Part shown: positions 1 to 64,000 of the stretch, piece after piece
Layout of the letters: the number at the start of each line of letters is the position of its first letter
Position numbering within the stretch: the first letter of the stretch is position 1
Assembly: GCF_030345715.1 (NCBI RefSeq)
Contig: NZ_JAUASX010000010.1
Location: 115,384-179,383, forward strand
Direction: 5' to 3'
From: Solimonas sp. SE-A11
GTDB taxonomy: Bacteria; Pseudomonadota; Gammaproteobacteria; Nevskiales; Nevskiaceae
DNA length: 64,000 nucleotides
Position numbers and translations under genes: made by a program
Notes under the pieces: model-generated
What the model saw: the letters and a program-made list of their open reading frames with translations, nothing else
Database searches by the model: none
Told to the model about the DNA's origin: nothing

Positions 1-447
1 CTGGGCATCATGGGCCGGGCGCGCCGGCACCACCACCGCGCGGGCACCCTGCGCCTGGGTGATGATCGGGTAGACCGCGAAGGCGTGCTGCGAGAACAGC
101 GCGGCGCGGCCGGGGCCGAGGAACACGCGGCCCAGCAGCTCGATGATGTCGTTGGAGCCGTTGCCCAGGGTGACGCGCTCCGGGGCGATGCCGCGGAAGT
201 CGCCGATAGCCTTCTTCAGGCGGAAACCACCGCCGTCCGGGTACAGGGCCAGGTTGCCGCCGGCCACGGCCTCGGCGATGGCGGCCTTCACCGCCGGGCC
301 GGGGCCCAGGGGATTTTCGTTGGACGCCAGCTTGATCGCGTCGGCGATGCCCAGGCGGCGCTGCAACTCTTCCAGCGGCATGCCCGGGGCGTAGGCCTCC
401 AGGCTCAGCACGCCGGTGGCGGCGTTCTTCAGCAGGGGTGAGGTCAC
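1..447 (-). CDS. hisC: Histidinol-phosphate aminotransferase, N-terminal 149 codons (gene runs off the window)
   Basis: PLP-dependent class I/II aminotransferase that converts imidazole-acetol phosphate to histidinol phosphate. HisC2-type copies beside pheA may also transaminate aromatic keto acids. The visible N-terminus contains the family signature SNENPLGP at residues 42-49 and a glycine-rich LYPDGGG stretch shortly after. I chose the GTG at 447 because the reading frame is open from there to the window edge, a GAGG sits just upstream and it lies 8 bp after the pheA stop. The PLP lysine lies outside the window. Position directly after pheA matches the serC-pheA-hisC2 arrangement I recall from Pseudomonas. 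Confidence 0.88.
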   Translation of the reverse strand, partial: MTSPLLKNAATGVLSLEAYAPGMPLEELQRRLGIADAIKLASNENPLGPGPAVKAAIAEAVAGGNLALYPDGGGFRLKKAIGDFRGIAPERVTLGNGSNDIIELLGRVFLGPGRAALFSQHAFAVYPIITQAQGARAVVVPARPAHDAQ

Positions 448-455
448 GTTCGTCC

Positions 456-1550
456 TCAGAAGGGGGCAGTCGGGTAGGACCCGAGGATCTTGAAGTAGGC
501 GGCGGCCGCGCGGACCTCTCCCAGCACCGACTCGATGCGCGGGTCCAGTGCGTGGCCGCGGAAGTCGATGAAGAAGTAGTAGTCGCGCACCGCCGCACCC
601 TTGACCGGCCGCGACTCGATGCGCGTCAGGTCGATGTTCTCGCGGGCGAAGGGCTGCAGCAGCTTGAACAGCGCGCCCGGGTTGTTGCGCTGCGCGGTCA
701 TCACCACGGAGGTGACGTCGTCGCCGGTGGGCGACGGATCGTGCTTACCGATGATCAGGAAGCGCGTGGTGTTGTTGGGATCGTCCTCAATGTTCGAGGC
801 CAGGATATTCATGCCGTAGAGCCGCGCCGCCTGCTGGCCGGCGATGGCCGCCCCGCCCTTCTCGCGGGCGATCAGCACCGCCTGGGCGTTGCTGGCCACG
901 GTCTCCTTCTCGGCCTTGGGCAGGCGCGCGTCGAGCCATTTGCGGCACTGCGCGAAGGACTGTTGGTGCGAGTAGATGTGGGTGATCGCCTCCACCGAGG
1001 TCTCGGTGGATAGCAGGCAGTGATGGATCGGTAGCGTCACCTCGCCGCAGATGCGCAGCGTGGTCTGGGCCAGCTCGTCCAGCGTGTGGCTGACGATGCC
1101 GCCCAGCGAGTTCTCCACCGGCACCACGCCGTAATCGGCATTGCCGGTCTCGACGTCGCGGAATATTTCGTCGATGGCCGCCACCGGGCGCGCCGTGATG
1201 CTGTCGCCGAAGTGCTTCAGCACCGCCGCCTGGGTGTAGGTGCCCTCAGGCCCCAGGTAGGCGATCTTCAGCGGCGATTCCAGCGACAGGCAGGCCGACA
1301 TGATCTCGCGCATCAGCCGCGCCACGGTCTCGTCGGTCAGCGGGCCGGTGTTGCGCTCCATGGCGCGGCGCAGCACCTCCGCCTCGCGCGACGGGCGATA
1401 GTGGTTGCCGGTGCTGTCGCCCATCCGTTCCTTGATATGGGCGACTTCCTGGGCGATGCGCGCGCGCTGGGAGATCAGCGCCTGGATCTGTTCATCCAGG
1501 GAGTCGATCCGGGTGCGGGCCTGGGCCAGTTCGTTGTTCATGGGTGCCAT
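456..1550 (-). CDS. pheA: Bifunctional chorismate mutase / prephenate dehydratase
   Basis: Catalyses chorismate to prephenate and prephenate to phenylpyruvate in phenylalanine synthesis. The 364-residue protein has an AroQ-type mutase helix bundle (about residues 1-90), a prephenate dehydratase domain beginning at IAYLGPEGTYTQAA and including the TRF motif (NTTRFLII), then a C-terminal ACT domain with the ESRP phenylalanine-binding motif (RIESRPVKG), so feedback inhibition by phenylalanine is expected. Length is normal for P-proteins. Met1 and Met4 are both possible starts and neither has a clear ribosome site. Followed 8 bp later by hisC; upstream lies a repeat-containing gap to serA. Confidence 0.96.
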   Translation of the reverse strand: MAPMNNELAQARTRIDSLDEQIQALISQRARIAQEVAHIKERMGDSTGNHYRPSREAEVLRRAMERNTGPLTDETVARLMREIMSACLSLESPLKIAYLGPEGTYTQAAVLKHFGDSITARPVAAIDEIFRDVETGNADYGVVPVENSLGGIVSHTLDELAQTTLRICGEVTLPIHHCLLSTETSVEAITHIYSHQQSFAQCRKWLDARLPKAEKETVASNAQAVLIAREKGGAAIAGQQAARLYGMNILASNIEDDPNNTTRFLIIGKHDPSPTGDDVTSVVMTAQRNNPGALFKLLQPFARENIDLTRIESRPVKGAAVRDYYFFIDFRGHALDPRIESVLGEVRAAAAYFKILGSYPTAPF

Positions 1551-1617
1551 AACGAAAACAGGGAGCGCGATTGTACGCGCTCCCCGCTCATGCCCCTAGC
1601 CCTTCCAAGACCAGGCA

Positions 1618-1692
1618 GTCCGCGAATGAACGCAAATAAACGTAAATTAATATTCCGGCCTATTCGCGTTCATTTGCATCCATTTGCGGACC
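1618..1692. repeat. Dispersed palindromic repeat, copy 1 (GCGAATGAACGCAAA family)
   Basis: The gap between serA and pheA holds an imperfect inverted repeat whose left arm reads TCCGCGAATGAACGCAAAT and whose right end reads CATTTGCGGA. A second copy with the same arms lies at 16328-16414 upstream of ubiG. Both are about 75-87 bp and lie in intergenic DNA, as expected of a REP or MITE-like family. No coding capacity. Confidence 0.75.
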
Positions 1693-1708
1693 GATTTGCT
1701 GCTTAGGC

Positions 1709-2884
1709 TCAGCGGGCCGGGATGCAGCGCACCGACAGCACGCCCTGGATGGCCTGGAGCTCCTCCACCACGTCCTGGGCGCAACCGGAGTCCACGTCCA
1801 CGATGGTGTAGGCCAGGTCGCCGCGCGACTTGTTGAGCAGGTCGGCGATGTTCAGGTTGCGCTTGGCCAGCGTCGTGGAGATCTGGCCCACCATGTTCGG
1901 CACGTTCTCGTTGACGATGCACAGGCGGGTCTTGCCCGGCAACAGCGCCATGACGGCCTCGGGGAAGTTGACCGAGTTGCGTACGTTGCCCAGTTCCAGG
2001 AACTCGCGCAACTGGTCGGCGACCATCACGGCGCAGTTGTCCTCGGCCTCGCCGGTGCTGGCGCCCAGGTGCGGGGTGGCGATGACGCGCGGGTGGCCCT
2101 TCAGCGCGTTGCTGGGGAAGTCGCAGACGTAGGCGTGCAGGCCGCCGGCATCCAGGGACTCGATCACGGCCTTCTCGTCGACGATGGCCTCGCGGGCGAA
2201 GTTCAGGATCACGCCCTTCTTCGGCATCAGCTTCAGGCGGTCGGCGTTGATCAGGCCGCGGGTGGCGTCCAGCAGCGGCACGTGCACCGAGATGAACTGG
2301 CTCTTGGAGACCAGATCGTCCACCGACAGGGCCTGGCGTACGCCGGAGTTCAGCTGCCAGGCGTTCTGCACCGTCATGGCCGGGTCATAGCCGTAGACCG
2401 TCATGCCCAGCTCCAGGGCGGCGTTGGCCACCTTGACGCCGATGGCGCCCAGGCCGATCACGCCCAGGGTGCGGCCCGGCAGCTCGAAGCCAACGAACTT
2501 CTTCTTGCCATCTTCCACGGCCACATGCATGGCCTTGTCGTCGCCTTCGAGCTTCTTCACGAAGTCCAGGGACTGCGGGATGTTGCGGGCTGCCAGGAAC
2601 ATGCCGGCCAGCACCAGCTCCTTCACGGCGTTGGAGTTGGCGCCCGGGGCGTTGAACACCACCACGCCACGCTTGGACAGGGCGGCGACCGGGATGTTGT
2701 TGGTGCCGGCGCCGGCGCGGCCGATGGCCTTGATGCTGGCCGGGATGTCGATCTTGTGCATGTCGGCCGAGCGCACCATCACGGCGTCCGGGTTGGACAT
2801 CTCGGAGGCGACTTCGTAACGCTCGCGCGGCAGGCGCTCGAGGCCGAGGACGGAAATGTTGTTGAGGGTCTGGACCTTGAACAT
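1709..2884 (-). CDS. serA: D-3-phosphoglycerate dehydrogenase
   Basis: First step of serine synthesis: NAD-dependent oxidation of 3-phosphoglycerate to 3-phosphohydroxypyruvate. The 391-residue protein carries RAGAGTNNIPV early in the substrate domain, the Rossmann motif GVIGLGAIGVKVAN, the catalytic Arg region ILNFAREAIV and the catalytic His in TPHLGASTGEAE. It ends with an ACT domain (NVPNMVGQISTTLAKRNLNI), consistent with serine regulation. It lies between serC and pheA on the same strand, separated from both by repeat-bearing gaps, so it may be transcribed separately. Confidence 0.95.
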   Translation of the reverse strand: MFKVQTLNNISVLGLERLPRERYEVASEMSNPDAVMVRSADMHKIDIPASIKAIGRAGAGTNNIPVAALSKRGVVVFNAPGANSNAVKELVLAGMFLAARNIPQSLDFVKKLEGDDKAMHVAVEDGKKKFVGFELPGRTLGVIGLGAIGVKVANAALELGMTVYGYDPAMTVQNAWQLNSGVRQALSVDDLVSKSQFISVHVPLLDATRGLINADRLKLMPKKGVILNFAREAIVDEKAVIESLDAGGLHAYVCDFPSNALKGHPRVIATPHLGASTGEAEDNCAVMVADQLREFLELGNVRNSVNFPEAVMALLPGKTRLCIVNENVPNMVGQISTTLAKRNLNIADLLNKSRGDLAYTIVDVDSGCAQDVVEELQAIQGVLSVRCIPAR

Positions 2885-2887
2885 GGA

Positions 2888-2999
2888 TTTTCTCGAGAAT
2901 CGGGATTAGAGAATCGGGAATAGGGAATCAGGAATCGTCAGAAGCGAAGAAACAGGGGTGTTTTTTTACGATTCCCCATTCCCCATTCCCGATTCCCGT
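2888..2999. repeat. GATTCGGGAAT-type inverted repeat cluster between serC and serA
   Basis: The serC-serA gap is made of short repeated units: GAATCGGGA and AGGGAATCAGGAAT on the left, and ATTCCCCATTCCCCATTCCC on the right. The two halves are complementary and can form a long hairpin around a T-rich centre (TTTTTTTACG). This looks like the GAATCGGG-type intergenic repeat I recall from Xanthomonadaceae. It may also act as a terminator for serC, which is transcribed leftwards... toward lower coordinates away from it, so more likely it sits in the serA leader. Confidence 0.55.
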
Positions 3000-3004
3000 C
3001 TTGA

Positions 3005-4087
3005 TCAGCCGCGCGTCCGCGCGAACTCTTTCATGTATTCAACCAAGGCATTGACACCCTCGATGGTCATCGCGTTGTACAGGCTGGCACGCATGCCGCC
3101 CACCGAGCGGTGGCCCTTGAGACCCGACAGGCCGGCAGCCTTGGCTCCCTTGAGGAAGTCGGCGTCCAGCTCGGCGTTGGCCAGCACAAAGGGCACGTTC
3201 ATGCGCGAGCGGTCGGCCTTGGCCACCGGGTTGCTGTAGAAGTCCTGGCTGTCAATATAGTCATACAGCGCCTTGGCCTTGTTCGCGTTGCGCTCGCCCA
3301 CGGCAGCCAGGCCGCCGTTGTCCTTGATCCACTTGAACACCAGACCCGACACGTACCAGGCGAAGCACGGCGGCGTGTTGAGCATCGACTCGTTGTCGGC
3401 CATCTGCTTGTAGTCGAAGATGCCCGGCGTCAGCGGCGCGGCGCCACCGATCAGGTCCTCGCGCACGATCACGATGGTGATGCCCGAGGGGCCGATGTTC
3501 TTCTGGGCGCCGGCGTAGATCAGGCCGTACTTGCTGATGTCGATCGGGCGCGACAGGATGTTCGACGACATGTCGGCTACCAGCGGCACGCCGTTGGTCT
3601 CCGGCTCCTGGTGGAACTCGACGCCGTGGATGGTCTCGTTCGGCGTGATGTGCACGTAGGCGGCGTTCGGGTCCAGCTTCCAGTTCTTGACGTCCGGGAT
3701 GTTGGTGAACTTGTCGCCCTCGCTGCTGGCGGCGATGTTGACCTTGCCGTACTTGCCTGCTTCCTTGGCAGCCTTCTTGCCCCAGTCGCCGGTCAGCACG
3801 TAGTCGAAGCCGGTCTTGCCGCGCAGCAGGTTCATCGGCAGGAAGGTGAACTGGCCGGTGGCGCCACCCTGCAGGAACAGCACCTTGTAGTTGGCCGGGA
3901 TGCCGGCGATCTCGCGCAGGTCCCTCTCGGCTTCCTGGGCGATGCTCATGAATTCCTTGTCGCGGTGCGACATCTCCATGACCGACATGCCCGAACCGCG
4001 CCAGTCCAGCAACTCGGCTTGCACCTGCTCAAGGACTACCAGCGGGAGGGTCGCGGGGCCGGCGCTGAAATTCACGATACGCTTCAT
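3005..4087 (-). CDS. serC: Phosphoserine aminotransferase
   Basis: PLP enzyme converting 3-phosphohydroxypyruvate plus glutamate to phosphoserine, and acting in the same way in pyridoxal phosphate synthesis. Starts MKRIVNFSAGPATLP; the PLP lysine lies in YAGAQKNIGPSG, and GHRSVGGMRAS near the C-terminus is the usual phosphate-binding Arg region. I prefer the ATG at 4087 (360 residues, family length) because AGGAG lies 7 bp before it; an in-frame ATG two codons upstream almost touches the ribosome site. The next step enzyme serA is 120 bp downstream. Confidence 0.95.
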   Translation of the reverse strand: MKRIVNFSAGPATLPLVVLEQVQAELLDWRGSGMSVMEMSHRDKEFMSIAQEAERDLREIAGIPANYKVLFLQGGATGQFTFLPMNLLRGKTGFDYVLTGDWGKKAAKEAGKYGKVNIAASSEGDKFTNIPDVKNWKLDPNAAYVHITPNETIHGVEFHQEPETNGVPLVADMSSNILSRPIDISKYGLIYAGAQKNIGPSGITIVIVREDLIGGAAPLTPGIFDYKQMADNESMLNTPPCFAWYVSGLVFKWIKDNGGLAAVGERNANKAKALYDYIDSQDFYSNPVAKADRSRMNVPFVLANAELDADFLKGAKAAGLSGLKGHRSVGGMRASLYNAMTIEGVNALVEYMKEFARTRG

Positions 4088-4159
4088 GGTCATGCTCCTG
4101 GGCAATGAGATAACTGATTTTTCTTTAGCAGAATCGACGAGCGTCGCTTCCGTACTGCT

Positions 4160-4558
4160 TTAATTCCATCTCTCTACATCAAGATTCGGCACGCCCGCAA
4201 AAGCCTGCGGCCGGTCCGTCACCAGCACCAGCTGGTGGGACAAGGCCGTGGCCGCCACCAACAGGTCGTAGGCGCCTATCTTCTCGTCCATCTGCTGCGC
4301 ATAGGCCGCCAGCGTCACCGCCTGCTGGGTCTCTGCCACGTCGAAGGCGATCACCTTCACGTTGGCGAAGAATTCCTTCAGCAGCTTGGCATAGCGCGCC
4401 TGGGCCCGCGGCTGCGCCCGCAGCGCCGCCTCGGCTTCCATCCGGGTCACCGCCGCCACCGCGATATCGCTGGGCTTGAGCTTGGACAGCTTCAGCACCA
4501 CCGGCAGCCGCCCCTTGATGGCGCCCGCGATCACGTCAGAGTCCAGCAGGTACTTCAC
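4160..4558 (-). CDS. PIN-domain ribonuclease toxin, VapC type
   Basis: 132-residue PIN-domain protein, predicted Mg-dependent endoribonuclease toxin. The acidic residues of the fold are visible: LLDSDVI (Asp at 6/8), TRMEAEAAL (Glu), GAYDLLVAATAL (Asp) and LVTDRP (Asp). The GTG start at 4558 overlaps the antitoxin stop codon by 4 bp (GTGA), which is the usual translational coupling in vapBC operons. A longer reading frame upstream is only the shadow of the antitoxin gene. The target RNA cannot be told from sequence. Confidence 0.88.
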   Translation of the reverse strand: MKYLLDSDVIAGAIKGRLPVVLKLSKLKPSDIAVAAVTRMEAEAALRAQPRAQARYAKLLKEFFANVKVIAFDVAETQQAVTLAAYAQQMDEKIGAYDLLVAATALSHQLVLVTDRPQAFAGVPNLDVERWN

Positions 4559-4806
4559 CAGCGCGTTTCCGCCGGGCCACCCAGGTGCTCGCGCCAGGCC
4601 TGGAAATCCAGGGTGTCCTGCGCCAGCTCCGGGGCCGGGTTGCGGAAGTGCGCCAGCAGCGACTCCGGCCAGTCCTTTTCCTCGTTCCGCGCCAGCCATT
4701 CCTGCACCGCCATGGAAATCAGGCGATTGCGCGTGACGCCCGCCCGCTCGACCGCCTTGTTGAGGCGCTCCACGGTGGCATCGTCAAAATGAACGCTGAA
4801 ATTCAT
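4555..4806 (-). CDS. Ribbon-helix-helix antitoxin, VapB/CopG type
   Basis: 83-residue protein beginning MNFSVHFDDATVERLNKAVE followed by GVTRNRLISMAVQEWLA, the sequence pattern of a CopG-like ribbon-helix-helix DNA-binding domain. The C-terminal half (LLAHFRNPAPELAQDTLDF) would wrap the toxin. It precedes and overlaps the PIN toxin gene. A perfect inverted repeat sits in its promoter, so autorepression is expected. The family assignment (VapB by context) is inference. Confidence 0.82.
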   Translation of the reverse strand: MNFSVHFDDATVERLNKAVERAGVTRNRLISMAVQEWLARNEEKDWPESLLAHFRNPAPELAQDTLDFQAWREHLGGPAETRW

Positions 4807-4812
4807 GAGCTT

Positions 4813-4843
4813 ATTTTATCACCTAACAGGACATGTTAGTCAA
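4813..4843 (-). promoter_or_regulatory. Promoter and operator of the vapBC-type operon
   Basis: Read on the minus strand: TTGACT (4843-4838), 17 bp, GATAAA (4820-4815), ATG 9 bp later. Between the two boxes lies the perfect inverted repeat CTAACA-5 nt-TGTTAG (4823-4839), ideally placed for repression by the RHH antitoxin. Seen directly; the role is inferred. Confidence 0.6.
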
Positions 4844-4884
4844 TACTGCGCAACGGAATCAGCCCACTAGCCTACACTTAAGAG

Positions 4885-5225
4885 ATGAAGCCCATCCGCA
4901 CCAAGCTATCCGATCACTTGGAGGTCAATGGCTGGGATGTCGTGCGGATCGAGCATGAAGACCTGGACTTGTGGGCCTATGAAATCTGGGAATTGGCTTC
5001 GCGCTGGGCGCCCAAGGCGCCCTGGCCTTCCTGACCTTCCTGGCTGATCCGCAGTGGGATGGCCCACGCCCACAGAGCAGCGCCGTTTGGGCTATTGGCG
5101 CCTGCAGACGACTCCCGAAAGACCGCCACGAAGCCCAGGCAGCCGGTCTGATCTACAGCAGCGCCTCGAAGGCCGACTTCGAATCCCTGCTAGACGCCCT
5201 GGAACAACTCAGGCGCCCCCGGTAG
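4885..5225 (+). pseudogene. Small conserved-looking gene with a -1 frameshift, unknown function
   Basis: An ATG at 4885 opens MKPIRTKLSDHLEVNGWD and runs to ELASRWAPK, then meets TGA at 5032. If one C is added to the CCC run at 5011-5013 the frame continues APQGALAFLTFLADPQWDG and ends at TAG 5223-5225, giving about 113 residues ending FESLLDALEQLRRPR. The protein-like character on both sides of the slip argues for one gene with a recent frameshift or a base-calling error. Its end overlaps the convergent antiporter gene by 17 bp. Family not recognised. Confidence 0.6.
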
Positions 5226-6867
5226 CGGCCGGCAGCCGCAGCTGCTCCACCATGCTGCGGGCAATCTCGCGCTCGCCCATGACGATGAAGCTGGCGCCGC
5301 GCTTGCGCAGGTAGTCGACCTCGGCGTCGGAATGCGCGCGGGCGAAGATCGGCAGCTCGGGCTGCACGCTGCGCGCCTGCTGGATCACCTGCCCGGCCTC
5401 GAAGGCATTGGGCACGGCCAGGATCAGGGTGCGCGCCTTGGTCAGCTGGGCCGACTTGAGGGTGTTGGGCTGGGCAGCATTGCCGACCAGCACGGGGATG
5501 CCCAGCTCACGCAGACGCTGCACCCGCTCGTCGTTCTCCTCGATCACCAGGAAGGACTGCCCCTGTGCCTGCAGCGTCTCGGCTACGGCGCTGCCGACGC
5601 GGCCGTAGCCCACCAGCACGACGTGGTCGGAGATGACCGGCGTGAAGGCACCGACGGCCCGCACCTGGCCCCAACGGCGTTCAAGCCGGTCGGAGATGAT
5701 GAAGAAGAACGGGTTGGCGATGATCGAGAAGATCGCCGCGGCCAGGATCACGTCGCGCGCGGGCTCGGTCAGCAGCCCCAGGTCCACGCCCAGCGTCGCC
5801 AGGATGAAGGAGAACTCGCCGATCTGCGCCAGGCTGGCGGCAATGGTCAGGGCGGTGCCGCGGGGATACTTGAAGGCCAGCACGATCACCATGGCGGCGA
5901 TGGACTTGCCCAGTACGATGATCAGGAAGGCCGCCAGCACCAGCCAGGGCTGCTCGACCAGAATCTCCGGGTTGAACAGCATGCCCACGGAGACGAAGAA
6001 CAACACGGCGAAGGCGTCGCGCAGGGGCAGCGTCTCTTCCGCCGCCTCGGAGCTGAGCTCGGACTCGCTCAGCACCATGCCGGCGAAGAACGCACCCAGT
6101 GCGAAGGACACGCCGAACAACTGCGCCGAGCCGAAGGCGACGCCCAGCGCCACGGCCAGGACCGCCAGGCGGAACAACTCCTTGGAACCGGTACGTGCAA
6201 TGACATGCAGCACCGCCGGGATCAGGCGGCGACCGACGATCAGCATGAAGGCGACGAAGCCGGCAACCTTGGCCAGGGTCAGCAGGATGGCGCCGAGCAC
6301 GCTGGTCTCGCCGCCGCTGGGCGAAGGCTCGGCCTTGCCGCCCAGAACGCCGGCGAGCACCGGCAGCAGCACCAGGGCCATGACCATGGCCAGGTCCTCG
6401 ACGATCAGCCAGCCGACGGCAATGCGCCCGCGCGTGGTCTCGATCTGCCTTCGTTCTTCCAGGGCACGCAGCAGAACCACGGTACTGGCGACCGACAGCG
6501 CCAGGCCGAAGACGAAGCCCTGACCCAGCGGCCAGTCGACGGCCCAGGCCAGCGCGATACCCAGCACCGTGGCCACCGCCATCTGGACGATGGCGCCGGG
6601 AATGGCGATACGTTTCACCGCCATCAGGTCGTCCAGCGAGAAATGCAGGCCAACGCCGAACATCAGCAGGATCACGCCGATCTCGGCCAGCTCGGTGGCC
6701 AGACCAGGATCGGCGACGAAACCAGGGGTGAAAGGACCGACGACAATGCCGGCGAGCAGGTAACCGGCCAGGGGTGGCAGGCGCAGGCGGTTGGCCACAG
6801 CACCGAACACAAAGGCCAGTACCAGACCCATGACGATAGTGGCGATCAGGGGTGTATGGTGCGGCAC
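5209..6867 (-). CDS. Kef/YbaL-type monovalent cation:proton antiporter with RCK (TrkA-N) domain
   Basis: Inner-membrane CPA2 antiporter of 552 residues. About 12 hydrophobic segments occupy the first ~400 residues, starting LIATIVMGLVLAF and including GVGLHFSLDDL typical of Kef proteins. A cytoplasmic NAD-binding domain follows (HVVLVGYGRVGSAVAE). The tail GASFIVMGEREIARSM resembles E. coli YbaL, so I favour YbaL over glutathione-gated KefB/C. The GTG at 6867 is preferred because AGGGA lies upstream and the N-terminus then matches the family; an upstream extension to 6999 looks non-coding. Substrate is not determined. Confidence 0.85.
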   Translation of the reverse strand: MPHHTPLIATIVMGLVLAFVFGAVANRLRLPPLAGYLLAGIVVGPFTPGFVADPGLATELAEIGVILLMFGVGLHFSLDDLMAVKRIAIPGAIVQMAVATVLGIALAWAVDWPLGQGFVFGLALSVASTVVLLRALEERRQIETTRGRIAVGWLIVEDLAMVMALVLLPVLAGVLGGKAEPSPSGGETSVLGAILLTLAKVAGFVAFMLIVGRRLIPAVLHVIARTGSKELFRLAVLAVALGVAFGSAQLFGVSFALGAFFAGMVLSESELSSEAAEETLPLRDAFAVLFFVSVGMLFNPEILVEQPWLVLAAFLIIVLGKSIAAMVIVLAFKYPRGTALTIAASLAQIGEFSFILATLGVDLGLLTEPARDVILAAAIFSIIANPFFFIISDRLERRWGQVRAVGAFTPVISDHVVLVGYGRVGSAVAETLQAQGQSFLVIEENDERVQRLRELGIPVLVGNAAQPNTLKSAQLTKARTLILAVPNAFEAGQVIQQARSVQPELPIFARAHSDAEVDYLRKRGASFIVMGEREIARSMVEQLRLPAATGGA

Positions 6868-7008
6868 AGCATGGGTCCCTTTTAGTTCGTGGGACCCGGA
6901 GCGTGTCCCCGGGCCCGCTGGATTCGTCGGCGCCCCCGTGGACCCCGCCCCTGCTCCTTCTGATCGCAAAACCAGCGCCAAGTTCGGCGCCGGTCTCACA
7001 TGTCCTGC

Positions 7009-9765
<2,757 letters not shown>

Positions 9766-9857
9766 ATGCGAGCCTGCGTCCGCCTTGCGCGGAGCCGCGA
9801 TTTATGTCTAGGAATTTGTCGATAGATTCTAACATAAACCGGGGGCCGGATGGGCCT

Positions 9858-9887
9858 CCGGGCAGGGGCGGCCCGCCCCCTGCCCGG
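9858..9887. terminator. GC-rich hairpin between the PepSY gene and gyrA
   Basis: Perfect 11-bp arms CCGGGCAGGGG / CCCCTGCCCGG with an 8-nt loop, 28 bp after the PepSY-domain gene on the minus strand. No U-tract follows, only GGTTTATG some 18 nt later, so it is at best a weak or factor-dependent terminator. Confidence 0.4.
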
Positions 9888-9914
9888 CACCCGGAAAACT
9901 GCACAAATCCGCGT

Positions 9915-11240
9915 CTAGCGACGGCGGCGCAGGGCCAGCCCGAACAGCGCCGCCAGCATGCCCAGCAGGGCCCCGGCGCTCAGCACGGCATCGCGCCAGG
10001 CCTTGCCCAGGAAATCCAGCAACTGCCATTTGTGCAGGCTGGAAAACGTCCACTGCTCGGCCACGTCCAGCGCACCGACCCGCGCCGCCACCTGGCCGAA
10101 CGCGGTATCGACAAAGGCCAGCCCCTGGGGCTGCTCCACGCGCCAGACCGGCAGCCGCTTGTTGGCAAAGCCGTACTCCGGCGAGAAGCCGGCCTGCCGC
10201 GTGGCGGAACTGACCGGCGGCGTGCTGGCCAGCCACTGGGCCAGTTCCGCGTCGCCGCCCGCCAGGCGCTCGCCGCTGCGGGCGTCGTACAGCGCCAGGC
10301 TCTGCGGCCCGAAGCGGGCCCGCCACACCGCCCTGTCCTCGGCCAGCGGCAGCAGGGTCAGGGCGCGAGCGCCCTCCAGCTCCGCCGGCCAGGCCAGCGG
10401 CCCCTGCACCGTCGGGCTGATGCTCGCGGGCACCGGCTGCAGCAACGGTGACAGCCGCAGCAGGTGGAACAGGCCACTGACCGAGAACATCAGCACCGGC
10501 ACCCAGGCTGCCCAGGCCAGCAGCCGGTGGCGCCGGCGCATGGCAGGCGCGCCGGGGCGCGCCCGCCGGCCCAGCAGCATCCCGATGCCCAGCATGGCCA
10601 TGGCCAGCACGCTGCCGACCGCCGCCAGGATCAGGCCCAGCCGCAGGCCTTCGACACCCTCTAGGAAGTCCAGGGTATGGACGGTCTGGAACAGCGTGAG
10701 CAACACGCGCTTGCGCCGGTCGGTCAGCGAGGCCAGGCGGTCCTCGCCGGTATGGACGTAGGCGGTCAACCCTCGCTCGTCGGCGAACTCCACGCGCCAG
10801 ACCGGTAGCAGCCGGTTCACCGCCGGGTACTCGCGGTCGTACTGCGTGATGTGCCGCACCTCGCTGAGCGACGCCGACTGCAGGCCGGTGTAGTGCCGCG
10901 CCAGTTGCACGGCACGCACCCGGTCGGCCTCCGGCACGGGCTCGCCGGTGTCGGCATCGACGTAGCGCAGATGCTGCCGGTCTGGCGAAGCGATTTGCCA
11001 CAGGCTCTGCCCGCCCTGCGACAGCAGGCGGACGATACCGGCCGGCTCGGCCTCCAGCAGCGCCGATGGCGCCTGTGCAGGCAGCGCCAGCGGCTCTCCG
11101 GGCGGCGGCGCGAAGGCCGCCGCCCGGGGATTGGTCCAGGACATCAGCGGGTGCAGCAGGCCCGACGCGGCCCACAGCAGCAACGCGACGCCGGCCAGCA
11201 GCGACAGCCGCCGGTGCCAGCGGGAAACCGCGGCGAGCAT
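9915..11240 (-). CDS. PepSY-associated membrane protein
   Basis: 441-residue inner-membrane protein. The N-terminal membrane segment (LSLLAGVALLLWAASGLLHP), a central pair of hydrophobic segments (LGLILAAVGSVLAMAMLGI and LLAWAAWVPVLMFSVSGL) and a C-terminal one (LLGMLAALFGLAL) enclose periplasmic PepSY-like regions with repeated LPVWRVE motifs. Proteins of this kind are commonly encoded beside TonB-dependent metal or siderophore receptors and are thought to help cytoplasmic-membrane passage or siderophore reduction. The start codon overlaps the end of the receptor gene upstream, so the two are translated together. Confidence 0.8.
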   Translation of the reverse strand: MLAAVSRWHRRLSLLAGVALLLWAASGLLHPLMSWTNPRAAAFAPPPGEPLALPAQAPSALLEAEPAGIVRLLSQGGQSLWQIASPDRQHLRYVDADTGEPVPEADRVRAVQLARHYTGLQSASLSEVRHITQYDREYPAVNRLLPVWRVEFADERGLTAYVHTGEDRLASLTDRRKRVLLTLFQTVHTLDFLEGVEGLRLGLILAAVGSVLAMAMLGIGMLLGRRARPGAPAMRRRHRLLAWAAWVPVLMFSVSGLFHLLRLSPLLQPVPASISPTVQGPLAWPAELEGARALTLLPLAEDRAVWRARFGPQSLALYDARSGERLAGGDAELAQWLASTPPVSSATRQAGFSPEYGFANKRLPVWRVEQPQGLAFVDTAFGQVAARVGALDVAEQWTFSSLHKWQLLDFLGKAWRDAVLSAGALLGMLAALFGLALRRRR

Positions 11241-13339
11241 CAGTAGGCCCAGCGCAGGCCGCCGTACACCGCCCGGCCTTCGCCCGGGTAGAAGATGTTG
11301 CGGTTGGCGGCGGTGCTGTAGTCGGTGGTGGCGGAGACGCTGCTGATGTAGCGCTCATCCGACAGGTTGCGGCCTTCGATGAACAGGCTCAGGCCGTGCG
11401 GCAGGTCCACGCCGCCGCCCAGGTTCCAGGTGGTGTAGCCCGGAGTCCGCTGGGTGTTGGCATAATCCACCGTCAGGCCCGAGGGCGAGCGCTCGATGCC
11501 GGCTTCCACGTGGAAACCTGCCGGATGGTCATAGCGCAGCTCCGCGAGGTAGTAGTGGCGCGGCTGGCCGGCCAGGCGGTTGTCGCCATAGGTTGCGTCG
11601 CCGTCGAAACGGAAGTCCGCGTAGTTGTAGACCTGCTGCAGCTTCAGCGAGTCGCCGGGGCGCGCGACATCCTTCAGCAGCTTGTAGGCCAGGCCGGCCT
11701 CGACGCCCTGATGGATGGTCTTGTCGGCGTTGAACTGGATGGAGGTCGTCGGCGAGCAGGCCCGCTGCAGCACCTCGTCACGGATCTCGGCGCGGTAGAC
11801 CGAGACGTCCCAGGCCCAGCGGCCCTGCGTGCCACGCGTGCCTAGCTCCGCGGTCCAGGCCTTCTGCGCGTCCAGGTCAGCGAAGCCGTTCATCCCGGTG
11901 CCAGCACAGGTGCCGACGGCGGAGTTCTGGTTCAGGTCCGAGAAAATCGGCGGCTCGTAGCTGCGGCTGACGTTGGCGAACAGCTGCGCGTGCTCGGCCA
12001 GCGCATACAGCAGGCCCAGCTTCGGGTTGATGCCCTTGTACTCGCGATCGGCCGATTCCGCGGGGTTGACCTTGTCAGTGTAGTCCCGCTCCGCCAGAAC
12101 GCCCTGCAGGCCGCCGACCAGCGCGAGCTCCGGCGTCAGCCACAGGCGATTCTCGGCATACAGGTTGTACTCCGTGGCGTCCTCGTCGCCGTTGGCGCCT
12201 GCCGCACCGCGCTGGCCGCCGACATTGGTGAAGGTCTTCGCATCGTTGCGCCCGGCTCCGATACGACTGCCCAGGGTCACCTCGTTGCGGCGACCCAGCA
12301 GCGTGCCCTCACCCGCCCATTGCGCGAAGGCGCCGAAGAAATCGCCGTCGTGGTCCACCACGATGCCAGAGATCGGATGGAACAGCTTCTTGTGCAGGTA
12401 GTAACCGCCAAGCTCGAGTTGGCCGCCAGCCAACGGCAGGCTGGTGCGGTTGGTCAGGCGCAAGGAGTCGATGTTGCGGCCGGTGTCGAAGGTGTTGGCG
12501 GTGGGCAGCACGCTGCGCGGATCGTTCAGCGCGGCGTCGTAGCCGATGGTGCCGGGGATTTCCTGGTTGATGTCGTTGACGTTCAGGTAGAAGCGCGTCT
12601 CGGCGTTCTCGCCCAGGCGGTAGCCGACGTTGCCGTTGAAGCGGCGGTTGTCGGTATTGCTCTGGTCGCGGAAGCCGTCGGACTGGCTGGCGGTGGCGCC
12701 GGCATAGAAGTCCCAGCGGTCGTAGGCACGCGCCACGCCCAGGTGCTCGCGGAAGCTGCCGAAACTGCCGCCTTCCAGGCGCAGCAGGTTGGCCTGCGCG
12801 GCAGTGCGGCCGGTGGGCGTCGCCACGTTGATGGCACCGCCCAGGGCGGAACTGCCGTAGCGCAGGCCGTTGCCGCCCTTGTAGACCTCGACGTAGCGCA
12901 GGTTCAGCGGATCCACTTCCTGGAAGTCGCCGAAGCCGTCCGGCAGGTTCACCGGCACGCCGTCCTGCAGCAGCAGGATGCCGCGCAGGTGGTTGCTGCG
13001 GCTCAGACCCGAGCCGCGGATGGAAATGCGGACTTCCTCGGCGAAGCGGGTCTGGGCGAACACGCCCGGGGTGTCGCGCAGCATGTCGCGCAGGTTGACG
13101 GCATAGCGGTCCTGGAATTCCTCGCTGGAGACCAGGTCGACGCCGCCCGGCGTCTTCTCGATGCGGTCATGCGCCTGGCGGACGGACTCCGCGGTGGGAG
13201 AGCCGGCGACCTCGCCGGTGACGGTCACCGGCTCGAGCACGACGGTGCCCGGCTCGGAGACTTCGTGGGCGGAAACAGCCAGCGGCAACAGCAGGGCCAG
13301 CGCGGCCAGCGGCCGGGCTTGCGGATGAAGCAGGGACAT
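11240..13339 (-). CDS. TonB-dependent outer-membrane receptor (FecA/metal-siderophore class)
   Basis: About 699 residues. A cleavable signal peptide (ALALLLPLAVSAHE) is followed by a plug domain with the TonB-box-like VVLEPVTVTGE, DMLRDTPGVFAQ, the RGSGLSRSNHLRG motif and YGSSALGGAINV, then a beta-barrel ending in aromatic GGLRWAY. It imports a scarce ligand with TonB energy. The ATG at 13339 has AGGAG at 8 bp; a GTG three codons earlier overlaps that site. Context with PepSY and DUF2946 genes suggests iron-siderophore or copper; the sequence alone does not decide. Confidence 0.85.
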   Translation of the reverse strand: MSLLHPQARPLAALALLLPLAVSAHEVSEPGTVVLEPVTVTGEVAGSPTAESVRQAHDRIEKTPGGVDLVSSEEFQDRYAVNLRDMLRDTPGVFAQTRFAEEVRISIRGSGLSRSNHLRGILLLQDGVPVNLPDGFGDFQEVDPLNLRYVEVYKGGNGLRYGSSALGGAINVATPTGRTAAQANLLRLEGGSFGSFREHLGVARAYDRWDFYAGATASQSDGFRDQSNTDNRRFNGNVGYRLGENAETRFYLNVNDINQEIPGTIGYDAALNDPRSVLPTANTFDTGRNIDSLRLTNRTSLPLAGGQLELGGYYLHKKLFHPISGIVVDHDGDFFGAFAQWAGEGTLLGRRNEVTLGSRIGAGRNDAKTFTNVGGQRGAAGANGDEDATEYNLYAENRLWLTPELALVGGLQGVLAERDYTDKVNPAESADREYKGINPKLGLLYALAEHAQLFANVSRSYEPPIFSDLNQNSAVGTCAGTGMNGFADLDAQKAWTAELGTRGTQGRWAWDVSVYRAEIRDEVLQRACSPTTSIQFNADKTIHQGVEAGLAYKLLKDVARPGDSLKLQQVYNYADFRFDGDATYGDNRLAGQPRHYYLAELRYDHPAGFHVEAGIERSPSGLTVDYANTQRTPGYTTWNLGGGVDLPHGLSLFIEGRNLSDERYISSVSATTDYSTAANRNIFYPGEGRAVYGGLRWAY

Positions 13340-13423
13340 CTTGATCACTCCTGGAACACGGCCGCGGGCGGCCGCACAAGTCGGGGTCCGCGGCGCCGGG
13401 CGCTCGCGGGAGCAAGGGCGACT

Positions 13424-13822
13424 TCAGGAGTGGGAGGGCGGACCACGCGCGGAGATTCCGCGCTCGCGCCAGGGGACGACCGCCGGCTGTGGCCGGGTAG
13501 AGACGGGGATGGGCGCGGCCGACAGGTCCAGCTGGGCCGAGGCAGGGCCCGTGGCCACCGCCATGCCCAGCGCCAGGCCGAAGGCACAGTGCTCGCCGCC
13601 TGCATGCTGGCCACCGCCGGTAATGGCGTCGCCGGCCTGCCACAGTGTCTTGGGGCCTTGTGGCGTACACAGCACAATGCCGACGCCGCCGGCACCGAAT
13701 TGCGGCATGAACCCTGGCGCCACCAGGCCGCGGGCGAACAGCGCCGCGAGCAGCAGCCACGGCAGCACGACACTGCGCGAGGCGCGCAGGTGATGCAGGC
13801 TGGGGGCGGTGTCGATGCTCAT
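13424..13822 (-). CDS. DUF2946-like protein next to the TonB receptor
   Basis: 132 residues with an N-terminal hydrophobic anchor (VVLPWLLLAALFARGLVAPGF), the PGFMP motif, VLCTPQG and a histidine/cysteine patch GGGQHAGGEHCAFG. These are features of DUF2946 proteins, small exported proteins found beside copper and other TonB receptors. The Cys and His residues could bind a metal. Same strand as the receptor 84 bp downstream, so probably one operon of DUF2946, receptor and PepSY. Function is inferred only from context. Confidence 0.65.
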   Translation of the reverse strand: MSIDTAPSLHHLRASRSVVLPWLLLAALFARGLVAPGFMPQFGAGGVGIVLCTPQGPKTLWQAGDAITGGGQHAGGEHCAFGLALGMAVATGPASAQLDLSAAPIPVSTRPQPAVVPWRERGISARGPPSHS

Positions 13823-13899
13823 GATCCGGGAATTGTAGGGCAGAAAACCGGCGCTGCGAGGGGCTGGGACAATTATTCCTAGCTTATGCAGCGCCGTTT

Positions 13900-13923
13900 C
13901 CCTCTCCCGCTTGCGGCAGAGGG
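13900..13923 (-). terminator. Hairpin after mtnA
   Basis: CCCTCT/AGAGGG plus inner CCGC/GCGG arms with a C-C mismatch, 12 bp past the mtnA stop on the minus strand. It lacks a clear U-run (followed by AAACGG), so termination is tentative. Confidence 0.35.
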
Positions 13924-13934
13924 AACAGCATTCC

Positions 13935-14936
13935 TTAGGACAACAGCTTCCGGATCGCCTCTTCGCTCACCGGGCTGATCACGCCGCGCTCGCAGACGAT
14001 GGCGTCGATCAGGTCGGCCGGGGTAACGTCGAACACCGGGTTGAAGGCGTCGTAGCCCAGCGGGGCTACCGGCTCGCCGCGGAACTCGGTGAGCTCGCGC
14101 GGGGTGCGCTCCTCGATGGGGATGGCCTGGCCGCTGGGGCAGGACAGGTCGAAGGTGCCGCTGGGGGCGGCGACCATGAACTTCACGCCGTGGCGCCTGG
14201 CGGCCACGGCCAGGGCGTAGGTGCCGATCTTGTTGGCGGTGTCGCCGTTGGCGGCGATGCGATCGGCGCCGACGATGACCCAGTCGATCTTCTCGCGCGT
14301 CATCAGGTGGGCCACGGCACCGTCGGCCACCAGCTTGGCGGGGATGCCTTCCTCGTGCAGTTCCCAGGCGGTCAGGCGCGCGCCCTGCAGCCAGGGGCGC
14401 GTCTCGGTGTTGTAGACCTGGGCCAGGTGGCCGGCGCTCCAGGCGCTGCGGATCACGCCCAGGGCGGTGCCGTGGCCGCCAGTGGCCAGGGCGCCGGTGT
14501 TGCAGTGGGTCACCACCTTGGCGCCCTGCCCCAGCAACTCGGCCCCGTAGGCACCGATCTTGAGGTTCTGGGCCAGGTCTTCCTCGTGGATGGCGATGGC
14601 TTCCGCCAGCAGGGAGTCGGCGTCGGGCCGGCGGCGCCAGACCTCGCGCAGGCGCTCCAGCGCCCAGCGCAGGTTCACCGCGGTGGGACGCGAGTCGGCC
14701 AGCACGCGGAAGGCGTGGTCGAAGGTCTGCGGATCGCGGCGCACGGCCAGCACCAGGCCGTAGGCCGCGGCGATGCCGATGGCCGGCGCGCCGCGCACAG
14801 CCATGCCGTGGATGGCGCTGGCCACGTCCTCGGCACTCTGGCAGTCCAGATAGGATAATTCGTGCGGCAGCACGCGCTGGTCCAGCAGGCGCAGGACGGG
14901 GTCGGCCCAGACGATGGGAAGTACGGCACCGGACAT
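13935..14936 (-). CDS. mtnA: S-methyl-5-thioribose-1-phosphate isomerase
   Basis: Isomerises 5-methylthioribose-1-phosphate to the ribulose form in methionine salvage. The 333-residue protein has the family motifs [15 protein letters not shown], the catalytic Cys in [16 protein letters not shown] and the catalytic Asp in [19 protein letters not shown]. Length is normal. Transcribed divergently from the methylthioadenosine deaminase gene, 65 bp apart, which supplies the same salvage route from the nucleoside end; this pairing also occurs in Pseudomonas (PA3169/PA3170 as I recall). Confidence 0.95.
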
Positions 14937-15001
14937 CGGAAGGCTCCGCGGGCAAGGTAGAATGGGGGGCGATTCTACCCCCTTCCCATTGCGAGTCCGC
15001 T

Positions 15002-16312
15002 ATGCAGACAGCCGACCTGCTGGTCTTTCCCCGCTGGCTGGTGACCGTCGAACCCGCCGGCACGGTGCTGGAGCATCATGCCCTGGTGGTGCGCGACGGC
15101 CGCATCGCCCAGATCCTGCCGGCCGCCGAGGCCCGCGCAATCCAGGCGGCCGAGGTCCTGGAGTTGCCGGCTCACGCCGTCATGCCGGGCCTGGTCAACA
15201 TCCACACGCATTCGGCCATGACGCTGCTGCGCGGCATCGCCGACGATCTGCCGCTGATGGACTGGCTGCAGAACCATATCTGGCCGGCCGAAGGCGCGCA
15301 TGCCAACCGGCAGTTCTGCGTGGACGGCCTGCGGCTGGCGTGCTGCGAGATGATCCGCGGCGGCACCACCAGCTTCAACGACATGTATTTCTTCCCGGAC
15401 GCCAGCGCGCAGGTGGCGGCGGAGTCCGGCATGCGGGCCAGCATCGGCCTGATCATGATCGACTTCCCCAGCGCCTGGGCCAGCGGCCCGGACGAGTACC
15501 TGCACAAGGGCCTGGAAGTGCATGACTCAGTGCGCGGCAACCCGCTGCTGCGAACGGTGTTCGCGCCGCATGCGCCCTACACCGTGTCCGACAAGCCGCT
15601 GCTGGAGGTGCGCAAGTACGCCACCGAGCTGGGCAACGGCATCCACATGCACGTGCACGAGACGGCCGGCGAAGTGGAGATGGCACTGCAGGCCGGCGGC
15701 AAGCGCCCCTGGCAGCGTCTCAAGGAACTGGAGCTGTTGGGGCCGGACTTCATCGCCGTTCACATGACCCAGCTCACCGATCAGGAGATCGCCGAGGCCG
15801 CCGAGTTCGGCGTGCACGTGGCGCACTGCCCGGAGTCCAACCTCAAGCTGGCCAGCGGCTTCGCGCCGGTGGGCAAGTTGCTGGCGGCGGGCGTCAACGT
15901 GGCGCTCGGTACCGACGGCGCCGCCAGCAACAACGACCTTGACCTGCTGGGTGAGCTGCGCACCGCGGCGCTGCTGGCCAAGGCCGTGTCCGGCGACGCG
16001 CGCACCCTGCCCGCGGCGCAGGCCCTGCACATGGCGACGCTGGGCGGCGCCCGCGCGCTGGGCATGGATGCCGTCACCGGCTCGCTGGTGCCGGGCAAGT
16101 CCGCCGACTTCATCGCGGTGGACCTGTCGGCCGCGGCGACGCAGCCGGTCTACAACGTGCAGTCGCAGCTGGCCTATGCCGCCGGCCGCGACCAGGTCAC
16201 CCATAGTTACGTCGCCGGCCGCGCCCTGATGCGCGAGCGGCAACTGCTGGCGCTGGACGAGGTCGCGATCCTCGCCCGCGCGCAGGAGTGGCGACAGAAG
16301 ATCAAGCCCTGA
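15002..16312 (+). CDS. mtaD: 5'-methylthioadenosine / S-adenosylhomocysteine deaminase
   Basis: 436-residue amidohydrolase (TRZ/ATZ family) that deaminates methylthioadenosine to methylthioinosine, feeding methionine salvage. Metal ligands: HTHSAMTL (HxH), the His of MHVHETAGE, the His in VAHCPESNLKLASG and the Asp in LGTDGAASNNDLDLL. The Met-rich entry helix RGIADDLPLMDWL is typical. Adjacent to mtnA. Synteny with the Pseudomonas MTA deaminase supports this over other TRZ hydrolases. Confidence 0.9.
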   Translation: MQTADLLVFPRWLVTVEPAGTVLEHHALVVRDGRIAQILPAAEARAIQAAEVLELPAHAVMPGLVNIHTHSAMTLLRGIADDLPLMDWLQNHIWPAEGAHANRQFCVDGLRLACCEMIRGGTTSFNDMYFFPDASAQVAAESGMRASIGLIMIDFPSAWASGPDEYLHKGLEVHDSVRGNPLLRTVFAPHAPYTVSDKPLLEVRKYATELGNGIHMHVHETAGEVEMALQAGGKRPWQRLKELELLGPDFIAVHMTQLTDQEIAEAAEFGVHVAHCPESNLKLASGFAPVGKLLAAGVNVALGTDGAASNNDLDLLGELRTAALLAKAVSGDARTLPAAQALHMATLGGARALGMDAVTGSLVPGKSADFIAVDLSAAATQPVYNVQSQLAYAAGRDQVTHSYVAGRALMRERQLLALDEVAILARAQEWRQKIKP

Positions 16313-16327
16313 AAGCCCAGGCAGGCC

Positions 16328-16414
16328 ATCCGCGAATGAACGCAAATCAACGCAAATGGAAGAGAATCTTCCTTTGCCCCATTGGCGTTCATTCGCGTTC
16401 ATTTGCGGATTGAA
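16328..16414. repeat. Dispersed palindromic repeat, copy 2 (GCGAATGAACGCAAA family)
   Basis: Second copy of the element at 1618-1692. Left arm ATCCGCGAATGAACGCAAAT, right arm GCGTTCATTTGCGGAT, with extra direct GCAAAT/GCGTTCATTCGC units inside. It fills the gap between the deaminase and ubiG and ends 7 bp before the ubiG start, so it becomes part of the ubiG leader RNA. Confidence 0.75.
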
Positions 16415-16420
16415 GAAATC

Positions 16421-17131
16421 ATGAATACCAACGTCGATAAACGCGAGATCGCCAACTTCGACCGCCTGGCATCGCGCTGGTGGGACCCGCGTGGCGAGAT
16501 GGGCGCACTGCATCACATCAATCCGCCGCGGCTGCGCTACATCGAGGCTTGCGCCGGCGGCCTCAAGGGCAAGCGCGCGCTGGACGTGGGCTGCGGCGGC
16601 GGACTGCTGACCGAGGGCCTGGCCAAGGCCGGCGCCGAGACCCTGGGCATCGACATGGCCGAGGAGGCGCTGGAAGTGGCGCGCCTGCATGGCCTGGAGT
16701 CCGGCGTGAAAGCGGAATACCGCCACATCCCGGCCGAGGAGCTGGCGCGCGAGATGCCGGGCAGCTTCGACCTGGTCTGCTGCATGGAGATGCTGGAGCA
16801 CGTGCCTTCGCCGGAGTCGGTGATCGCCGCCTGCGCGCGCCTGGCCAAGCCCGGCGGCACGCTGGTGTTCTCCACCATCAACCGCAACCCGAAGTCCTTC
16901 GCCCTCGCCATCGTCGGCGCGGAGTACCTGCTGAACCTGGTGCCGCGTGGCACGCACGACTACGCCAAGTTCATCCGCCCCTCGGAGCTCGATGCCTGGG
17001 CGCGCGCGGCGGGCCTTCAGACTCGCGAGATCAAGGGCATGCGCTACAACCCGCTGCTCAAGACCGCGACGATGGGCAACGACATCGACGTGAACTACTT
17101 CATGTATTGCGTGAAGCCGGGAATCGTTTAA
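16421..17131 (+). CDS. ubiG: Ubiquinone biosynthesis O-methyltransferase
   Basis: SAM-dependent enzyme making both O-methylations of ubiquinone. 236 residues beginning MNTNVDKREIANFDRLASRW; SAM-binding motif ALDVGCGGGLLTEGLAKAG and the post-motifs CMEMLEHVP and PGGTLVFSTINR are standard UbiG. The ATG at 16421 is chosen by homology; a longer frame begins inside the repeat element and codes nothing sensible. Followed by mupP after 12 bp, as in Pseudomonas. Confidence 0.95.
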   Translation: MNTNVDKREIANFDRLASRWWDPRGEMGALHHINPPRLRYIEACAGGLKGKRALDVGCGGGLLTEGLAKAGAETLGIDMAEEALEVARLHGLESGVKAEYRHIPAEELAREMPGSFDLVCCMEMLEHVPSPESVIAACARLAKPGGTLVFSTINRNPKSFALAIVGAEYLLNLVPRGTHDYAKFIRPSELDAWARAAGLQTREIKGMRYNPLLKTATMGNDIDVNYFMYCVKPGIV

Positions 17132-17143
17132 AGCAACCCTGCC

Positions 17144-17812
17144 ATGTCTTCTACGATTCCCGGGCCCGTCAGGGCCATCCTGTTCGACCTCGACGGCACG
17201 CTCGTCGACACGGCACCCGATCTCGGCCACGCCGCCAACTTCGTCCGCGGCTCGCTGGGCCTGGCGCCGCTGCCGCTGGCGGACTACCGCCCGGTGGCCT
17301 CGGCCGGCGCCCGCGGCCTGCTGGGCAAGGCGCTGGGTATCCCGGCCGACCACTCGGACTTCCCGAAGCACCGGGATGCCTTCCTCGAGTACTACCGTGC
17401 CAACCTGAGCCACGAGTCTTGCCTGTTCCCGGAGATGGATGAGGCGCTGCGCGAAATGGAGCGCCGGGGCGTGCTCTGGGGCGTGGTGACCAACAAGCCG
17501 GCCTGGCTGACCCGGCCGCTGATGGCCGAGCTGTGCCTGGACACCCGCTCCGCCGTGACGATCAGCGCCGACGAGGTGCCCAGGCCCAAGCCGGCACCGG
17601 ATTCGATCCACAAGGCCTGCGAGATCCTGGGCCTGGCGCCGGCCGACTGCGTGTACGTCGGCGACGACCGGCGCGACATCGACGCCGGCCGGGCGGCCGG
17701 CATGCGGACGATCGCCGCCGATTGGGGTTATCTTGGCGAAGGTGGCCCTATCCAGGGCTGGGGGGCGGACGCGATCCTGCAGACGCCGGGAGAACTGATT
17801 CGCTGGCTATGA
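17144..17812 (+). CDS. mupP: HAD phosphatase, MupP/Gph type
   Basis: 222-residue HAD hydrolase with FDLDGTLVDTAPDL (motif I), VVTNKP (motif II), KPAPD and the acidic VGDDRRDIDAG (motif IV). Proteins of this length directly after ubiG are N-acetylmuramic acid 6-phosphate phosphatases in the pseudomonad cell-wall recycling pathway; the same genes are often annotated phosphoglycolate phosphatase. The synteny (ubiG before, SDR after) supports MupP. The stop overlaps the start of the next gene in ATGA. Confidence 0.85.
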   Translation: MSSTIPGPVRAILFDLDGTLVDTAPDLGHAANFVRGSLGLAPLPLADYRPVASAGARGLLGKALGIPADHSDFPKHRDAFLEYYRANLSHESCLFPEMDEALREMERRGVLWGVVTNKPAWLTRPLMAELCLDTRSAVTISADEVPRPKPAPDSIHKACEILGLAPADCVYVGDDRRDIDAGRAAGMRTIAADWGYLGEGGPIQGWGADAILQTPGELIRWL

Positions 17813-19458
17813 ACACGGCGCAGAACCGACCGCTGGGACAGGACAAGCGCCTCGAGGGCCTGAACGCCGCCGCTGGCCTGCTGCGCAGCCGGACCAACCG
17901 CTACGCCTGGTACGGCCTGGGGATCGCCCTGCTGGCCATCGTTGCGGCCACGCTGCTGGCGGCCCGCGCCGCCTACGGCGACATCGGCTGGGACAAGCTG
18001 CTGCAGGTTCACGGCAGCAATCCTGCCCTGTGGCTGCTCGACGCGATGCCGCTGATCTTCCTGGTCTGGGGCCAGTACATCGGCAACGTGCTGTCCTACC
18101 AGGCCGGTGCCCTGCTGCTGGACGAGACCGCGGCGCTGCGCGAGCAGACCACGATCCTGCAGCACGAGCTGGAACGCTCGCCGGTGGAAGGCCACACCCT
18201 GGGCCTGCCCAACCGCCACTCCTTCATCAGCCTGATCGGCCGCGCCCTGACGCGGCGCCGCGTCCACGGGCTGCCGGTGGCGGTGATGACGCTGGCCAGC
18301 GAGCAGTACCACGAGACGGAGCAGTCGCAGGGACGCGATGCCTCCTATGCACTGATCAACCAGCTCACCGAACGCCTCAAGAGCGTGCTGGGCGAGAACG
18401 ACGTGCTGGCGCATTTCGGCCACGACGACTTCGGCATCCTGCTGCCGCAGGTGAGCGACGAGGCCGAGGCACGGCGCTTCGCCAGCCGCCTGCAGTTCGC
18501 CCTGGACACACCGGTGACGCTGGGACGCCAGAGCCTGGGCCTGCGCGTGAGCGTGGGCATCGCGCTGGCGCCGGAGCACGGCGATGATGCGGAGACGCTG
18601 ATCCGCCACGCCGAGATCGCCAAGTACGCCGCCGCCGGCGACCAGCGCGACTACCGGGTCTACGAACCCGACCTGGACGATGCCCGCAGCGCCCGCCCGC
18701 GCCGCATCGCCGAGCTGCATGCCGCGCTCTACAACGATGGCTTGGCCGACGACTACATGCTGCAGCAGCCGCTGCAGGCAGAGCTGCCGCCGCGCCTGCG
18801 CCTGGTGCCCTACTGGACCCACCCGCGCCAGGGCCGGTTGGAGGAGGCCGAGTTCCTCAACCTGCCGGACCGCTTGAGCCTGGTGCATTCGCTGACGCTG
18901 TGGCAGTTCCGCGAGGGCCTGGCACGGCTGGCGCAGTGGCGCGGCATGGGGCGGCCCGGCCTGGGCCTGGTGGTGCGGATTCCCGATGCGGCACTGCGCC
19001 AGCTGGCACTGGCTGACATGGTGACGCGCCTGCTCGGCTCGCACGACCTGCCGCCCTCGGCGCTGACGCTGGAGGTGACCGAGGCGGCCCTGATCGACGG
19101 CGGCACCCATGCGCGCAGCCAGCTGGCGAGCTTGCGCGGGGCCGGCGTGGGCTTCTGCGTCACCGGCGCCGGCCAGCCGGGCAGCTCCGCCATGACCTCG
19201 CTGTATTTCCCGGTGAACGAGGTGCGCCTGTCGCCGCTGCCGCTGCAGCGCGCACTGACCGAAGCACCGATGCGCGAGGCCTTCGACGCGCTGCTGAGCG
19301 TGCTGCGGCACCTGCGCCAGGGCATTACGCTGGGCAACCTCGACAACGCTGAGATGCTGGCGCTGGCCAGGACCCGCGAGGTCGCCTACCTGGAAGGCCA
19401 GGCCGTGCGCGCGCGTATGCGCCCCGAGGATGTCGAGCGCTGGCTCGGCGAGGCCTGA
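17809..19458 (+). CDS. Membrane protein with degenerate GGDEF and degenerate EAL domains
   Basis: 549 residues. Two membrane segments near residues 35-55 and 75-98 are followed by a GGDEF-like domain that keeps GLPNRHSF and the overall fold but reads GHDDF (about residue 204) in place of GGDEF. An EAL-like domain follows; at the EAL position the sequence is RLRLVPYWTHP (about residue 329), and the DDFGxG metal loop is replaced by CVTGAGQPG. Both domains should therefore be catalytically dead, leaving a possible c-di-GMP or nucleotide sensor, or a protein scaffold. It overlaps mupP by 4 bp and precedes the SDR by 39 bp, so it is inserted in a normally tight conserved pair. Confidence 0.85.
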   Translation: MNTAQNRPLGQDKRLEGLNAAAGLLRSRTNRYAWYGLGIALLAIVAATLLAARAAYGDIGWDKLLQVHGSNPALWLLDAMPLIFLVWGQYIGNVLSYQAGALLLDETAALREQTTILQHELERSPVEGHTLGLPNRHSFISLIGRALTRRRVHGLPVAVMTLASEQYHETEQSQGRDASYALINQLTERLKSVLGENDVLAHFGHDDFGILLPQVSDEAEARRFASRLQFALDTPVTLGRQSLGLRVSVGIALAPEHGDDAETLIRHAEIAKYAAAGDQRDYRVYEPDLDDARSARPRRIAELHAALYNDGLADDYMLQQPLQAELPPRLRLVPYWTHPRQGRLEEAEFLNLPDRLSLVHSLTLWQFREGLARLAQWRGMGRPGLGLVVRIPDAALRQLALADMVTRLLGSHDLPPSALTLEVTEAALIDGGTHARSQLASLRGAGVGFCVTGAGQPGSSAMTSLYFPVNEVRLSPLPLQRALTEAPMREAFDALLSVLRHLRQGITLGNLDNAEMLALARTREVAYLEGQAVRARMRPEDVERWLGEA

Positions 19459-19497
19459 TCCTCTTCTTCTCTTCTTATCTCCCACAACGATTCTTCG

Positions 19498-20235
19498 ATG
19501 CTGCCTGAAAACTACCAGCCCGCCGCGGGCCTGCTGAAAGACCGCGTCATCCTCGTCACCGGCGCGGGCGAAGGCCTGGGCAAGGCCGCCGCCCTGGCGT
19601 TTGCGCGCCACGGCGCCACCGTGGTGCTGCTGGGCCGCACGGTGAAGAAGCTGGAAGCGACCTACGACGCGATCGAGAAGGCCGGCGGCCCGGCCCCGGC
19701 GATCTACCCGATGAACCTCGGCGGCGCCAACTGGAACGACCACGGCGAGCTCGCCAACACGCTGGGCCGCGAGTTCGGCCGGCTCGACGGGGTGCTGCAC
19801 TGCGCCGCCCACTTCAAGGCCTTTGCGCGCCTGCAGGACGTGGAACCGCGCGAGTGGATCGAGAACCTGCAGGTGAACCTCACGGCCGCCTTCGCCATCA
19901 CCAGCCAGTGCCTGCCGCTGCTGGAGAAAAGCCCGGACGCCTCGGTGGTGTTCTGCAGCGACCGCGCCGGACGCGAAGCCCGTCCCTTCCACGCCGCGTA
20001 TGGCGTGGCCAAGGCGGGCCTGGAGAACCTGTCGCGCGTCTGGGCGCTGGAGACGGCGGACCGCCCGCAGCTGCGCTTCAACACCTACTGCCCACCGCCG
20101 CTGCGCACCGGCCTGCGCCAGAAGGGCTACCCGGGCGAGGTGCTGGACAGCCTGCCCCTGCCCGACAGCGTGACTCCGCAGCTGCTGTGGCTGATGGGGC
20201 CGGATAGTCGCGGGCAGAGCGGCAAGACGTTCTAG
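19498..20235 (+). CDS. yciK: YciK-family short-chain dehydrogenase/reductase
   Basis: 245 residues. Rossmann motif VTGAGEGLGKAAA, structural HCAAHF, catalytic Ser in CSDRAG and YxxxK in AAYGVAKAG. The family member nearest by context is E. coli YciK / Pseudomonas PA3173 downstream of mupP. The substrate is unknown. Strong family, weak function. Confidence 0.85.
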   Translation: MLPENYQPAAGLLKDRVILVTGAGEGLGKAAALAFARHGATVVLLGRTVKKLEATYDAIEKAGGPAPAIYPMNLGGANWNDHGELANTLGREFGRLDGVLHCAAHFKAFARLQDVEPREWIENLQVNLTAAFAITSQCLPLLEKSPDASVVFCSDRAGREARPFHAAYGVAKAGLENLSRVWALETADRPQLRFNTYCPPPLRTGLRQKGYPGEVLDSLPLPDSVTPQLLWLMGPDSRGQSGKTF

Positions 20236-20261
20236 AGAAACGGGAGTTTTATCGCGGGAGC

Positions 20262-20301
20262 GGCTTCAGCCTCGATCTTTTGAAAGATCGCGGCTGAAGC
20301 C
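20262..20301. terminator. REP-like palindrome between convergent genes, probable bidirectional terminator
   Basis: Hairpin of GGCTTCAGCC-T-CGATCTTT and AAAGATCG-C-GGCTGAAGCC: 8 + 10 paired bases with one mismatch and a 2-nt loop. The sequence GCGGCTGAAGCCGC resembles REP elements of pseudomonads and xanthomonads. It separates the yciK-like gene (+) from rluB (-) and has T/A runs at its tip only. Confidence 0.65.
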
Positions 20302-20320
20302 GCCCCACGTGAAACGTGAA

Positions 20321-21571
20321 TCAGCGTGCGCGCCTCTTCACGGCGCCGGTCTTGCGGCCACCGTCGGCGGGGCCGCGCGATGACGGCCCCTTGGACACCG
20401 GACCGCGCGGCCTGGGTCCCTGCGATGAGGGCTGGGCTGCCCAGGAATGCTTCTTCTTGTTGTCCAGCCGCGACAGCTTCTTGGCCCGGAACGGCACCTC
20501 GGAATCCTCGTCCGCGCGCTCGCGGCGCTCCGAGCGGCCTGCCTTGGCAGGCGTGGGCAGTTCCAGCTGCACGCAGTCGAACAGCCGGCGCAACTCATCC
20601 GGGGTGGCCTCGCGGTAGCTGCCGCTGCGGATGCCGCGGCCCAGTTCGACCGGGCCATAGCTGATGCGGATCAGGCGGCTCACCTGCAGGTCCTGCGACT
20701 CGAACAGGCGGCGCACCTCGCGGTTGCGGCCCTCGCGCAGCATCACCTCGTACCACTGGTTGGCACGCTGGCCGTCTTCATTCAGGCCCGGGGCGATCGA
20801 GTCGAAGCGGGCATCGCCGTCTTCCAGCTTCACGCCCTTGCGCAGGGCCGAGAGCTTCTCGTCGGTCATCTCGCCGAGCACGCGCACGGCATAGCGCCGC
20901 GGCACCTCGAAGCTGGGGTGCGTCAGACGCCGCGCCAGCTCGCCGTGGTTGGTCAGCAGCAGCAGGCCGGAGGTGTTGATGTCGAGGCGACCGACGGCGA
21001 TCCAGCGGCCGTTGTCGAGTTCCGGCAGGTTGCGGAAGATGGTCTTGCGGCCATCCGGATCATCACGCGTCACCATCTCTCCGGTGCGCTTCTTGAACAG
21101 CAGCACCTGCGGTGCCTCGGCCTTCGCCGACAGGCGTACAGGCCTGCCGTCGACCATGATGCGATCCTGGGGCGACACCTGCTGGCCGACACTGGCCGGC
21201 TGGCCATTCACCTGGATGCGGCCGTCGGCGATCATCGACTCGATCTCGCGGCGCGAGGCGACGCCGGCGGTAGCCAGTGCTTTCTGGATGCGCTCGCCTG
21301 CCCCCGGCGCCGTGGGCGCGGTCTGGGGGGGCAGCTCGGAAGCATCGCGCGCCACCGGCTTCGGAGCCCGAGGCTTGGCGGACGGCGCCCTTGAATACGA
21401 GGGCTTCGGGAACGAGGGCTTCGAAGCAGGCCGTGCCGAGGACGGCCGCGAAGCCGATCGCGCCGGGGACTTCCCAGAGGTCCGGGAGTCCGATGAGCGG
21501 GACGGAGACTTCGAGAACGTCGAGGGCTTCCTCGACGACGGATTGCGCGGTGCTCTGGGAGGCTTTTTCAA
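20321..21571 (-). CDS. rluB: 23S rRNA pseudouridine synthase RluB-type, with long basic tails
   Basis: 416 residues. An S4 RNA-binding domain (ERIQKALATAGVASRREIE) precedes the RsuA-family catalytic core with the active-site Asp in VGRLDINTSGLLLLTN and the motif REGRNREVRRLF. By homology it modifies position 2605 of 23S rRNA. The first ~85 residues are a low-complexity Ser/Pro/Lys/Arg tail and the last ~60 are also basic and disordered. It overlaps scpB by 4 bp, the usual scpA-scpB-rluB order. Confidence 0.92.
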   Translation of the reverse strand: MKKPPRAPRNPSSRKPSTFSKSPSRSSDSRTSGKSPARSASRPSSARPASKPSFPKPSYSRAPSAKPRAPKPVARDASELPPQTAPTAPGAGERIQKALATAGVASRREIESMIADGRIQVNGQPASVGQQVSPQDRIMVDGRPVRLSAKAEAPQVLLFKKRTGEMVTRDDPDGRKTIFRNLPELDNGRWIAVGRLDINTSGLLLLTNHGELARRLTHPSFEVPRRYAVRVLGEMTDEKLSALRKGVKLEDGDARFDSIAPGLNEDGQRANQWYEVMLREGRNREVRRLFESQDLQVSRLIRISYGPVELGRGIRSGSYREATPDELRRLFDCVQLELPTPAKAGRSERRERADEDSEVPFRAKKLSRLDNKKKHSWAAQPSSQGPRPRGPVSKGPSSRGPADGGRKTGAVKRRAR

Positions 21572-22533
21572 GGGCGGCTCGGCTCGTCGTCGGAAGCCTC
21601 GGTGGGCGGCTCGTCACCCAGCGCGTCCGGCTCGTCGGCTTCAAGCGCCGCATCCGCGGTGGGCTCGGGCTCGATCAGTGTGTCCTCTTCGCCGGGCGCT
21701 TCCTCCACCACGCCCTCTTCGACGGAAGCTTCCGCGGGTGCGGCGTCGGCAGCGATCGCTTCCGGCTCCGCCGGGGCTTCGCCTTCTTCGTCCTCCGGCG
21801 CCGGCAGCGCGGCCGCAGCACCCGGCAAGCCTTCGCCCAGGCGCGACAGTGCGGCCTCGAGCTGCGCGGGATCCTTGATCTCAGGCAGCGACGGCAGGTC
21901 GTCCAGCGACTTGATGTTGAGGTCGTCCAGCATCTGGTGCGTAGTGCCGAACAGCGAGGGGCGGCCCGGCACTTCCTTGACGCCCACCTCGCGGATCCAG
22001 CCGCGCTCCAGCAGGGTGCGGATGATGTTGGGCGACAGCGCCACGCCGCGGATCTCTTCAACCTCGCCGCGCGTCACCGGCTGGCGGTAGCAGATGATGG
22101 CCAGCGTCTCGAGCAGCGCGCGCGACATGCGCGGCGGCTTCTCCTGCCACAGACGGCTGACCCATTCGGCGTGGGTCTTGCGCACCTGGATGCGGAAACC
22201 GCTGGCGACTTCCGACAGCTCACAGGCACGGCCTTCCAGCGACTGTGCCAGCGCGTCGAGGCCGGCGCGGACGTCCTTCTTGGACACGCCCAGGTCCGGC
22301 CCCAGCAAGCGGTGCAACTGCTCCAGCGACAGCGGCAGCTCCGAGGCCAGCAGCAAGGCCTCCAGGATATTGACCAGCTGCAGCGCGGAATCATTGACCA
22401 GCAGGGCGGACTGCTCGGGCTCGGCGACCTGGGTCTTGGCGGCGGCTTCCTGCGAGGCTTCCTGGGCCGCCGGCTCTGCGGCCTGCCCGGTGACTTCCTC
22501 GGTGACGTCTTCGGTCTTTTCTTCGTTGTTCAT
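21568..22533 (-). CDS. scpB: Segregation and condensation protein B
   Basis: Winged-helix kleisin-interacting subunit of the SMC-ScpAB condensin. Residues ~45-215 form the core (ILEALLLASELPLSLEQL; RALLETLAIICYRQPVTRGE; ERGWIREVGVKEVPGRPSLF). The last ~100 residues are an acidic Glu/Asp/Ala-rich tail without clear homology. Overlaps scpA by 4 bp upstream and rluB by 4 bp downstream. The partner SMC is encoded at 31127-34648. Confidence 0.93.
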   Translation of the reverse strand: MNNEEKTEDVTEEVTGQAAEPAAQEASQEAAAKTQVAEPEQSALLVNDSALQLVNILEALLLASELPLSLEQLHRLLGPDLGVSKKDVRAGLDALAQSLEGRACELSEVASGFRIQVRKTHAEWVSRLWQEKPPRMSRALLETLAIICYRQPVTRGEVEEIRGVALSPNIIRTLLERGWIREVGVKEVPGRPSLFGTTHQMLDDLNIKSLDDLPSLPEIKDPAQLEAALSRLGEGLPGAAAALPAPEDEEGEAPAEPEAIAADAAPAEASVEEGVVEEAPGEEDTLIEPEPTADAALEADEPDALGDEPPTEASDDEPSRP

Positions 22534-23429
22534 GCGTCTTCCCCGGCGTCGTCGGCTGCGCCGAGCGCCTCTTGTTCGTCATCGTCTTCCAGCGAGGGGC
22601 GCGGCTTGGCCGGCTCCACCATCAGCGGCGAGAACGGGCCGTCCTGCACGATGTCGAGCATCGCGGACTTGGTCAGCTCCAGGATCGCCAGGAAGCACAC
22701 CACCACGCCCAGCCGCCCTTCCTCGGGGTCGACCAGCTCCTCCAGGCGCATCGGTCCGCCGCGCACCAGCGACAGGATGTGCGACATGCGCTCGCGCACC
22801 GACAGGGGCTCGCGCGAGATGTGATGGTGGGTGAACAGCTTGGCCCGGTCCATCACGTCGCGGAAGGCCATCAGCAGATCACGCAGTGTCGGCTGCGGCA
22901 GGCGCGACACCTGCGGGATGACCTCCGGACGCGCCTGGGCCATGAACAGGTCGCGGCCGACACGCGGCAGCTTCTCCAGGCTCTCGCCGGCGCTCTTGAA
23001 GCGCTCGTATTCCTGCAGGCGACGCACCAACTCCATGCGCGGATCGCCTTCTTCCTCGGCCTCGTCCGGCGGCGGGCGCGGCAGCAGCAGGCGCGACTTG
23101 ATCTCGGCCAGCAGCGCGGCCATGACCAGGTACTCCGCCGCCAGCTCCAGCTTCATCTCCCGCATCAGGCTGATGTACTGCACGTACTGCTTGGTGATCT
23201 GCAGTACCGGGATGTCGAGGATGTTGAGGTTCTGACGGCGGATCAAGTACAGCAGCAAGTCCAGCGGGCCTTCGAAGGCGTCGAGAAACACCTCCAGCGC
23301 ATCCGGCGGGATGTACAGGTCCTCGGGCAGCCTCTCCATGGCCTGGCCATGGATCTTGGGCATCTTCAGCGCCTCGGCCGCGGCAAACTCCGTGGCGGGG
23401 ACTTCCTCGGTGGCGACGGTCTCGTTCAT
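22530..23429 (-). CDS. scpA: Segregation and condensation protein A
   Basis: Kleisin subunit of bacterial condensin, 299 residues. The N-terminal segment VFLDAFEGPLDLLLYLIRRQNLNILDIPV and the C-terminal winged helix FLAILELTKSAMLDIVQ are typical. It bridges SMC heads and binds ScpB. Overlaps both trpS and scpB by 4 bp, forming one translationally coupled operon with the site-2 protease upstream. Confidence 0.93.
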   Translation of the reverse strand: MNETVATEEVPATEFAAAEALKMPKIHGQAMERLPEDLYIPPDALEVFLDAFEGPLDLLLYLIRRQNLNILDIPVLQITKQYVQYISLMREMKLELAAEYLVMAALLAEIKSRLLLPRPPPDEAEEEGDPRMELVRRLQEYERFKSAGESLEKLPRVGRDLFMAQARPEVIPQVSRLPQPTLRDLLMAFRDVMDRAKLFTHHHISREPLSVRERMSHILSLVRGGPMRLEELVDPEEGRLGVVVCFLAILELTKSAMLDIVQDGPFSPLMVEPAKPRPSLEDDDEQEALGAADDAGEDA

Positions 23430-24427
23430 TCCGGGATAAATCCCAGCACGTCATGCACGCGCTGCAGCGTGGCGTCGGCCCGCTGGCTGGCGGCGTCGGC
23501 ACCGGCACGCAGCACGCGACGCAGGCCGTCGATGTCCTCGCGCACGGCGGCATAGCGCTCCTGCACGGGCTTGAGGCATTCCACCACGGCTTCGGCGACC
23601 TCGGTCTTGAAGTGGCCATAGCCCTTGCCGACGTAGCGCGCCTGGATGTCGGCGAAGGACTCGCCGCGGATGGCGGAGAGGATCGACATCAGGTTGGACA
23701 CGCCGGGCTTCCCGGCGATGTCATGGCGGATCTCGCTGCCCAGGTCGGTGACGGCGCGCTTGATCTTGCGGGTGATCACGTCCGGGCTGTCCAGCAGGTA
23801 GATGGCGTCGGTCTCGGCATCGCCGGACTTGCTCATCTTGGAGGTCGGCTCCTGAAGGCCCATGATGCGCGCGCCCACCGGCGGGATCATCGGCTCCGGC
23901 ACGGTGAAGACCTTGCCGTAGAGGTTGTTGAAGCGCATGGCGACGTCGCGCGTCAGTTCCAGGTGCTGCTTCTGGTCGTCACCCACCGGCACCTGTTGCG
24001 CCTGGTAGAGCAGGATGTCGGCCGCCATCAGCACCGGGTAGTCGAACAGGCCGGCGTTGATGTTGTCGGCGTGCTTGGCCGACTTGTCCTTGAACTGCGT
24101 CATGCGGTTGAGCTCACCCATCTGCGTGTAGCAGTTGAGGATCCAGCCCAGGCGCGCATGCGCCGGCACATGGCTCTGCACGAACAGCGTGTTCTTCTCC
24201 GGCTCCAGCCCGCAGGCGATGTACAGCGCCAGGAATTCGTAGCAGCGCTCGCGCAGGACCTTGGGATCCTGGCGCACGGTGATGGCGTGCAGGTCCACCA
24301 GCATGTAGTAGCAGTCGTAGCGCTCCGACAGCGGCACCCAGTTCTTCAGCGCGCCGAGGTAGTTGCCGAGCGTCAGGCGGCCGGAGGGCTGGATGCCGGA
24401 GAGGACGATGGGTTTGGAGGCGGTCAC
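23426..24427 (-). CDS. trpS: Tryptophanyl-tRNA synthetase
   Basis: Class Ic synthetase of 333 residues when started at the GTG at 24427 (MTASKPIVLSGIQPSGRLTLGNYLGA). The HIGH-like GNYLGA and the KMSKS loop (PTSKMSKSG) are intact. An upstream in-frame extension merely covers the end of the site-2 protease gene, whose stop is 2 bp away. Gene order trpS-scpA-scpB-rluB is common in gammaproteobacteria. Confidence 0.95.
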   Translation of the reverse strand: MTASKPIVLSGIQPSGRLTLGNYLGALKNWVPLSERYDCYYMLVDLHAITVRQDPKVLRERCYEFLALYIACGLEPEKNTLFVQSHVPAHARLGWILNCYTQMGELNRMTQFKDKSAKHADNINAGLFDYPVLMAADILLYQAQQVPVGDDQKQHLELTRDVAMRFNNLYGKVFTVPEPMIPPVGARIMGLQEPTSKMSKSGDAETDAIYLLDSPDVITRKIKRAVTDLGSEIRHDIAGKPGVSNLMSILSAIRGESFADIQARYVGKGYGHFKTEVAEAVVECLKPVQERYAAVREDIDGLRRVLRAGADAASQRADATLQRVHDVLGFIPE

Positions 24428-24429
24428 GG

Positions 24430-25119
24430 TCAGTAGAGCAAGGCAGAGTTGAGGCCCAGCAGCTTGTAGAGCAATCCTTCCGAGATTGTCAGCGGCCAGT
24501 ACATGATTTTCGAGAGCAGGCCGGTGGCGAGCAAGCCGATCACGATCAGCAGCCCATAGGGTTCCAGCTTGGCGTAGCGATACGCCAAGGGCAGCGGCAG
24601 CAGGCCCGCCAGCACGCGGCCGCCATCCAGCGGCGGCAGGGGCAGCAGGTTCAGCACCATCAGCACCAGGTTGACGACGATGCCGGCCACCGCCATGTAG
24701 CGCAGGCCCAGCCATAGGCCTTCGGTGGCATTCATGGCCAGAGCCAGCTTCAGCAGCAGGCCCCAGCCGACGGCCATGGCCAGGTTGGCCAGCGGGCCGG
24801 CCGCGGCCACCAGGGCCATGTCGCGGCGCGGATTGCGCAGGCGACGGTAGTCCACCGGCACCGGCTTGGCCCAGCCGAACAGGAAGCCGCCGCCCATGAG
24901 CTTGCTCAGCAACAGCAGGACCACCGGCACCACCAGGGTCCCTACAGGATCCACGTGCTTGATGGGGTTGAGGCTCAGGCGGCCGAGCATGGCCGCCGTA
25001 GGATCGCCCAGGCGCCGCGCGGCGTAGCCGTGGGCTACTTCGTGCAGCGTGATCGCGAAAAGGACCGGGAGGGCCCAGATGGCGATGGTCTGGACCAGGC
25101 TGAATTCGACAGGCATCAC
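24430..25119 (-). CDS. Site-2 protease family membrane metalloprotease (YwhC/M50B-like)
   Basis: 229 residues, about six membrane segments. Zinc motif HEVAHGYAARRLGD near residue 26 and the second catalytic motif LLPLPPLDGGRVL are both present, so the protease should be active. It is the short stand-alone type without PDZ domain that lies upstream of trpS-scpA in many proteobacteria. Substrate unknown. Starts at MM; the second Met is equally possible. Confidence 0.88.
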   Translation of the reverse strand: MMPVEFSLVQTIAIWALPVLFAITLHEVAHGYAARRLGDPTAAMLGRLSLNPIKHVDPVGTLVVPVVLLLLSKLMGGGFLFGWAKPVPVDYRRLRNPRRDMALVAAAGPLANLAMAVGWGLLLKLALAMNATEGLWLGLRYMAVAGIVVNLVLMVLNLLPLPPLDGGRVLAGLLPLPLAYRYAKLEPYGLLIVIGLLATGLLSKIMYWPLTISEGLLYKLLGLNSALLY

Positions 25120-25154
25120 CGGATTATACGGGAAGCAAGTCTATGAACCTGAAT

Positions 25155-25781
25155 TCACAGCCCCAGGCGGGAGACGTCGCCCTTGCCCTGGCGCATCAGC
25201 TGGACCCCGCCCCCGGTCAGGTCCAGCACGGTGGTCGGCTCGGTGCCGCAGTTGCCGGCATCCAGCACCAGGTCCACCTCGCGGGCCAGGCGCTGGCGCA
25301 CCTCCTGGGGGTCGCTGACCGGGCCGTCCGCATCCGGGAATTGCAAAGTGCAGGAGATCAGCGGCTCGCCCAGGGTTTCCAGCAGGGCCTGGGCCACCGC
25401 GTGTTCCGGCACCCGGATACCCACGGTCTTGCGCTTCTCGTGCGCGATGCGCTTCGGAAGCTCCTTGGTGGCGTCCAGGATGAACGTGTAAGGCCCGGGG
25501 GTCAGCGACTTGAGCAGGCGGAACTGCTGGTTGTCGACGCGGGCGTAGGTGGCGATCTCGGACAGGTCGCGGCATACCAGGGTGAACTGGTGGTGGCGGT
25601 CGAAGTCGCGGATGCGGCGCAGGCGCTCGGCAGCGTCGCGGTCGTCCAGGTGGCAGCCCAGGGCATAGCAGGAGTCCGTGGGCCAGGCGATCACCGCGCC
25701 TTCGCGCAGGCGCTGGGCCGCGAGCGCCAGCAGGCGCTTCTGCGGATTCTGGGGATGGACCTCGAGCCATTGCGCGGACAT
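25155..25781 (-). CDS. yciO: YciO/TsaC/Sua5-family protein
   Basis: 208 residues with the Sua5/YrdC fold: [34 protein letters not shown], and a phosphate-binding lysine set [12 protein letters not shown]. YciO-type proteins lack the C-terminal Sua5 domain and their activity as threonylcarbamoyl-AMP synthases is low or uncertain, so I keep the family name. It is divergent from yciB, 30 bp apart, and lies next to the same trp-operon-linked yci genes as in other gammaproteobacteria. Confidence 0.85.
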
Positions 25782-25811
25782 CGCAACATTCTACCGGGCT
25801 ACAATGCCCAC

Positions 25812-26369
25812 ATGAAATTCCTGCTCGACTCCCTGCCCGCGCTGGTGTTCCTCGGCGCCTACTTCCTCTACGACATCTATGCCGCGACGATCGCCCTGAT
25901 CGTGTCGCTGTTCGGGCTCGTGATCTTCTACTGGTTCGCGGAGAAGAAGCTGCACAAGGCGCACTTCATCACCGCCTTGGTGGCGCTGGCGCTGGGCGGC
26001 CTGACGATCTACCTGCACAACGACACCTTCATCCAGTACAAGCCGACGCTGGTCTACGGCATCTTCGCCCTGGCGCTGGCCGGCAGCCACGTGATCGGCG
26101 ACAAGGTGCTGCTGCAGCGCATGGGCGAGAAGTCCGTGCCGCTGCCCGAGCCGGTGTGGCGCAAGGTCAACATCGCCTGGGTGGTCTACTTCGCCTTCAG
26201 TGCCGTGCTCAACATCTGGGTGGCGAAGAACTTCAGCTACGACACCTGGATGCTGTTCAAATTCCCGGGCACGCTGATCCTGATGTTCGTCTTCATGGTG
26301 GCGCATGCGCCCTTCCTGGGCCGCTACCTGCAGGAAGCCCAGCAGGACCAAAGCCGGGAGCAGAACTGA
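25812..26369 (+). CDS. yciB: Inner-membrane septation protein YciB/IspZ
   Basis: 185 residues with five predicted membrane spans ([33 protein letters not shown] etc.) and the family motif [17 protein letters not shown]. IspZ/YciB links cell elongation and division and affects membrane potential. Overlaps yciI in ATGATG, opening a yciB-yciI-bolA operon. Confidence 0.92.
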
Positions 26370-26668
26370 TGCTCTACGCGATCTGGGGCGTGGACGCGCC
26401 CGACAGCCTCGCCGGCCGCCAGGCCACCCGCCCCGCCCATGTCGAGCGCCTCAAGCTGCTGCTGGCCGAAGGCCGCCTGGTGCTGGCCGGCCCGCGCCCG
26501 AAGGCCGATGCCGCGGACGCCCCGCAGGCCGGCTTCCACGGCAGCCTGATCGTGGCCGAGTTCCCGAGCCTGGAGGCCGCACAGGCCTGGGCCGAGGCGG
26601 ACCCCTACCTCGCCGCCGGCGTCTACGTGCGCGTCGAGGTCACGCCCTTCATCCAGGCGCTGCCGTGA
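26369..26668 (+). CDS. yciI: YciI-family protein
   Basis: 99 residues, ferredoxin-like fold with the family hallmarks [22 protein letters not shown] (conserved His and Arg) and [11 protein letters not shown] near the end. Related to muconolactone isomerase-like dimers; no substrate is established. Start overlaps the yciB stop; its stop overlaps the bolA GTG. Confidence 0.9.
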
Positions 26669-26943
26669 GCCGCATCGAGCGCATCCGCGAATGCCTGGCC
26701 GGCGCCTTCGCGCCGACCGAGCTGGTGGTGGAAGACGAAAGCCACCTGCACGCCGGCCATGCTGGGGCGGCCACCGGACGCGGTCACTTCCGCGTGAAGA
26801 TCGTCTCAGCGGCCTTTGCGGGCAACAGCCCCGTGGCGCGGCACCGGCAGGTCTACGCGGCGCTGGGCGAGATGATGCAGACCGACATCCATGCGCTGGC
26901 GATCAGCGCGCGGACGCCTGCGGAATCAACTTCCGCTGCCTGA
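26665..26943 (+). CDS. bolA: BolA-family protein
   Basis: 92 residues from a GTG that overlaps the yciI stop (GTGA). The BolA core is present: [15 protein letters not shown] and [14 protein letters not shown] with the conserved His, and [13 protein letters not shown]. BolA proteins pair with monothiol glutaredoxins in iron-sulfur handling and some act as transcription regulators. The end overlaps the convergent mscS gene by 18 bp. Confidence 0.92.
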
Positions 26944-28103
26944 GGTCGCTTCGGTTCCATCTGCCGCCGGCCGCGGCGAGATCGCCCCTTCAGGCAAGGA
27001 GCGGATGTGGACATCCTGCTGCGGGAACGGCATCTCGATGCCGGCCTTGGCGAAGGCTGCGACGATGGCGAAGCGCAGGTCGCTGGCCACTCCGCCCTTG
27101 GCGTCGCTGTCGACGATCGGGGCGGACAGCTCGAAGTCTAGCGAGCTGGCGCCGAAGTTAGTGAACAGCACCGCGCCCTCACCCCGGATCGCCGGATGCT
27201 TGGCGGCCACTTCCTTCAGCACCTTGCGGACCAACTCCGGATCGCTGCCGTAGGCAACGCCGACGTTCAGCACCACGCGGCCCATGCGCGTGCGCAGGCT
27301 GCGGTTGCGCACCGGGTTCGACAGCAGGTTGGAGTTGGGCATGATGATGGTCTCGCGGTCACCGGTCTCGATCTCGGTGGCGCGGATGCGCATCTTGCGC
27401 ACGATGCCTTCACTGCCGCTGACGTTGATGAAGTCACCGGTGCGGATCGGGCGCTCGAACAGCAGGATCAGGCCGGACACAAAATTGCTGACGATGTTCT
27501 GCAGGCCAAAGCCGATGCCCACCGACAGCGCACCGGCGACGATGGCGAGCTTGCTGAGGTCCAGGCCGGCATAGGACAGCCCGACCAGCACGGCGATGAT
27601 GAAGGTGATGTAGCCAAACAGCGTGGCCACGGTATCGCGGGTGCTCGGCTCCACGCCGGCGCGCACCAGCCAGTCACGCTCCAGCTTGCGGCGCAGCCAG
27701 CGGGTGAAGGTGAACAGTGCCAGGAACATCAGCACGCCCGCCAGCAGCTTGCCGATGACGATGCGCACGCCGCCGAGCATGAAGCCCTTGGAGAACAACG
27801 TCTTCAGCAACTCTTCGCTCTCGTCGTGCCAGCCCCAGGCGTGCATCAGCAGGTAGGCGACGAACTGCCACAGGAAGAAGTGCATCGTCAGGAGCAGCCA
27901 GCGGATCTCCTGAAACTTCTTGTCGGCCGGCACGCCCAGGCGGGCGCGCAGGCGCTGCTGCCAGGGGTGGCGCCCATCGTTGAGTCCGCGGGCCAGCACG
28001 TGCATCACGATGACCAGCAGTGCCGCCGCACCCAGGATGACGATCGTCGAGGTCCAGGGCTGTGCCGCCAGTGCGCGAAGCAGGCGGGCGGTATCCAGTT
28101 CCA

Positions 28104-28104
<1 letters not shown>
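26926..28104 (-). CDS. Small-conductance mechanosensitive channel family protein
   Basis: 392 residues with four or five membrane spans, a pore-lining TM3 with the Gly/Ala pattern LSKLAIVAGALSVGIGFGLQ, then NIVSNFVSGLILLFERPIRTGD, and a cytoplasmic beta domain (GIVRKMRIRATEIETGDRET, IIMPNSNLLSNPV). The pattern is typical MscS superfamily, longer at the N-terminus than E. coli MscS. ATG at 28104 shares a base with the ligA stop (TGATG), so it is the last gene of the smc-zipA-ligA operon. Confidence 0.9.
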
Positions 28105-30407
<2,303 letters not shown>

Positions 30408-31130
30408 CTACAGCGCGACGTTATTGCGTTGCGCCCAGGCGCCCACGTCGGCCTTCAGCGTGCGCGCGTTGTCCGGCGTCAGCGGCTGGCGGCTGGCGTC
30501 GAAGACCTCGGCGTTGAGCGCGTTGGCCAGCGACTGTGCCGTGGAGATCATGTCCTGCAGCGCGGAGCCCGGCTTGGCCGGCCCCGGCAGCAGCATGAAC
30601 ACGGTCAGGCCTGGGGTGGAGAAGCCCTGCTGCTCGGCCGGGTCCAGCAGGCCCGGCTTGACCAGGCTGGCCACCGAGAACACGGCCCTGCCGCCCTGCA
30701 GGCGGTGGTAAATGCGGTGCTCGCCGTACTGCAGGCCCTGGGCCTGCAACGCGAGATGGATCTTGGGGCCGAAGATAGCCGTGCCTTCGCGCTCGGCGAT
30801 CAGCAGGGTCACGATCTTCTCTTCGACCGGGGCCGCCGCGGCCGGCGCGGCGGCAACCGGCTCGCCGAACAGGTCCTGCTCGGCGCGCTTGCGCGGCTTG
30901 CCCACGCCGAATTCGTCGAACTCACCGCCCCGGGAACCCTGGGCGAACATATCCATCTGGTCGGCGCCCGGCTTGCCGGGCAGCCCCGGCACGCCGCCGC
31001 GCGGCACGCTACCCCGGCCGGAGGGTGGCTCCCAGTCCTTGGGCAGGCGGCTGCTGCGCCGGCTGACGACGTAGACCGCGATGACGGCGGCCGCTCCCAC
31101 GATCAGCAGTGCCCACTGCAACACGCTCAT
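30408..31130 (-). CDS. zipA: Cell division protein ZipA
   Basis: 240 residues: N-terminal membrane anchor (LQWALLIVGAAAVIAVYVV), a basic/proline linker, and a C-terminal FtsZ-binding domain (GPKIHLALQAQGLQYGEHRIYHR; PGLTVFMLLPGP; MISTAQSLANAL). It tethers FtsZ to the membrane. ZipA is restricted to gammaproteobacteria, which supports the taxonomic call. Start overlaps the smc stop. Confidence 0.93.
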   Translation of the reverse strand: MSVLQWALLIVGAAAVIAVYVVSRRSSRLPKDWEPPSGRGSVPRGGVPGLPGKPGADQMDMFAQGSRGGEFDEFGVGKPRKRAEQDLFGEPVAAAPAAAAPVEEKIVTLLIAEREGTAIFGPKIHLALQAQGLQYGEHRIYHRLQGGRAVFSVASLVKPGLLDPAEQQGFSTPGLTVFMLLPGPAKPGSALQDMISTAQSLANALNAEVFDASRQPLTPDNARTLKADVGAWAQRNNVAL

Positions 31131-34100
31131 TCGGCTTTCTCGGTCTCGGCTGGGTTGCTGGACGTCATTTCCACTGCCTGGTCGATATCCACGCTTACCA
31201 GGCGCGACACGCCCGGCTCCTGCATGGTCACGCCGTGCAGCTGCTTGGCCAGCTCCATGGTGATCTTGTTGTGGGTAATGATAATGAACTGAACGCCCTG
31301 CGACATCTCGCGGACGATCTCGCAGAAGCGGCCGACGTTGGCGTCGTCCAGCGGGGCGTCGACTTCGTCCATGAGGCAGAACGGCGCGGGGTTCAGCTGG
31401 AACAGCGCCAGCAGCAGGGCCACGGCGGTCATCGCCTTCTCGCCGCCCGATAGCAGCTGGATGGAGCTGTTGCGCTTGCCCGGCGGGCGGGCCATGACGC
31501 GCACGCCGGCATCGAGCAGGTCGTCGCCGGTCAGCTCCAGGTAGGCCTCGCCGCCACCGAACAGCTTGGGGAAGCGGTCGCGGAAGACGGTATCGACCTT
31601 GTCGAAGGTCTGCTTGAACAGCTCCTTGGTCTCGGCGTCCATCTTGCGGATCGCCTCTTCCAGGGTCTCCAGGGCGCCGTGAAGGTCGGCGTGCTGGTCG
31701 GCCAGGTACTGTGACCGTTGCTGTGCTTCTTCCAGTTCCTGGATGGCGGCCAGGTTGATGGCGCCCAGGCGGTCGATGCGGCGCAGGATGGACGCCAGCT
31801 TCTCCTCCCAGCCCTGCAGTTCGGCTTCCGCGGCCAGGCCGGCGAACAGCTCCTCGCGGTTGAAGCCGGTCTCGGTGAACTGCTCGTCCAGGCTCTCGCG
31901 GTGGGCGCGCAGGTTCTCGAACTCCAGCTTGGCCTGCTGCAGCTTCTCCAGCGCCTCGTCCTTGGCGCCTTCGGCGTTGCGCGAGACCTGGATGGTTTCG
32001 GTGAGCGACTTGTCCATCTGCTCGACCTGCAGGCGCACCTCGCGCAGCTTCTCGCGGGCGGCTTCCACCCCGGCGCGGGCGGCCTCCACACCCTCGACCT
32101 GTTCGGCCAGCGGCGCGTCCAGCTCGCCGGCGCGGGCTTCTTCCTCGGCCTTGCGCTCGATCAGGCGCTCGCGGTTCACGGCCAGGTCCTGGATGCTCTG
32201 CTCCAGGGCGGCGACCGACGAGGCCTGGCTGGCGATGCGCACCTGGATCTGGTTGCGCGCCGCCTGGGTCTGCTGCAGCACCACGCGGGCACGCTGCACC
32301 AGGTCACGCTTGCGCGCCAGGGTCTGCTGCATCTCGGCGCGCTGGTTGCGCAGCTGCTGCGCCACGTCCTCCAGCGACACCAGGCGGGTACGGGATTCCT
32401 CCAGCTCGGCGGTCTGCAGCTCACGCTGCTCGCGCAGCGCCTCCAACTCCTGCCCCAGCGCCGACTGCCGGCCCTGGGCCTGCTCCAGGCGCACCGCCTG
32501 GGCCTGGCGGAAGGCCATCTTCTGGGCCTGGCGGTTGCGCGACTGGTCGAACTTGCCGGACAGCTCGCGGCGCTCGGTCTCGAGCGTACGGATGCGCTGG
32601 TGCAGTTCGCCCAGGCGGGCCTCATGCTCCTGCACGGCGGCGGTCTGCTCCTCGACCTGGGCCTTGAGCTGCTTGAGCAGCTGACCGCGGGCGATGACGC
32701 CGCTGTTGCCCTCGCCCCGCTTGGGGTAGCGGATCCAGTTGCGGCCGCGCCAAACGCCATCCGGCGTGATGACCGACTCGGCCGGGCCGAGGGTCTGGGC
32801 CATGGCCTCGGCCTCGCCCGGGTTGTGGGCGACCTGCACGGTGGACAGCAGATCCAGCACGGCCTGCGGGCCGCTGACCTTGGCACCCAGGCCCACGCTG
32901 GCGCTGCCGCCGGCCTGGTTGAGCAGGGCGATGCCGGCCTTGGGCGCCTCGCCCATACCGCGCAGGCGCGCGGCGAAGTCCGGCAGCAGCGGCGCCTGCA
33001 GCAGGCCTTCCAGCACCTGCTCCACCGCCGATTCCCAGCCGCCTTCCACCTGCAGCGCACTGGCCAGGCGCGGGGCCTCGGTCAGCTGCTGCTGGCGCAG
33101 CCACTGGTTCAGCTCGGCGTCGTCCTGGCGCAGTGCGGCCTGCTGCAGCGTCTCCAGCGAGGCCACGCGGCCCCGGGCGCTCTGCAGGATCTGCCGCGAT
33201 TCGTGCAGGGCGTTCTCGGTCTGGGTACGGTCCTCGCGCAGCGTCTGCAGGTCGGTGTCGAGAGTCTGCAGGCGCTCCTGCGCCACCTCGATCTCCTCGC
33301 CCAGCAGGCGCAGCTCGTTGTCGGCATCGGCCAGGCTGGCCTGGATCGGCCCGAGGTTGATGGCGCCGTGCTCGGCCTCCAGCCGCTTGTAGCGCTCGTC
33401 GGCCTGGAAGCGCGCGCGCTCCAGCTGCTGCACGCGCACGCGCTCCGCCTCGGTCTGCATCAGCGGCGTTTCAGCGTCCTGGGCAAAGCTGTCCCAGCGC
33501 TTCTGCTCGGCGTTGGCGTCGTCGTCGGACTCGATCAGGTCGGACTGCGCCTGCTCTTCCTGCGCGACGGCCTGCTGGGCCTGGTCTTCCAGCTCGGCGG
33601 TCTGGCGCGCGGAGTCCTGGAGGCGCTGCTGCTCGCGCTGCTGGCGCTGCTCCAGCTCCGCCACCTGGCGGGCCAGCTGCTCCAGCTCGCGCATCTTCAT
33701 CTGCTGCAGCTGGCGCGCGTGGTTCAGGCTCTGCTCCTGGCGCGCGAGACCGGCCTCGGCCTCGTAGACCTGGCTCTGCTCGTCACCCAGCTTCTGCGCC
33801 AGCACGCGCTGCTCGATCTCGGCGGCGATGCGGGCGTCGGACAGCTCGCTGACGCGCAGGCGTGCGGCCTCCAGGGCCTGTTCCAGCTCGCCGATGGCGG
33901 CCTCGTGGCCGGCCGACTGCTGCTGCAGCGTGCGGATGCGCAGGGCCAGGATCTCGGCGCGCAGCTGGCGCTCGCCGCCCTTGAACTCCTTGTACTTCTC
34001 GGCGTTGGCCGCCTGCTTGCCCAGCACTTCCAGGCGCTGCGTGATCTCCGAGCGCAGGTCGTTGAGGCGCGCCAGGTTCTCGCGCGTGCCGCGGATGCGC

Positions 34101-34648
34101 GACTCGGTTTCCTTGCGGCGGTCCTTGTACTTGGAGATGCCGGCGGCTTCCTCCAGCCACTGGCGCAGTTCCTCGGGCTTGGCGGTGATCATGGTCGAGA
34201 CCATGCCCTGCTCAATGATGGCGTACTGGTTCTTGCCGCCGAGGCCGGTACCCAGGAACAGGTCGGTGACGTCGCGCTTGAGGCACTTGCGGCCGTTGAG
34301 GAAGTACTGCGAGCTGCCGTCGCGGGTCAATTCGCGGCGCACCGAGATTTCGGAGTAGGCGGCGTAGGGGCCGGCGACCTGGCCGTCGGAGTTGTCGAAC
34401 ACCAGCTCCACCATGGCGCGGCCCACGGGCTTGCGCGACTTGGAGCCGTTGAAGATCACGTCCTCGGAGTCGGCGCCACGCAGGTTCTTCATGCTGGTCT
34501 CGCCCAACACCCAGCGCACCGCGTCGATGATGTTGGACTTGCCGCAGCCATTGGGGCCGACGACACCGGTCAGGTTCGTCGGCAGGGGCAGGCTCGACGG
34601 ATCGACAAAGGATTTGAACCCGGCGAGTTTGATGCCAGAAAGTCGCAT
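31127..34648 (-). CDS. smc: Chromosome segregation ATPase SMC
   Basis: 1173 residues. Walker A in VGPNGCGKSNIIDAVRWVLG near residue 33, two long coiled-coil arms rich in Gln/Glu/Arg, a hinge around SVGLGAKVSGPQAVLDLL, the ABC signature IQLLSGGEKAMTAVALL, Walker B CLMDEVDAPLDD and the D-loop. ATPase of condensin with ScpA/ScpB encoded at 21.6-23.4 kb. Presence of SMC-ScpAB rather than MukBEF excludes enterics and Vibrio-type relatives. Confidence 0.97.
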   Translation of the reverse strand: MRLSGIKLAGFKSFVDPSSLPLPTNLTGVVGPNGCGKSNIIDAVRWVLGETSMKNLRGADSEDVIFNGSKSRKPVGRAMVELVFDNSDGQVAGPYAAYSEISVRRELTRDGSSQYFLNGRKCLKRDVTDLFLGTGLGGKNQYAIIEQGMVSTMITAKPEELRQWLEEAAGISKYKDRRKETESRIRGTRENLARLNDLRSEITQRLEVLGKQAANAEKYKEFKGGERQLRAEILALRIRTLQQQSAGHEAAIGELEQALEAARLRVSELSDARIAAEIEQRVLAQKLGDEQSQVYEAEAGLARQEQSLNHARQLQQMKMRELEQLARQVAELEQRQQREQQRLQDSARQTAELEDQAQQAVAQEEQAQSDLIESDDDANAEQKRWDSFAQDAETPLMQTEAERVRVQQLERARFQADERYKRLEAEHGAINLGPIQASLADADNELRLLGEEIEVAQERLQTLDTDLQTLREDRTQTENALHESRQILQSARGRVASLETLQQAALRQDDAELNQWLRQQQLTEAPRLASALQVEGGWESAVEQVLEGLLQAPLLPDFAARLRGMGEAPKAGIALLNQAGGSASVGLGAKVSGPQAVLDLLSTVQVAHNPGEAEAMAQTLGPAESVITPDGVWRGRNWIRYPKRGEGNSGVIARGQLLKQLKAQVEEQTAAVQEHEARLGELHQRIRTLETERRELSGKFDQSRNRQAQKMAFRQAQAVRLEQAQGRQSALGQELEALREQRELQTAELEESRTRLVSLEDVAQQLRNQRAEMQQTLARKRDLVQRARVVLQQTQAARNQIQVRIASQASSVAALEQSIQDLAVNRERLIERKAEEEARAGELDAPLAEQVEGVEAARAGVEAAREKLREVRLQVEQMDKSLTETIQVSRNAEGAKDEALEKLQQAKLEFENLRAHRESLDEQFTETGFNREELFAGLAAEAELQGWEEKLASILRRIDRLGAINLAAIQELEEAQQRSQYLADQHADLHGALETLEEAIRKMDAETKELFKQTFDKVDTVFRDRFPKLFGGGEAYLELTGDDLLDAGVRVMARPPGKRNSSIQLLSGGEKAMTAVALLLALFQLNPAPFCLMDEVDAPLDDANVGRFCEIVREMSQGVQFIIITHNKITMELAKQLHGVTMQEPGVSRLVSVDIDQAVEMTSSNPAETEKAE

Positions 34649-34711
34649 GGAATGATCGGGCCGGCCCTCTGGGGGCCTTTTCTAGTGGGTGATGAAGTAA
34701 GCCCCTAGTGT

Positions 34712-34806
34712 AAATTATTGATCCGGCGCCATACAGGAAAATACCCGCCCTGGCTTGCCCGCCCACATCCCTGGATTGAGTCCTGGGAGCGCCAGATCAA
34801 TAATTT
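34712..34806. repeat. 95-bp inverted-repeat element between smc and queF (MITE-like)
   Basis: Perfect 12-bp termini AAATTATTGATC (34712-34723) and GATCAATAATTT (34795-34806), extended by CGGCGC / GCGCCA with one mismatch. The AT-rich arms contrast with their GC-rich surroundings. No coding potential inside. Could be a miniature transposable element or a divergent-promoter structure. Confidence 0.5.
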
Positions 34807-34820
34807 CCCCCGTTTGTTTG

Positions 34821-34844
34821 GGCTGGACCGCAAGCGATCCAGCC
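34821..34844 (+). promoter_or_regulatory. Hairpin in the queF leader
   Basis: GGCTGGA-C-CGC-AA-GCG-A-TCCAGCC: 7 + 3 paired bases, 27 bp before the queF ATG. It could form in the leader RNA. It does not show the A-rich tail and short P1 of a preQ1 riboswitch, so I do not call one. Confidence 0.35.
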
Positions 34845-34871
34845 AAAAGACCTTCCAACCTATTGAAAAAC

Positions 34872-35294
34872 ATGGCAAGCCTGCCCAGCAAGACCCTTGA
34901 GACCTTCCCAAACCCGGCCCCGCAGCGCGATTTCACCATCCGCATGCGCATCCCGGAGTTCACCTGCCTCTGCCCCAAGACCGGTCAGCCGGACTTTGGC
35001 ACCCTGTACCTGGAGTACGTAGCGGACAAGGCCTGCGTGGAACTCAAGGCCCTGAAGATGTACATCTGGAGCTTCCGTGACGAGGGCTGCTTCCACGAGG
35101 CCGTCACCAACCAGATCCTGGACGACCTGGTGAAGGCCACCAAGCCCCGCTACATGCGCCTGACGGCGGTATTCAACGTCCGCGGCGGCATCTACACCCA
35201 CGTCACCGCCGAGCACCGCAAGAAGGGCTGGAACGGCACGCTGCCCCCGTCGGCCTGGCACGTGGACCCCACCGGCGCCGGCCAGACGCCCTGA
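34872..35294 (+). CDS. queF: NADPH-dependent 7-cyano-7-deazaguanine reductase, short form
   Basis: 140 residues. Reduces preQ0 to preQ1 in queuosine synthesis. The catalytic Cys lies in the motif [14 protein letters not shown], and the QueF signature [18 protein letters not shown] with [10 protein letters not shown] is intact. The unimodular (short) type is expected at this length. The ATG at 34872 is chosen by homology; the frame is open further upstream but without similarity. Divergent from smc. Confidence 0.95.
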
Positions 35295-35297
35295 GAC

Positions 35298-35717
35298 ATG
35301 CGGCGGACTGCCCTCGCCCTCTGCCTGCTGCTGGCCCCGGCCCTGGCCGGAGCCCAGGCCTACCGCTGGGTCGACGCCCAGGGCCAGGTCCATTACAGCC
35401 AGACTCCGCCGGCCCAGGGACAGTACGGGCAGGTGGCCCCGCCACCACCCTCGCCCGGCGCCAGCCCGCACCTCGAGGCGATGGAAGCGGTCGGACAGAG
35501 CCCCACCGACAAGGCCCGAGAGCAGCGGCAGGCGGCTTCAGCCGAGCGGCAACGGCAGCAACGCTGCGAGCAGGCCCGGCGGCAGAGTGCCCACATGCAG
35601 GGCACCGGCGTCTATTACTCCGCGGACCAGAAGGGTGATCGCAGCTATCTCAGCCCCCAGCAGATCGACCAGCGGCGCGCCGAGGCCCGCGCGGCCGTGC
35701 AGGAACACTGCGACTAG
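35298..35717 (+). CDS. DUF4124-domain secreted protein
   Basis: 139 residues: signal peptide LALCLLLAPALAGAQ followed by AYRWVDAQGQVHYSQTPP, the DUF4124 motif, then a Gln/Arg-rich helical region and C-terminal YSADQKGDRSYLSPQQID with two cysteines (RCEQ, EHCD) that could pair. These small periplasmic proteins have no known function. Starts 3 bp after queF, so likely cotranscribed. Confidence 0.8.
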   Translation: MRRTALALCLLLAPALAGAQAYRWVDAQGQVHYSQTPPAQGQYGQVAPPPPSPGASPHLEAMEAVGQSPTDKAREQRQAASAERQRQQRCEQARRQSAHMQGTGVYYSADQKGDRSYLSPQQIDQRRAEARAAVQEHCD

Positions 35718-35718
35718 G

Positions 35719-35765
35719 GCCTGCCATCCATTCCCCGTCGCCTCGACGGGGAATGGATGGCAGGC
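35719..35765. terminator. Perfect 22-bp inverted repeat with 3-nt loop
   Basis: Arms GCCTGCCATCCATTCCCC(GTCG) and its exact complement, loop CCT, starting 1 bp after the DUF4124 stop codon. Such a long perfect stem is unusual. No U-tract follows (GCTGGCC), so a classic intrinsic terminator is not shown; it may stabilise the 3' end or be a mobile palindrome. Confidence 0.55.
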
Positions 35766-35836
35766 GCTGGCCAGACAGCCACCGTTCATTTTGCATGCCC
35801 ACAATCCGGACACTGAACACCTGAAGGGGAATGATG

Positions 35837-36088
35837 ATGGGCATCCTGTCGTGGATCGTGCTGGGCCTGATCGCGGGCGTGCTGGCCAAGTGGCTGCTGC
35901 CGGGCAAGGACCCGGGCGGCTTCATCATCACGATCCTGCTGGGCGTCGGCGGTGCCTTCGTCGGCGGCTGGGTCGGGACGCAGCTGGGTATCACCAGCTT
36001 CAACGGCTTCACCGTGCAGGGCATCCTGGTGGCGACCCTGGGCGCGGTGCTGTTGCTGGTGATCTACCGGCTGCTGCGCAAGGCCTGA
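35837..36088 (+). CDS. GlsB/YeaQ/YmgE-family membrane protein
   Basis: 83 residues, three membrane segments: ILSWIVLGLIAGVLAKWL, IITILLGVGGAFVGGWVG and GILVATLGAVLLLVIYRLL, with the motif LPGKDPGGF. Family members are called transglycosylase-associated or general stress membrane proteins; no activity is proven. Three consecutive ATGs exist; I prefer the third because AAGGGG sits 7 bp upstream. Convergent with the FGGY kinase gene 3 bp away. Confidence 0.88.
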   Translation: MGILSWIVLGLIAGVLAKWLLPGKDPGGFIITILLGVGGAFVGGWVGTQLGITSFNGFTVQGILVATLGAVLLLVIYRLLRKA

Positions 36089-36091
36089 GCC

Positions 36092-37651
36092 TCAGGCCGG
36101 ATACCCCGTGATCTGCCGAATCTTCCGGTACAGCGGCCGCAGCCGCGGATACATGCCGCGGTAGATCTCGCGATACAGCGCGTCATAGGTCTTCACCACC
36201 TCCGGTCGCGGCTCGAAGCGGCGGCCGATGCGCGCCATCGCCGCCACGGCGGTCGCGAAGTCTCGATGCAGGCCCAGGCCCACGGCGCAGCTGATCGCCG
36301 CGCCCAGCGCGGAGGTCTCGTAGTGCTCCGGCCGCTCGGCCGGCAGGTTGAAGACATCCGCCGTGATCTGCAGCGCTTCGTCGGACTGCGAGCCGCCGCC
36401 GGCCACGCGCAGCAGGCGCAGCGGACGGCCGGTGCGGCGCTCGATCTGCTCGCGGCCGGCACGCAGGCCGTAGACCAGGCCTTCCAGGATCGCGCGGTAG
36501 ACATGGGCGCGGGTGTGCACGTCGCCGAACCCGATGATGGCGCCCTTGGCCTCCGGGCCTGGCTCACGCACGCCCGGGGTCCAGTAGGGCTGCAGCATCA
36601 GGCCCATGGAGCCCGGCGGCACGTTCTTCACCAGTTCGTCGAACAGCGACTCGACCGCGACGCCGCATTCCTTTGCCAGTGACTCTTCGCGCATGCCGAA
36701 CTCGCGCCGGAACCAGCTCACCATCCAGAAGCCGCGGAAGATCTGGATCTCGGTGTTGTAGGCCTGCGGCAAGCCCGCCGGCCAGGGCGGCAGCATGCGC
36801 TGCACTTCGATGTAGCGGGACTGCGTGGTGTTGATGGTGGCGGTGGTGCCGAAGGACAGTTGGCCGACATCGGGCTCCAGCACGCCGCAGCCCAGCACCT
36901 CGCAGGCCTTGTCGGCGGCGGCGGCGATCACCGGCGTGCCCGAGGGCAGGCCCAGCTCCGCGGCGGCGGCGGCCGACAGCCGGCCCATCGGCGCGCTCGG
37001 CGGCACCAGGCGCGGCAACTGCTCTGGCCGGACGGCCAGGGCCTTCCACTTGAAGTCACTCGGGCCGGCCCAGTCCAGGCGCTTGTAGTCGAAGGGGATG
37101 AAGCCGACCTGCGAGCCGACGGAGTCGAGGTACTCACCGGTCAGCCGATAGCCGAGCCAGCCGGACAGCAGCAGGAATTTCGCCGTGTCGCGCCACAACT
37201 GCGGCTCGTGCTGCGCCAGCCAGTTGGCCTCGGCCTGGCGCTGCAGGTGGCCGATCAGATCGGTGACGCCGGCCAGTCCGAACAGCGTGTTCCACAGCGG
37301 ACCCATCGGCGGCGGCTGGTCGCAGCGGCGCTGGTCCAGCCACAGGATAGCGGGTCGCAGCGGCTTGCCGGCAGCATCCAGGCAGACCACCGTGGCGCGC
37401 TGCGTGGTCAGCGAGATGCCGCTGATCTGCTCGGGCCTGACGGTGCCCTGCTCCCAGAGCCGGCGGCAGCAGGCGGCGACGCCCTGCCAGTAGAGCTCCG
37501 GGTCCTGCTCGGCCCAGCCGGGCTGCGGCGAATGGTAGGTGGGCTCGAACACCTGCTGCGCCTTGGCCAGCAGGCGGCCCTGGGCGTCGAACACGATGGC
37601 GCGAGCGCTCTGCGTGCCAACATCGATGGACAGCAGGCGAGCGTCGTTCAT
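36092..37651 (-). CDS. FGGY-family carbohydrate kinase
   Basis: 519 residues. Phosphate-1 motif LLSIDVGTQSARAIVFD, the substrate/catalytic region ILWLDQRR, the second-domain QLSFGTTATINTT and the C-terminal VAGGGSQSDEALQITADV signature are intact. Hydroxylated three- to seven-carbon substrates are typical. Co-occurrence with a GlpD-like dehydrogenase suggests glycerol or a glycerol-like substrate, but sequence differs from GlpK, so only the family is certain. Last gene of a five-gene unit; overlaps the dehydrogenase by 4 bp. Confidence 0.85.
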   Translation of the reverse strand: MNDARLLSIDVGTQSARAIVFDAQGRLLAKAQQVFEPTYHSPQPGWAEQDPELYWQGVAACCRRLWEQGTVRPEQISGISLTTQRATVVCLDAAGKPLRPAILWLDQRRCDQPPPMGPLWNTLFGLAGVTDLIGHLQRQAEANWLAQHEPQLWRDTAKFLLLSGWLGYRLTGEYLDSVGSQVGFIPFDYKRLDWAGPSDFKWKALAVRPEQLPRLVPPSAPMGRLSAAAAAELGLPSGTPVIAAAADKACEVLGCGVLEPDVGQLSFGTTATINTTQSRYIEVQRMLPPWPAGLPQAYNTEIQIFRGFWMVSWFRREFGMREESLAKECGVAVESLFDELVKNVPPGSMGLMLQPYWTPGVREPGPEAKGAIIGFGDVHTRAHVYRAILEGLVYGLRAGREQIERRTGRPLRLLRVAGGGSQSDEALQITADVFNLPAERPEHYETSALGAAISCAVGLGLHRDFATAVAAMARIGRRFEPRPEVVKTYDALYREIYRGMYPRLRPLYRKIRQITGYPA

Positions 37652-39165
37652 CGCGGGGCGTGCTGCGCCTGCCAGTGTTCCAGCCAGGCCGCACGCTCCG
37701 ACTGCCAGCGTGGCTCGTCCCAGCCCAGTTCCTCGCGGCAGACGGCGCCGATGCGCTCCAGCAGGGCCTCGCCGCCACGCGGCAGCAGCAGACCCAGTCG
37801 GGTACGGCGCAGCAGCAGGTCGTCGAGGTGTCGGACCCGCTCGGCACGCGCGGCCCAGCGCAGCTCGGCCCAGGTGAAGGGCGTGCCGCCAATACCCTGC
37901 ATGGCCTCGCGCGGGAATTCGCGGGCGATACGCGCAACCACGGCGGCGCCCAGGCGCCCCTTAAGGCGCTGACTGCCGCCGCCGGCCGGCGCGGGGAACA
38001 CCGGGGCATCCTGCGCAGGCGCGAGCTTCGGCAGCTGCCTGGCCGCCTCGACCAGGGCTTGGCGCGCGGTGACGCGGAAGGTGGTGAGCTTGCCGCCGGT
38101 GATGCCGACCAGGCCCGGGCTGCTCCACAGCGCGGACTCGCGCGAGGCCGCGGAGGGATCGCCGTCGCCGCTGGCGACCACCGGGCGCACGCCGGCGTAG
38201 ACCGAGATGGCATCGTTTGCCTTCAGGCCCAGCGTGGGGAATTGCGCGTCCAGCGCCTCGATGAGGTAGGCAGACTCGGCCGTGCTCATGCCGGGGCGGT
38301 CCAGCGCGCCTTCGTGGTCCAGGTCGGTGGTGCCGAGCAGCACCGCGCCCTCCCAGGGATAGGCGAAGACCGGCCGGCGATCGCGCGGATGCAGCCAGGA
38401 CACGGCGCGGGCCAGCGGCAGCCTGGCGGCCGGAAACACGAAATGGCTGCCGCGCAGCGGCCGCAGCAGCGGAGCACCCGCCGGCGCGCCCGGCAGCCCC
38501 CCGGCCCAGCAGCCGGCGGCGTTGATCACCATGCCGGCGTCGATGTCACGCTCCGCGCCGGTCTCGACATCGCGCAGTCGCAGGCCGCACACGCGGCCGC
38601 CGTCCTGGCGCAGTTCGGCGCGGGTGTAGTTCAGGGCGGTGCCGCCGGCGGCACTGCCTTCGAGAATCTGGCGCAGCACCAGGCGCGTGTCGTCGGTGCG
38701 CGCGTCCTCGTAGGCCATCGCGCCCAGCAGGTTCTCGCGGCGCAGGCCCGGCTCCAGCCGCAGCAGTTCGTCACGCGGCACCCAACGCGACGCCCGGCGG
38801 CCCGCCATGAGGTCATAGACCGCCAGGCCCGCGCGCATGACGCCGCGCCCCGGCTTGGCTCCCCGATAGAGTGGCATCAGGAAGGGCTGCGTCTCCACCA
38901 GTCCCGGCGCATCGGCCAGCAGGCGCTGGCGCTCGCGCACGGATTCCAGTGTCAGCCGCCACTGTCCTTCCTTCAGGTAGCGCAGGCCACCATGCACCAG
39001 CTTGGAGGACCAGGCGGAGGTCCCGGACGCAAAGTCTCCCTGCTCCACCAGCAGCACGCGAGCGCCGGTGCGCAGTGCCTCGGCGAAGATGCCGGCACCG
39101 GTGATGCCGCCGCCGACGATCGCCAGATCGAAGGACGGCGCGAGGGATTCAATGCCTGGCGTCAC
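37648..39165 (-). CDS. FAD-dependent glycerol-3-phosphate dehydrogenase-like oxidoreductase
   Basis: 505 residues from a GTG. FAD motif DLAIVGGGITGAGIFAEAL, GlpD signature SSKLVHGGLRYLKEG, MINAAGCWAG, LLGTTDLDHEG and GITGGKLTTFRVTA, plus the C-terminal helical DAO_C region. GlpD oxidises sn-glycerol-3-phosphate to DHAP and feeds electrons to quinone. The family call is firm; the exact substrate is inferred. It overlaps the small ABM-like gene by 17 bp and the kinase by 4 bp. Confidence 0.88.
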   Translation of the reverse strand: MTPGIESLAPSFDLAIVGGGITGAGIFAEALRTGARVLLVEQGDFASGTSAWSSKLVHGGLRYLKEGQWRLTLESVRERQRLLADAPGLVETQPFLMPLYRGAKPGRGVMRAGLAVYDLMAGRRASRWVPRDELLRLEPGLRRENLLGAMAYEDARTDDTRLVLRQILEGSAAGGTALNYTRAELRQDGGRVCGLRLRDVETGAERDIDAGMVINAAGCWAGGLPGAPAGAPLLRPLRGSHFVFPAARLPLARAVSWLHPRDRRPVFAYPWEGAVLLGTTDLDHEGALDRPGMSTAESAYLIEALDAQFPTLGLKANDAISVYAGVRPVVASGDGDPSAASRESALWSSPGLVGITGGKLTTFRVTARQALVEAARQLPKLAPAQDAPVFPAPAGGGSQRLKGRLGAAVVARIAREFPREAMQGIGGTPFTWAELRWAARAERVRHLDDLLLRRTRLGLLLPRGGEALLERIGAVCREELGWDEPRWQSERAAWLEHWQAQHAPR

Positions 39166-39541
39166 GCGGCAGGTCCAGCTGCGTCTGCTCGGGGACGAGC
39201 CGGTCGGAGACCGTGCTCAGGAACATGGGCGACCAGGCTTCCTCGACCGTTTCGAGCAGGCGCATCGAGAGCCTGTCGCCCTCGTCCGGCTCGGCGACCG
39301 CGACCGGTGCGTCGCCCTCTTTCTGCACGGTGCAGGACTTCTCCCAGGCCCGCTGGTCGGGCCACTGCGTGTAGGCCACGAAGGTGCCGTTGTCAGTGCG
39401 GTGCAGGCGCGCACCCAGGGCACCGTAGCGCTGCTCCATCCAAGCGGTGAGGTCCTCCCAGGCGGCGCGGAACTCGGCCCCCATGCCGGCCTTGATGCGC
39501 CACTGATAGACCACGGCGAAGCCGGTGCGCGAGAGTTTCAT
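39149..39541 (-). CDS. Small antibiotic-biosynthesis-monooxygenase-like protein
   Basis: 130 residues. The core FAVVYQWRIKAGMGAEFRAAW ... TAWMEQRYGALGARLHRTDN ... FVAYTQWPDQRAWEK has the beta-alpha-beta pattern of dimeric alpha-beta barrel (ABM) proteins, commonly quinol or small-molecule oxygenases or chaperone-like dimers. No catalytic assignment possible. It is wedged by overlapping codons (ATGA) between the AGPS-like gene and the GlpD-like gene, implying a role in that pathway. Confidence 0.65.
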   Translation of the reverse strand: MKLSRTGFAVVYQWRIKAGMGAEFRAAWEDLTAWMEQRYGALGARLHRTDNGTFVAYTQWPDQRAWEKSCTVQKEGDAPVAVAEPDEGDRLSMRLLETVEEAWSPMFLSTVSDRLVPEQTQLDLPRDARH

Positions 39542-41130
39542 GCGAACAGCTTCCCGGGATTCATGATGCCGGCCGGATCGACCTCGCGGGCCATGGCACG
39601 GATCAGGTTCATGCCCAGCTCGCCCTTCTCGGCGGGCAGGTACGGCGCATGGTCGCTGCCGACACCGTGCTGGTGGCTGATGGTGCCGCCCTGGGCGACG
39701 ATGGTTTCCGACAGCCGGGCCTTGAGCTTGCGCCAGCGCTCGTAGTCCGCCTCCGGCGTGCCGGTGGAGCGGAACACGAAGGTGGAGTAGATGCTGCAAC
39801 CCTGGCGGTAGACATGCGACAGGTGGGTAAAGGCGTGGACTCGTTCGTTCTGCTCGCCCAGCACCTCGCGCGCCGCCTGCTCGATGGCGCGCATCATCGG
39901 CGTGGCGCGGTTCCAGTTGATGGCGGTCTCGACGGTGTCGGCCGAGTAGCCGGCCTCCCAAAGCGAGTTGCGCAGGTAGGGGCCGCGGAAGCGGTTCTTG
40001 GCCCAGCCCTTGCCGATGGTCTTGCCAACGTGCACGCCACGATGGCGCTTGGCCAGTGCCAGGGCGTCGCGGCGCATGCGCCGGGCCTCGGCCAGGCTGC
40101 CGGTGACACCGAAGACCAGCATGCACTGCCCTGGGCCGATGCCGCGCACGCCCAGGTAGCGCTGCAGCCACTTGATCATCTCGGGGTGGCCGGCCAGGCG
40201 CAGCTGGGTCTCGGTCTCCACCTCGTTGGACAAGCGCAGCATCGACAGCGGCACGTCCGCCTGGGTGATCGCACGCACGGCCTGCAGGCCAGCATCCCAG
40301 CTCGGGAAGAACACCGAGTGGAAGCTCTCCTGCTGCGGCAGCGGGCGCACGCGCACCGTCACGTCGGTCAGCAGGCCGAAGCGGCCTTCCGAGCCCAGCA
40401 CCGCCTCACGCAGGTCCGGCCCCGCGGAAGACGCGGGATGGCCGCCGACGCGCAGTTCGCCGCGCGGCGTCGCCAGGCGGCCGGCGGCGAACATCTGCTC
40501 AATGCGGCCGTAGCGATAGGACTGCTGGCCGGAGGAGCGGGTCACCACCCAACCACCGACCGTGGAGTATTCATAGGACTGCGGAAAATGCCCGAGCAGG
40601 AACCCGTAGCGCGCCAGTTGCGCCTCCACCATCGGCCCCGGCGTACCGGCGCCGATGCGCGCCAGCTGGCATTCGGCATCCACGTCCACCAGGCGGTTCA
40701 TGCGCTCCAGCGAGATGTTGACTACCGGGCGATCGCCAGCCGGCACATTCAGGTGACCGGCAACGCTGGTGCCGCCGCCGTAGGGAATCACCAGGGCCCC
40801 CAGGCGCTGCGCCTCGGCCAGGGCCTGGGCGGCTTCCTCATGGCTGGAGGGTAGCGCGACGCCGTCGGCCACCGGGCCGAAGCGGCCGCTCTTCATCGCC
40901 ACCCAGTCGGGGAAACTCTGGCCGCGCGCGCGCAGCATGCGCAGGCGTGCGTCGGTGCTGAACACGGTGGATTGCGGCAGGCGGCTGACAGGAACCTGCG
41001 CCAGCGCCTCGTCCTGCGTGGCATCGCGGTTGGGCCGCGTCTCACCGACGCGTTCCTTCAGGAACGCCAGGGCATCTTCGCCCAGGGGGTTATTCTCGGC
41101 GTCGTCGCCCCAGCCATTCCAGCGTCGCAC
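39538..41130 (-). CDS. FAD-binding oxidase/transferase of the alkylglycerone-phosphate synthase type
   Basis: 530 residues from the GTG at 41130 (AAGGGAG upstream), starting VRRWNGWGDD as do AGPS-like proteins. PCMH-type FAD site: VIPYGGGTSVAGHLN; the AGPS-like stretch PQSYEYSTVGGWVVTRSSGQ; R-rich KNRFRGPYLRNSLW; and SHQHGVGSDHAPYL near the C-terminus, where eukaryotic AGPS has SHHHGVG. AGPS exchanges the acyl group of acyl-DHAP for a fatty alcohol to start ether lipids. The neighbouring GlpD produces DHAP, which fits, but a simple hydroxy-acid dehydrogenase is an alternative. Confidence 0.75.
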   Translation of the reverse strand: MRRWNGWGDDAENNPLGEDALAFLKERVGETRPNRDATQDEALAQVPVSRLPQSTVFSTDARLRMLRARGQSFPDWVAMKSGRFGPVADGVALPSSHEEAAQALAEAQRLGALVIPYGGGTSVAGHLNVPAGDRPVVNISLERMNRLVDVDAECQLARIGAGTPGPMVEAQLARYGFLLGHFPQSYEYSTVGGWVVTRSSGQQSYRYGRIEQMFAAGRLATPRGELRVGGHPASSAGPDLREAVLGSEGRFGLLTDVTVRVRPLPQQESFHSVFFPSWDAGLQAVRAITQADVPLSMLRLSNEVETETQLRLAGHPEMIKWLQRYLGVRGIGPGQCMLVFGVTGSLAEARRMRRDALALAKRHRGVHVGKTIGKGWAKNRFRGPYLRNSLWEAGYSADTVETAINWNRATPMMRAIEQAAREVLGEQNERVHAFTHLSHVYRQGCSIYSTFVFRSTGTPEADYERWRKLKARLSETIVAQGGTISHQHGVGSDHAPYLPAEKGELGMNLIRAMAREVDPAGIMNPGKLFA

Positions 41131-41139
41131 GGATTGCGG

Positions 41140-41161
41140 CTCCCTTGAATTTTCGAGGGAG
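41140..41161 (-). promoter_or_regulatory. Hairpin sequestering the AGPS-like ribosome site
   Basis: On the transcript CTCCCTCGAAA pairs with TTCAAGGGAG (10 pairs, one mismatch). The AAGGGAG strand is the predicted Shine-Dalgarno sequence 9 bp before the GTG at 41130, so the structure would hide it. Seen in sequence; control of translation is inference. Confidence 0.4.
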
Positions 41162-41186
41162 TATAGGGCCCCGCTGGTATGAAGGC

Positions 41187-42017
41187 CTAGGCGGCCTGGG
41201 CGTGCCGCATCACGGTCAGCGCGACCGGCGCCGGAGGCGCGAGGCGCGCGTCGCAGATGCGGCGCAGCGTATCCAGCGTCACCCAGGGATACTCGCCGAG
41301 CTCGCCGCGGATCACGCGTGTTGGTGCGCCCGGCTCGCCGAGGCTGCTGACCACCAGCGAGGCTTCGGTGAAGTCCTGCGCCACGGTGTCGGAATTGATG
41401 GTGACCACGGCCGCCAGGCCTGCGGCGGCAGCGGCTTCCAGGCCCATCTCGGAGTCCTCCAGCACCACGCATTCTTCCGGCGTGACGCCGAGGCGTTGCA
41501 TGGCCAGGCGGTAGAGATCGGGCGCCGGCTTCTTGTGGCGCACTTCCTCGCCGCTGGCGATCACGGCGATCTCGGCCGCCAGCTCCGGGCCCATGCTGTA
41601 GCGCAGCACCGGATGCAGGGTCTTGCGGCTGGCGTTGGTGACGATGGCCAGCTGCACGCCGGCCTCGCGCGCCTCGCGCATGATGCGGGCAATGCCCGCA
41701 CGCAGCGGCACGCGGCCGTGGCGCATGTAGCGCTTGAAGTGGCGGGATTTCAGCTCATGGACACGGGAGACCCAGGCGTCCATGTTGGCGTCGGCCTCGG
41801 CCTGGTGCTCGCCTAGGGGGGGACGCTCGGATTCGAAGAAATACTTGAGCCGCTCGCGGCCACCGGGCTGCTTCAGCAGGCGGCGGTAAAGCTTGGGGCC
41901 CCAGCGGAACTGCAGCCCCAGCTCGCGAAAGGCGCGGTTGTAGGCGGGGCGATGGCCCAGGGCCTCGGTGTCGGCGAGGGTGCCGTCCACATCGAACAGT
42001 ACGGCCCGTAACGTCAT
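41187..42017 (-). CDS. HAD-superfamily hydrolase, CbbY-like
   Basis: 276 residues: motif I AVLFDVDGTLADTEALGH, cap domain, motif II IVTNAS, Lys motif GEEVRHKKPAPDLY and acidic motif IV LEDSEMGLEAAAAAGL. CbbY and beta-phosphoglucomutase-like enzymes act on phosphosugars or xylulose-1,5-bisphosphate. Here the gene starts the unit with AGPS-like, ABM, GlpD-like and FGGY genes, so a sugar- or glycerol-phosphate phosphatase is possible. Substrate unknown. Confidence 0.85.
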   Translation of the reverse strand: MTLRAVLFDVDGTLADTEALGHRPAYNRAFRELGLQFRWGPKLYRRLLKQPGGRERLKYFFESERPPLGEHQAEADANMDAWVSRVHELKSRHFKRYMRHGRVPLRAGIARIMREAREAGVQLAIVTNASRKTLHPVLRYSMGPELAAEIAVIASGEEVRHKKPAPDLYRLAMQRLGVTPEECVVLEDSEMGLEAAAAAGLAAVVTINSDTVAQDFTEASLVVSSLGEPGAPTRVIRGELGEYPWVTLDTLRRICDARLAPPAPVALTVMRHAQAA

Positions 42018-42200
42018 GAGACCGCTCCGACGTTACGGCAACTACCTTGGCAAGGCTCTGATTCCATGGTGTCCTGCAACTGTTGACACTGAGATTACTG
42101 TAGCATGATTTCGAACATATTGTGTGATTCTCCGCACTTTCATCACACTCTGCCGATACGCACATCACAGTGGTATCTACTGTAGACCCAGGCTTTCCAG

Positions 42201-43148
42201 ATGCAGCATTCCACCGACGACAGGGGCCCTTCGGCCGATGGAAACCCCGACAAGCCCTACGTCGGGCGTTTTGCACCGACGCCGAGCGGCCCGCTGCATC
42301 TGGGCTCGTTGCTGACCGCCACGGCCAGTTGGCTGCAGGCGCGCACTCGCGGCGGAAGCTGGTTGCTGCGCATCGACGACCTCGATCGCCCGCGCTGCCC
42401 ACCCGGCATGGAGGTTGTCATCCTGCAGCAATTGGAGGCCCACGGGCTGGCCTGGGACGGTGAGCCGCGCTACCAGACGGGCTGCCAGGCGGAGTACGAC
42501 GAGGCCCTGGAAAGTCTGGCGGCCGCGGGACTCACCTACCCTTGCTCCTGCACGCGTGCACGCCTGCAGCAGACCTCCCTGCCCGGCCCGGACGGCCCGG
42601 TCTACGACGGTCATTGCCGCCGGCATCCGCCCGAGGCCGGCAAGCCGCTGGCGCTGCGCCTGCGCGTTGAACAGGGTGAACTGCGTTTCGCGGACCTGTG
42701 GCGGGGCGAACAGCGCCGCAGCCTGGAGCGCGAGGTGGGCGACTTCGTGCTGCGGCGTGCCGACGGCATGACTGGTTACCAACTCGCTTGTGCGGTGGAT
42801 GAACAGCACCAGGGCATCACCGAGGTGGTACGCGGCTCCGACCTGCTGGGCTCGACCTTCCGGCAACGGCTGCTGGCGCAGCGGCTGGGGTGGCAGCCGC
42901 CCGCCTATGCCCATGGCCCCCTGCTGCTGGGCGGCGACGGCCTCAAGCTCAGCAAGCAGAACCATGCTGCACCGCTACAGGCTGGGGAGGCCGGCTCCAG
43001 CCTGTGGCAGTGCCTGCATGCGCTGAAGCAGGCCCCTCCGCCTGAGCTCAAGGGCGCGGCACCGGCGGAAATTCTGGCCTGGGGCCTGGCCCACTGGCGC
43101 CCCCAGGCGCTTGTCGCGGCGCAACATCGCAAGGTGGAGACTAATTGA
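42201..43148 (+). CDS. gluQ: Glutamyl-Q tRNA(Asp) synthetase
   Basis: 315-residue paralogue of GluRS lacking the anticodon-binding domain; it attaches glutamate to queuosine at position 34 of tRNA-Asp. Contains GRFAPTPSGPLHLGSLLTA (HIGH-like), RIDDLDRPR, a zinc site with CSC (YPCSCTRARL) and a C at GHCRR, and KLSKQN for KMSKS. It complements queF, the queuosine pathway gene in the same window. In E. coli it lies beside dksA; here it is followed by phaR. Confidence 0.93.
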   Translation: MQHSTDDRGPSADGNPDKPYVGRFAPTPSGPLHLGSLLTATASWLQARTRGGSWLLRIDDLDRPRCPPGMEVVILQQLEAHGLAWDGEPRYQTGCQAEYDEALESLAAAGLTYPCSCTRARLQQTSLPGPDGPVYDGHCRRHPPEAGKPLALRLRVEQGELRFADLWRGEQRRSLEREVGDFVLRRADGMTGYQLACAVDEQHQGITEVVRGSDLLGSTFRQRLLAQRLGWQPPAYAHGPLLLGGDGLKLSKQNHAAPLQAGEAGSSLWQCLHALKQAPPPELKGAAPAEILAWGLAHWRPQALVAAQHRKVETN

Positions 43149-43206
43149 CCATTCTGGCATGATGCTATGCAGCAAACGCAGTGCAGCAAAATCCAGCCAG
43201 AGCGAC

Positions 43207-43725
43207 ATGTCCGACATCCGCATCATCAAGAAGTACCCGAACCGTCGTCTCTACGACACGCACATCAGCCGCTACATCACGCTGGAAGAGATCCGGCTGC
43301 TGGTGCTGCAGGGCGCCAAGTTCCGGGTGGAGGACAAGCGCACCCACGAGGACATCACCCGCAGCATCCTGCTGCAGGTGATCGCCGAGCAGGAAGAAGG
43401 CGGCAACCCGATCTTCACCAACGATCTGCTGGAGTCGATCATCCGCTACTACGGCGATCCGATGCAGACCAGCATCAGCCGCTACCTGGAACTGTCGGCC
43501 CAGCTGTTCCAGGACCAGCAGAACCAGTTCACCGACCAGCTGCGCAACATGCTGGGCCAGGCCCAGCAGCCGCTGCATGTGCTCAAGGAAATGGCCGACA
43601 AGCAGGTCCCGATCTGGCGCTCGGTGCGCCGCGAGTTCCTGAAGAACCTCTCGACCAAGGCCAAGCTGATCAAGCGCCGCGCCGGCATCGACGAGAACGG
43701 CGAAGAGCTGCCGCCCTCCGAGTAA
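43207..43725 (+). CDS. phaR: Polyhydroxyalkanoate synthesis regulator PhaR
   Basis: 172 residues. N-terminal DNA-binding domain IIKKYPNRRLYDTHISRYITLEE, then VEDKRTHEDITRSILLQVI and the accumulation-regulator domain GGNPIFTNDLLESIIRYYG. PhaR binds both DNA and PHA granules and represses phasin genes until polymer is present. The ATG at 43207 is chosen by homology. An intrinsic terminator follows at 43739. No PHA synthase or phasin gene is in this window. Confidence 0.92.
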   Translation: MSDIRIIKKYPNRRLYDTHISRYITLEEIRLLVLQGAKFRVEDKRTHEDITRSILLQVIAEQEEGGNPIFTNDLLESIIRYYGDPMQTSISRYLELSAQLFQDQQNQFTDQLRNMLGQAQQPLHVLKEMADKQVPIWRSVRREFLKNLSTKAKLIKRRAGIDENGEELPPSE

Positions 43726-43738
43726 GGGCTCCGGAAGG

Positions 43739-43772
43739 GCCGCCTCCTCCATCCGGAGCAGGCGGCTTTTTT
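43739..43772 (+). terminator. Intrinsic terminator of phaR
   Basis: GCCGCCT / AGGCGGC outer stem with inner CTCC / GGAG, followed by six T. Starts 13 bp after the phaR stop. Textbook Rho-independent terminator. Confidence 0.92.
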
Positions 43773-43863
43773 GTGCCCGGGCTACGCTGCATCGCACAAA
43801 AATACAGCTGTACTTTTGGCTTAAGTGATTGATTGGCTTGTTATTAAATTTTCGTTAAATTTA

Positions 43864-43892
43864 TTGACAAGCAAGCTAACCATCCCTATACT
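43864..43892 (+). promoter_or_regulatory. Strong sigma-70 promoter of a candidate small RNA
   Basis: TTGACA (43864-43869), exactly 17 bp, TATACT (43887-43892): near consensus. The upstream 40 bp are AT-rich (TTATTAAATTTTCGTTAAA), an UP-element-like context. Transcription would begin near 43899. The palindrome TGCACTGCA (43892-43900) overlaps the end of the -10 box and +1. Confidence 0.8.
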
Positions 43893-43898
43893 GCACTG

Positions 43899-44023
43899 CA
43901 ACATAGAACGGCAGATAACAAAAAACCCGGCAACGGGTTGCGCTGCCGGGTCTGAACGGTCTCCTCCAGAAAGGCCTAGCGCCTTTCTCGCACCTTGCCC
44001 CCGGTCCCCCCGGGGGTTTTTTT
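43899..44023 (+). ncRNA. Candidate ~125-nt small RNA between phaR and pnp
   Basis: No ORF, but a complete transcription unit: promoter above, hairpin 1 (ACCCGGCA / TGCCGGGT, 43925-43951), a single-stranded TCTCCTCC (43960-43967), hairpin 2 (AGAAAGGC / GCCTTTCT, 43968-43988), and a terminator stem CCCCCGG / CCGGGGG (43998-44016) with seven T. The exposed CTCCTCC is complementary to Shine-Dalgarno sequences, a common mode of trans-acting sRNAs. I do not recognise a known family. Antisense to nothing on the opposite strand, since pnp ends at 44190. Confidence 0.7.
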
Positions 44024-44110
44024 ATGGACCGCCGTCTTAAGCCACTCAGTTTTTATATTTTGCGCCGCCGTTATGGTTGTAATCGGCGCGTTTCCCCCTC
44101 TCCAGAAAGA

Positions 44111-44140
44111 CTTGTGGCGCACCTCTCGGTGCGCCACAAG
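44111..44140 (-). terminator. Hairpin downstream of pnp
   Basis: Perfect 13-bp stem CTTGTGGCGCACC / GGTGCGCCACAAG with loop TCTC, 50 bp past the pnp stop; read on the minus strand it is followed by TCTTTCTGGAG. Likely end of the metY-pnp operon or a 3'-end stabiliser, with a weak U-tract. Confidence 0.65.
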
Positions 44141-44189
44141 CTGCCACTTCAATTATTGTGCGTTTATCGCAGCGCACAAATCAAGCGGA

Positions 44190-46298
44190 TCAGGCCTGGG
44201 CCTCGACGTCCAAGGACTTCATCGACAAGCGGATCTTGCCGTCCTTGCTGACCTCGAGAACCTTGACCTTGACGATCTGGCCTTCCTTGACGACGTCTTC
44301 CACCTTCTCCACACGCTTGTCGGCGAGCTGGGAAATGTGGACCAGGCCGTCCTTGCCCGGGGTGATCGTCACGAACGCGCCGAAATCCATGATCTTGGCG
44401 ACCTTGCCTTCGTAGATCGCGCCGACTTCGACGTCGCGGGTCAGCGCGTTGATGCGCGCGATCGCGGCTTCGGCAGCCTTGCCGTCGACGGCGGCGACCT
44501 TGATGGTGCCGTCGTCGTCGATGTCGATCGAGGTGCCGGTCTCGCGGGTGATCGCCTGGATGGTGGCGCCGCCCTTGCCGATGACCTCACGGATCTTGTC
44601 CGGGTGGATCTTGATCATGGTGATGCGCGGCGCGTGCATCGACAGCTCGGTGCGCGGCTTGGCGATCACTTCGTTCATCTGGTTCAGGATTGTCAGGCGG
44701 GCGTCCTTCGCCTGCTTGAGGGCCTGGGCCATGATCTCGCCGGTGATGCCGGCGACCTTGATGTCCATCTGCAGCGCGGTGATGCCGTCCTGCGTACCGG
44801 CCACCTTGAAGTCCATGTCGCCGAGGTGGTCTTCGTCACCGAGGATGTCGGTGAGCACCGCCCAGCGGCCTTCTTCCAGGATCAGGCCCATGGCGACACC
44901 GGCCACCGGTGCCTTGATGGGCACGCCGGCGTCCATCAGCGCGAGGCTGGAGCCGCAGACCGAGGCCATCGACGAGGAGCCGTTGGATTCGGTGATCTCC
45001 GAAACCACGCGCACCACGTACGGGAATTCCTTCTGCAGGTCCGGCATCACGGCGGCGACGCCGCGCTTAGCCAGGCGACCGTGGCCGATCTCGCGGCGCT
45101 TGGGGGAGTTCAGGCGGCCCGTCTCGCCCACCGAGAACGGAGGGAAGTTGTAGTGGAACATGAAGTGCTCATGCCACTCGCCGCTGATCGCGTCCATGAT
45201 CTGGTAGTCCTTGCCGGTGCCCAGGGTGACCACGGCCAGGGCCTGGGTCTCGCCACGGGTGAACACGGCCGAACCGTGGGTGCGCGGCAGCGTACCGACG
45301 TTGATCGACAGCGGACGCACGGTGACCTTGTCGCGGCCGTCGATGCGCGGGTGGCCATCGAGGATGCGGTTACGCACGATCTTGGCCTTGAGCTCGTCGA
45401 GCTCGTACTTCACCTGGTTGACGGTGAAGCCGGCGTCTGCGGTGAGGGCAGCCTTGGCGGCCTTGCTCACTTCATCCAGCTTGCCGTAGCGGACCTGCTT
45501 GTCGGTGTAGCCGTAGGCCTCGGCGATCTGGCCCTCGAAGGGGGCGACGAAGGCCTGGACGGCCGAGCGGTCGCTCGCCTTCCAGTCCCACTTCGGCTTG
45601 CCGGCTTCGGCGACGAACTCGTTGATCGCGGTGATGGCGGCCTGCATCTGCTCGTGACCGAACAGCACGGCGCCGAGCATGACCTGCTCGGACAGCATGT
45701 CGGCCTCGGACTCCACCATCAGCACGGCGTCCTTGGTGCCGGCGACGACGAGATCGAGCTCGGAATCCACCAGCTCGGAGACGTTCGGGTTGAGGATGTA
45801 GTTGCCGTTCTTGTAACCGACGCGGGCGGCGCCGATCGGGCCCTGGAAGGGCACGCCGGACAGCGCCAGCGCGGCGGAGGCTCCGAGCAGCGCCGGGATG
45901 TCACCGTCCACGTCCGGGTTCAGCGAGACGACCTGGGCGATCAGCTGGATCTCGTTGTAATAGCCTTCCGGGAACAGCGGGCGGATCGGGCGATCGATCA
46001 GGCGCGAGGTCAGGGTTTCCTTCTCGGTCGGACGGCCTTCGCGCTTGAAGAAGCCACCCGGGATGCGGCCACCGGCGTAGAACTTCTCCATGTAGTCGAC
46101 CGTGAGCGGGAAGAAATCCTGCTCCGGCTTGGCTTCTTTCTTGGCGACCACGGTGACCATCACCACGGTGTCGTCGATATTGACGATGACGGCGCCGGTG
46201 GCCTGGCGGGCCATGTGGCCGGTCTGCAGGCTGACGGTGTGGTTGCCATAGCGGAACGTCTTGGTGACGGGCGCTGCAGGATAGGCGGAGATCGCCAT
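44190..46298 (-). CDS. pnp: Polyribonucleotide nucleotidyltransferase (PNPase)
   Basis: 702 residues from the ATG at 46298, where GAGGA lies 7-8 bp upstream; an ATG two codons earlier abuts the ribosome site. Two RNase PH domains ([41 protein letters not shown]), the KH domain ([20 protein letters not shown]) and the S1 domain ([15 protein letters not shown]) are in order. It degrades RNA phosphorolytically in the degradosome. Downstream of rpsO with a structured leader, as in E. coli where PNPase autoregulates through RNase III cleavage of that leader. Confidence 0.97.
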
Positions 46299-46319
46299 GG
46301 GCATGTCCTCGTTAACTAG

Positions 46320-46348
46320 GCGGCCCGCCGAAGGTTCGAGCGGGCCGC
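46320..46348 (-). promoter_or_regulatory. Stem-loop in the pnp leader
   Basis: Perfect 9-bp stem GCGGCCCGC / GCGGGCCGC with an 11-nt loop ending 21 bp before the pnp start. Upstream in the same leader TGGAGA and TCTCCA can form a second stem. In E. coli an RNase III-cleaved leader hairpin mediates PNPase autocontrol; the same role here is inference. Confidence 0.55.
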
Positions 46349-46395
46349 GTGGATTTCAGTCCGATGGAGAGAGGCCGCACCAGCCGCATCTCCAG

Positions 46396-46423
46396 AAAGC
46401 AAAAGCGCCGCGATTAGCGGCGC
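46396..46423 (-). terminator. rpsO terminator overlapping the rpsO stop codon
   Basis: On the transcript GCGCCGC-TAATC-GCGGCGC followed by TTTTGCTTT. The stop codon TAA lies in the 5-nt loop, so the last two Arg codons form the stem. It probably attenuates transcription between rpsO and pnp rather than ending it fully. Confidence 0.7.
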
Positions 46424-46683
46424 AGGCCCAGCTCGGCGATGAGCTTGCTGTAGCGGGGCTCGTCCTTGCTCTTGAGGTAGTCCAGCATCTGGCGGCGCTG
46501 GTTCACCATCTTGAGCAGGCCACGGCGGGAGTGGTTGTCCTTCTTGTTCTGCTCGAAGTGCGGAGCGAGGCTGTTGATGCGCTCGGTCAGCAGGGCAACC
46601 TGGACTTCCGGCGAACCGGTATCACCCTGGCCGCGGGCAAACTTCTTCACCACTTCGGCCTTCTGTTCAACGGTCAACGTCAT
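46414..46683 (-). CDS. rpsO: 30S ribosomal protein S15
   Basis: 89 residues exactly, the E. coli length, when started at the ATG at 46683 ([15 protein letters not shown]). Motifs [17 protein letters not shown] and [19 protein letters not shown] bind helices 20-22 of 16S rRNA. An in-frame ATG five codons earlier is not needed. Between truB and pnp as in E. coli. Confidence 0.97.
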
Positions 46684-46800
46684 TGACTCTTGCTCCAACT
46701 CTAAAATCGTCTGTCGTAAAGCGCCGGATTATAGCGGCCCGGCGTACAGCCTAACAAGCGGTTCCTGCGGCATTTTTCACCCAGCCGACCGGCGGCGAGC

Positions 46801-47724
46801 CTATGCGCCGGCAGCCGGCACGGCCAGCCAGCGGCGCGGCGCCACCAGGCCGTCCGCATCGATTTCGGCCAGGCACAGCAGCCGTCCGGCCTCGTCCAGC
46901 ACCGCCACGCGCCCCCGCGCCGGCGCGCCGGCCACCCGCACGGGCTGTCCATGGGCCAGATACCCGGCTCGGGCCTCCTCGACGCGGACCTGGGGCCAGC
47001 CCCGCACGGCGGCCACCGTATCCAGCAGACAGGCATCCAGGGCCGCCTCGCCCTGGGCCGCGAGGGCTTCCAGGGCGTCCCAGGCCAGCGGCGCACCCTC
47101 GAACGGCTCCACCGCGACGCGGTACAGGCCGATCAGGTGGGCACAATGCCCGACTGCGGCAGCCAGGTCCTCGGCCAGGGTGCGGATGTAGGTACCCTTG
47201 GAGCAGCGCACGTCCAGCTCGCACTCGCCATCGCCGAAGGCGGTCAGGCGCAGCTCGTGGATGGTGACCTCGCGCGGCTGGCGCTCGATCTCGACGCCCT
47301 CGCGGGCCAGCTCGTAGAGGCGCTGGCCCTGGTGCTTGAGCGCCGAGTACATCGGCGGCACCTGGGAAATGGGGCCAGTGAAGGCCGGTACCGCCGCCTC
47401 CAGCATCTCGCGGGTCAGCCCGGAGGCGTCGCTGGTGGCAATCACCTCGCCCTCCGCGTCGCCGGTGGTGGTCTTCTGGCCCAGGCACAGGCGCGCGACA
47501 TAGCGCTTGTCGGACTCCAGCAACTGGCCGCAGAGCTTGGTGGCTTGGCCAAAGCAGATCGGCAGCATACCACTGGCGAGCGGATCGAGGCTGCCGGTGT
47601 GGCCGGCCTTCTCGGCACGGAACAGGCGCTTGACGCGCTGCAGCGCGTCATTGGAGGACAGACCCAGCGGCTTGTCGAACAGCAGGATGCCGTTGACCGG
47701 ACGCCGTGGAATCCGGGGTTTCAT
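46801..47724 (-). CDS. truB: tRNA pseudouridine-55 synthase
   Basis: 307 residues from ATG 47724 (MKPRIPRRPVNGILLFDKP). Catalytic Asp in HTGSLDPLASGMLPIC; motif KRYVARLCLGQKTTTGDAEG; C-terminal PUA domain (AGYLAHGQPVRV; GRVAVLDEAGRLLCLAEI). Makes Psi55 in the T-loop of nearly all tRNAs. Starts 10 bp after rbfA. An upstream extension covers the end of rbfA and is not used. Confidence 0.95.
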   Translation of the reverse strand: MKPRIPRRPVNGILLFDKPLGLSSNDALQRVKRLFRAEKAGHTGSLDPLASGMLPICFGQATKLCGQLLESDKRYVARLCLGQKTTTGDAEGEVIATSDASGLTREMLEAAVPAFTGPISQVPPMYSALKHQGQRLYELAREGVEIERQPREVTIHELRLTAFGDGECELDVRCSKGTYIRTLAEDLAAAVGHCAHLIGLYRVAVEPFEGAPLAWDALEALAAQGEAALDACLLDTVAAVRGWPQVRVEEARAGYLAHGQPVRVAGAPARGRVAVLDEAGRLLCLAEIDADGLVAPRRWLAVPAAGA

Positions 47725-47734
47725 GTGCCGCAGG

Positions 47735-48160
47735 CTAGTTGCCCTCTTCGTCCGGCGTGGCCGTGGGCTGGCTGCCCGGCTCTTCGCCGCGGTCACGGGC
47801 GTGCTGCTTGTCGGCCTCGATCACACTGCGGATCAGGCCGCTGACCTGGTCGCCGGCGCGCAGCGCCAGGTCTGGCACGAAACGCAGGTTGGGCACGGTA
47901 CGCATCAGCATGCGCTTGGACAGGCCGTGGCGCAGCTTGCCGGCGGCACTGCCGAGGCCCTTCAGTGCATCCTTGAGCTGCTCGTCGGAACCGAACAGGC
48001 TGACCATGACCTTGGCTTCGCGCATGTCCGGCGCCACGTCGACGCCGGTCACGGTGACACCCGCCACCCGGGGATCCGACAGCTCGCTACGGATCAGCTG
48101 AGACAGCTCGGCCTGCAGCTGGGTATTGACGCGTAGCTTGCGCGGATATTCCTTGGGCAC
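47735..48160 (-). CDS. rbfA: Ribosome-binding factor A
   Basis: 141 residues from the GTG at 48160 (MPKEYPRKLRVNTQLQAELSQL). KH-like domain with ELSDPRVAGVTVTGVDVAPDMREAKV and the C-terminal MRTVPNLRFVPDLAL. Matures the 5' end of 16S rRNA and is needed in cold growth. 8 bp after the infB stop; the longer upstream frame lies in the infB end. Confidence 0.94.
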   Translation of the reverse strand: MPKEYPRKLRVNTQLQAELSQLIRSELSDPRVAGVTVTGVDVAPDMREAKVMVSLFGSDEQLKDALKGLGSAAGKLRHGLSKRMLMRTVPNLRFVPDLALRAGDQVSGLIRSVIEADKQHARDRGEEPGSQPTATPDEEGN

Positions 48161-48168
48161 GTCTAAGC

Positions 48169-50901
48169 CTACGCTGCGGCCTGGACCTTGCGGCGCACTT
48201 CGATGCGCTGGAAGCACTCGATCTGGTCACCGACCTTGACGTCGTTGTAGTCCTTCACGCCGATACCGCACTCGGTGCCGGCCTCGACCTTGGCAACGTC
48301 GTCCTTGAAGCGGCGCAGCGATTCCAGCGTGCCCTCGTAGATGACCGTCTGGTTGCGCAGCACGCGGATCGGCAGGCTCTTCTGCACCTGGCCATCAATG
48401 ACCAGACAGCCGGCGATGGCGCCGAACTTGGAGCTGCGGAACACGTCGCGCACCTGCGCGATGCCGACGATCTGCTCGCGCGTCTCGGTGCCCAGCAGGC
48501 CCGAGATGGCGTCGGAGACGTCGTCCATGATCTCGTAGATGATCGAGTAGTAGCGCACGTCCACACCCGTATCCTGGATGTGCTTGCGCGCGCCGGCGTC
48601 GGCACGGACGTTGAAGCCGATGATGATGGCCTTGGACGCCAGCGCCAGGTCGACGTCGGACTCGTTGATACCGCCAATGGTGGTCGACAGGACGTTGACC
48701 TTGACCTCTTCACTGGGAATCTTGCGCAGCGCTTCGGTGATAGCTTCGGCGGAACCCTGCACGTCGGCCTTGACCATGAGGTTGAGCGACTTCTGCTCAC
48801 CCTCGCCCATGCGGGCAAAGACCTGGTCCATGCGTACGGCCTGCGACTGCGCCAGACGCTGCTCGCGCTGCTTCTGCTCACGCACGATCGCCAGCTCGCG
48901 GGCCTTGCGCTCGTCGGCCACCACAACCACGTCGTCGCCGGCATCCGGCGCACCGGACAGGCCGAGGACCTGGACGGGGATGGACGGGCCGGCTTCCTTC
49001 ACCGGGCGGCCCGCTTCGTCGAACATCGCACGCACGCGGCCGAAATGCGGACCGCTGAGGATCACGTCGCCCTGCTTCAGGGTACCGGCGCGCACCAGCA
49101 CGGTGGCGACCGGGCCACGGCCCTTCTCCACCGAGGATTCGAGGATGTTGCCGCGCGCGGCGGCTTCGACCGGAGCAGTGAGCTCGAGGATTTCGGCTTG
49201 CACCAGGATCGCGTCGAGCAGTTCGTCGATACCCTGGCCGGTGAAGGCGGACACGCCGACGATCTGGGTGTCGCCACCCCACTCTTCCGCCACGACCTCG
49301 TACTTGGTCAACTCGTTCTTGACGCGATCGAGATCCGCTGCCGGCTTGTCGATCTTGGTCACGGCCACGATCATCGGCGCCTTCGCCGACTTGGCGTGCT
49401 GTATCGCTTCACGGGTCTGCGGCATGACGCCGTCATCGGCCGCCACCACCAGGATGACGATGTCCGTCACCTGGGCGCCACGGGCGCGCATCTTGGTGAA
49501 CGCGGCATGGCCCGGGGTGTCGAGGAAGGTAATGATGCCCTTGGGCGTCGTCACGTGGTAAGCACCGATGTGCTGCGTGATGCCACCCGCTTCGCCCGCG
49601 GCGACGCGGGTCTTGCGGATGTGATCCAGCAGCGAGGTCTTGCCGTGGTCGACGTGGCCCATGATGGTAACCACCGGCGGACGCGGCGTGCCTTCGGCTT
49701 CCTGGTCGCCGCCGGTCACGGCCTGCTCGAGGCTTTCCTCGAAGTCGCTAGCCTTGACGGTGCGGACGGAGTGGCCCATTTCCTCGACCATCAGCACCGC
49801 GGTGTCCTGGTCGAGCGTCTGGTTGATGGTGGCCATGACGCCGTTCTTCATCATGACCTTGATCAGCTCGGTGGCCTTGATCGCCATGCGATTGGCCAGC
49901 TCACCGACGGTGATCGCCTCCGGCACCTCGACCTCGCGGACGATCGGCGCCACCGGCTTCTCGAAGCCGTGGGCATTGTCGACGCGGATGCGTCCGGTGG
50001 GTTTCTTGCTCTTCTTGTTGTCGCGCTTGCCGCCCTTGCCCTCGGCCAGGTGCAGCTCGGTGCGGTGATGGCGGTCGTCACGGCGACCGCCGCGGTCGGC
50101 ACCCGGCGCGGGCGCGGCTCCGGGAGCCGGGGTCGCGGTGGTGGCGGAGGCCGGGCGGCGCGGGGCGGCGGCCGGGGTCGGTGCCGGCGGCGGGGCCAGG
50201 GCGGCCAGGCGCGCGGCCTCGGCGGCACGGCGTACGTTCTCCGCGGCGCGGTTGCGCGAGGACTCGGCCTCGTACTTGGCGCGGTAAAGCGGGTCTTCCT
50301 TCATGCGACGCTCGTGAGTCTCACGAGCCTCGCGCGCGCTGGCCTCGGCCTCGGCACGCTTGCGTTCTTCCTCAGCGGCAGCCTGCTGGCGCTCGAGGTC
50401 TTCCTGGGCACGCTGGGCAGCCAGTTCGGCAGCCCGCTCGGCGGCGGCGGCCTTGACGGCAGCGGCGCGCTGGGCAGCCTCTTCCGCCGCGCGGATGGCC
50501 TCTTCGTCCAGCGGGGCCGGCTCGACGGCCGAGGGTGCGGCAACCGCCGTGGCGGCGGCTTCCGCGCCGCCCTCCATCAGGTCGTCCTTGACGTAGGTGC
50601 GCTTCTTGCGAACCTCGATGCTGACCGTCTTGGTCGGCGCGCCACGACCACCGCCGAGCTTGAGCTCGGTGGTTTCCTTGCGCTTGAGCGTGATGCTGCT
50701 GCTACGGGTGCCGAGCGTGCCACCACCGCCACCCGGCGCCTTCTGGCGCAGGTAGGCCAGCAGCGCCACCTTGTTCTCGGGGGTGATGGAAGACTGTGCG
50801 TCGGATACCGACACACCGGCTTCGCTGAACTGCACCAGCAGTTCGGCGACAGGCCGCTTCAGCTCGTTGGCAAAATCCTGAACCGTGACGTTTGTCGACA
50901 T
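48169..50901 (-). CDS. infB: Translation initiation factor IF-2
   Basis: 910 residues. N-terminal IF2_N ([21 protein letters not shown]), a long Ala/Glu/Arg charged region (about residues 100-280), a second IF2_N ([21 protein letters not shown]), then the GTPase: [12 protein letters not shown] (G1), DTPGHAAF (G3), TKID (G4), and C-terminal domains to RRKVQAAA. Places initiator tRNA on the 30S subunit; notably the initiator tRNA gene heads this same operon. Confidence 0.97.
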
Positions 50902-50929
50902 AGTGTTCCTTCGCCTTACGCAGGCAGCC

Positions 50930-52420
50930 TCAGGCGTAAGCCTTGGTACGCGCCGCCATGATCAGCGCGGAGGCCCGCTCGTCGCCCAGGTCGGGCAACA
51001 TTTCCAGCAATTCATCGGTCGCGAGGTCCGCCAGGCTCTCGCAGTTGGCAACGCCGGCTTCGGCCAGCGCATAGGCGGTGTCCTCGTCGATGCCGTTGAG
51101 CGACAGCAGGTCCTCGGACGGGGTGGCACCGGCGGCACGCTCGGCCTTGGCGATCGCCTTGGTCAGCAGTACGTCGCGGGCGCGGTTGCGTAGCTCCTCG
51201 ACAATGGCTTCGTCGAACTCGTCGATCTGCAGCAGTTCCTCGGCCGGCACGTAGGCGATCTCCTCGAGCGAGGTGAAGCCCTCCTGCACCAGCACGCCGG
51301 CCACTTCGGCATCGACGTCGAGGCTGTCCATGAACACCTGCAGGACGCCCAGGTTTTCCTGTTCCTTCTTGGCCTCGGCCTCAGCCGCGGTCATGACGTT
51401 GAGCGCCCAGCCGGTCAGCTCGGAAGCCAGGCGTACGTTCTGGCCGCCGCGGCCGATGGCCTGCGCCAGTTTGTCCTCGGACACGCCGATGGTCATGGCG
51501 TGGGATTCCTCGTCGACGACGATGGTCTCGACTTCGGCCGGGGCCATGGCATTGATGACGAACTGGGCGATGTTGTCGTCCCAGGGCACGATATCGACGC
51601 GCTCGCCGGCGAGCTCGTTGGACACGCTCTGCACGCGCGAACCGCGCATGCCGACGCAAGCACCGACCGGGTCGATGCGCTTGTCCTTGGCCTGGACGGC
51701 GATCTTGGCGCGCAGACCCGGGTCACGGGCGGCGCCCTTGAGCTCGATCAGGCCCTGAGCGATTTCCGGCACCTCGAGCTTGAACAGCTCCATCAGGTAC
51801 TGCGGCGAAGTGCGCGACAGGAACAACTGCGGGCCGCGGACCTGCGGGCTGACCTCGTAGAGGTAGCCGCGCATGCGGTCGCCCGGACGCACCGGCTCGC
51901 GCGGGATCAGCTGGTCGCGCAGCACGATGGCCTCGGCGTTGCCGCCCAGGTCCAGGATGACGTTACCGCGCTCGATGCGCTTGACCAGGCCGGTGATCAG
52001 CTCGCCGACGCGCGCCTTGTAGGCCGCCACGATCTGGGAACGCTCGGCCTCGCGCACCTTCTGCACGATGACCTGCTTGGCCTTCTGGGCGCCGATGCGG
52101 CCGAAGTCCACGGACTCGACCTTGCGCTCGATGACGTCGCCGGGCTGGGAGTCTTCCTTTTCCTTCTGCGCGTAGGTCAGCTTGATCTGGCGCTCGGGGT
52201 ACTCGAAGTCCTCGCTGTCGTCCTCGAGAACGGCCCAGCGGCGGTAGGTGTCGTACTCGCCGGTGGTGCGGTCGATGGCGACGCGCAGCTCCGACTCGTC
52301 GCCGTACTTTTCCTTGCCGGCGGAAGCGAGCGCGGCCTCCAGGGCCTGGAAAATCATTTCCTTCTCGACGCCCTTCTCGTTGGAGACGACGTCTACCATC
52401 AAGAGAATGTTCTTGTTCAC
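50930..52420 (-). CDS. nusA: Transcription termination/antitermination factor NusA
   Basis: 496 residues: N-terminal RNAP-binding domain ([21 protein letters not shown]), S1 domain ([17 protein letters not shown]), KH1/KH2 ([38 protein letters not shown]) and two C-terminal acidic AR repeats ([30 protein letters not shown]), a gammaproteobacterial feature. 28 bp before infB and 6 bp after rimP. Confidence 0.97.
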
Positions 52421-52426
52421 GCGCTA

Positions 52427-52891
52427 CTACTCCCGGTCATAGTCAGGAACGAGACGCGCCCGTTCCATCTCGGAATATTCGATATCGACGCGGCCCTGGT
52501 CGGTCTCGAGGGTCACGCTCTTGTCGCTCGCCGCGCGGATCCAGCCGATGAAGCGGCGACGCCCGCTCTTGGGCGCCAGCAACTGGATGCGGGCCTGTTC
52601 GTTCATGAAGCGTTCGAAGTGCGCCGGCTTGACCAGCGGCCGGTCCAGGCCTGGCGAAGAGACTTCCAGCGAGTACTGGGTGCTGATGGGGTCTTCGACA
52701 TCGAGCTGGGCCGCCACTTCACGGCTGACCTTCTCGCAATCTTCCAGGCCGATGCCGTTGGCGCTGTCGATGAACAGCCGCAGCAGGGCGTTGTGGCTGT
52801 TCGGGCTGTACTCAAGCAGCACGAGCTCGTAACCCATCGATTCCACGACGGGTTCCAGCATCTGCACCAGTCTCTCGCGCAGCACGGTCAT
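52427..52891 (-). CDS. rimP: Ribosome maturation factor RimP
   Basis: 154 residues; N-terminal alpha-beta domain (PVVESMGYELVLLEYSPN; LLRLFIDSANGIGLEDCEKVSR, one stretch in the gene) and C-terminal SH3-like barrel (LEVSSPGLDRPLVKPAHFERF). Needed for 30S assembly. First protein gene of the operon that follows the initiator tRNA. Confidence 0.94.
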   Translation of the reverse strand: MTVLRERLVQMLEPVVESMGYELVLLEYSPNSHNALLRLFIDSANGIGLEDCEKVSREVAAQLDVEDPISTQYSLEVSSPGLDRPLVKPAHFERFMNEQARIQLLAPKSGRRRFIGWIRAASDKSVTLETDQGRVDIEYSEMERARLVPDYDRE

Positions 52892-52930
52892 CTTTCGAAA
52901 AAAAGCCTCAGAAAATCTTCAGAAATGAAA

Positions 52931-52949
52931 ATGGCCCACAAGGGGCCAT
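52931..52949 (-). terminator. Attenuator hairpin between the initiator tRNA and rimP
   Basis: On the minus strand ATGGCCC-CTTGT-GGGCCAT followed by TTTTCATTTC. Positioned 25 bp after the tRNA 3' end. Acts plausibly as a leaky terminator, so tRNA exceeds mRNA, as known between metY and rimP in E. coli. Confidence 0.7.
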
Positions 52950-52973
52950 GTCGGAGCCTACAAAATCTTAAAT

Positions 52974-53050
<77 letters not shown>

Positions 53051-53064
53051 CCAGACAGACGACT

Positions 53065-53094
53065 ATTGTAGAAGATTTGAGGCCACCACTACAA
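53065..53094 (-). promoter_or_regulatory. Promoter of the initiator tRNA operon
   Basis: Minus strand TTGTAG (53094-53089), 18 bp, TACAAT (53070-53065), with the tRNA 5' end 14 bp later. A second TATAAT with a GC-rich discriminator lies further upstream (53179-53174), without a good -35, close to where the accessory island begins. Confidence 0.55.
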
Positions 53095-53230
53095 GGAAAA
53101 GTTTCCTACTTCCTTGAAGACACTGGTGAAACTCCAACCGCCCGAACGCGAGCAGTAGCGTCCGGGGCGGCGATTATAGACACAAGAATGCCGGGTTGCA
53201 CTAAGTTTTTTCGCCGCCCGATTTCTGCCA

Positions 53231-53274
53231 TGGCCCATCTATGGCCCATTGGTGGCCCATTCGTAGCCCACGCA
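53231..53274. repeat. Four tandem 11-bp repeats (TGGCCCAT core), probable integrase arm sites
   Basis: TGGCCCATCTA, TGGCCCATTGG, TGGCCCATTCG and TAGCCCACGCA in direct tandem. They lie between the tRNA and the integrase module, where arm-type sites of tyrosine integrases are expected. The integrase downstream has an N-terminal arm-binding domain. Iteron-like function is inferred. Confidence 0.55.
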
Positions 53275-53284
53275 GAGGTCCCGT

Positions 53285-53527
53285 CTATTTTTTTTGACCG
53301 TCGGGCTGTTCATCAACCCAGGTGAGTAGGCTGCCCGGCTGACACTGGAAGTACCTGCACAGGACATCCAGCGTGTCGGTTCCCGTTTTGTACCCGGGCA
53401 CGTTCGCAATTCGCGACACCGTGGGGCGCGAGAGCCCAGTTTCGTCACTCACATCATTGAGCGTGATTTTTCGCCTTTCGCGGAAGGCTTTCTCATCCAG
53501 CATCTGCGCGAACAGGATCCGAATCAT
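53285..53527 (-). CDS. XRE-family transcriptional regulator (island repressor)
   Basis: 80 residues. Helix-turn-helix ITLNDVSDETGLSRPTVSRIANV followed by TDTLDVLCRYFQCQPGSLLTW, the Cro/CI-like pattern. Encoded divergently from the AlpA-like gene with three palindromic operators between, so it probably represses the excision/integration module and itself. Confidence 0.8.
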   Translation of the reverse strand: MIRILFAQMLDEKAFRERRKITLNDVSDETGLSRPTVSRIANVPGYKTGTDTLDVLCRYFQCQPGSLLTWVDEQPDGQKK

Positions 53528-53546
53528 TGCATTGACCTATTTCTGT

Positions 53547-53617
53547 GATTCATATGAATCTTGTGATTGACTAAATGTAAACTGCGTGATACATATGCTT
53601 CACGATTCAAATGAATC
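53547..53617. promoter_or_regulatory. Divergent control region with three operator palindromes
   Basis: O1 GATTCATATGAATC (53547-53560, perfect), O2 GATACATATGCTTC (53588-53601, degenerate), O3 GATTCAAATGAATC (53604-53617). Rightward promoter: TTGACT (53567-53572), 17 bp, TACATA (53590-53595) lying inside O2. Leftward: TTTACA (53581-53576), 17 bp, TTCATA inside O1. This is a lambda-like switch layout. AAAGGAG at 53629-53635 serves the AlpA-like gene. Confidence 0.65.
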
Positions 53618-53642
53618 ATGGAGTTTACAAAGGAGCAATTAG

Positions 53643-53879
53643 ATGAGTCAGACGTATCTTACGACGGAGGAACTAGCGGCGCGAATTAAGTATGACGTTC
53701 GGACCATTCGCGAACGTTTGAAGGATTCCGTTTTGCTGGAGGGAAAGCACTACGTCCGCCCCTTCGGCGGCCGAAAGATTTTGTACCTGTGGGAAACGAT
53801 CGAGCAGGACATGCTTTGCGGCACCGCTGCGTCCATGGTGGCCATCCCGATGGCGAACGGTGCGGTTTGCCATGGCTAG
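53643..53879 (+). CDS. AlpA/excisionase-like DNA-binding protein
   Basis: 78 residues with a winged-helix start YLTTEELAARIKYDVRTIRERL and a beta-wing KHYVRPFGGRKILYLWETIE. Such proteins next to integrases act as excisionases or regulators of int. Overlaps the integrase start by 8 bp. Confidence 0.78.
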   Translation: MSQTYLTTEELAARIKYDVRTIRERLKDSVLLEGKHYVRPFGGRKILYLWETIEQDMLCGTAASMVAIPMANGAVCHG

Positions 53880-55068
53880 TATTCGAAATTCTAAGGGCGG
53901 CCTGTTCTTCGACTTCCGCTACCAGGGCGTCCGCTGCCGCGAGTACACCAAGCTGGCGGACACCCCGGCCAACCGGAAGCTGATGCAGCGGGTGCTCGAC
54001 AATATCGAAGCGGCGATCGCAACCGGCGCCTTCGACTATGCCCGGCAGTTTCCCGGCAGCACCCAGGCCGAGCGCTTTGTCGCCAAGGCCGCCCCGGCGA
54101 CCATTCTGCCGGCTGCGGTGAAGTCCGAGACGCCCCTCTTCAAGGATTTCGTCCAGACCTGGACCACCGAGTTCAAGCCGTCCTGGCGCAAGTCGCACCT
54201 GGCCACGGTCGAGTCGACCGTGAACGGCCACCTGATCCCGAACTTCGGCGAGAAGCCGGTCGGCGAGATCACCAAGTCGGACATCCTGCAGTTCCGAGCG
54301 GTCCTGGCACAGGCAAAGGGCCGCAATGGCAATGCGACCCTCTCCCCCAAGACCCTCAACCGGGTCGTCCAGATCCTCGGCCAGATCCTGGCGGAGGCCG
54401 CGGAGCGGTTCGAGTTCGTTAACCCGGTCGACAAGATCAAGCGCCTCAAGCAGCCCAAGATCGACATCCATCCGTTCACGATGGACCAGGTCCGGCTGAT
54501 CCTGGACACCGTGCGGACGGATTACCGCAACTACTTCACCGTTCGCTTCCTGACCGGTATGCGCACGGGAGAGATCCACGGCCTGAAGTGGAAGTACGTG
54601 GACTTTGAGCGGGGCCAGATCCTGGTGCGCGAAAACCTGGTCCGGGGCGAGCTCGAGTACACCAAGACCGACGGCTCGCAACGCGAGATCGAAATGAGCA
54701 AGCCGGTGCTCGAGGCACTGCGCGCCCAGCAGGCGATCACAGGGGACCAGGAGTTCGTCTTCTGCAACCGCGAGGGAGAGCCGCTGGACCTGGACAATGT
54801 GACCAACCGGGTCTGGTATCCCCTGCTCCGCCACCTGGGCCTGGAGAAGCGTCGGCCGTACCAGACCCGCCATACCTGCGCGACCTTGTGGCTGGCCGCC
54901 GGCGAGAACCCGGAGTGGGTCGCCCGGCAGTTGGGCCATGCCAACACGATGATGCTGTTCAAGACCTATTCCCGATTCGTCCCGAACCTGACGCGGCGCG
55001 ATGGCTCAGCTTTCGATCGCCTGGTGAGCGGCGCCCTGCACCCGACTCCCGCGCCGGCCACGACCTAA
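53872..55068 (+). CDS. int: Tyrosine site-specific integrase with DUF3596 arm-binding domain
   Basis: 398 residues from ATG 53872 (MASIRNSKGGLFFDFRYQGVRC: first 16 shown enough to identify the DUF3596-type N-terminus). SAM-like core-binding domain about residues 90-175. Catalytic residues: Arg in LTGMRTGEIHGL, Lys in EYTKTDGSQR, HxxR-like RHTCATLW with the box-II Arg just before, His in QLGHANTMML and Tyr in FKTYSRF. Directs insertion of the island, probably near the adjacent initiator tRNA. Confidence 0.93.
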   Translation: MASIRNSKGGLFFDFRYQGVRCREYTKLADTPANRKLMQRVLDNIEAAIATGAFDYARQFPGSTQAERFVAKAAPATILPAAVKSETPLFKDFVQTWTTEFKPSWRKSHLATVESTVNGHLIPNFGEKPVGEITKSDILQFRAVLAQAKGRNGNATLSPKTLNRVVQILGQILAEAAERFEFVNPVDKIKRLKQPKIDIHPFTMDQVRLILDTVRTDYRNYFTVRFLTGMRTGEIHGLKWKYVDFERGQILVRENLVRGELEYTKTDGSQREIEMSKPVLEALRAQQAITGDQEFVFCNREGEPLDLDNVTNRVWYPLLRHLGLEKRRPYQTRHTCATLWLAAGENPEWVARQLGHANTMMLFKTYSRFVPNLTRRDGSAFDRLVSGALHPTPAPATT

Positions 55069-55080
55069 GAGACGCTATTA

Positions 55081-56058
55081 ATGAGTACTGCAGTGCCCCT
55101 TTTGAACTCCACTCAGCTGCTGGACCACCTAGGCCAGGTCGTGAAGATGCCGGCTTGGGTGGTTTCCCGCCGGGATAAGACCCTCTCGAGCGGCAAGCTG
55201 CAGATCCAGCTGATTCTCGGTGACGGGTACGACTCTGTAATTGGCTACGTGTGGCCCGAGCACCGTGATCACGTGGGGCCGATTACAACGGAGGCCCCTG
55301 CCCTGGTGACGGCCAAGGTGCGTGAGTTCGATCGGAGGCCGAACCTCGAGATTCGCCAGATCTGTCCGATTGATCCGTCCGAGATCGATTGTGCCGCCAC
55401 CCTGCTGCCGAGCAGCGCCTGTCCGGCGGAAGCCCGGGACGGCCTTTCCATGCTGGTGGAACTGGAGCAGGCGCTGCCCGACCCGCTTTCGGGTTTCTTG
55501 AAGCGCGTGTTGCTGGACCCGGCGATCGGCCTGCCCTTGTTGCGTTGCCGCGCCAGCGTGAGCCACCACCACAGCTACGCCGGAGGCCTGCTCGCGCACT
55601 GCACGAGCCTGCTGGATATCGCGGGCGGGATCGCCGCCGCGGCATTGCCAGATGACCCCTTGGCGGCGCCCATGGCCCAGCTGGGCTACCTGCTCCACGA
55701 CCTCGGCAAGCTGCGCTCGGTCGGCGAGGAGTGCCGGCCGGAGGATCCGTTCGTGCTGCGGCACGAGACGATGACGGTGGAGTTCCTGACCCCGCACCTC
55801 TACTGGCTGGAGCGGCAGGATCGCGAACTCGGACTGGGTCTGCGCTATGTCCTGCAGTACCTGGCGACTCCGCATGCGTCCCGCGGCATTGCGGAGTATC
55901 TGGTCGCCGAGATTGTGGTCTTCCTGGATCACTGCAGCGCCGCATCGAAGGAGCGCCGGGATTTGTCGTCGCTGTTGAGGCGCCGTCCGGTGTCATGGGG
56001 GCCGGCCAAGGTGGCCACCAAGTCGGTTGGTAGTAACGGAGGTAATGGTAATGGGTAA
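55081..56058 (+). CDS. OB-fold plus HD-domain phosphohydrolase (YhaM-like)
   Basis: 325 residues. The first ~100 form an OB-like nucleic-acid-binding region (RDKTLSSGKLQIQLILGDGY), followed by an HD domain: SHHHSYAGGLLAHC ... LGYLLHDLGKL, then FVLRHETMTVEF. This architecture resembles the YhaM 3'-5' exoribonuclease family; MobH relaxases have a related HD motif but not this N-terminus. On a mobile island it could process plasmid or element RNA/DNA. A KfrA-like gene overlaps its end. Confidence 0.7.
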   Translation: MSTAVPLLNSTQLLDHLGQVVKMPAWVVSRRDKTLSSGKLQIQLILGDGYDSVIGYVWPEHRDHVGPITTEAPALVTAKVREFDRRPNLEIRQICPIDPSEIDCAATLLPSSACPAEARDGLSMLVELEQALPDPLSGFLKRVLLDPAIGLPLLRCRASVSHHHSYAGGLLAHCTSLLDIAGGIAAAALPDDPLAAPMAQLGYLLHDLGKLRSVGEECRPEDPFVLRHETMTVEFLTPHLYWLERQDRELGLGLRYVLQYLATPHASRGIAEYLVAEIVVFLDHCSAASKERRDLSSLLRRRPVSWGPAKVATKSVGSNGGNGNG

Positions 56059-56689
56059 TACGGTAATACCGGATCAGGACGCCTCGGCACTCTCCCTCGA
56101 GGAGCGGGTGCATGCCGCAGCCGACGTTCTCCGTCGCGACGGGCGGAAGGTCACGGCTGAATCGGTGCGTCAGGCGATCGGTGGCGGAAGCCTGAGGGAT
56201 ATCTGCCCCGCCCTACGCCGGTGGCGGGAGTTGACTGAATCGCCGAGCGAAGCGACGTCGAGTATTCCGCCGGAGGTTGCTCGGGCGTTCCGCGAGGTCG
56301 AAACCAAGGTTTGGTCGATGGCAGAAGCTCGGGTTGCCGAGCGTATCGCGATCACTGAAGCAGCCGGTGCCAGCAAAATCGCGATGGCGAACGTTGAGCG
56401 CGATGAGGCGCTGGAGGACAACGAGCGGTTGGAGCAGCGTTTGGCCTCAGCGGAGAAAATGCTGGTTGCCTCTAGGGAAGCGGAACGCCAGGCCGACTTG
56501 GCTCGCGCACGAGCGGAAGGTGAGCGCGGAGCGGCCTTGCAGCAGTTGGCATTGCTGACCGAGTTGCTGGCAGCGGAAAGGAACCGGTCTGCAGATGCTC
56601 AGCGCCACGCCGCGGAGTTACAGGGGCGGTTTGCAGCCATGGCCGAGGCGGTCGATGCGGTGAGGGCGGCGGCGCCGTGCGATCGATAG
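56051..56689 (+). CDS. KfrA-like DNA-binding coiled-coil protein
   Basis: About 212 residues. The N-terminus SLEERVHAAADVLRRDGRK and VTAESVRQAIGGGSLRDICP match the KfrA N-terminal DNA-binding domain of plasmids. Residues ~100-200 are a long Ala/Glu/Arg coiled coil. KfrA proteins help plasmid stability and autoregulate. The start is ATG 56051 or two codons earlier, overlapping the HD gene; operon with it. Confidence 0.75.
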   Translation: MGNTVIPDQDASALSLEERVHAAADVLRRDGRKVTAESVRQAIGGGSLRDICPALRRWRELTESPSEATSSIPPEVARAFREVETKVWSMAEARVAERIAITEAAGASKIAMANVERDEALEDNERLEQRLASAEKMLVASREAERQADLARARAEGERGAALQQLALLTELLAAERNRSADAQRHAAELQGRFAAMAEAVDAVRAAAPCDR

Positions 56690-56709
56690 AAAGGCGTGAG
56701 GCTGTCGAC

Positions 56710-56952
56710 TCAGCGCCGGCCGAGAGTTTCGTCAAAGAGCACGGCAGCCTTGATGTCCAGCGCAGTCGCCAGCCTTTCGACCATCTCGAGCGACGCCCAT
56801 GCAACGCCGCGCTCCATTTGGCTGATGTAGCCCTGGTCAGTGCCGACCTTGGCGGCCAACTCCTCTTGGGTCAACGCCGCGCGCGTCCGCTCAAGCCGTA
56901 GGTTCCGACCGAAAAACTCTCGCAGTGACAGCGGTTTGCTCTCTGTAGACAT
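56710..56952 (-). CDS. XRE-family transcriptional regulator
   Basis: 80 residues from MSTESKP. HTH AALTQEELAAKVGTDQGYISQMERG is canonical XRE, followed by MVERLATALDIKAAVLFDE. Divergent from the lipoprotein gene; a direct repeat in the shared promoter is the likely binding site. Close to SinR/HipB-like short regulators. Confidence 0.82.
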   Translation of the reverse strand: MSTESKPLSLREFFGRNLRLERTRAALTQEELAAKVGTDQGYISQMERGVAWASLEMVERLATALDIKAAVLFDETLGRR

Positions 56953-56996
56953 AGGAAAAAGCATCTATGGCTTCAGGTAGCTGGTCTAACGGTTTC

Positions 56997-57023
56997 ATTG
57001 CTTAAGAAATAACTATTGCTTAA
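56997..57023. promoter_or_regulatory. Direct-repeat operator ATTGCTTAA
   Basis: ATTGCTTAA at 56997-57005 and again at 57015-57023, 18 bp apart, in the gap between the XRE gene and the divergent lipoprotein gene. AGGAG at 57029-57033 is the ribosome site of the latter. Assignment to the XRE regulator is inferred. Confidence 0.45.
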
Positions 57024-57040
57024 TATTTAGGAGAAAATAG

Positions 57041-57754
57041 ATGAAGTGGAGGATTCACTTGAAGATCACCACGGGGATTCGTTCGGCAAGCCTGCTCGCC
57101 CTTGCGCTCATGGCTTCGGCATTCGCATCCGGTTGCGCCGTCATGGACGCCATCGAGGCCCAGAACGCCCAGCGGCGTCAGCAGAACATGGCCGGCTTCC
57201 CCGACCAGCTGCTGCTCTCGGCTTTCATCGCGCCGACGGGGAATGCCACCCCCGGCTATGTGTGCGACCCCTGCAGCTACTACTTCAAGAGCCCCGAGGA
57301 TGCGTGGCACTTCCTGACCATCGACCGTAATGGGCCGCGCGTCCATGACACCCAGGCGCTATACGCCATGAATGCGGCTGCGCCGATCGAAAGGACCGAC
57401 GTTGGCGTGGTGTACATCAACAACGCCCGCGCCCGCGGCAATACGGTCGCCGTCTACGGTGCGCCGGTGAACCAGAAGATCCTGGCACTCTCGGGTCCCC
57501 GGGCGCCGGGTCTGGATGGCGCCTGGTACGCCACGGACGCTTCCAGTTGCCTGGTTGAGATCGACCGGAACGGAGCGTTCGTCTCGATCCTGGGGGTGGG
57601 CTACCAGCTTAGCTACGGGGTCATTCGCACGAACGTGGAAACGTCCCGCGACGTGTTTACCCGTCAGCGCGTGTACCTGCTCCCCCAGGGCACCGCCCGT
57701 TTTGTCCAGGAACGCCTCGGCAGCGAGTTCCGCGAGAACTACCGCATCCGCTGA
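57041..57754 (+). CDS. Predicted lipoprotein, unknown function
   Basis: 237 residues. Signal sequence SASLLALALMASAFASGCA with the lipobox ASGC, so membrane-anchored through Cys33. The rest has CDPCSYYFKSPEDAWHFL, NNARARGNTVAVYGAP and a C-terminal RFVQERLGSEF; no known family. Good ribosome site 7 bp upstream. Its promoter region holds the ATTGCTTAA repeats, so probably controlled by the neighbouring XRE protein. Confidence 0.7.
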   Translation: MKWRIHLKITTGIRSASLLALALMASAFASGCAVMDAIEAQNAQRRQQNMAGFPDQLLLSAFIAPTGNATPGYVCDPCSYYFKSPEDAWHFLTIDRNGPRVHDTQALYAMNAAAPIERTDVGVVYINNARARGNTVAVYGAPVNQKILALSGPRAPGLDGAWYATDASSCLVEIDRNGAFVSILGVGYQLSYGVIRTNVETSRDVFTRQRVYLLPQGTARFVQERLGSEFRENYRIR

Positions 57755-57989
57755 CCTTCGGCCGTTCCCCATTCCTTATTTCTCCCCTCGCAGGAGAGTT
57801 GCGCCCGGAATTCGCCGGGTGATCTCGACCTGAGGGGTTTGGAGTCGCCGGCGCCGACCTCGGAGAGAGGTCGTGCAGCTGGCGGTACCGGGGCGGTCTC
57901 GATCTCGTCGCCTGCTGCGCGCCTCCCCAAGGGAGCCGCGCCGGCTGACAGGGCTCCTGCCGCCATCCAGCAACCATCTTGGAGGTGTT

Positions 57990-58955
57990 ATGACCTTGAA
58001 TTTTTCGATGTGCAGTAAGCTGTTCCGCAATGCCCTGGTCGCCATCCTGCTGCTGTCCGCGGCGGGCTGTGGCGGCGGAGGCTCCGATGATGCCCCTCCC
58101 CTGTCGTCCACGGTGGCGGATGCCGAAGCGGCCCGCCTGGCGACGCTGTACCGCTATACCCAGGGGCTGGGGTCGCTGATGCTGACCGGCCTCACTGAGG
58201 TGGACCTCGGGACGACCCGTGCCGGCACGCGCGCCTGCAGTTCTGGCGGCACCGTGACCTATACGGATACGACGCCCAATCCGGCTGGCGATCCGGAGGC
58301 GATGGTTACCTTCGACAGCTGCCGGGAGGCGATCGGCCTGATCCAGGGGACGATGCAGGTGAAGAACCTGCTGGTCCGCCTGAATCCGGATGGCTCGGGG
58401 ACGTTCAATGTGATCTGGTCGGCGGACGTCGTCATCGACGGCTACTCGATGAGCTTCGAGAGTGCCTCGGGCACTGTCATCCGCTCGGCGACCGGGTCGG
58501 TGCAGATCGAGACCTTCGGCGGCAAGGACAATGCCCTGCGCATCAGCGCTCCGGATGGCCGCAGCGTGCAGTTCAGCGATGTGCGGATCGAACTGGCTCA
58601 CAACCCGGCATCCGGCGCGGTCGACTTCGGCGGCACGGACGTGCAAATGCGGTCGCCGGCGACGGCGGACCTGAATGCCCTGCTGCGGACGGGCAATCTG
58701 TCGGCCCCTGCAGGCGTCAGTGCCTCCGGGGTGGTCAGCGTCGGGACTCCTCAGAGCGGCTCGCTGACCTACCGGCGCAGCTTCGATGAGACCGGTACAG
58801 ACCTGATGGGGTCTGGCACGACCTCGGGCGGGCTGCTGAACCTGACGATCGACTCGCTGCCCGCGAAGTACCGCTTCCCGGGATCGGCGGGCCAACACGT
58901 CTGGAGCAGCATGCTGGCGAATCCGGACTTCTCGCTGCCGGACGCGGCGCCGTAA
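57990..58955 (+). CDS. Predicted lipoprotein, unknown function
   Basis: 321 residues. Signal ALVAILLLSAAGCGGGG with lipobox AAGC, then a Ser/Asp-rich beta-type sequence with a conserved-looking LYRYTQGLGSLMLTGLTEVD and repeated short beta motifs (GTVIRSATGSVQIETFGG). GGAGG lies 5 bp before the ATG at 57990. Not recognised. The 235 bp before it hold no convincing gene or regulatory motif. Confidence 0.65.
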   Translation: MTLNFSMCSKLFRNALVAILLLSAAGCGGGGSDDAPPLSSTVADAEAARLATLYRYTQGLGSLMLTGLTEVDLGTTRAGTRACSSGGTVTYTDTTPNPAGDPEAMVTFDSCREAIGLIQGTMQVKNLLVRLNPDGSGTFNVIWSADVVIDGYSMSFESASGTVIRSATGSVQIETFGGKDNALRISAPDGRSVQFSDVRIELAHNPASGAVDFGGTDVQMRSPATADLNALLRTGNLSAPAGVSASGVVSVGTPQSGSLTYRRSFDETGTDLMGSGTTSGGLLNLTIDSLPAKYRFPGSAGQHVWSSMLANPDFSLPDAAP

Positions 58956-58961
58956 CCGGCC

Positions 58962-58998
58962 GCCGGGCACCCGCGGGGAGATTCCGCGGATGCCCGGC
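58962..58998. terminator. Strong GC hairpin after the second lipoprotein gene
   Basis: GCCGGGCA / TGCCCGGC plus CCGCGG / CCGCGG with one C-A mismatch between them and a 7-nt loop; starts 7 bp after the stop codon. Downstream text ACCATTAAAAC has no U-run, so factor-independent termination is uncertain. Confidence 0.5.
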
Positions 58999-59021
58999 AC
59001 CATTAAAACCTGGGGGGATCT

Positions 59022-59537
59022 ATGGAACTGCTACGTGGGCCTGCCGCACATGTTTCCGCAATGAACCGGGTCGCGAGTTCGGGATCGGGGCAATCCCTAT
59101 CGGTGTCGACGACGTTCATCACGACCTTCTCGATCGGCGAGCGCCAGGTGCGCATCGTCGGCGATGACCCGCCGGTCGTGAACCCGGGTGACCAGATGGT
59201 GGTGACCGGGGAACTGGACCGATCCGGCGTCGTGGAGGCGATCTGCTACGTCAACGTCACCCGGGGTGCCGGGCACGCCCAGGAGGGGCCGCTGCTCTGG
59301 AAGACCGGCGGCTTCGTGGTCTTGGCCATAGGTGTCGTGGGAGTCGGGATCGCCCTCTTCTATCTGGGAGCTTGCCTGATGGTGGGCAAGCTGGCTTCCG
59401 ACGATGCGCTGCTGATCGCGATGCTGGTGGCGTTTGGCCTGCCGTTTTACTTAGTGGGGCGCTGGATGATGCGGAAGGGACAGCGCATCGCGCGGGCCAT
59501 CCGGATGATCCATGCGGCGTCGACCCGGCGAACCTGA
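59022..59537 (+). CDS. Membrane protein with small N-terminal soluble domain, unknown function
   Basis: 171 residues. The first ~95 residues form a beta-type domain (TTFSIGERQVRIVGDDPPVVNPGDQ; 20 shown at most) and two membrane segments follow: FVVLAIGVVGVGIALFYLG and ALLIAMLVAFGLPFYLVG. GGGGGGA precedes the ATG. No family recognised; possibly a NfeD-like or OB-like membrane protein. Confidence 0.6.
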   Translation: MELLRGPAAHVSAMNRVASSGSGQSLSVSTTFITTFSIGERQVRIVGDDPPVVNPGDQMVVTGELDRSGVVEAICYVNVTRGAGHAQEGPLLWKTGGFVVLAIGVVGVGIALFYLGACLMVGKLASDDALLIAMLVAFGLPFYLVGRWMMRKGQRIARAIRMIHAASTRRT

Positions 59538-59567
59538 ACAGACGCGGTTACGGCTCCAGCCGCTGTG

Positions 59568-59804
59568 ATGGCGCACAGGAACAACGAAGGGTCGAGCGCG
59601 AAAATGACGCGCCGCCAGAGGATCCGGGCCGCACGGGAGCAGGCCAGGGAGGTTTTCGGCACCGCTGAGGCCGCCAAGGTATGGCTGGAGAGCGAATGTC
59701 CGGCGCTCGGTTTTGTTCGCCCAATTGATCTACTACTCGACGATGAGGGGCTGAAGAGCGTGATCGCCATCCTCGTCAGGATCGAGCACGGCGTTTTTTC
59801 CTGA
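59568..59804 (+). CDS. Orphan ParS/MbcA-type (DUF2384) antitoxin domain protein
   Basis: 78 residues (or 66 from the ATG at 59604). The pattern AREVFGTAEAAKVWLES, PALGFVRPIDLLLDDEG and VIAILVRIEHGVFS matches the Xre/MbcA/ParS C-terminal toxin-binding domain. The usual N-terminal HTH is missing and no RES toxin gene follows within the next kilobase. It may be a remnant or a solitary antitoxin that acts on a toxin elsewhere. Confidence 0.7.
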   Translation: MAHRNNEGSSAKMTRRQRIRAAREQAREVFGTAEAAKVWLESECPALGFVRPIDLLLDDEGLKSVIAILVRIEHGVFS

Positions 59805-59920
59805 CTGGGGCGTGTCGGGCCCTGCGGCGGGTCGGCACGACGATAAACCGATAAGTGATGCTTATCGCGCGTATGGAAGTAGTGCTTTTACATCTATCAG
59901 GACACAGGACTTGAACCGAT

Positions 59921-61021
59921 ATGTCGGCTTCGCGGGGGCAGCGCAACAAAGCAAAACCAGGAGATTTGCCAGTGATGGTCGGCGCCACGCTGGTCACTCC
60001 AGCCGAACTCAGCAACGCAGCCCGTAGCGCCGCCGACGAAATCCTCATCGCTGGTGAATCCGAGAACACCATCCGAAGCTATCGCAGCGCCATGCGGTAC
60101 TGGTGCGCTTGGGGTGTGGCTCGCTACGGACAGCCCTTGCACCTGCCAGTGTCGACTTCAACGGTCGTCCAATTCATCGTGGATCACCTGGCCCGCGGCC
60201 CTATTGACCAACCGGTAAGCGAACTGCCGCCTGCCATCGATGCTCAACTGGTAAAGGGCGGATTTAAAGCGCACCTGGGCCCTCTAAAGATCAGCACGGT
60301 GATCCATCGACTGTCGGTTCTGTCAAAGCTGCATCAGATGCGACGGCAACCGAACCCCTGTGAAGATCCACAGGTTCGGCATCTGCTATCACGTGCCCGG
60401 CGCGCCGCTTCCAAGCGTGGGGAATTTGCCACGAAAAAGACGGCCGCTACCCGAGAGCCCCTCAAGGCCATGCTGACCACCTGCGATGAATCCCTTGAGG
60501 GCCTCCGGGACCGGGCTCTGTTGCTTTTCGCTTGGTCCAGCGGCGGTCGTCGGCGCTCAGAGGTGTCTGCAGCCACCTTGGAACACTTGTCCAAATCTGA
60601 CGGCGAGAATTACTCGTATAAGTTACATCGCTCCAAGACCAACCAAGATGGAACCAGCACCGTCCATCCCGACAAGCCGATCCGCGGCCAAGCTGCCGAA
60701 GCTCTCAAGGCCTGGCTCAATGCCTCCGCCATAACCGATGGACCGATCTTCCGGCGACTCTGGAAATCCCGCGTTGGCCCTCCCCTCGCCCCGGGCGCTG
60801 TAGCCTCCATCGTACGCAAACGCGCGATGCTGGCAGGCCTAAACGGCGATTGGGCAGGGCATAGTCTGAGGTCTGGGTTCATTTCCGAAGCCGGCCGTCG
60901 CAACATCCCTATTGGTGATGTGATGGCGATGACCGAGCATCGCAGGGTCGAAACAGTCCTAGGTTACTATCGCGTCGGCGAGTTGGCCCGGAGCCCAATT
61001 GGCAACCTCCTCGACGACTAA
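59921..61021 (+). CDS. Second tyrosine site-specific recombinase
   Basis: 366 residues, phage-integrase family of the XerC/D-like kind without arm domain. Core-binding region NTIRSYRSAMRYWCAW. Catalytic residues: Arg in WSSGGRRRSEVSA, HSLR box (GHSLRSGFISEAG), His in AMTEHRRVETVL and Tyr in GYYRVGE. Lower GC and AT-rich codons than the core genes. May mobilise the right-hand part of the island separately. Met1 or a Met at residue 19 may be the true start. Confidence 0.9.
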   Translation: MSASRGQRNKAKPGDLPVMVGATLVTPAELSNAARSAADEILIAGESENTIRSYRSAMRYWCAWGVARYGQPLHLPVSTSTVVQFIVDHLARGPIDQPVSELPPAIDAQLVKGGFKAHLGPLKISTVIHRLSVLSKLHQMRRQPNPCEDPQVRHLLSRARRAASKRGEFATKKTAATREPLKAMLTTCDESLEGLRDRALLLFAWSSGGRRRSEVSAATLEHLSKSDGENYSYKLHRSKTNQDGTSTVHPDKPIRGQAAEALKAWLNASAITDGPIFRRLWKSRVGPPLAPGAVASIVRKRAMLAGLNGDWAGHSLRSGFISEAGRRNIPIGDVMAMTEHRRVETVLGYYRVGELARSPIGNLLDD

Positions 61022-61077
61022 CCTTTCCCTTACCCCAAGATTGCGATCACACGGAAAATTTGTGACGAAAACTGGAT

Positions 61078-61540
61078 TCAATCGGCATTAGCAATCGTCG
61101 GTTTAGACTTCTTTGGCTTCCCTGGCTTTGCGGCTCTAGCAGGCACCAGGGAGATTAGCTTTGGTGCAACGCCTACGGCCTTGAGCAGTGCCTCCAATGA
61201 TGGCTACCGGAAGTGTGGCACGGCGATCGCCAGAAGTTTTTCAGCGCGTGTCGCGCCGACATACAGCTTTCGAGCGTCCTCTCCTCGTTCAGGGCACTCC
61301 CCGTCGAGCAATGCATGAGAATGTCCCGCAGCCCTGAACATTGATGACAAGGCACACCGCCGGATACTCACGGCCCTTCACTGCGTGAATACTGGATGCA
61401 ATGCTGCCGAAGCAGGCACCTCTGCCGAGGATTTTCGATAGCGCCCGGACTTTGCGAAGAATCTTCCCGATGGTTTGCGTCGAATGGGCGCAGACTTGTT
61501 GAGCTTGCCGGTTACCTTCAATTCCTCGCCGCTTAGCGCA
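61078..61540 (-). pseudogene. Remnant of a UvrD/PcrA-type helicase C-terminus
   Basis: No intact gene, but the minus strand contains SIHAVKGREYPAVCLVI (helicase motif V-like, ending near 61343), then a one-base frameshift, then GECPERGEDARKLYVGATRAEK (motif VI-like; only the part RKLYVGATRAEKLLAIAV is diagnostic), a TAG at 61206-61204 and a still protein-like tail to TGA at 61078 (KLISLVPARAAKPGKPKKS). Upstream in the first frame the sequence stays open through CAKRRGIEGNRQAQQV. So this is a decayed superfamily-1 helicase. A 91-codon overlapping frame (61378-61653) is probably only a shadow. Confidence 0.6.
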
Positions 61541-61673
61541 TTGGACAAAGAAGATCCGGAGATCTGAATATCCGTGAGGCGGATAGGCATATGCCCCGCC
61601 ACTCGCTGCGTTCGGTTTGCCCTGCCCCGCCTTGGTTTCTTCTTGTTGCTCATAGGGCGAAGATTGAGATTCT

Positions 61674-62051
61674 CTACTTCACGCCCTTGAACTGCCAATC
61701 GCGGGCTTCGATCAGCGCGGCAACATCGCCGTCATCGTTCCAGACCGGCACCTTCAACTGCCAGTAGAACGCATGCGTGGTCGATCCCAACGTGTTCTTG
61801 AATACACGATTGGTGCCCGTACCGGTGTACAACAGAACGAAGTCACCCTTCTTTACAAGGTGGTCGGGGAACCAATAAAGGTGACGGAGCTTGCTGGAGA
61901 CTTTCCCCCCACTGGAATACGTCGTGTCGGCCAGCAGGTAGGCGCCAATATCGCAATCTTCCTCGACCTTCAGGCTGACGAGCTCCTCGCCCGCCTTGCC
62001 GCGATTGCGGATGTTAACGATCTGAACTTTCCGAGCCGTTTTGATGGTCAT
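61674..62051 (-). CDS. Small beta-rich protein, unknown (lamin-tail-like)
   Basis: 125 residues, MTIKTARKVQIVNIRNRG then KLRHLYWFPDHLVKKGDFVLLYTGTG (motif core YWFPDHLVKKGDFVLLYTG) and HAFYWQLKVPVWNDDGDVAAL. The pattern of short beta strands ending in a W-N-D-x-G-D motif resembles lamin-tail-domain-like proteins, which is a tentative impression only. Same strand as the LexA-like gene 29 bp upstream, so possibly one operon. Confidence 0.6.
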   Translation of the reverse strand: MTIKTARKVQIVNIRNRGKAGEELVSLKVEEDCDIGAYLLADTTYSSGGKVSSKLRHLYWFPDHLVKKGDFVLLYTGTGTNRVFKNTLGSTTHAFYWQLKVPVWNDDGDVAALIEARDWQFKGVK

Positions 62052-62080
62052 TCGATTGCTCCGCTAATGCTTCCAATAAA

Positions 62081-62734
62081 CTAGATTCCCAAATCTGGAA
62101 TTGAAGTCACCACAACCCCTTGAATCGAGAAGTCGTGGGTGAGGATGATTGGCTTGTGCTTCTTGTTGGAACTGCGCGGCATCAGCACTATCGCGTCGGC
62201 CGTTCTCCGGAACTCCTTGATAGTGGCCTCGTCATCCACGAGGGCCACTACCTTCTCTCCCTCGTCGGCAGTATGTTGCTGCCGAACCAACACCAAATGG
62301 CCATCGTCAATCCCTGCCTCATTCATTGAGTCACCTTCCGCACGAAGTAGAAAGTAACGATGTGGAGGTCGCGCCAAACGCACCGAAACCGCGACCATCG
62401 CCTCGATGTTCTCGGCGGCGAGAATCGGTAAGCCACAGGATACGGTGCCGACCAGAGGCACCTGCACCGTCAATGCCATCTCCCGAGCTTCCGTTGGCAT
62501 CCGCACAACCTGAAGAGCACGATCTGCGGCGCGCCGCCGCACGAAGCCAGCAGCAATTAATCGGTCGATCACCTGCGCGGCGGAACGGGGTGACTGATAG
62601 CCCAGTTCGTTCTGCACGTCCCGAACAGACGGAGGGGAACCTCCGTGAGCAATCCGGTTGCGGATGAATTTTAGAGCCTTGCGCTCGATCGGCTTGAGCA
62701 GTTCGTCTTGCATCACGCGTATGGTCTTTTGCAT
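62081..62734 (-). CDS. LexA-like autoproteolytic repressor
   Basis: 217 residues. Winged-HTH SPPSVRDVQNELGYQSPRSA and S24 peptidase domain. The cleavage site reads VSC-GLPILAAE, Cys100-Gly101, where LexA has Ala-Gly; UmuD uses Cys-Gly. Catalytic Ser136 in AEGDSMNEAG and Lys173 in EATIKEF have the LexA spacing of 37. Self-cleavage on DNA damage is expected. Distinct from the housekeeping LexA in the DNA-binding helix. It probably controls its own gene and the divergent small gene. Confidence 0.85.
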   Translation of the reverse strand: MQKTIRVMQDELLKPIERKALKFIRNRIAHGGSPPSVRDVQNELGYQSPRSAAQVIDRLIAAGFVRRRAADRALQVVRMPTEAREMALTVQVPLVGTVSCGLPILAAENIEAMVAVSVRLARPPHRYFLLRAEGDSMNEAGIDDGHLVLVRQQHTADEGEKVVALVDDEATIKEFRRTADAIVLMPRSSNKKHKPIILTHDFSIQGVVVTSIPDLGI

Positions 62735-62737
62735 TCA

Positions 62738-62767
62738 TACTGTATTCTTTTGTATACTACCCGTCAA
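62738..62767 (-). promoter_or_regulatory. Promoter/operator region of the LexA-like gene
   Basis: Minus strand TTGACG (62767-62762), 17 bp, TACAGT (62744-62739). The spacer and -10 carry the direct repeat TGTATTCT / TGTATACT (plus strand) 10 bp apart, a likely operator. It differs from the E. coli SOS box CTGT-N8-ACAG. Confidence 0.5.
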
Positions 62768-62810
62768 GCTCGCCATGACGACGAGCCCCATCGCTGAAAG
62801 GAGGTATCTC

Positions 62811-62960
62811 GTGGCAACGAAATCGAATGGCCCGAAAACGTCCCCGCGCGGGCGCAACGCCGGGAGTGGCCGATTTACGACCGTGAAGAAGGCGCGCGAA
62901 AACCCCAAATCGCACGTGGTCGAGCGTGTCCCCAAACCGGGGTACGGCGACACCAAGTAA
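62811..62960 (+). CDS. Small basic protein of a recurrent unknown family
   Basis: 49 residues from a GTG with an excellent AAAGGAGG five to six bases upstream. Sequence features: NGPKTSPRGRNAGSGRFTTV (R-N-A-G-x-G-R-F), KKARENPKSHVVERV. I recall many short proteins of the pattern R(D/N)AxTGxF...A...P.tTv.E..., often misannotated, with no known function. Divergent from the LexA-like gene, 76 bp apart. Confidence 0.7.
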   Translation: MATKSNGPKTSPRGRNAGSGRFTTVKKARENPKSHVVERVPKPGYGDTK

Positions 62961-63306
62961 TCGCGCAGGTCGGGAGGCATGAGGCGGCTCGAGCGCGGCG
63001 AACACAGGCTTAGCGCTCGAAGTCTCCAAAGGCCCTTTCGATTAGTACAGCCTGCCGGGCCTGCGCTTTCCTATGGTTCTCTACCCGATCGCTAAGCGCT
63101 CGGTGACGCTGTCCGCCGAAACTCCCCAGGTGCCCTAATCCACTGATAATCGGCAAAGTGAGCCCGGGTCTAGTCGATCGACCCAAGGCTCGCACGCCTT
63201 CCGACAAATGACTTTCGGTCGATTAGTCACTAGCATTGTGAACGAACATTCCTCTGGTCGCGGACTTTTCGATTTCTCGGCTAAAAGCCAAATTTACGGG
63301 GCGACG

Positions 63307-63615
63307 ATGAAAACTCCACTTCTGCTTCAGGGCGCGATTCCTCGCACCGGCGACCCGGTGATTCCGGGTGGGTATTCTGTTGATAGCGACACCTGGGAAG
63401 TTGATGGACAGCCTCTTGTCGCGTCTGCTTCCCAGCTCTCGAGCCTTCTCACGAAAACAGACGCCCCGACGGAATCCGATGACCATCGAACACCTGCACT
63501 CCTCGAGATGCTGACGAAAACAAAGGTCGAGTTGGAAGGCGACGATGATCGATTTAGCCTTAGCGGTCTCGAACTGATGACCAAGACGATGGCTAAAACG
63601 GAACGTGATGATTAG
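63307..63615 (+). CDS. Putative graspetide precursor peptide with three TKTxxxxExDD cores
   Basis: 102 residues from ATG 63307. The leader (residues 1-48) begins MKTPLLLQGAIPRTGD and is not repetitive. The C-terminal half has three near-repeats: TKTDAPTESDD (49-59), TKTKVELEGDD (70-80) and TKTMAKTERDD (92-102), each preceded by a hydrophobic L-x-x-L/M. Thr side chains and a Glu/Asp cluster at a fixed distance are what ATP-grasp ligases join as esters in microviridin-type peptides. The next gene, 2 bp later, encodes such a ligase N-terminus. An in-frame ATG at 63208 would add 33 residues without a ribosome site. Confidence 0.78.
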   Translation: MKTPLLLQGAIPRTGDPVIPGGYSVDSDTWEVDGQPLVASASQLSSLLTKTDAPTESDDHRTPALLEMLTKTKVELEGDDDRFSLSGLELMTKTMAKTERDD

Positions 63616-63617
63616 GC

Positions 63618-63880
63618 ATGTTCCTGATCGTCACCAACAAAAGAGACATCACCAGCGACTTCATTGTCCTAGAGTTGCAGAAGCGCTCTCTCCCCTTTTT
63701 CCGGTTGAACACCGAGGACATCTCGCGCGGCAGCTTGAGGTGTCGGCCTGCTGAAGGGCATTGGTCCTATACCCTGGATGGAAAGGGGTTCGATCTCTCA
63801 GCAGTCCGCGCAGGATACTTTCGACGGCCCGGTATGCCAGAGCCGTTGGCAGGGTTTGATGAGGATGATCAGGCTTACTG
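63618..63880 (+). pseudogene. ATP-grasp graspetide ligase (MvdC/MvdD-like), N-terminal part cut by an insertion sequence
   Basis: Starts MFLIVTNKRDITSDFIVLEL and continues SLPFFRLNTEDIS, then AVRAGYFRRPGMPEP: the pre-ATP-grasp domain of microviridin-type ligases (~320 residues when complete). After about 87 codons (AYC) the sequence changes to GAQRKLTQGAQRKVTHL and stops at 63938; that tail is encoded by the IS terminus. The ATP-binding and catalytic parts are therefore missing here, or lie beyond the IS outside the window. It would ester-link the precursor upstream if whole. Confidence 0.75.
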
Positions 63881-64000
63881 TGTTGGCGCGCAGCGAAAGT
63901 TGACCCAGGGTGCGCAGCGAAAAGTGACCCACCTGTAAGGGTTGAGAGTCTAGTTCAAATCTGTGGGTAAGTTGGTCTTTCGTGCTTTGGATCTGTTCTC
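63881..64000. mobile_element. Terminus of an IS21-family-like insertion sequence
   Basis: From about 63881 the DNA reads TGTTGGCGCGCAGCGAAAG and contains two near-copies of GCGCAGCGAAA(A)GT(T)GACCCA 24 bp apart (63887 and 63911). Multiple terminal repeats ending in GTTGACCC are characteristic of IS21 family ends. The element starts inside the ligase gene. Its transposase genes and the other end are beyond the window; orientation and exact first base cannot be fixed. Confidence 0.65.

Follow-up and report, generated by a model that had tools for sequence, protein, structure and literature searches.

Of the described graspetides, plesiocin resembles the locus treated here in having tandem repeat units. 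Its core spacing is TTxxxxEE, unlike the TxT-x4-E-x-DD spacing found here, which we also take to differ from thuringinin's own spacing, and we know of no PycTM-like partner for plesiocin. Each plesiocin unit carries two ester links (PMC12291112). Microviridin (MvdC/MvdD) shares with the present locus the ATP-grasp ligase family and a precursor encoded beside the ligase, but its PFFARFL leader and TxKxPSD core (PMC7823629) are both absent from the precursor described below. Thuringinin-type loci (precursors of cluster 13 and membrane protein of cluster 18 of Makarova et al. 2022, PMC8939145) have Thr/Glu/Asp repeat cores, one ATP-grasp enzyme, a common leader and an uncharacterised membrane protein specific to such loci, all of which have counterparts in the loci studied here. 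According to the same paper all characterised graspetides are protease inhibitors, and for the uncharacterised membrane protein that accompanies the thuringinin precursors a function in transport was suggested (PMC8939145).

A locus of this kind was analysed in a stretch of 64,000 nucleotides of Solimonas sp. SE-A11 (the window), together with intact relatives from other bacteria and phages. The relatives show the thuringinin-type pattern, in which a repeat core is accompanied by one ligase and a gene for a membrane protein; in the genome of the window the third gene was not found. The window is read as holding a three-unit precursor and a cut ligase; in the relatives the ligase would tie the units, and the peptide would control a PycTM-like effector in phage defence. 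We lean slightly towards this reading when it is taken as a whole.

Precursor and ligase genes in the window

The preliminary description had reported a 102-residue ORF with three C-terminal TKT-4-E-1-DD repeats at a period of 21-22 residues, followed 2 bp downstream by the N-terminus of an ATP-grasp ligase. Both points were confirmed (Table 1). The precursor sequence reads MKTPLLLQGAIPRTGDPVIPGGYSVDSDTWEVDGQPLVASASQLSSLL, followed by the three TKT-x4-E-x-DD units, which start 21 and 22 residues apart and leave linkers of 10 and 11 residues; the last DD forms the C-terminus. Two bases, GC, separate the stop codon from the ATG of the ligase gene at 63618. The start codon of the precursor is uncertain, as in-frame upstream starts would give proteins of 125 or 135 amino acids.

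Table 1 Coordinates of the locus and of the genes surrounding it in the window
Feature	Position	Strand	Remarks
tRNA-Met gene	52974-53050		tRNA prediction; near integrase gene
Tyrosine integrase gene	53860..55068	+	Phage_integrase, E = 6.4e-22
Second tyrosine recombinase gene	59921-61021		After KfrA-like gene
LexA/S24-type repressor gene	62081..62734	-	Upstream of locus; Peptidase_S24, E = 2.2e-27; LexA_DNA_bind, E = 1.5e-8
Precursor gene	63307..63615	+	102 aa, intact open reading frame; predicted graspetide precursor
Predicted leader	63307..63450	+	Residues 1-48 (PLLLQGAIPRTGDPVIPGGYSVDSDTW...); fits leader pattern of relatives' precursors
Core unit 1	63451..63483	+	TKTDAPTESDD; starts at residue 49
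Core unit 2	63514..63546	+	TKTKVELEGDD; starts at residue 70
Core unit 3	63580..63612	+	TKTMAKTERDD; starts at residue 92; directly before stop
ATP-grasp ligase gene	63618..63880	+	First 87 codons and 2 bases; graspetide-type; catalytic part missing
Repeated, likely insertion, sequence	63881..64000	+	Cuts ligase gene, reaches contig end; end divergence sets boundary

The strict pattern T.T.{4}E.DD has no further match in the six frames of the 64-kb window. When the residues of the precursor ORF were shuffled 200,000 times, 237 of the shuffled sequences contained one match and none contained more. No Pfam or NCBIfam family matched the precursor, and a protein search returned a longer reading of the same ORF as the sole match. 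A leader pattern with a P-hydrophobic-hydrophobic motif is present in the precursor of the window and in 52 of the 74 distinct precursors of relatives described below. The ORF is predicted to be a graspetide precursor gene.

The ligase fragment matched positions 3-101 of the NCBIfam profile TIGR04187 (ATP-grasp ribosomal peptide maturase) with an E-value of 5e-13, and the ligase of an intact relative matched this family with an E-value of 7.8e-74; their scores of 48.9 and 248.7 bits both lie below the curated cut-off of 350, which is a full-length cut-off. Eight columns of the window's stretch were invariant in all 22 sequences when the fragment was aligned with 21 intact relatives. A protein search with the X-padded fragment gave 60 matches at E <= 0.01, the best two being 57 and 58% identical over the whole fragment. 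Among the 85 loci introduced below, the closest ligases are those of a betaproteobacterial MAG (58%) and Acidovorax sp. GW101-3H11 (57%). The strongest relative of the ligase with a solved structure is AMdnB (7m4s, E = 3e-33), and the top five PDB matches (AMdnB, an ATP grasp ligase (twice), an MvdD-like pre-ATP grasp domain protein and CdnC) are, we assume, all graspetide ligases. These results support placing the fragment with the graspetide-type ATP-grasp enzymes. The earlier assignment of the ligase to the microviridin type proved too narrow in its strict sense, as the intact relative's ligase did not reach the microviridin cut-offs (170.6 of 425 bits for MvdC and 153 of 475 bits for MvdD).

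TIGR04187 matches occur in 24 of 100 genomes, mostly to the C-terminal part of the model, and the N-terminal ligase fragment had no match at E <= 0.001 in 99 other genomes of the same genus, family, order and class. PF21068 had no match in the genome of the window, a result that is uninformative because the control likewise matched 0 of 14 genomes.

A seemingly broken copy on a probable integrated element

At position 63881 the ligase gene gives way to TGTTGGCGCGCAGCGAAAG..., and the sequence from 63886 to the end is found with 100% identity at eight contig ends, that of the window included (115 bases, 113 at two of the ends). The eight ends differ outside TGTTGGCG, and the final base of the window is also the final base of its contig (C2). 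Because one repeated sequence stands at eight contig ends, it accounts for part of the fragmentation of this genome. On contig C17 a transposase-like ORF, read by eye, adjoins a stretch that matches the first 37 bases of the repeat at 89%, which suggests that the repeated sequence is an insertion sequence. No match to the repeated end sequence was found in plasmid DNA.

The ligase gene thus ends after 87 codons, and a complete catalytic ATP-grasp domain is absent from the copy in the window's genome, in which a full-length relative of the ligase matched only the fragment and one sequence of 24% identity that looks RimK-like by profile position. The profile of the third gene likewise had no match in this genome, while 20 of 20 operon-bearing genomes gave one match each. 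The assembly, which has 41 contigs, is given as 100% complete, but a piece lost between copies of the repeat would stay invisible. As the assembly yielded neither a catalytic ligase domain nor the third gene, the copy in the window looks non-functional, and it is probably the remnant of a graspetide locus, recently cut and now dead. A second broken copy was seen in Idiomarina piscisalsi (L101), in which a stop ends the ligase frame after 71 codons and the gene apparently continues in another frame. The genome of the window also harbours a separate PycTM gene (PF18967, E = 3.2e-22) on contig C3 (93788-94084, L142).

The genes around the locus follow the order tRNA-Met, tyrosine integrase, KfrA-like gene, second tyrosine recombinase and LexA/S24-type repressor. 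Given these genes, the locus probably belongs to an integrated element extending as far as the end of the contig; no integration-end repeat of this putative element was found. The tRNA-Met gene adjoins genes read as nusA and infB, after which the tyrosine integrase and plasmid-type genes follow. A palindrome-like site, CTGTATTCTTTTGTATAC (62740-62757), lies just upstream of the repressor gene and is likely its operator. The pattern searched for was drawn from the site itself, so that its single match (0.05 expected by chance) shows only that the site is unique.

Intact relatives and conservation of the core

A contig scan of one genome per species, queried with the ligase fragment, gave no loci, and the intact ligase encoded on a plasmid of P. 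aeruginosa was used instead. This query yielded 169 confirmed loci, 80 of which were combined with five plasmid loci into a set of 85. Ligase and precursor were found together on plasmids of P. aeruginosa RW109, Croceicoccus marinus (two), Agrobacterium sp. T29 and Sinorhizobium americanum. A frame upstream of the ligase gene with at least one strict T.T.{4}E.DD unit was present in 82 of the 85 loci, with at least two units in 77 and at least three in 58. Neither the opposite strand upstream nor the downstream stretch contained such a frame in any of the 85 loci. This recurrence of the same repeats beside the ligase bears out the earlier reading of the sequence as a graspetide locus. The accompanying suggestion that the core could represent a new group found no support: the core is common (Pseudomonadota, Bacteroidota, Nitrospirae and others) and very similar to a published thuringinin-like cluster (PMC8939145). 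Peptide and ligase are not new in kind; the thuringinin-like precursors described in that paper come closest. A literature search with core-motif strings returned no paper.

The 82 core-positive loci encode 74 distinct precursors with 240 units. Thr was found at position 1 in 234 units and at position 3 in 235, and Asp at position 10 in 226 and at position 11 in 237. The residue between the two Thr is Lys in 201 units and Leu, Arg, Ser, Gly or Phe, among others, in the rest. Since the search pattern fixed Thr or Ser at positions 1 and 3, Glu at position 8 and an acidic residue at position 11, only the counts for position 10 and for the middle Lys are unbiased. The precursors of the betaproteobacterial MAG and of Acidovorax sp. 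GW101-3H11 end in ERDD and contain three units each, of which one has an additional residue. Precursors in Croceicoccus and Sphingopyxis (L042, L066) are longer and have about six units, double the count of the window's precursor.

The third gene encodes a membrane protein with probable distant homology to PycTM

The gene order precursor, ligase, membrane protein is conserved in the relatives. A profile built from four of the 85 loci detected the membrane protein gene behind the ligase gene in 82 loci at E <= 1e-3 and in 79 at E <= 1e-10. By the start codon chosen, the third gene mostly begins within 50 bases before the stop of the ligase gene. The encoded proteins mostly have 205-300 amino acids, some being longer, and share the consensus LEEARRLxDxExERRxxAExKAxxYLA and, further on, RxNxxxxNxKVxxIKMxHE. 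Listed homologues are named hypothetical or uncharacterised protein, or carry bare coordinates.

Several searches related the third protein to PycTM. PADLOC PycTM models matched 26 of 42 third proteins (E <= 0.1, best 1.8e-7), and PADLOC 2TM effector models matched up to five of these 42. Precomputed Pfam annotation places PF18967 (PycTM) on 25 of the 120 homologues listed of 454, the other 95 having no domain. PF18967 was absent among the 25 of 32 families listed in a Pfam scan of the 42 third proteins, so that this match lies near the detection limit. Comparison by hhalign of the third-protein profile with nine PF18967 proteins gave a probability of 88.1 and an E-value of 3e-6 over 64 columns. 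Searched at E <= 0.01 with a profile of the nine PF18967 proteins, the 83 third proteins gave 21 matches, and the same 83 sequences in reverse gave none. The reverse search, with the third-protein profile against the PF18967 proteins, was weak (three of nine at E <= 0.01, none of nine reversed). An AlphaFold model of the third protein is confident and all-helical, and a Foldseek search with this model gave no informative structural match and nothing at E <= 0.001. From these sequence comparisons we conclude that the third protein is probably a distant homologue of PycTM, which is the membrane effector in the Pycsar system of phage defence.

Phage-borne copies and neighbouring genes

The operon is also carried by a complete phage genome and by a prophage contig. 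In the complete genome of Leptospira phage vB_LalZ_80412-LE1 the ligase gene lies between phage genes, with a precursor of three TKT units (two of them strict) upstream and a third-gene match (E = 3.4e-10) downstream. In the Leptospira phage record KF114876 (L131) the precursor is mostly unannotated, a hypothetical gene of 114 bases being marked over its end. Four of six IMG/VR loci (L134, L135, L137, L138) have strict core units, a ligase and a third-gene match; in L136 a weak match to the third gene was all that was found, and L139 has neither core nor third gene. The precursor of L138 is identical to that of the Leptospira phage. In L134 the operon is flanked on one side by a repressor-like gene, a name that is our own reading; its one phage match is named transposon-related DNA-binding protein. 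The gene on the other flank has relatives in 279 phage records, Peduovirus (P2-type) included, and a tape-measure gene lies beyond it. P2-like phages are described as carrying anti-phage genes in variable spots (PMC9122126). The variable spot described there lies near cos, whereas the operon of L134 stands behind the gene with relatives in 279 phage records.

Neighbouring genes were taken as the nearest ORF of 120-800 amino acids on each side of 70 distinct loci, which gave 128 ORFs by a longest-ORF rule and without a gene caller. Models of GajA matched five of these ORFs with E-values down to 1.6e-282 (219 model families in all). By sequence the five GajA neighbours most likely belong to L054, L056, L064, L062 and L063 and fall into two sequence clusters; when they were removed, no GajA model was found among the 25 families listed of 111. 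In L054 and L062 a helicase-looking ORF follows the GajA-like ORF, as judged by eye. Among the matches listed for the other 123 flanking ORFs were two each for PifA, QatD and QatA (the last perhaps the PifA pair) and one each for JetA, GajB, PD-T7-1, HEC-06, PDC-S73, PDC-S39, REase_II (type II restriction enzyme) and a TIR-Argonaute protein. PHROGs integrase models matched five flanking ORFs. A control set made up of 66 of 93 listed ORFs, those beside RimK-like matches, gave no defence-model match. For a second control, 122 ORFs were drawn from eight genomes that carry the operon, up to seven from each of 20 random regions. Matches in this set came from 58 model families, each with a single member, and the 25 families listed were DNA methylase, REase_II and mad3 models. 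The enrichment of defence genes beside the operon looks real, as judged from counts of models and their members and not of distinct proteins, so that some single matches may be one protein. The plasmid copy of P. aeruginosa lies between transport and other genes on one side and suhB on the other, with no named defence genes adjoining. No pyrimidine cyclase (PycC) was annotated in four plasmid loci or present among the 25 families listed for the flanking ORFs.

Proposed chemistry and function

Because the third gene of the intact relatives encodes a relative of a phage-defence effector, the genes for precursor, ligase and membrane protein likely form a peptide-based defence kit. The ligase would tie each unit by two Thr-to-Glu/Asp esters, which makes six in all for three units. 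Judged from conservation, the two Thr of a unit would be the donors and two of the Glu/Asp/Asp residues the acceptors. Two esters per unit are proposed because two conserved hydroxyls precede three acids and because donors are known to precede acceptors in graspetides (PMC7823629). The Lys between the two Thr is probably no donor, since it is variable (Lys in 201 of 240 units).

The relation to PycTM, the defence neighbours and the phage-borne operons lead us to propose that the operon is an intracellular module whose cross-linked peptide governs a membrane effector. The tied peptide would stay inside the cell and would either keep the PycTM-like protein inactive or be required to trigger it. 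Infection would upset the balance between peptide and effector, upon which the membrane would be opened. The third protein would thus be the effector, harming the inner membrane when freed, and the peptide its switch, as homology, gene order and neighbourhood suggest. The cross-links, the control of the effector by the peptide and the role in defence are what we infer. In its widest form the proposal is put forward tentatively: the operon may represent an unrecognised but widespread phage defence, placed in defence islands and phages, in which a ribosomal peptide tied by the ATP-grasp ligase switches a PycTM-type effector and the two to six units act as multivalent clamps; it would then be a peptide-gated counterpart of Pycsar and Panoptes.

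It is possible, but in our view rather unlikely, that the locus encodes an ordinary secreted graspetide, an exported protease inhibitor or bacteriocin, with the membrane protein as its exporter or self-immunity protein. The activity of the characterised graspetides and the transport suggested for the thuringinin-locus membrane protein (PMC8939145) would both agree with this, as would the GG or GA doublet that is present at most 25 residues before the first unit in 28 of the 74 distinct precursors. However, the third protein resembles an effector family, defence and phage genes are among the neighbours, and no exporter or peptidase gene lies within the run of precursor, ligase and membrane protein genes in the four annotated plasmid loci. 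An improbable explanation is that the membrane protein is a partner required for the activity or stability of the ligase. It would account for the strict gene order (82 of 85 loci), and dependence of a graspetide ligase on a partner protein has been reported in another system (PMC13097080); for thuringinin and plesiocin, however, one ATP-grasp enzyme is reported to suffice (PMC8939145), and the relation to PycTM and the defence neighbourhood would be left unexplained. That the ORF is a chance or unrelated acidic repeat protein from which no RiPP is made is hardly credible: it would fit the lack of Pfam, NCBIfam and independent protein matches of the precursor, but not the same repeats beside the same ligase in 82 of 85 loci (controls 0 of 85) nor two units in none of 200,000 shuffles.

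Comparison with known systems

The control of a membrane effector by a tied peptide, which is the reading preferred here, differs from the published description of thuringinin loci in the membrane protein. For thuringinin, transport by this protein was suggested (PMC8939145), while the relatives studied here show a relation to PycTM; the two protein families were compared by description. As far as the literature searched reaches, this relation of such a membrane protein to PycTM, and its company of defence and phage genes, are new. Among the matches listed, no literature joining graspetides with phage defence was noticed. Other RiPP classes have been linked with defence genes by co-expression, and in the part of the paper concerned no graspetide is named (PMC11118758). 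Should the membrane protein prove to be a PycTM-type effector, an entire branch of the graspetides would belong to bacterial immunity. A RiPP would then be an intracellular control molecule, and the function of the peptide could be tested by plaque assay.

Pycsar consists of the cyclase PycC and PycTM, and the relatives described here appear to share, at a distance, the membrane protein family of the latter (PF18967); we do not class the operon as Pycsar. PycTM is said to form a pore, causing abortive infection (PMC11224242). Pycsar uses a nucleotide signal, which in the operon described here would be replaced by a modified peptide. An analogy for such control is offered by Panoptes (OptS/OptE), in which a small product keeps a membrane effector silent until the phage removes it (PMC12657218). 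The parts differ, as Panoptes employs a cyclic dinucleotide and an S-2TM-beta effector, and the present operon would employ a peptide and a PycTM-like effector. Panoptes shows that a control logic of this kind exists (PMC12657218).
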